Positions 1 through 20,121 of a stretch of DNA of 20,121 bases are shown here, piece by piece. The number at the start of each line of letters is the position of its first letter. Position 1 is the stretch's first letter. The position numbers and the translations under genes were made by a program. Below the pieces are notes generated by a model that searched no databases, was not told the DNA's origin, and saw only the letters and a program-made list of their open reading frames with translations. The stretch comes from a virus: positions 1 to 20,121 of IMG/VR virus record IMGVR_UViG_3300036785_000424, one strand, 5' to 3'.

Positions 1-34
1 GGCAGAGAGAGTTCGAATCCCACCCTCTCCGCCA
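1..34 (+). other. Attachment site: 3' fragment of a tRNA-Ser gene
   Basis: Positions about 11-34 match the end of a bacterial tRNA-Ser gene: the T-loop TTCGAAT (12-18), the 3' half of the T stem, the acceptor strand CCTCTCC, discriminator G and an encoded CCA (32-34). The bases before the T-loop (GAGAG) would have to pair with CCCAC, and only about three of five positions do, so an intact tRNA is not present across this junction. With an integrase operon ending immediately inside, the simplest reading is a phage attachment core: the 3' end of a tRNA-Ser carried by the element and used for site-specific integration. Whether it is attL, attR or attP cannot be told without the other end. Seen: the tRNA 3' sequence and the stem mismatch. 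Inferred: the att role. Confidence 0.72.
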
Positions 35-37
35 TAT

Positions 38-292
38 CTACACCCTACAAACTAAAGCACTTTCTAAAATCGCGCGGCTTCCTGTGCCACTTTTGTGCCA
101 TTCCACCTGGCCACGCAAAAACCACCCCAAGCTGAACATGCCCAGAAACATCGAAAAGATCACGACCCAGAAAAACCACTCTCGACGATGCCAGGGACGC
201 GAATTCGCGATTTCGTGTCCTTGACGGAATTGGTCCTCGCCATAGTTGCCCGTGATGTACCTGTCGAGACTCCGTCGTTCGTGCGAGTTCAT
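38..292 (-). CDS. Small single-pass membrane protein at the attachment site
   Basis: This 84-aa protein has a charged, Arg-rich N-terminal part of about 40 residues with the motif DRYITGNYGEDQFR. A strong hydrophobic helix follows (about residues 48-67, WFFWVVIFSMFLGMFSLGWF) and then a short tail. I chose the ATG at 292 rather than a longer reading because it overlaps the stop of the upstream mini-gene as ATGA (289-292) and is preceded by AAGGCGGG at a sensible distance. The stop TAG (38-40) lies only four bases from the tRNA-derived attachment sequence. I recall the YITGNYGEDQ-type motif from small hypothetical proteins of phages and mobile elements, but know no function. Position next to the integrase would suit a lysogeny-expressed membrane protein, for example in superinfection exclusion; that is inference only. 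Confidence 0.6.
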   Translation of the reverse strand: MNSHERRSLDRYITGNYGEDQFRQGHEIANSRPWHRREWFFWVVIFSMFLGMFSLGWFLRGQVEWHKSGTGSRAILESALVCRV

Positions 293-441
293 CGACGCCC
301 GCCTTTTTTCGTTTTGACCGGCTTCGCGAGTCCATCGGCGATTAGCTGCTTGGCCGCGCGTGGCGTCACCTGCATAACCTTCCCCGAGGGCCACCCGCAG
401 AAGGAACATAGCCGCAAGCGTTTGATGCGCGCGTTTTTCAT
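289..441 (-). CDS. 50-aa mini-protein coupled to the integrase
   Basis: This 50-residue basic protein starts at ATG 441, overlapping the integrase stop as ATGA (438-441), with AAGGCGG about 7 bases upstream. It has a CSFC pair (residues 12-15), a central VMQVTPRAAKQLIADGLAKPV segment and a Lys/Arg-rich end (KTKKGGRR). The VTxxAAxxLIxxGLA pattern resembles short domains of unknown function seen in many phage and plasmid proteins. A longer reading upstream is possible but would run inside integrase and has no better start. It sits between integrase and the membrane mini-gene with overlaps on both sides, so the three are probably translated as one coupled unit. The function is unknown; a small nucleic-acid-binding accessory protein is conceivable from the charge but not shown. 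Confidence 0.55.
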   Translation of the reverse strand: MKNARIKRLRLCSFCGWPSGKVMQVTPRAAKQLIADGLAKPVKTKKGGRR

Positions 442-1721
442 TCGTTCACCGCCTTGATCGAAACCACCCGCTGCGCCTTTTTCGCCGCCGTGCGAGCTCC
501 CAGACGCTTTAGCAGTGGATCCGCCGCCCACCCGCCCGCGATCGAAGCGTCGACGAGTTCTTGTTGACGCTGACTCCAGGCCGAATAATGCTTGCGGACG
601 ATCGGCTCGGAATCGCCCAACGCCGCCGCAACCATTTGAAAACTACCACCGCGCTCGAGGATATCGACTGCAAGCGTGTGCCGGAAACGATGCGCGTGGC
701 CGTTCTGAATTCCCACCGCTTCGAAAATCTGCGAGAGTTTCTCTTGCCACTTCTTCGTGGCGGTTTCGATACTACTCTTCCCGCTCCAAAACCAATAGAG
801 GGGACTTACGGGCGGGCAATCCGCCAGAGCATCGAGCACGTCAGAGGGCAGGCGGTTGTTAACTTCGCGCCCATTCTTGCGGCACGTCAACTGCACGCGA
901 CCGCCTTTCACCCATTCAACCATACACCCCACCGCGTCGCTGATTCGCAAACCTGAAAAACGCATGAAGAGAATCAGAACGCGAAGCCGGATGCAGTTCG
1001 CGCGTTCTTCGCCTTGCGCGCCCGCGATTCGCTTGTCGATTTCCTCGAGCATCAAGACGATTTCTTTCGCCGTGAAAGGCTGTTTTTTCGTGATAGCGAT
1101 CGTCGGCGTTTTGATATCAGTCATTGGGTTTTTCTTTAGCCAACCGTTCTTCACCAGGAACTTGCAGAACTGCCGGAAACGCTCGAGCTTGCGCGCCGCC
1201 GCGAGTGGCTTGTCCTGAATCATGCGCCCATTCGTCGGGTGTTGACGCTCGACCGTCCACGACGACCGGAATCTGGCGATAAACCGCGCGTCGATTTGCT
1301 CCACCATTGTGACGCTCTGCGACTCTGCGAAGCATGTCAACTGCCCGACCGGGTAGCATTCCGTCTGCCCGTGTCCCGGCGCCGTCGTCCGTACCTCTCG
1401 CCGCAACCCTGCAGGAGCGAGCAACGTCCGATGTTTGCGTTTCGTCGATTCGCGCAGCGCCGCATAGTCCGGGTTTTGCTCGAAATATTCCCGTTGGGCT
1501 TCGGCGAGCGTGACCGGCTTCGCTTCGCCCTTAGTGTGCGACGCAAAACCCCTGAGTTCGATTTCCTGCCCTGCACGTAGCGCCGTTTTCCAATCGCGCG
1601 TATCAAGATTCTCTCTTTTCCCCGTGTAGGCTCGAGCGTCTGCATAACAAGGGCATCCACACTTAGTCTGGTCGCGGCTTGTGAACGGGCAAGGCGGTTC
1701 ATGCCGCCGATATATTTTCAC
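438..1721 (-). CDS. int: Phage integrase, tyrosine recombinase family
   Basis: This 427-aa site-specific recombinase should catalyse integration at the adjacent tRNA-Ser attachment site. The N-terminus has a Cys cluster (C11, C21, C23, C25), possibly metal binding. The SAM-like core-binding region spans about residues 70-205 and the catalytic domain about 215-390. Candidate active-site residues are R259 (in SGLRISD), K282 (RKNG), H344 and R347 (HRFRH) and nucleophile Y379 (RKHYSAW). The usual second His of box II (LGHS) is Asp here (LGDS, D370). About 25 residues (102-126) look inserted in the core-binding domain. The start is GTG at 1721, overlapping the small HTH gene by 23 bases with only a weak GGCGGTG ribosome site, so it is probably translationally coupled. 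Family assignment is secure; host inference from the Cys-rich N-terminus is weak. Confidence 0.95.
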   Translation of the reverse strand: MKIYRRHEPPCPFTSRDQTKCGCPCYADARAYTGKRENLDTRDWKTALRAGQEIELRGFASHTKGEAKPVTLAEAQREYFEQNPDYAALRESTKRKHRTLLAPAGLRREVRTTAPGHGQTECYPVGQLTCFAESQSVTMVEQIDARFIARFRSSWTVERQHPTNGRMIQDKPLAAARKLERFRQFCKFLVKNGWLKKNPMTDIKTPTIAITKKQPFTAKEIVLMLEEIDKRIAGAQGEERANCIRLRVLILFMRFSGLRISDAVGCMVEWVKGGRVQLTCRKNGREVNNRLPSDVLDALADCPPVSPLYWFWSGKSSIETATKKWQEKLSQIFEAVGIQNGHAHRFRHTLAVDILERGGSFQMVAAALGDSEPIVRKHYSAWSQRQQELVDASIAGGWAADPLLKRLGARTAAKKAQRVVSIKAVNE

Positions 1722-1917
1722 GCTGCACCGCCAAACGCCGGTACACCCGTTCCACGACGAACGACGGAATTCGCATCGTACGATACGCGCGCCGCGAGGA
1801 TTTCGGCTCGCCTTCCAAGATCAAAACGTCCGGTTCCTTTTCGAAGAGTCGCCGGATAATGTCGTCGCTGAGACCCCACAGTCTCGCGACCTCTGAAACT
1901 GTTAACATCTCTTTCAT
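1699..1917 (-). CDS. Small helix-turn-helix protein, excisionase-like
   Basis: This 72-aa protein contains a MerR/excisionase-type HTH near its N-terminus (TVSEVARLWGLSDDIIRRLF) and a basic C-terminal part with RIPSFVVERVYRRL. It lies directly upstream of integrase, overlapping it by 23 bases, the classic place for a recombination directionality factor. I chose ATG 1917, which has GAGG about nine bases upstream and an AGGGG just before it; a five-residue longer start at ATG 1932 is possible. A good promoter and an inverted repeat lie just upstream, consistent with autoregulation of the xis-int unit. It could instead be a repressor-like regulator of integrase. The HTH is seen; the excisionase role is inferred from size and position. 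Confidence 0.75.
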   Translation of the reverse strand: MKEMLTVSEVARLWGLSDDIIRRLFEKEPDVLILEGEPKSSRRAYRTMRIPSFVVERVYRRLAVQRENISAA

Positions 1918-1944
1918 GGCCCCTAACCTCATTTTTTGGTCTCA

Positions 1945-1976
1945 CTTGTTTTCTCCCTGTAAGAGTCTCAAACAAG
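1945..1976. repeat. 7-bp inverted repeat in the xis-int leader
   Basis: CTTGTTT (1945-1951) and AAACAAG (1970-1976) form a perfect 7-bp inverted repeat with an 18-base centre. It covers the expected transcription start and early leader of the promoter at 1980-2009. It could be an operator for the small HTH protein or fold as a hairpin in the transcript. The repeat is seen; the role is inferred. Confidence 0.4.
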
Positions 1977-1979
1977 GCT

Positions 1980-2009
1980 ATTATATCGCGAAACCGCTTC
2001 GAATCTCAA
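1980..2009 (-). promoter_or_regulatory. Sigma70-type promoter for xis-int
   Basis: On the minus strand TTGAGA (2009-2004) and a perfect TATAAT (1985-1980) are separated by 18 bases. Transcription would start near 1973, some 55 bases before the HTH start codon, and run through the HTH gene, integrase and the two mini-genes to the attachment site. This is the only strong promoter match noticed in the window, and it lies in the only long gene-free stretch. No experimental support is available from sequence alone. Confidence 0.6.
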
Positions 2010-2322
2010 GGCCGCCAACCCGCACGGGTGCCCACTGGGTACCCCCCGGTTTACGGCCCATTTATGCTGATTTTGCTGCAGGAAAAGCGACGAACTGTCA
2101 GCCCTTGGTTTCCCCTTACAACGTAGAGCAGGCGCGTGGGAACGCCGTTCTCTTGGCGTGAGGTCTCGATTCTCAGGGCATCTGAAAGGATCGAAAACCA
2201 CGGTTAACAGTTTTTGAGCCTGCACGAATCCGGTTGGCGTGTCAAGAGTGAAAGATTTTCAAACCTATAACCTTGCACAGACTTTCACAGGAAATTCACC
2301 CCTCTGTAAGTTTTGACAGTTT

Positions 2323-5028
2323 TCAAGACATTTGCAGGCTGAACGATTGCGGATAGTAGCAGTCACCGTTCGGCCCAGTCGAAAACAGATCGACCCGCAC
2401 GGGGAGCAAAAGCGTTGGGTCGTCGATCGCGTGGTCTGTCGCGAGATAAGTATCAGTGAACACGCCGCCCGCGATCGTGTGGGTACGTTTTAGCACGCCG
2501 CCGCAATAAATATTGGCGTAGTAAGTTTCCCCGCTTTCCGGCGTGATGCTGGCCGCGTCCTGCAAAACCATTTGTTGCGCGCTCGTCTGCGTCAGCCGGT
2601 TGCGTGAACTCCATGTATACGTCAGATTCGCGCCGCCAGTAATCGCCGCCGGCCGTGTGCCGTATGCGTTGCCCTGAATGCGGAGATTGGCAGGGGGAAA
2701 AGGCCGCACGAATTTTGAGCGCGTCGTGAGGGTGTTGGCGATCGCCGACGCAAGCGGAAACGTGCCCTGGTTGTTGTTCGGTAGAAATTTCGCCGCGACG
2801 CTCAAATCTGCCGGATATACAGACTTTTGCGTCGTTCCTTCCGCCAGCGAGAAAAACCAAACTTGCGCGCCTGCCAAATGATCGGCGGGCACTGTATCGA
2901 GTACGCCGCGAATCACGTCGCTCAATGTGACGCTCAGGTCACTGTTTATAGTCGCCGTTTTCCACGACACGATTTCTTCATCGATTAAGGCAAGATTTGT
3001 GCCGAGCAAAATGCCCGTGTTATCCGTCGATGTGAGCGCAGCCAGGTCCGCGCCCGTTGGTCCGATTGTGAAGCCGGTCGTGTCTCGAGCGACCGTCGCC
3101 GCAAGGTAATCCGCCGTCAGCAAACCCACGGGGCAAAAATTGAATAGGTCGTTGGTCTGCGTGTCGCCCGCGCCTAGATTCTGGTATACGAAAAAGTCAG
3201 TCGGCGTCCCATCCTGGCGCGCACAAAGAGCATAGACCCAAATCCCGATGCTCTGGCCGACGATTGCGAGCGAATAGGGCACCTCATAAAGCCGCTGGAA
3301 AATTGGGGCGAGTGGCGTCCCAGAGGGGCTTATCCAACCCGAAGCCGGGGGCGCCTGAAACGTCGCGGAGACAATTCCGAAAACGTCCTCGACGCAATCG
3401 ATGCTGATTTGTCCATTGAGGAGCTCGCCCCAGGCGATCCTGGTAACACGATAAACGACGGAAGCGATGCCCAACGGCGTCCAACTGAATTTGAAAACGC
3501 CGCCGACACGCCATTTCCACGCCGTGCGATTGACAACCAACGTTAACTTTGAAAGCGGGTAGGCCGTCGCCCGAATGCAGCGCGAGCAAATCAACGCCGC
3601 TGTGGTCGAGTTCGAAAGCATCTTGAATTCCATCGTCTCCGCGCGGGTCTCGCCGGTCACGACAATATTCGAGAGGTCGTGATTCTGTACTGTGCGGGCC
3701 TGGAAATCTGCGTTTCGATCCGTGTATTGCACGAAAATCTGGTTGATGGTTTCCCACCATTGCGCTCGAGAGAATTTCGGAACTGCGACGACGTTGTCGA
3801 CCGTCAGCACGGGCAGCGTTGAAAGCGTATAGTCGGCGCGCGCTAATTTGAGTGTCCAGAGTCCAGTCGAAGGCTCGACGTACAGAAAGCCGTCAATGTG
3901 CCGCAAGATTTCCGAAATGATGGAGTCGGCTGTCGATGGCGTGTCGATAATTGTCGAAATGCCGAGGCCTTCCCCTGCGAGCGTCGACGCCGCCGCTTGA
4001 AAATTGGACGCGTCGATTTGTGACGGCGAAATTCCTAAACCCCAGTCGACGTCAGTCAAGCAAACCTGAATCGCCAAAGCTGGATTTGCGTCTGCTCCTC
4101 CAGAGCCGTCTGGGTTCAACCGCGCGATCGTGTTTCCCTGGCTATACGGGTCCGGGCAATTTCGAACGACGAAATTCATGGGCTTCGGATAACTCGACGT
4201 GCCGACGTAGAACTGCCTCAACACGGCATAGCAGAGGCCTGGATACGACGGAGAAACGCGCGCTGGCGTCGTGGTGACGATGAAAGTGTCGTTAGTCACA
4301 AACTGGATTGAGCCAGTCGTGATAAGGAAACTAATTTTCGACGAGGAAAAATTCGTATTCGCGACCGCCGTGCCAATCGAGCCGGACACAGAGCCTACGA
4401 CGCTAAAGTGCATTAGGCCATGCGAAATCGACGTCGCTTTGATCGTGATGTTTTCATTCAACGCGGAACTGCCAGGCGCTAGGAACGCCAGATAACCGTT
4501 GCCCGTGCCCGTGTAAGTCGGAACGCTCGGCGACGCCGTTTGCTTTGCCGAAAGGTACGGGTCGGAGCCTTGCGTCAGCGTGCCGCGATAGAAGTTAATT
4601 TGCCCGGAGATTCCCCCGCCGCCATGATCGCCGCCGAAAAGGTTCGACTGACTTATGGTTAGTATCTGAGGGTCCGCGCCCGTGCTGGTGAAAGGCACGG
4701 GCTTTGTGTCGCACTGTATCGCGAGCAGGTCGATAGGTCCCTGACAGAGTGCGTACTGCACGCCGATGAAATATTTGTATCCGACGGTTGAGCCGCCGAT
4801 TCCGAAAATGCCGCCTGCCTTTACCGGCTGGCTCCTGAGGTCTCCCCACCAGACCGTATTGCCGCCCGTCACTTTCACAGTTCCGAAAACGACCGGGATC
4901 GCGCGGCCTTCCTGCGCGGTTGGAAATTGAAAGTCGCCTAGCGGGCTCGGGCGAATTTTATTTTTCGACGCGAGCAGGGCCGAAATCACCGTCGTTGCAA
5001 CGTAAATGAGGAGCATCACCCAGAACAT
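2323..5028 (-). CDS. J-like tail tip / host-specificity protein
   Basis: This 901-aa protein is the last tail gene. The N-terminus begins with a hydrophobic stretch (MFWVMLLIYVATTVISALLA), then GDFQFPTAQEGRAIPVVFGT, typical of lambda J/GTA-type tip attachment proteins. A hub region follows at about residues 300-560 (DANPALAIQ, LTDVDWGLGIS, ILRHIDGFLY). The last 126 residues (776-901) look like a fibronectin-III-like domain. Residues about 170-255 carry a beta-rich domain apparently inserted between the N-terminal region and the hub, similar to one in the 396-aa tail protein. It should form the tail tip and contribute to receptor recognition and DNA passage. The ATG follows directly on the TAA of the gpL-like gene (no gap). 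The family is clear; the receptor cannot be predicted. Confidence 0.88.
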   Translation of the reverse strand: MFWVMLLIYVATTVISALLASKNKIRPSPLGDFQFPTAQEGRAIPVVFGTVKVTGGNTVWWGDLRSQPVKAGGIFGIGGSTVGYKYFIGVQYALCQGPIDLLAIQCDTKPVPFTSTGADPQILTISQSNLFGGDHGGGGISGQINFYRGTLTQGSDPYLSAKQTASPSVPTYTGTGNGYLAFLAPGSSALNENITIKATSISHGLMHFSVVGSVSGSIGTAVANTNFSSSKISFLITTGSIQFVTNDTFIVTTTPARVSPSYPGLCYAVLRQFYVGTSSYPKPMNFVVRNCPDPYSQGNTIARLNPDGSGGADANPALAIQVCLTDVDWGLGISPSQIDASNFQAAASTLAGEGLGISTIIDTPSTADSIISEILRHIDGFLYVEPSTGLWTLKLARADYTLSTLPVLTVDNVVAVPKFSRAQWWETINQIFVQYTDRNADFQARTVQNHDLSNIVVTGETRAETMEFKMLSNSTTAALICSRCIRATAYPLSKLTLVVNRTAWKWRVGGVFKFSWTPLGIASVVYRVTRIAWGELLNGQISIDCVEDVFGIVSATFQAPPASGWISPSGTPLAPIFQRLYEVPYSLAIVGQSIGIWVYALCARQDGTPTDFFVYQNLGAGDTQTNDLFNFCPVGLLTADYLAATVARDTTGFTIGPTGADLAALTSTDNTGILLGTNLALIDEEIVSWKTATINSDLSVTLSDVIRGVLDTVPADHLAGAQVWFFSLAEGTTQKSVYPADLSVAAKFLPNNNQGTFPLASAIANTLTTRSKFVRPFPPANLRIQGNAYGTRPAAITGGANLTYTWSSRNRLTQTSAQQMVLQDAASITPESGETYYANIYCGGVLKRTHTIAGGVFTDTYLATDHAIDDPTLLLPVRVDLFSTGPNGDCYYPQSFSLQMS
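4264..4521 (-). other. Inserted beta-rich domain within the tip protein
   Basis: Residues about 170-255 of the 901-aa tip protein read PTYTGTGNG...NENITI...HFSVVGSVSGSIGT...FLITTGSIQFVTNDTFIVTT. The same pattern occurs in the 396-aa tail protein (9422-9664). It sits between DPYL and PSYPGLCYAVL, which I would expect to be close together in relatives. This type of GTGNG...FxVTGSxSG...GDxFT module resembles domains seen in other phage virion proteins, including head decoration proteins, from memory. Confidence 0.65.
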
Positions 5029-5820
5029 TTAGACAATCGCCTGTGTGAAAGGATTTGTGAGCGGAATCAAGTCGAAACCCAAAAAGTGCGGCACGTTATT
5101 ATAGGCCGCGCATGCCGCATACGTCAGTTGGCAACCTGCAGTTCCCGTCACCGCGTCGCCCGTGTTCAACCCAGCGATCGGCGAGAGGAGCGTGACCGTG
5201 CTCCCAGAATGCGCGGTAATCATTCGATAGTCGTTTCCGCGGTGGAAATACCCTGCGGCGAGCGAGTGCGCCAGGCCCGCAAAACTCGATACAGTAATCG
5301 TCAAGCCGTCCGCGCTGATAGCAGAGATGACGCCGCTGGTCGTGAAAAGCGCCAGGCTGATTCCACAACCTGCGTCGCCGAAAACGTGCACGCAAGGCGA
5401 CTGGTAGCCTTGCTTCGGGATTTTGCGCTGCAGAATATACTGATCGGAATTAACGACGATTTCGCACTCCGTTTCAATCGCTGCGCTCGAGACTTTCCCC
5501 GTGAACAGCGTAACGACTTCACTGTCGCCATAGTGCCCGCCGAATAGCGTCACAAACATGGGCGAGGGCGTGAGGTAAGGAATCAAGAGGTCTGCGATCG
5601 GCGACTGGGGAGCAACGTATATTTTGATTTGCCCGGAGACGACCTCGTTCGAATGTTCCATTTCCGTGCGGCGAATCGTGATCGGCGTGTAATTCTGGCC
5701 CAGATAGGTGATGGTTTCGTCCGCGCTCGTGAAGAAAAACGTTTGACCCGCAACAACGAACTGGTAGAGCTCGTAGGCCTGCGACGTCGCCGGGGATTGC
5801 TCTATCGCGTCGTAACTCAT
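5029..5820 (-). CDS. gpL-like tail tip protein (DUF2163 / phage BR0599 family)
   Basis: This 263-aa minor tail protein has an N-terminal beta-rich region (YQFVVAGQTFFFTSADETITY; the RRTEMEHSNEVVSGQ stretch) and a C-terminal region with four cysteines, C143, C152, C230 and C237. The 9- and 7-residue spacings match the pattern I recall for the Fe-S cluster ligands of lambda gpL, although the middle loop is longer here. I chose ATG 5820, overlapping the upstream stop as ATGA (5817-5820), over an upstream in-frame start inside the preceding gene. It lies between the 572-aa tail protein and the J-like tip, the standard order for these families. The role is to build the distal tail tip complex. Family confidence is high; cluster binding is inferred. 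Confidence 0.87.
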   Translation of the reverse strand: MSYDAIEQSPATSQAYELYQFVVAGQTFFFTSADETITYLGQNYTPITIRRTEMEHSNEVVSGQIKIYVAPQSPIADLLIPYLTPSPMFVTLFGGHYGDSEVVTLFTGKVSSAAIETECEIVVNSDQYILQRKIPKQGYQSPCVHVFGDAGCGISLALFTTSGVISAISADGLTITVSSFAGLAHSLAAGYFHRGNDYRMITAHSGSTVTLLSPIAGLNTGDAVTGTAGCQLTYAACAAYNNVPHFLGFDLIPLTNPFTQAIV

Positions 5821-7535
5821 GCCGGGGCCTCGTTCGGGACTTCCGTCATCTCGAGGGTTGTCTGCGCCAGGTCGTTGTTCAACCACTCGATTTCCACGTC
5901 GTCAGAATCGAGCCGCGCGAAAACTAGAAAACTGACCATCGTGTGCGCCGCTGGGAAGGCCTTCGGGAGTGTGGCATCAAAGCCGAGCGTTTCTGTTCCG
6001 TCGCCATTGTCCACCGAGCTCGTAATTTTCCGGTACACCGTGCCACTCAGGTCAAAGGGAATCAGCGCCAGATAGCGCCGCGCATTGTTCGGAAACATGA
6101 AACGCGTGTAGAACTCGCTTTTGATTTTGATTCCTGAGTCGCCCAAAACTGCGTCTTGGGACATGATCAGGTCTTGGTCCCAGGTAGGAATCCAGAATGG
6201 AAATAGCTTGCCAAGACGCGCCAGGAAAAAACCGCGCAGCGTTGTCACCTGCGAGTGGTTCAGCATTAGCCAGGGAAACGGTTGCGACGTAATCGCAGAA
6301 CCGCCTTTGTCTATCACCGTGATGGGGCCGACGCCGGGGTCGATGTGAATCAACTTACGAGAATATTTTCGTTTTAAATCGGTCGGCCAGTTTGCCGGAA
6401 TTTCCAGCACATCAAAGCCTTTGTATTGGGTGAGCGAAACGGCCGGCGTTGGGGCGACTTGCTGCGCTTCTCCAGAGAATTCCAAGTCCATTTGGTCCGC
6501 GCCAGAAAAAAGCCGTTGAATGTCCACCGTATCGCCTAGCCGCGCGAGAAACACGGGCATCACAAGCGTTGTCGGTCCGGCTTTCCAATTTTGTTGTGTT
6601 GGCGAGCCGAGCGAGATCGAGCTCGAGGTCATTCCCGTGATGCTCACCGCCTCGAAAGTAAACTCGTCCGTCCAGATTGCCGCAATGCCGCCGACTGCAA
6701 ATTGAAAGTCGGTCGTCTTTACCTGCAGCGTAAGCGAACCGGGCGCCGCGTCGGCGAGCAATGGTGAAACATCGGGCCACCAGGGGACGCCATAGGGCTC
6801 ATTTTGCCAACCCCAGATTTGGCTTTCAATTCCCGCCGCCTCGCGCGCCGTCATGCCCTTGGCGCGAAACGACGCGCCGCGCCGTGGAAGTTGGCGCAGT
6901 GCGCGGCGTTGCTCGCTGTTACTGTACGAAGCGAGCACGTTGGTGAGGTACGAAATCTTTTCCTTCGTGCCGTAGTCCCAATCGATCGGCGCAGAAAATA
7001 AGACGATGCGATTTCCCGTAACCAGGATGCACGTCCCACTCACCCCGCTTTGAAACGCGAAACAAATTTCCTCATTGATACTCGGCGCGCCCGTCTTGCT
7101 CACAAGCACCTGATAGACGCGGCTGTCGAGCGCTGCATAAAACGTTGGGAACGGGTAGGGGTTTGAGACCGTAAGATCGCCCGTGCCTATGACGTTGATC
7201 GCCGTCAGGATTTGGCCGAGGTTTCGAGACGTGTTCCACGGCTCGACGGCGAACTGCGTGTCTGTGATGACAAAGCCGAGATTTTCGGTGAGCGGATTCA
7301 TAATGAGGCGTTCGAACAACTGCCCGCCGAATGCCTCTACCATGCGCCCGGACAAGTTTCGCGCCGCCGACGATGTGATAAACGTGGCCCTGTTAGCTGC
7401 CGCGATCGCGCTCGAGCCCAGATGCAGGCCAATGGTGGCGGAAAAACTCGCGCCTGCAACGTCCGTACTAACAGCGAACGGCGGAATGGAAACCGCTATC
7501 GGAGAAAAGTCGACGCCTGCAAAATTGGTCGGCAT
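5817..7535 (-). CDS. Distal tail protein preceding the gpL-like gene
   Basis: This 572-aa virion protein has an N-terminal beta-rich region to about residue 180. A central segment follows with SNSEQRRALRQLPRRGASF and a C-terminal region with LFPFWIPTWDQDL and a final FLVFARLDSDDVEIEWL. The 'Arg-rich helix then W/P-rich' pattern and the position before the gpL-like gene are typical of large uncharacterised tail proteins of siphoviruses that occupy the gpM/distal tail slot. No enzymatic motif is visible. Its stop overlaps the start of the gpL-like gene (ATGA), implying translational coupling, and its ATG lies four bases after the stop of the 336-aa gene with GAGG just upstream. The distal tail/tip role rests mainly on context. 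Confidence 0.72.
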   Translation of the reverse strand: MPTNFAGVDFSPIAVSIPPFAVSTDVAGASFSATIGLHLGSSAIAAANRATFITSSAARNLSGRMVEAFGGQLFERLIMNPLTENLGFVITDTQFAVEPWNTSRNLGQILTAINVIGTGDLTVSNPYPFPTFYAALDSRVYQVLVSKTGAPSINEEICFAFQSGVSGTCILVTGNRIVLFSAPIDWDYGTKEKISYLTNVLASYSNSEQRRALRQLPRRGASFRAKGMTAREAAGIESQIWGWQNEPYGVPWWPDVSPLLADAAPGSLTLQVKTTDFQFAVGGIAAIWTDEFTFEAVSITGMTSSSISLGSPTQQNWKAGPTTLVMPVFLARLGDTVDIQRLFSGADQMDLEFSGEAQQVAPTPAVSLTQYKGFDVLEIPANWPTDLKRKYSRKLIHIDPGVGPITVIDKGGSAITSQPFPWLMLNHSQVTTLRGFFLARLGKLFPFWIPTWDQDLIMSQDAVLGDSGIKIKSEFYTRFMFPNNARRYLALIPFDLSGTVYRKITSSVDNGDGTETLGFDATLPKAFPAAHTMVSFLVFARLDSDDVEIEWLNNDLAQTTLEMTEVPNEAPA

Positions 7536-7539
7536 TGCC

Positions 7540-8550
7540 TCACTGTTTCACGACTGCGAAATTCGGGAACATTTTATAGGTCGTCGTGCCGAGCACATAC
7601 TCGGAAGCATTCGAGAAACCCGCGCCGACGCCGTTTGTCAAAAACACATAGGGAAGCGACCCGATGAAAGAAAACGCGCCCGTGTCGCGAGTCGCCATCA
7701 AAATGATGGGCAAAAGGTTCGCGCGGCTGTCAGCGCTGCTCGTCTGATTCAATTGCCACGTTTGCGTAGGAGCTAAACTGTCCGAATAACGCGGCCCGAT
7801 TGTGCGCGGTGACCCGCCGCCCGTCGCTTGCGCTACCATGCTGGCAAGGTTCTTTCCCGTGTAGCCTTGCGCGGGGCCAGTGTTCGACGAAACGCCCAAC
7901 CATTTCCCTGTGAACGTGTCGACGTCGACGCGAACGAAACAATTCTGAACGCTGCCCGCGTCTGCGTCTGCGCCCGGACAATTCGACGTCGTCGTCGCGC
8001 CCGCATTGTTGGCCGTGGTCAGTGTGCTGAAATAGCCGCTCATGCTCCCGAAAAAGTACGGGCCGCCTGTCCAAGTTCCCGCCTTGATAGGCGACGGACC
8101 CCAACCAAGGTATTTGTAAAGCGCGGGCGTTGTTTCGATGACAATGACAACGTTGTCGCCGCCAGAGTCGGCGAAAAAATAATAGTTCTGAATCGATCCT
8201 GAGGGCAGGCCGATGCCCACACCAACCGTGTACGTTTGCCCGGAGCCAATAGGGCCGCCAAGTTGCGCGTTCCATGCGTTAACGCCGTTAAAGCTGGTAT
8301 TGAGATATAGGCCGAGTCCGTTGCCCGCCTGTGTCATTCCCCCGCCCCAAATGTTCGTTGCTGTTTCAGTGCTCACGAACGCGCGAAGGCTCACGTAGTT
8401 AGTGCCTTTGTGAAGGTGCGCGCGCCAACCCGCGCCGCCTACGCCGTCGGCCTGGCTCATGTCTTGCGTCCACCCAATCGACACGAGCCAGGTCACGAGC
8501 GTCTGCAAAAGATTGATCGGGCTGGTTGCCGTCCCAGTTTGGTAAGACAT
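7540..8550 (-). CDS. Tail virion protein, paralogue of the 396-aa neighbour
   Basis: This 336-aa protein is rich in Gly, Thr, Ser and Asn with no enzymatic motif and no signal peptide. It begins with a short helical segment (INLLQTLVTWLVSIGWT) and continues as probable beta structure (QNYYFFADSGGDNVVIVIE, LYKYLGWG), ending in TTTYKMFPNFAVVKQ. The same layout is found in the upstream 396-aa protein, so the two look like tandem paralogues. Placement between tape measure and distal tail genes suggests a tail-tip or side-fibre component. The ribosome site (GAGG at about six bases) is modest and the gap to the upstream stop is 13 bases. Virion location is inferred from context; a receptor or carbohydrate-binding function is only a possibility. 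Confidence 0.65.
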   Translation of the reverse strand: MSYQTGTATSPINLLQTLVTWLVSIGWTQDMSQADGVGGAGWRAHLHKGTNYVSLRAFVSTETATNIWGGGMTQAGNGLGLYLNTSFNGVNAWNAQLGGPIGSGQTYTVGVGIGLPSGSIQNYYFFADSGGDNVVIVIETTPALYKYLGWGPSPIKAGTWTGGPYFFGSMSGYFSTLTTANNAGATTTSNCPGADADAGSVQNCFVRVDVDTFTGKWLGVSSNTGPAQGYTGKNLASMVAQATGGGSPRTIGPRYSDSLAPTQTWQLNQTSSADSRANLLPIILMATRDTGAFSFIGSLPYVFLTNGVGAGFSNASEYVLGTTTYKMFPNFAVVKQ

Positions 8551-8563
8551 TGCGCCTCGCTCG

Positions 8564-9754
8564 TCAGATAAGTTTCACTGCGGCGTAGTCCGTTTGCGTG
8601 GTCCTGAAAACGTTCTGCACCACGAGGTAAATTGAGTTTCCGATCGTCACCGTGTTTTCGGAGCCGTTCGAAAATCCACTGATGGCCTCGACGCCTTCGG
8701 GTTCTCCCCACATATTCGGCGGGGCGCCGCTGACGTCGCCCAAAACGATAGGAAGCATGGAATAGCCGCCGTCGAGGTTTGTCGCCCAATTTGACCAGGC
8801 GCTTATAAACGGCCACACCTTGCCCACAGGTGCCGCGTTCGAGCCGTCCGACGCGCGGCAAAATGAGTGCCAAGTTCCAGACGCAAGCCGCAATTGCATC
8901 TGGCTACATTGTTCCGCCGCCGTGTTGGCTGGCGTGCAATGTGAAGGGTTTTGCATTTCAGTTCCCGTATAGCTCCAACGCCAGTTGATGCTTGTCGCCA
9001 CTGGTTCAGTCACGACGAAACACAAGTTTCCGCCCACACAGAGCGGATACGGGAAAACAGACGGGCTCATGTACGAATTCAAAAAGCCTAGATAAGCGAT
9101 CGCGTACACCGAGGACACTTTTGCGACGACGATAACGCGCCGCCCATTCGCCACAAACCAATAGTTCATTGGCTGGTTCCAGAGCGTCAAAACTGGGGAC
9201 GAGTGCGTCTGCCCGCCTGGTCCGCCGATGTAACCCGCCTGATTTTCAAAAGCGAGCGCCGAATCAAAAGCCGTGAAGCCGCCCAGTCTCCAATTGTAAT
9301 AATCCGCTGTTAGGTTCGAGAAAATTTTCGCGCCGACTAAAATCTGATTCAGGCCGCCGTTACCTGGGGCCTGCCAGATCATTTCCGTACTCGTCGTGCG
9401 GCGTTTTGAAAGCCAGGGCGGGCAAGTCGAAAATGTCCAGTTGTCGCCGGAAATAAAAGCGACGCCGCCCGCTGTGATCGTAAAATTCACTTTCGTGTTG
9501 ACGAACGGCGTGCCGACGGTTCCAGTTCCGAGCGAGCCGGATGTGCTCCCAGTCACCGAAAACGCGGTCGAGCTCGTCATGGCCACGGTGATATTTTCCG
9601 CGATCGAGGTTGATCCGCCGATGAGAGAAGAGATCAAACCGTTTCCCGTGCCCGCATAAGTCGGTGACGTGCACATCCCCTGCGACGTCAGAAACGTGTC
9701 GAGTTTGTTCAACAGGTCGGCGTAATCCGTCGATGTTCCATTAATCCAAGACAT
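8564..9754 (-). CDS. Tail virion protein with inserted beta domain
   Basis: This 396-aa protein follows the tape measure gene by three bases. It starts with a helical segment (YADLLNKLDTFLTSQGM), then a beta-rich domain at residues about 31-111 that matches a domain in the 901-aa tip protein. A longer body resembles the 336-aa neighbour (MNYWFVANGRRVIVVAKV, AYLGFLNS; C-terminal NSIYLVVQNVF...YAAVKLI). Ten or so cysteines are present, more than in its neighbours. No catalytic motif is seen. Start ATG 9754 is preceded by GAGGACGG. Context suggests a distal tail structural or host-contact protein. The paralogy and shared domain are visible in the translations; function is inferred. Confidence 0.66.
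   Translation of the reverse strand: MSWINGTSTDYADLLNKLDTFLTSQGMCTSPTYAGTGNGLISSLIGGSTSIAENITVAMTSSTAFSVTGSTSGSLGTGTVGTPFVNTKVNFTITAGGVAFISGDNWTFSTCPPWLSKRRTTSTEMIWQAPGNGGLNQILVGAKIFSNLTADYYNWRLGGFTAFDSALAFENQAGYIGGPGGQTHSSPVLTLWNQPMNYWFVANGRRVIVVAKVSSVYAIAYLGFLNSYMSPSVFPYPLCVGGNLCFVVTEPVATSINWRWSYTGTEMQNPSHCTPANTAAEQCSQMQLRLASGTWHSFCRASDGSNAAPVGKVWPFISAWSNWATNLDGGYSMLPIVLGDVSGAPPNMWGEPEGVEAISGFSNGSENTVTIGNSIYLVVQNVFRTTQTDYAAVKLI
9422..9664 (-). other. Shared beta-rich domain in the 396-aa tail protein
   Basis: Residues about 31-111 read PTYAGTGNG...AENITV...AFSVTGSTSGSLGT...FTITAGGVAFISGDNWTFST. Most landmarks align with residues 170-255 of the tip protein, with a gap of about four residues. 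The 336-aa paralogue lacks it, which supports insertion into an older scaffold. Confidence 0.65.
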
Positions 9755-9757
9755 GGC

Positions 9758-11743
9758 TTAGTCCGTCCTCGAGAGCGCCCGCTGCGCGCCTTTCGGGTTG
9801 TTCGTGAGTTGTTGCAGGATTACTTTTCCCGCCGCCTTAGACCCCAAATGCCGAAGGATCAAACCCTCATCGAGGCCGATGCCCATCGAAATCTCACTCG
9901 AGCTCGTGACGTCGCCCCCGGTGAATCCGCCCGCTGCCAGGTGTGTAACGCCCGTTGCCATGTTGAGCATTTCGAGATTTTTCGCGCCGATTTGCTTAAC
10001 CGCTTCCGCGTTCATCACGAATTCACCCGATGAAAGCATCGCCGGGATCATGTCTGATTTTGGGCCGCCTGGTCCGCTAACAGGGCCGCCGCCAGCAAAG
10101 CCGCCGCCGCCCAGTGCGCCGATAAGCTGGCCGAGAAACCCGCCGCCGCCTCCACCGCCACCGCCGCCGCCCTCGCCGCCACCTTCACCGCCGCTTGTGT
10201 CGCCGAGGAGTTGTTTCTGTATTTTCGTGAGCAAAAATTGCGCCGCCATTTTCTGCAGATCGGAAATAATGGATTTGGCCAGGTTCGCGAACGCTTGCTG
10301 GAAGGAGTTCGCGTTGGTTATCCCTTCCGTGAAAAACTTGTTGATATCTCCCCCGATGGCTTTGCCCGCCGTCTGTATGCCGGTCAAATGTTTCTGTGCG
10401 GCCTCTGTCGCCGCTGCCACGTCAGCGTTGTATCTGTCCTCTGCGGCTAATTTGTCTGCCTGATACTTTTTGAATTGTTCCAAGCCTTCCGCCTGTACTT
10501 TCTTGTCCTGGTCCAAAAACAAGGGAAGCATTTCCGTCAGCCGTTGATCGAGATATTTTTTTTCCACGTCGAGTTTTTGCTGCGCGAGCGCTTTAAGGTC
10601 TGCCTCCTCTTGCGCGCCGGTGATTCGTCGGAGAGACGCCTGTCGTTCGATTTCACGTTGTTGCAGCGCGATGGCATCGATGGCCTTTTTTTCCTCGAGT
10701 GCTTCGTTTTCGTCGGCGAGTTTTCTTTTCGCTTCGCTGAACGCTATCAAATCCTTGAGTTCGGTTTCCGTTTGTTTCGCTTGCGCCTGTATTCCAAATT
10801 CTGCCTCGTCCGTCGCGAGTTTCTGGCGGTCCTCCGCCAATTTCTTGTCGGCCTCCCACAACCGCGCCCATTCTGTAATCGTTTTTTTGTTCTGTTCCTC
10901 GAGGGCTTTCGCCGCTTTGTCGTCCGCTTCCTTTGTCACGATCGCTTTGTTTTTTTCCGCAATTTTGCGCTGCTCGAGTAATTCGTCCTCGCCTTGCTGG
11001 GCGATTTTGAGTCTATTTTCGCGACCTACCATTTCGTTGGCTGCGGCTGCGGTCTCTGCTTCCGTTATGCCTTCACCGATGCCGCCCACGCCGCCTTTTA
11101 AGAAACCTGCAAATCCGGCTTGTACTGTCGCGAGGAATCCAGCGCCTGAAACCGGAGCGTTGAGCGAGTTGCGGAGGTTGTTGATGTTTGTGTCCGCTTT
11201 GGTGAGTGCCGTGTTCAGGTCGCGCACGTCCAGGTTGGCGATATCGACCGCGTTTTTTCCCAGTCGCTCATACTGTGCGTTTAGCGCGGCCATTTTAGTG
11301 ACATGCTCATCGAGCGCTTTGTTAAATGCGCGTTCCTGGTCGTATGCCGTTTTTTCTTCCTCCGTGTAGACGAGCAGGTTAGAAATGAACTCACTCATTT
11401 TTTCGGCGGCATGCACGATAACTTCCGCAAAACCGATGGCCGCCGCAACCGGGAAAGCCGCCGCTAGAATCGGGCCTAATGTTTCAGAGGATGCCAGCAC
11501 GCCGCGCAGGTGCCGGTTGAGTTTTATTCCGACTTCTTCACCGAGCAGGGCCGCCGCGCCTTTTGCCTCGTGCATCGACGCGCTTAAAACTTCCTCCCCT
11601 TCCGCTGCCTCGAGCGCGCTCTGCTTCACGTCGCGTTGCTGCGTAGCTAATTGTTTCAGTTGCGACGATAGCGAATTGATCGCCGCAGAAACGCCGCGAT
11701 CCTCTGCAGTGAAGGCAATGCTTACTTGTGGCGGCGTAGACAA
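9758..11743 (-). CDS. Tape measure protein
   Basis: This 661-aa protein sets tail length and is ejected with DNA. It has a helical N-terminal part, a hydrophobic segment at about residues 91-111 and a long charged coiled-coil region (about 230-450, rich in Lys, Glu and Ala). A lambda-type C-terminal region follows (SFQQAFANLAKSIISDL), then a glycine-rich linker with an 11-Gly run (about 518-548) and the signature FAGGGPVSGPGGPKSD...LSSGEFVMNAEAV, common at tape measure C-termini. At about 0.15 nm per residue the tail would be near 100 nm. The start is an uncommon TTG at 11743, preceded by GAAAGGGG and following the stop of the frameshifted chaperone by one base. The next plausible start codons lie well inside the conserved N-terminus. 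Confidence 0.93.
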   Translation of the reverse strand: MSTPPQVSIAFTAEDRGVSAAINSLSSQLKQLATQQRDVKQSALEAAEGEEVLSASMHEAKGAAALLGEEVGIKLNRHLRGVLASSETLGPILAAAFPVAAAIGFAEVIVHAAEKMSEFISNLLVYTEEEKTAYDQERAFNKALDEHVTKMAALNAQYERLGKNAVDIANLDVRDLNTALTKADTNINNLRNSLNAPVSGAGFLATVQAGFAGFLKGGVGGIGEGITEAETAAAANEMVGRENRLKIAQQGEDELLEQRKIAEKNKAIVTKEADDKAAKALEEQNKKTITEWARLWEADKKLAEDRQKLATDEAEFGIQAQAKQTETELKDLIAFSEAKRKLADENEALEEKKAIDAIALQQREIERQASLRRITGAQEEADLKALAQQKLDVEKKYLDQRLTEMLPLFLDQDKKVQAEGLEQFKKYQADKLAAEDRYNADVAAATEAAQKHLTGIQTAGKAIGGDINKFFTEGITNANSFQQAFANLAKSIISDLQKMAAQFLLTKIQKQLLGDTSGGEGGGEGGGGGGGGGGGFLGQLIGALGGGGFAGGGPVSGPGGPKSDMIPAMLSSGEFVMNAEAVKQIGAKNLEMLNMATGVTHLAAGGFTGGDVTSSSEISMGIGLDEGLILRHLGSKAAGKVILQQLTNNPKGAQRALSRTD

Positions 11744-11744
11744 G

Positions 11745-12418
11745 CTAAACCCCTTTCAAAATCTTGGGCAACGACGGCGGGTTTTCCTGGCGTTTCCGAT
11801 GTGGGGCAAGAACAGCCCAGACGAGCACATCGATAAAATACTCCTGGCGCGCGCTCTCGCGGAGTTGCGAAAGATAGAAAAGCAAGAGCTCGCGGAGGGG
11901 CCATGCGCGCACCTCGTCGAACCTCGTCGGGTCATGCCCTGCTACGGAACGGATAACGAGGGCGAAGTTTCCAAAGTCTCGGGCGCCGCGTTCTCGGTAA
12001 CGTGGTCCGCGTCGCTCTGGGTCGAAGAGCTCTGGAAAGTCTGCGACGATGGCGTCTCGTATCGAAAAAAAAGCGCGACGTGTCGCAGCACCTCTCGACC
12101 CATGATGAGTTTTTCTTCCGCGTCGGTTATCGCCGCAAAGCGCGCGGCGTTTTTGTCGGCGTCCTCCCGCGTCCATGTTTTGCCTTCTTCCGTGAGCAAT
12201 CCGGCGAGCAATTTATATTTGCGCCCGCTCTCTACAATCCGCGCTTGTGTTTCAATCGCCCTTTCTTCTCTCTGTTCATCCGAGAGCGCCGTCGTGTGCG
12301 TGAGCAACCCAAGAACGCCAGAGCGCTGCAATTGCGTCAAGACATAGTCATCTTGGATCGCCGCGAGTGCTTCTGTGACTCCGTGAAAATTGCGGCCATC
12401 GAGTTTTATCGTCTCCAC
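11745..12418 (-). CDS. Frameshifted tail assembly chaperone (gpGT-like)
   Basis: This is the long product of the tail chaperone locus. It is read from the same GTG as the short form through ...HVALFF, then shifted -1 on the T8 run (12065-12072) into SIRDAIVADFPELFDPERRG and on to ...PSLPKILKGV. The result is about 224 aa, of which the last 106 are from the -1 frame. The downstream segment PLRELLLFYLSQLRESARQEYF is typical of the T-domain in siphovirus chaperones. In lambda the GT fusion binds the tape measure and recruits tail tube subunits; the tape measure gene follows here directly, as expected. The -1 frame has no convincing start and ribosome site of its own near the junction, which supports frameshifting rather than a separate gene. 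Confidence 0.82.
11942..12418 (-). CDS. Tail assembly chaperone, short form (gpG-like)
   Basis: This 158-aa product is read without frameshift. It is predicted cytosolic and should chaperone the tape measure during tail assembly. I chose GTG 12418 (VETIKLDGRNFHG) because the family-like domain begins there and AAGGGAG lies at good spacing. ATG 12454 (12 residues longer) is possible but lies in the loop of a predicted hairpin with poorer context, and ATG 12544 has no ribosome site. The slippery codons CTT TTT TTT encode its L116-F117-F118; the remaining 40 residues after the shift point (RYETPSSQ...SLSVP) are polar and low complexity. The gene is preceded by a 213-base structured leader, odd in an otherwise tightly packed operon. 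Confidence 0.8.
   Translation of the reverse strand: METIKLDGRNFHGVTEALAAIQDDYVLTQLQRSGVLGLLTHTTALSDEQREERAIETQARIVESGRKYKLLAGLLTEEGKTWTREDADKNAARFAAITDAEEKLIMGREVLRHVALFFRYETPSSQTFQSSSTQSDADHVTENAAPETLETSPSLSVP
12065..12073 (-). promoter_or_regulatory. -1 ribosomal frameshift site (T8 slippery run)
   Basis: In the short-form frame the codons are CTT TTT TTT CGA (12073-12062). This fits the X XXY YYZ rule as T TTT TTT. A one-base slip back gives ...TTT TTT TCG ATA, entering the frame that encodes the conserved T-domain. Location near the end of the upstream frame, about 125 bases before its stop, is normal for tail chaperones. Confidence 0.82.
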
Positions 12419-12538
12419 CTTTGGTCTCCCTTCTAAACGAGGGCGAGAGGCCATTGTCCCGCCCTCGCCGCCCTGCGACGACGCCGGAGACCAATCGAGC
12501 GCCGTGCAAGACCTGGTATGCGCGTTGCTTTGGTCTCC
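12419..12538 (-). promoter_or_regulatory. Candidate translational switch before the tail chaperone
   Basis: In the mRNA the 9-mer GGAGACCAA occurs at 12538-12530 (A) and 12429-12421 (C), each extended to an 11-mer ending AAAG. Its exact complement TTGGTCTCC lies between them at 12494-12486 (B). B can pair perfectly with A (35-base loop) or with C (56-base loop), but not both. C includes the GGAG of the presumed ribosome-binding site for GTG 12418. The B-C loop contains its own hairpin, GGCGAG (12469-12464) with CTCGCC (12447-12442), extendable to about 8 pairs. The complementarity is seen; regulation is inferred. Confidence 0.5.
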
Positions 12539-12555
12539 TCGCATCTGCGAAACGC

Positions 12556-12594
12556 GCCAGGCCTGCCACGCCCGCCCCGGCCTTGCAACCTGGC
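12556..12594. repeat. GC-rich inverted repeat in the chaperone leader
   Basis: GCCAGG (12556-12561) and CCTGGC (12589-12594) are perfectly complementary around a very GC-rich centre, upstream of the three 9-mers. It would add a further hairpin to the leader RNA between tail tube and chaperone genes. Confidence 0.35.
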
Positions 12595-12611
12595 CACGCT
12601 TCGCATTTCCG

Positions 12612-12631
12612 CCAGAGTCCGCAGATTCTGG
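12612..12631 (-). terminator. Hairpin directly after the tail tube gene
   Basis: Immediately after the tail tube stop codon (12632-12634) the transcript has CCAGA paired with TCTGG, an A-C mismatch, a TC/GA pair and a TGCG loop. There is no T-run, so it is more likely an mRNA 3' stabiliser, processing point or weak pause than a strong rho-independent terminator. Confidence 0.35.
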
Positions 12632-13426
12632 TCAGAAAAACGTTGCCTGGAAATATGGCGCGGAGGGGTGGTGTGCCGTGTCGTCGAGGATCATTCCCTT
12701 CAGCGTCCAATTTCCATAGTCGTCGGCAATCATTCCGAGCGCGCCGCCAGGGTTTAAATTCACGTTCCAGATATCGAGCGCGATTTTCTGGCCGTCTGTC
12801 GGATCCGGGTCGAACGTGAGTTTTCCCTTGATGTAAGGCTGCGTTGCGCCCTGGACGACGTTGTTCGTCGCAGCGAGCGGCTTGTAATCGATCGTGACCG
12901 CCGACGTGTCAACGACCGCGCTCGTGAGCGGAAAATAAATCAACCCAAGTTGCGGGTCCGCGATCGTGTAGTCGACTCCCTGCACCAGAGTCGTTACGCC
13001 CTGGTGTACGACCGTGTTCGCGGGCAGCGATACGTCGAGGTTCAGCGCCAGCGTTCGAAAAAACTTTCCTTTTTTCGTCGGCGTCGCGCCGACGAGCGCC
13101 TCGCCCGTCACTGGCGTGGCCGTTCCCACGACGCTTACGATGCCAGCGGCCATCATCACAATGGCCATATGCTGCGCGGAAAAGTCTGTTCCAGTAATGC
13201 TGACAGACGGCTCGCGCTTTTTCAAAGCCGATGCAATCAGCGAAACGCTTTTGTTGATCGACTGGAACAGCGTGGCAATATCGTCTTTGATATCGAGTTC
13301 GAGTTTGGTGCAGTTTCCGAGGTGCTGGCTTCCGGTCGGGTTTCCGCTCGCGTCGAAAACGTCGAACAGAATCGAACCTTTGCCAAGCATCGGCAAATGC
13401 GGGATGGGGTAGAGCAGTCCTGGCAT
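12632..13426 (-). CDS. Major tail tube protein
   Basis: This 264-aa protein would polymerise into the tail tube. The N-terminal half has the layout usual for siphovirus tube proteins (KGSILFDVFDASGNPTG, LELDIKDDIATLFQS, SVSITGTDFSAQHMAIVM). The rest is beta-rich (FRTLALNLDVSLPANT, YTIADPQLGLIYFP, YIKGKLTFDPDPTDGQ), ending in FQATFF. It lies between the tail-terminator-like gene and the chaperone gene, the expected slot. The ribosome site is strong (TTAGGAGGAAACACC before ATG 13426), suiting an abundant protein, and a hairpin follows the stop. A clear signature motif is lacking, so the call rests on size, fold-like pattern and synteny. Confidence 0.85.
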   Translation of the reverse strand: MPGLLYPIPHLPMLGKGSILFDVFDASGNPTGSQHLGNCTKLELDIKDDIATLFQSINKSVSLIASALKKREPSVSITGTDFSAQHMAIVMMAAGIVSVVGTATPVTGEALVGATPTKKGKFFRTLALNLDVSLPANTVVHQGVTTLVQGVDYTIADPQLGLIYFPLTSAVVDTSAVTIDYKPLAATNNVVQGATQPYIKGKLTFDPDPTDGQKIALDIWNVNLNPGGALGMIADDYGNWTLKGMILDDTAHHPSAPYFQATFF

Positions 13427-13437
13427 GGTGTTTCCTC

Positions 13438-13902
13438 CTAACTTTTCGGGTCCTTCTTTGTTGGGTCGGCCCGCGCCGTCCTGTATTTCACCGTGAAGTG
13501 GATCGCCGCTGCGGCTAGGGCAATTTCCGCCTCACGAGAAAGCCATACGGTGCGCTCCTCATCGACTCCGCTGGCCAGGCCCGCAAACTTTTCGTTGCCG
13601 ATAATTATCTGCGTCGCCCATACCAGCAACGGGTCGAGCGCCTGGTCCGGGGGCGTCGTTCCCGCATTCGCTCTGCACTCCACGACAAGCGAGAGTTGCC
13701 TTTCCTCGAGCGGAGCCGCATATTTCACCCCTGCGAGCGGTTTCGGCGAGTCGTCGTCGGCGTAAATCATAATTGCCGGAAGCGTTTCTTTTTCGATCGG
13801 GCGCAAGCGCTCCCTGTGAACGGTTAGGCCTACCGGGCCGCCCGTGCCTGCGAGCAACGTCGCTGCTATCTGCATAATCTGTTCTCGAATAGAAAAACTC
13901 AT
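13438..13902 (-). CDS. Tail terminator / minor tail protein (gpU-like)
   Basis: This 154-aa protein begins MSFSIREQIMQIAATLLAGTGG, then VHRERLRPIEKETLPAIMIYADDD, the arrangement commonly seen in tail terminator-type proteins encoded just before the tube gene. It likely forms the ring that caps the tail for joining to the head. I chose ATG 13902, overlapping the upstream stop as ATGA (13899-13902), over a TTG three codons earlier. GGAG is very close to it (about three bases), so coupling is probably important. The gap to the tube gene is 11 bases. Assignment is by pattern and position. Confidence 0.72.
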   Translation of the reverse strand: MSFSIREQIMQIAATLLAGTGGPVGLTVHRERLRPIEKETLPAIMIYADDDSPKPLAGVKYAAPLEERQLSLVVECRANAGTTPPDQALDPLLVWATQIIIGNEKFAGLASGVDEERTVWLSREAEIALAAAAIHFTVKYRTARADPTKKDPKS

Positions 13903-14147
13903 TGGCTCCAACTTGAAATTGGCGGCGTCGAAGTCGTCGGTGGCAAGGTCTTGTTATATTCAGCCAGCAACAAGGGACCCGCCCAGTTCTGGAAGGCAAT
14001 AGCCGTTCCGCCATGTGCCTGGTAAACGCTCAACCAGGTGGAGAAACTAACTGCAACGTCATTTACACTCCCCTCGACAATGACCTTGGGGTCCGCGTCG
14101 GTGCTTGGCGGTTGGTAGACGCGCATTATCACGTAAGCGTTCGCCAT
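13899..14147 (-). CDS. Hypothetical 82-aa neck-region protein
   Basis: This small protein starts at ATG 14147, with GGAGGAG across the end of the fibre-like gene upstream and only one base after its stop. It is mixed alpha/beta by eye, with YVIMRVYQPPSTDADPKVIVEG, then a Trp/Tyr-containing stretch (STWLSVYQAHGG, FQNWAGPLLLAEY) and a Pro/Thr/Ser-rich end. I do not recognise it. The tight packing between fibre-like and terminator-like genes, with overlap on its 3' side, makes it a real gene, perhaps a connector or a fibre-attachment factor. Confidence 0.6.
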   Translation of the reverse strand: MANAYVIMRVYQPPSTDADPKVIVEGSVNDVAVSFSTWLSVYQAHGGTAIAFQNWAGPLLLAEYNKTLPPTTSTPPISSWSQ

Positions 14148-14148
14148 C

Positions 14149-15966
14149 TCACTCCTCCGTCCCGCAGACGATGACGCGCACGGCTCCGGTAACGAGTGCC
14201 GCGCTAAGATTCACGTTCAACACGTTGTTGGCCAGCGCCGAGAGTAGGCCGTTTCCCAAATCAATCCAGTCGGAGTCATAAGTTCCGACAATCGTGCTGC
14301 CCGCCGTCGTTGGCACGAAAATACTGTGCGTCAGGTTCAGGCTGGCCGCCGCGTCGAGAAGGTCAATGGTGAAAACTCCGCCCGCTGCCAGCGAAGCGTT
14401 CGCCGTCACAATAATTTTGAAACGCATCAACCGGAATTTTTTGCCCGCCGTTGGCGTCCAGAGCGCCGTGCTTCCCGTTGCGGTCGCGGCCACGGTTTTG
14501 GCAATGTTCGGAGTTCTCTGAAACGCGAAAGGGCCGGTAGTCGACGGGCCCGTCGCTAAGAATGGAACAAATGCCCCTGGACCGCTCCTCGTGCTCGACC
14601 CGACGTTGATGTTAGGTTGGACTGGACCAACTATAGGTGAATTGCCGTCGATAATTGAGTTGCCGTCAAGAACCTGCGCTTGCGAAGTCGGGTTGATGAA
14701 AGGCCCTACCGCTCCCTGCCACTCTGAACTATTCAGCGTGAAGGTCGACACAACGGATGTGCCGTTGATATAGCGAACCTGCCAATACCTCTGTGGCAAG
14801 TTCACGCGGATGGTTCCACTCGCCGCGGTGACGACTCCCAATTGTGTGAATGGCCCGTTAACCTGGTCGTCGCAAGAATCCACATAGCAGCCATCGGAAC
14901 CGGCGGACTGGAACGCGTTCGCAAAAAAACTAATTTCGGCGCTCGACGCGCCCGTCTGCTGAGTGTCGAACCAACCCGCCGCCGCGCGAGTCGATTGCAT
15001 GCCGTTCGGCCCGTAGTACACAGTCGCCGAGGTCGTAGGATTCGTCGTACTAATTACGCGGAAAGTTTTTGCCGGGAGATTCCGGACGACGGGCGCCGCC
15101 TCTGTTCCCACTGGCGAAGTGGTCGCCGCCGCCGCGACGTTTGTAGTTCCCCATTGCGCCACGTTTTGAGTCAGCGTGCCTTTCAGCGTGTCGTAAATCG
15201 AACGTAGCCAGCCACGAATGCCCGTCCCTGGAATCGACGGCGGGGCCGCGCCGTCCGTGCCCATGCTTGTCTCCGTCGCCGCGCCCGCTGGCAGTGGCAA
15301 GGCCGCCGCGCTCACTGGCTGCGTCGCCGGAAAATTCGAAACGCTCACCGAGCCGCTGACCGGCTGCGTCCCTGGGAAGTTTGAAACACTCACCGTCAGC
15401 GTCGCTTTTAGCGTGTCGTAAATCGAGCGTAGCCAGCCACGAATGCCCGTCCCTGGAATCGACGGCGGGGCCGCGCCGTCCGTGCCGAGGCTCGTCTCCG
15501 TCGCCGCGCCCGTTGGCAGAGGCAGTGCCGCCGCGCTCACTGGCTGCGTCGCCGGAAAGTTTGAAACTGCCACGCTTCCTGAGACGGGAACAGGGTTGCT
15601 CGTTCCAGCGCGCTGAACGTGTCCGCCAGAATCTATGATCCCGATTTGTACGGGCGGCTTCGTCGGTGCGACGCCTGGGGCATCCGGGCCGCTGACGATC
15701 GGATCGCCTGCTATGTATTTCCCACTCGCGCCGTCGTAAATCAGGATTGCGCCGTCAGTCGGGTGCGTCGGGTCGACGGGAACGCCCGCGATCGAGTCCG
15801 CGTCGCCCGCCGCCGCTGCGAGCTCGACGGGTGGCGTACCTGTTCCCATTCCAAAAAACAATTCGTGAGTGTCCAGACAAAAGAGCAGTTCACCCTGGGC
15901 GCACTCAGCCGGTAAGTTGGCTTTGAGGCCGCGTCGCGCCTGAATGATGGTCGACGTTTCGCTCAT
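14149..15966 (-). CDS. Repeat-containing fibre-like virion protein with Mtd-like N-terminus
   Basis: The N-terminal 50 residues (IIQARRGLKANLPAEC..GELLFCLDTHELFFGMG) match the pattern RRGxxA..GELxFxxDTxxLxxG, common at the base of phage fibres and known from the major tropism determinant family. Residues 134-185 and 209-260 form two near-identical copies at a 75-residue offset. They include VSNFPATQPVSAAALPLP and GTGIRGWLRSIYDTLK, with an extra short NFPGTQPVSG between. The C-terminal half is beta-rich, including two regions that look like small sandwiches (to VIVCGTEE). No enzyme motif is seen. The start overlaps the preceding gene as ATGA. It lies in the neck gene cluster rather than after the tip gene, so a neck or head-fibre role is possible; a structural role is likely, the site on the virion unknown. 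Confidence 0.7.
   Translation of the reverse strand: MSETSTIIQARRGLKANLPAECAQGELLFCLDTHELFFGMGTGTPPVELAAAAGDADSIAGVPVDPTHPTDGAILIYDGASGKYIAGDPIVSGPDAPGVAPTKPPVQIGIIDSGGHVQRAGTSNPVPVSGSVAVSNFPATQPVSAAALPLPTGAATETSLGTDGAAPPSIPGTGIRGWLRSIYDTLKATLTVSVSNFPGTQPVSGSVSVSNFPATQPVSAAALPLPAGAATETSMGTDGAAPPSIPGTGIRGWLRSIYDTLKGTLTQNVAQWGTTNVAAAATTSPVGTEAAPVVRNLPAKTFRVISTTNPTTSATVYYGPNGMQSTRAAAGWFDTQQTGASSAEISFFANAFQSAGSDGCYVDSCDDQVNGPFTQLGVVTAASGTIRVNLPQRYWQVRYINGTSVVSTFTLNSSEWQGAVGPFINPTSQAQVLDGNSIIDGNSPIVGPVQPNINVGSSTRSGPGAFVPFLATGPSTTGPFAFQRTPNIAKTVAATATGSTALWTPTAGKKFRLMRFKIIVTANASLAAGGVFTIDLLDAAASLNLTHSIFVPTTAGSTIVGTYDSDWIDLGNGLLSALANNVLNVNLSAALVTGAVRVIVCGTEE
15186..15342. repeat. Internal direct repeat, copy 1 (fibre-like gene)
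   Basis: About 157 bases are repeated at a 225-base offset (15411-15567) with few mismatches. The copies are in frame, 75 codons apart, including a long stretch with a single difference (around 15187-15263). Close identity at the DNA level points to recent duplication or gene conversion within the fibre-like gene. Confidence 0.85.
15411..15567. repeat. Internal direct repeat, copy 2 (fibre-like gene)
   Basis: Partner of 15186-15342. Differences cluster near 15483-15530, where the protein reads SLGTDG and LPTGAA in one copy and SMGTDG and LPAGAA in the other. Confidence 0.85.
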
Positions 15967-16949
15967 GCGACTTCACCCACCTGGAAATTAGTTACTGCCA
16001 CATCCGGCGAAGCGTCCGAAGCGATAAACAAGCCTGGCAGAAATTCAGAGAGCGTCGGAAGATTCGGGTCTGACCCAGAAAACACGAGCACGCCGTTCAG
16101 GTACGCGTAAACCTGCGTCCCCTGCACGGCAATTAGCATCGTGTCGCCCGCCTGGGGCGTGTAAGGCATCGTGAAATTCACGCCCGTGACTGGACTCGAG
16201 GGAGACCCCGTCAACGAAACGACGTCGAACTCGATGCCTGAGCCCCCATCAAAAACGGAAAGAAAAACGCCCAGAGCAGTGGTCGAGTCCGTTCGCACGG
16301 CAAACTCGAGCAGCGAGTTTGGGCTGTTCGTCCAGGCCGCCAGAGTCAGAGACGCCCACTGGTCCGCGCCAATCGTCACACCCGTGAATAATTCGCCGGT
16401 CACGACGCCACTTAATTGGGTCGACTGGCATTGTCCGCTGACGGCTTTGAGCGACCCAAAGCCAGGGACCGGCGTCCAAAGCGTCGGGTCGAGCGGGAAC
16501 GCCGAGGGCGTGAAATCGTCGCCGCCAAGCGTTACGAACGTCGGGCCAGTGGAGAAAGCGCCGCCATCCGGCGACTGTCCTACACCGCCAGTGCCGTCGA
16601 AACCGCCGCCGTCGATTATGTCGGGCGGTGGCGGCGGAGGGGTGCCCGATGCCGGACCCAGAAAAAGTTTGGTCGTCCCGCCGTCACCCTCTTTTTCGCG
16701 TACGCGCACAGTCCACCATTTGCTATCGATAACGACGAAAGAATCAACTTTGGCATTGGGAAAAGCCGAGGTCTGAATTGTTAGAACAGGTTCCTCGACG
16801 ACGACCTGGCCGCGCGCCGGATCACCGGAAAACAGCGCGCCCGGCTGGTCCATGAGTGCGAAGCCGTCGACGCCGTCAATCGTGCAGGGCACACCGCCAG
16901 TCGCGAGAATCAGCGAACCAATGTCCTCGTCATGCCAAACCGTGGTCAT
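15963..16949 (-). CDS. Head-tail joining protein fused to a concanavalin A/LamG-like domain
   Basis: This 328-aa protein has two parts. Residues 1-98 (WHDEDIGSLILATGGVPCTIDG, then SFVVIDSKWWTVRVREKEGD) resemble small head-tail joining proteins of the lambda FII/stopper type, about 100 residues long. A Pro-rich (PPPPPP, 104-109) and Gly-rich linker follows. Residues about 140-328 then look like a jelly-roll lectin/glucanase-like domain (GGDDFTPSAFPLDPTLWTPV, SLTLAAWTNS, YTPQAGDTMLIAVQGTQVYAYLNGVLVF, LPGLFIASD). No glycosidase acid pair is apparent, so binding rather than cleavage is more likely. Its start overlaps the upstream stop (ATGA, 16946-16949) and its stop overlaps the fibre-like start. 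Joining role is inferred from position and N-terminal pattern; the lectin-like fold from pattern only. Confidence 0.65.
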   Translation of the reverse strand: MTTVWHDEDIGSLILATGGVPCTIDGVDGFALMDQPGALFSGDPARGQVVVEEPVLTIQTSAFPNAKVDSFVVIDSKWWTVRVREKEGDGGTTKLFLGPASGTPPPPPPDIIDGGGFDGTGGVGQSPDGGAFSTGPTFVTLGGDDFTPSAFPLDPTLWTPVPGFGSLKAVSGQCQSTQLSGVVTGELFTGVTIGADQWASLTLAAWTNSPNSLLEFAVRTDSTTALGVFLSVFDGGSGIEFDVVSLTGSPSSPVTGVNFTMPYTPQAGDTMLIAVQGTQVYAYLNGVLVFSGSDPNLPTLSEFLPGLFIASDASPDVAVTNFQVGEVA

Positions 16950-17203
16950 TCTTTTTTCGCGCCAACCTTTTCGGGCGGGCCGGATGAGACTTTGCGCGCG
17001 ACGGGATCGCCGTGTTCCGGCTGTTCCATCGTCACGCTGTAATTCGCTCGCCCTGGTTCAAGCAGCACGGCCAGGCCATCGCCGACGAGTAGCGCCGCCC
17101 TCATGCGCGACACGTCGAACACATCGCCCGGATAGCCGTCTTGGTTTTTCTCGACGATGCAAGCCTTTATGATTTTAATTCTGAGAGTGTCAGGTCTTGG
17201 CAT
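16946..17203 (-). CDS. Small head-region protein, related to the upstream neighbour
   Basis: This 85-aa protein starts at ATG 17203 with AGAGGAG about ten bases upstream; a longer open frame extending upstream to 17470 is an artefact that overlaps the preceding gene and is highly basic. The central segment LRIKIIKACIVEKNQDGYPGDVFDVSRMRAALLVGDGLAVLLEP looks like a small beta-barrel-type domain common in short phage proteins. The same pattern occurs in the 106-aa neighbour. The position between capsid and head-tail joining genes suits a minor head or connector-accessory protein. Function unknown. Confidence 0.68.
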   Translation of the reverse strand: MPRPDTLRIKIIKACIVEKNQDGYPGDVFDVSRMRAALLVGDGLAVLLEPGRANYSVTMEQPEHGDPVARKVSSGPPEKVGAKKE

Positions 17204-17291
17204 TTTGCTAGGTCTCCTCTTGTATAGCGTTTGTATGGCCACTGATTTTGTTGTCGGGTTCAGTGGCCGAAACCCCACTCGTTTTTGTGTG

Positions 17292-17612
17292 TTAGTTCTT
17301 CGATGGCGGCTCGTGTGTCGCGCTATGCGCCGCGCCGCCCTTTGCGTTTTCTTCCTTCGCCTTGGCCGCATCCTCCGGGGTCTGCGCGCCGCCGTCACCG
17401 AGCAAAATCGACGCGACGTTTCCATCGACCTCGACCTCATCGCCGATCGCGTGGTCTTTGCCGTCAACAATCGTCGCCCTTAGCAAGACGACTTTTCTTT
17501 TCGGCTCAACGCGAAATCCCGCTGGCAATGCCGCCGCTTCGGTCTGTGCCGCGCCTGCGTCCGTTGTGCTCTTGTGCTGTTCTTCTGGTACGTGCTCGCC
17601 GTGCTTCGTCAT
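17292..17612 (-). CDS. Small head-region protein with the same short domain
   Basis: This 106-aa protein is the first gene after the capsid terminator. It has polar, low-complexity ends (N-terminal EEQHKSTTDAGAAQTEAA; C-terminal AKAKEENAKGGAAHSATHEP) around a compact core (VVLLRATIVDGKDHAIGDEVEVDGNVASILLGDGGA). That core parallels RIKIIKACIVEK...GDVFDV...ALLVGDGLA in the next gene. ATG 17612 is preceded by GAGGAG at good spacing. The gene may depend on read-through of the terminator or on an unseen promoter. Decoration or connector-accessory function is possible but not shown. Confidence 0.66.
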   Translation of the reverse strand: MTKHGEHVPEEQHKSTTDAGAAQTEAAALPAGFRVEPKRKVVLLRATIVDGKDHAIGDEVEVDGNVASILLGDGGAQTPEDAAKAKEENAKGGAAHSATHEPPSKN

Positions 17613-17641
17613 GGTTCGACTCCTCTTTTGAAAGATTTCGG

Positions 17642-17677
17642 AAAAAAAGATAGCGGGCAGGGTTTCCTCTTGCCCGG
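17642..17677 (-). terminator. Rho-independent terminator after the capsid gene
   Basis: On the minus strand CGGGCA (17676-17671) pairs with TGCCCG (17659-17654) around an 11-base loop, followed by CTATC and a run of seven T's (17648-17642). It begins 11 bases after the capsid stop. Partial read-through would make capsid more abundant than the connector and tail genes behind it. Confidence 0.75.
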
Positions 17678-17687
17678 AAAAATTGTT

Positions 17688-19082
17688 TTACGTGGAAACA
17701 ACGTACTTCGCGGCAACGAACGCGCTTGGATAAGTCAGCGTCACGTCCGTCAGCATGAAAGTGGTGAGTTCGATCATGCCTTGCTTTTTCAGCCGGTAGG
17801 GGTCGACGACGAGCTCGAAACCATTTCCCCACATCGAAACAATCATGGTTTCGAAAACGCCTCGAATGATTGAATGCAAGAGCGTGCCGGTGCCCTTCGT
17901 GCCGTTTTTCGGCACGTTGTTTGTGGAGCGGGCTACATAGCCGTCTATGGTGTTATCGTCGGCCCAAATCGGGAAGCCTACCGTGTTGCCCAACCGCGCA
18001 ATCGTTTTCAGCTTGCCTTTGATTTCCGGCGTGCTCAAAAATGCGCCCTGGCCGAGTTGATCGGCATTCGCAACCTCGAGCAGTTGCGTCATATTGACCA
18101 TATCCGCCCACGCGGGTGAGCCGCCGTTTCCGGTGTCGGCGATCATGTTGTAAAGTTGCACGCCCGCCGTCGAAAGAATGCCGGATGGTTGGCTTGTGCC
18201 GCCGCCGATGATCGCGACGAGGTCAATTGCCTGCGCCATGTCCATCGAAAGGTCTTCGCGCACGAGCGTGTCGACGTCGAGCACAGCTTGTGCAAGCAGT
18301 TGGCGAGAATAGCTTGTCGAGGACTGATACGTGTGCGGCGCGCTCGGGATTTGCGCCAACGTCAGAGCGGAGTCGGCCACATCCACCCCAGGATTTTCTA
18401 TGACCCAGGAGCCGGTCGCCTTGCCCGTCTGTTTCGGGTAGGCCACGTTATCGCGCAGGCCCACAATCGTACGCGCGCCCAGTTCTTTCACGCGCAGCCG
18501 GTTGTAGAGAAATTTCAGGAATTCGCCGGGCTCCACGTAAACGAGAGCGCCGCCCGCCGCCGTGGTTTTACTGTCGAGTCCCGCGCGTGTCTGGACCTGG
18601 AAATCGCGCCCATGAATCGAGCGGTCCATTTCGAAAAGTTTGGGATATTTTTTCGAGAGTTCCTTGTCCACGATGTGGCGAATGCTCCACGGAACGAAAA
18701 GACCGCCGTGGCTCCCGCCCCTGCTGCGCTTTTCGAGTGCGTCAGAGATTTCCAGTTCCAGGCAATTTTCGTATCGATGCGACGCGCCACTCTCGCTGAG
18801 TTCGCGGTTCGTGACCATTGCCATGATGCCGCGCGCCAGGTTGTATTCCGACTGCTCGCGCTCCGTCAGTGTAAATCGCTCGACTTCTTCAGAGCCAGGT
18901 TGTGCGAGAGGCCTCGCGGCTCCGCGCTCCTCGATCGTTTGCAGAATACGCTTTGACGCTTGCTCCGCCGTTATGCCTTCCTCGACCATTTTGGCTAACA
19001 CCTCGTGGTCGATTCCGTGCCGCTTGCCGAGCCGAAAAATTTCAGCCGCGGCGGTCTGTGCTTCTTTAACTTCGATTGCCAT
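17688..19082 (-). CDS. Major capsid protein from an internal in-frame start (candidate)
   Basis: The codon for residue 273 of the fusion is ATG (19082-19080), preceded by AACGGAGGCGTCT, i.e. GGAGG five bases upstream. Initiation here would yield a 464-aa scaffold-plus-capsid protein beginning MAIEVKEAQTAAAEIFRLGK, free of protease. This would solve the stoichiometry problem of a 1:1 protease-capsid fusion, much as lambda nests the Nu3 scaffold inside C. The ribosome site and placement right at the domain boundary are seen; use of the start is inferred. Confidence 0.6.
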   Translation of the reverse strand: MAIEVKEAQTAAAEIFRLGKRHGIDHEVLAKMVEEGITAEQASKRILQTIEERGAARPLAQPGSEEVERFTLTEREQSEYNLARGIMAMVTNRELSESGASHRYENCLELEISDALEKRSRGGSHGGLFVPWSIRHIVDKELSKKYPKLFEMDRSIHGRDFQVQTRAGLDSKTTAAGGALVYVEPGEFLKFLYNRLRVKELGARTIVGLRDNVAYPKQTGKATGSWVIENPGVDVADSALTLAQIPSAPHTYQSSTSYSRQLLAQAVLDVDTLVREDLSMDMAQAIDLVAIIGGGTSQPSGILSTAGVQLYNMIADTGNGGSPAWADMVNMTQLLEVANADQLGQGAFLSTPEIKGKLKTIARLGNTVGFPIWADDNTIDGYVARSTNNVPKNGTKGTGTLLHSIIRGVFETMIVSMWGNGFELVVDPYRLKKQGMIELTTFMLTDVTLTYPSAFVAAKYVVST

Positions 19083-19898
19083 AGACGCCTCCGTTAAATT
19101 CGGCTTGGAAGCCGGTGTGTTACTGCGAATTTGGACCGGAAAAAACCTGTGTTCGCTGCGATTGTGTCCGACCGTAGGATCGGCCGGCACTGCAACAGAG
19201 CTGGCCTCTACAGGCATCCAGCGCGTGGCGCGATACGTGTCGCCTTCTTTATCTGACTGCTTTTCGAGCACGACCTCGTTAACCATATAGCCCACGGAAA
19301 TGAAACGCCGGATGCCGTCCTCGATATCGCGCTTCACCGCCTGGGCGGGAGCGTTTGCGGAAAATCGCACATTGCCGCGCAGTTTCTTGTCATCGTCGAG
19401 GCGAACCTTTTCAATAATTCCAACCACGTCGCGCGAATCATGGTCGACGAGAAACGACAAACCGCGCTTTGCGCGCGAGAGATCAACCGCTTCCGGCGAG
19501 TGGTCGAGAATCTCGTTACCCCACCAACGCTTGACGGGGAATTCCGACGAGATCGCAATTTCCATATCGTCCACGTCGTCGTCGGGTTCTTTGTCGCCTT
19601 TATCGCTTTCCTCGCCGTCGACTCTTCCGCCGTAAGCTGCCGTGTCCGTCGGGTCCGTGCCCTTGTCCTCTTCCGCCGCTGACGCGGCGGCGGGGTCTTT
19701 CGGCTCGGGCATCGTCTCGACGCCGCCCTCGGTTCCGCGCTTTTTCGGTCCAGGTTTTTTCTCGCCTGCCGGTTTTTCCTTTGCGCCTTTTTTCGCCCTG
19801 AGAATCACCTCGAGGATTTCGAATTCGCGATCCTGCATTTCGAGCAGCATCCCGTCGCGAAAGACTTTTTTTTCTGGCGGTATCGTCGCTGTGGTCAT
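17688..19898 (-). CDS. Fused prohead protease and HK97-type major capsid protein
   Basis: This 736-aa protein combines two functions. Residues about 110-250 are an HK97-type prohead protease with candidate catalytic H153 (LVDHDSRD), S201 (RRFISVGY) and E231 (VEASSVAVPAD). Residues 1-110 are a charged, low-complexity N-terminus. Residues about 273-370 (MAIEVKEAQ...) look like a scaffolding delta-like helical region, and about 370-736 are the HK97-fold capsid (GGSHGGLFVPW, VEPGEFLKFLYNRLRV, GGGTSQPSGIL, MIVSMWGNGFELVVDPYR). ATG 19898 overlaps the portal stop (ATGA) and has AGGAGGT seven bases upstream. An internal ATG at 19082 has its own good ribosome site. A terminator follows the stop. Such fusions are known in some phages; the domain calls are strong. 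Confidence 0.92.
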   Translation of the reverse strand: MTTATIPPEKKVFRDGMLLEMQDREFEILEVILRAKKGAKEKPAGEKKPGPKKRGTEGGVETMPEPKDPAAASAAEEDKGTDPTDTAAYGGRVDGEESDKGDKEPDDDVDDMEIAISSEFPVKRWWGNEILDHSPEAVDLSRAKRGLSFLVDHDSRDVVGIIEKVRLDDDKKLRGNVRFSANAPAQAVKRDIEDGIRRFISVGYMVNEVVLEKQSDKEGDTYRATRWMPVEASSVAVPADPTVGHNRSEHRFFPVQIRSNTPASKPNLTEASMAIEVKEAQTAAAEIFRLGKRHGIDHEVLAKMVEEGITAEQASKRILQTIEERGAARPLAQPGSEEVERFTLTEREQSEYNLARGIMAMVTNRELSESGASHRYENCLELEISDALEKRSRGGSHGGLFVPWSIRHIVDKELSKKYPKLFEMDRSIHGRDFQVQTRAGLDSKTTAAGGALVYVEPGEFLKFLYNRLRVKELGARTIVGLRDNVAYPKQTGKATGSWVIENPGVDVADSALTLAQIPSAPHTYQSSTSYSRQLLAQAVLDVDTLVREDLSMDMAQAIDLVAIIGGGTSQPSGILSTAGVQLYNMIADTGNGGSPAWADMVNMTQLLEVANADQLGQGAFLSTPEIKGKLKTIARLGNTVGFPIWADDNTIDGYVARSTNNVPKNGTKGTGTLLHSIIRGVFETMIVSMWGNGFELVVDPYRLKKQGMIELTTFMLTDVTLTYPSAFVAAKYVVST
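19080..19097 (-). promoter_or_regulatory. Internal ribosome-binding site within the protease-capsid gene
   Basis: TTAACGGAGGCGTCT followed by ATG lies inside the fusion frame at the junction between protease and scaffold/capsid regions. It is as good as the site at the gene's own start. Confidence 0.6.
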
Positions 19899-20121
19899 CG
19901 CTTACCTCCTGGCAGCGCGAGTAAACGCGCTGGCTTTTCCCCGTCCGCGCCTTCCGCGCCCGCTTCGCCCGTATCTTCCTGGCCTGTTTCTTTCGTGACT
20001 TTCGGCGGCTTCGCCGAAACGTTTAGTTCGAGTTTGTATTGCGAGGCGAGTTTCTTTTCGAGCGCGAGTTGCTCGAAAATGTCCTCGACGTCCTCGCCCT
20101 TGTCGGCGAGCACTTCCGTTC
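19895..20121 (-). CDS. Phage portal protein, C-terminal end (partial)
   Basis: The gene runs in from the right edge; at least 74 codons are visible. A segment with EDIFEQLALEKKLASQYKLEL corresponds to the C-terminal helix of lambda-family portal proteins, which typically read like 'D.EEV..Q.A.E..L...LGL'. The tail after it is low complexity (PPKVTKETGQEDTGEAGAEGADG). An apparent GTG start at 20113 is not real since the frame is open to the edge. The stop overlaps the protease-capsid start as ATGA. The order portal, protease, capsid is canonical. Assignment is by helix pattern and synteny. Confidence 0.68.
   Translation of the reverse strand, partial: TEVLADKGEDVEDIFEQLALEKKLASQYKLELNVSAKPPKVTKETGQEDTGEAGAEGADGEKPARLLALPGGKR

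Follow-up and report, generated by a model that had tools for sequence, protein, structure and literature searches.

A proposed anti-Shine-Dalgarno hairpin and an upstream ribosome-site copy in the leader of a putative tail chaperone gene of uncultured soil phages

The window analyzed here comprises 20,121 bases and corresponds to one IMG/VR record. On its minus strand, a capsid gene (PF05065) and other genes are followed by genes for the tail terminator (phrog_4204) and the major tail protein (phrog_807), a leader, two overlapping open reading frames (ORFs) and the tape measure gene (phrog_24; Table 1). The leader runs from the tail-gene stop codon to GTG 12418 and has the predicted length of 213 nt. 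Folding showed that the leader region is unusually stable as RNA (z of -3.9). The overlapping ORFs had no family match, the first ORF matching neither PHROG nor Pfam. Based on their position, the -1 frame overlap and the sequence CUUUUUUUU, they were taken to be tail assembly chaperones of the G/GT type, as inferred from the known operon layout. Judging from the sequence, a -1 frameshift at CUUUUUUUU likely fuses the first chaperone ORF with the one that overlaps it (12176-11745). Tail chaperone dosage is controlled by frameshifting.

Relatives (loci designated L and a number) were obtained by tail-gene and chaperone searches of IMG/VR, and 34 leaders were compared. The chaperone search that started from the single window sequence gave no match; the tail-gene and alignment searches did yield relatives. 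The second chaperone ORF (DFPELF...) is conserved in L149, L150 and L162, and the METIKLDGR start of the first ORF is conserved among relatives. A longer chaperone from ATG 12544 or 12454, with a coding leader, was rejected: ATG 12454 is absent in L003, the upstream frame shifts relative to the chaperone among relatives, and the METIKLDGR-type start is conserved. A leader peptide was also rejected, being plausible in L002 alone (perhaps in L149) and not conserved. In L002 (3888-4036), an ATG after the A copy begins a reading frame of 48 codons, and the stop of this frame overlaps with the start of the chaperone (AUGA); this possible coupled leader peptide is absent from the other relatives. 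The sole close cellular relative found for the tail gene was L193, a Terriglobia MAG, which makes an acidobacterial host plausible on sequence grounds. Across 396 genomes from the same phylum as this MAG, a search for prophage copies gave no close relative except the genome of L193 itself.

Table 1. Features of the tail gene, leader and chaperone region in the window, in order of transcription.
Feature	Position	Strand	Basis or remark
Major tail (tube) protein gene	12632..13426	-	phrog_807, E 2e-30; stop codon UGA 12634-12632
P1, hairpin whose 5' arm includes the tail-gene stop codon	12606..12638	-	MFE fold; simple stem test p 0.30 in the window
P2, long stable hairpin	12546..12605	-	MFE fold
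A-B extended helix, predicted default window fold	12480..12545	-	nested folding P 0.99; lower stem extends it
HA, possible hairpin AUGCG/CGCAU with A in its loop	12518..12544	-	p 0.155 in the window
A, GGAGACCAA, upstream copy (putative decoy) of the ribosome site	12530..12538	-	exact match; kept in seven loci
HB, 13-bp hairpin CUUGCACGGCGCU / GGCGUCGU(C)GCAGG, 12-nt loop 12497-12486 displaying B	12472..12510	-	comparative pairing and covariance model
B, UUGGUCUCC, putative anti-Shine-Dalgarno	12486..12494	-	exact complement of A and C; own-phage loop-to-SD matching
T, G+C-rich hairpin between B and C	12436..12469	-	MFE fold; followed by a weak U run (UUUAG) only
C, GGAGACCAA, contains the chaperone Shine-Dalgarno GGAG	12421..12429	-	exact match
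Tail assembly chaperone first ORF (G-like), GTG 12418 start	11942..12418	-	between tail tube and tape measure
CUUUUUUUU, likely -1 frameshift site in the overlap of both chaperone ORFs	12065..12073	-	sequence and frames

The leader contains three 9-mers, A, B and C, which were found exactly where they had been predicted, with no further exact copy in the window. B is the exact complement of both A and C and can thus pair with either, as had been claimed. The identity of A and C extends to 11 nt (GGAGACCAAAG). Between C and GTG 12418 there are 2 nt; the GGAG of the ribosome site (Shine-Dalgarno, SD), which does lie within C, ends 7 nt before the start codon. Chance occurrence was assessed by fixing the ribosome site and shuffling the upstream leader 1000 times with dinucleotides kept. 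None of the 1000 shuffles of the window leader reached the length of the 9-nt triple, and three reached the 9-nt anti-SD match alone. Among the relatives, the triple was reached in 0/1000 shuffles for L003, 3/1000 for L149 and 1/1000 for L150; alone, it was not significant in L162 (p 0.08) and L163 (p 0.16). A repeat or mobile element was rejected as the source, HB being single-copy per phage and a 14-mer scan giving scattered short matches only. CsrA-type GGA sites were rejected as well, as they are not conserved in L149 or L162.

A, B and C are all retained in seven loci of five lineages (window, L003, L002, L149/L150 and L162/L163), with leaders of 144-238 nt. The phages with this trio are uncultured soil phages that together form a small clade. 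The trio is absent from the more distant relatives L004 to L025 and L193. The tail proteins of cultured phages are only about 28% identical, and their annotated gap to the next gene is 2 nt (JBD25) or 51 nt (Cr-LKS3); thus, no model phage carries the leader. One natural loss was observed. The chaperone of L151 is 97% identical to that of L149, and L151 lacks P2, A and B, for which a deletion and an assembly error are both possible. Its ribosome region reads GAGACGACA, compared with GAGACCAAA in L149, and C is altered from GAGACC to GAGACG, no longer matching the lost B. The A/B module is therefore dispensable in L151. Uncompensated loss with the chaperone gene kept, which had been named as the observation that would speak against a switch, was thus found once, in a locus where A and B are gone together and C no longer fits.

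The original prediction identified A, B and C but missed the conserved core, a 13-bp hairpin, HB, that carries B. In the window, L003, L149, L150 and L002, a CUUGCNNGGCGYU segment pairs with the 13-14 nt after B. Over these five sequences, the bulged versions of L162/L163 (GCGCUC/GGGCGC and GCGCUC/GAGCGC) being left out of the count, 64 of 65 cells are paired, with two two-sided changes. When the partner was slid by 1-3 columns, pairing fell to 34-65%, and 22 of 500 shuffle controls reached the observed value. In L002, an extra hairpin lies within the HB loop. Read as mRNA, HB contains three to seven G-U pairs, a point in favor of HB acting as sense-strand RNA. A covariance model of HB gave exactly one match in each of the window, L003, L149, L150 and L002. 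As these sequences went into the model, what it adds is the single copy and the location. L162/L163 scored below the threshold of the model.

Compensatory changes between the elements were counted on segments, as the MAFFT whole-leader alignment misplaced C in L149/L150. For B-C, 39 of 45 cells are paired over five distinct sequences, with two two-sided changes (U-A to C-G in L162 and G-C to U-A in L002). The paired percentage was reached by 8/500 shuffles and the covariation score by 18/500. For A-B, 38 of 45 cells are paired over five distinct sequences, with one two-sided change (G-C to C-G in L162), and the covariation was not beyond shuffles (155/500). Of the predicted compensation in relatives, there are thus modest signs for B-C. 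At all three positions with two-sided changes, the alternative pairing is broken in that sequence. The L002 loop fits its own SD with a match of 7 nt, against 5-6 nt for the SDs of other lineages, and L162/L163 behave likewise. Since C must hold the SD regardless, GGAG/GAGA imposes some of the match between B and C. With five distinct, related sequences and few independent changes, the modest covariation of B with C, better than that of A with B, is suggestive rather than proof. The elements, HB, their conservation, their single location and this modest covariation are what sequence and comparison establish.

Folding did not support the original claim of two near-equal structures. In the window, nested folding strongly favored the A-B helix (Table 1) and forced B-C pairing was 4.5 kcal/mol worse; therefore, 'near-equal' is wrong for simple helices. 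Prefix folds of the window predicted that A-B arises once B is transcribed and then persists, with C about 65% unpaired on average in the default ensemble. A-B is also dominant in L149, and in L003, L002, L150 and L163, B lies in a hairpin loop instead. The nested A-B helix was rejected as a conserved structure, being disfavored by 4-14 kcal/mol in L003, L002, L162 and L163. Nested B-C is never dominant in any member (P at most 0.27). The second hairpin that had been described within the B-C loop was confirmed, with 13 predicted pairs (T, 12469-12436). Since B sits in the HB loop, B-C pairing would be a pseudoknot closing over this terminator-like hairpin; a rough estimate placed it within a few kcal/mol of the nested state in all members, which is within error. 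Upstream, a P2-like hairpin occurs in a similar place in L002, L149 and L150 and is absent from L003, L162 and L163. Other stems at the place of HA are GCGCGG/CCGCGC (L003), GCGGGGC/GCCCCGC (L163) and GAUUC/GAAUC (L002), and a hairpin there is significant alone only in L003, L162 and L163.

We tentatively propose, at slightly less than even confidence, that this structured cis-regulatory mRNA leader tunes chaperone translation through the anti-SD loop of HB and an upstream ribosome-site decoy. HB would display B in its loop, from where B could reach the ribosome site C by a long-range pseudoknot; were HB to open, the two could instead form a nested helix. We infer that B-C pairing lowers initiation. 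A, as an upstream near-copy of the ribosome site, would compete for B, and the site would be free while B is held by A. In the window phage, the A-B helix would form first, giving a default predicted to be 'on', so that the chaperone would be translated unless something removes A from B. Candidate triggers for freeing B are a protein, RNA processing or translation through the leader, and the purpose may be to keep the chaperone low relative to the tail tube. A translational or attenuator-type switch had been suggested. This is partly supported, with the trio kept in five lineages and B-C pairable in all, but attenuation by A, B and C is not: B-C encloses T, A-B lies upstream of T, and neither has bases in common with the T stem. 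If true, the leader would provide a small and testable case of competition between a ribosome site and its decoy.

No known RNA family accounted for the leader. The window leader had no match in Rfam except a chance match to RF01730 at E 7, and the leaders of L003, L002, L149 and L162 had none. The single Rfam match in the scan of relatives was in L012, on the minus strand outside the leader (E 0.04, far below the cut-off). The closest layout is that of c4 of P1/P7, reportedly described by Citron and Schuster in 1990 as a copy, a complementary hairpin and a copy at the ribosome site. As in the leader, a complementary hairpin of the c4 antisense RNA (RF01695) faces an upstream copy and the ribosome site of the downstream gene in one transcript. 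However, c4 has two complementary stretches and the leader one (B); c4 undergoes processing and controls immunity as an antisense RNA, whereas the leader lies in a tail operon. The genes c4, icd and ant share one operon (PMC8198154). The leader resembles c4 in layout and perhaps in how it works, and it falls outside the c4 family, with no match to the covariance model RF01695. It is possible, though somewhat unlikely, that a c4-like RNA device in the tail operon sets the amount of chaperone, perhaps sensing a tail protein or acting in trans on other transcripts. Such a device would represent a new RNA family and would control chaperone dosage at a second level in addition to frameshifting.

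Leaders of translational riboswitches and of r-protein genes likewise hide or free the SD by exclusive anti-SD/anti-anti-SD pairing. No known aptamer or protein site and no Rfam match was found in the leader. In type I toxin mRNAs, access to the SD is set in a similar way, by short anti-SD elements together with either mutually exclusive folds or a pseudoknot, as in the sequential anti-SD structures of aapA3 (PMC6733600) and the pseudoknot deciding SD access in timP (PMC11228461). Exclusive SD structures and pseudoknots are thus real mechanisms, but the toxin genes have antisense RNA partners and the leader precedes a virion assembly gene. The G/GT-type tail chaperones of lambda, controlled by -1 frameshifting (reviewed in PMC5009743), share gene position and overlapping frames with the window, and chaperone dosage matters. 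Frameshifting in lambda sets the G:GT ratio inside the gene, whereas the leader would determine how much chaperone is made in total. In the open-access papers searched, no RNA leader controlling total tail chaperone level was found.

The gap between tail-tube and chaperone genes was also analyzed in the wider group. A G+C-rich stem followed by a U run was found in 12 of the 34 family leaders, compared with 1.15 expected from shuffles. In 18 of 29 leaders, the tail-gene stop-codon region forms part of a hairpin arm beyond chance, at p of at most 0.05 each. Thus, the gap is structured throughout the phage group, with differing solutions, and partial termination may be a common theme of its leaders. 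Both counts, and the G+C-rich hairpin that L151 retains despite the loss of A and B, speak for the explanation ranked as the main rival, in which the leader lowers the amount of chaperone RNA as a partial terminator, or through a processing or stability block, and A, B and C are incidental or parts of hairpins. We consider this unlikely. It leaves unexplained the B-C match and the diverged loops that track their own SD. The window is not among the 12 leaders; its T hairpin, with UUUAG only after the stem, fails intrinsic terminator scans, and L002 has no U run. The proposed anti-SD mechanism would, if true, also suggest that the tail/chaperone gap is a general place for RNA control, the gap holding recurrent but different stable hairpins in the wider group.

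RNA phage coat proteins repress translation. A, HB and C could similarly be sites for a repressing phage protein, e.g., the tail tube or chaperone protein, with base pairing secondary. The near-identity of A and C, the position of A in a hairpin loop in several relatives and the fit of self-repression with stoichiometric control are consistent with this distinctly improbable reading. B, however, is a complement and not a copy, which makes pairing the simpler reading, and relatives without B (L151, L005-L025) have not retained GAGACC as a free motif. A repeat acting at the DNA level, as an operator or in recombination or packaging, or common descent with no function, would fit a 9-mer in two direct copies and one inverted copy, few lineages and the one loss in L151, but is very unlikely given the G-U-rich, strand-specific HB stem with its two-sided changes and a trio retained while leader length varies by about 90 nt.

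Hairpins of other kinds were observed in and around these gaps. The tail-gene stop codon lies in a 5' hairpin arm in the window (12638-12606) and in L006 (UUCUACUGAGACG/CGUCUUAGUAGAA), L007 (UUCUACUGAGGC/GCCUCGGUAGAA), L010, L012, L024, L025, L193, L201 and L205. Many relatives without the trio (L005-L025, L193) have another conserved hairpin, CGGGCGG...CCGUCCCG, with variable loops, directly before GGAGG. In L004, the closest relative without the trio, the hairpin loop AUCGGU complements GACCGA on both sides of the SD (GACCGAUGAGGAGACCGAAAUG); this is a possible analogue of the trio, the match alone not being significant (p 0.36). The sequence GGGGGGACUCGAACC, which in reverse complement is like a tRNA T-arm, precedes the SD in L008, L206 and L212, and a tRNA remnant was rejected for these leaders, as ARAGORN finds no tRNA. 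A small extra ORF, not a bare leader, lies directly behind the major tail gene in L153, L155, L166, L170, L171, L174, L176 and L177.
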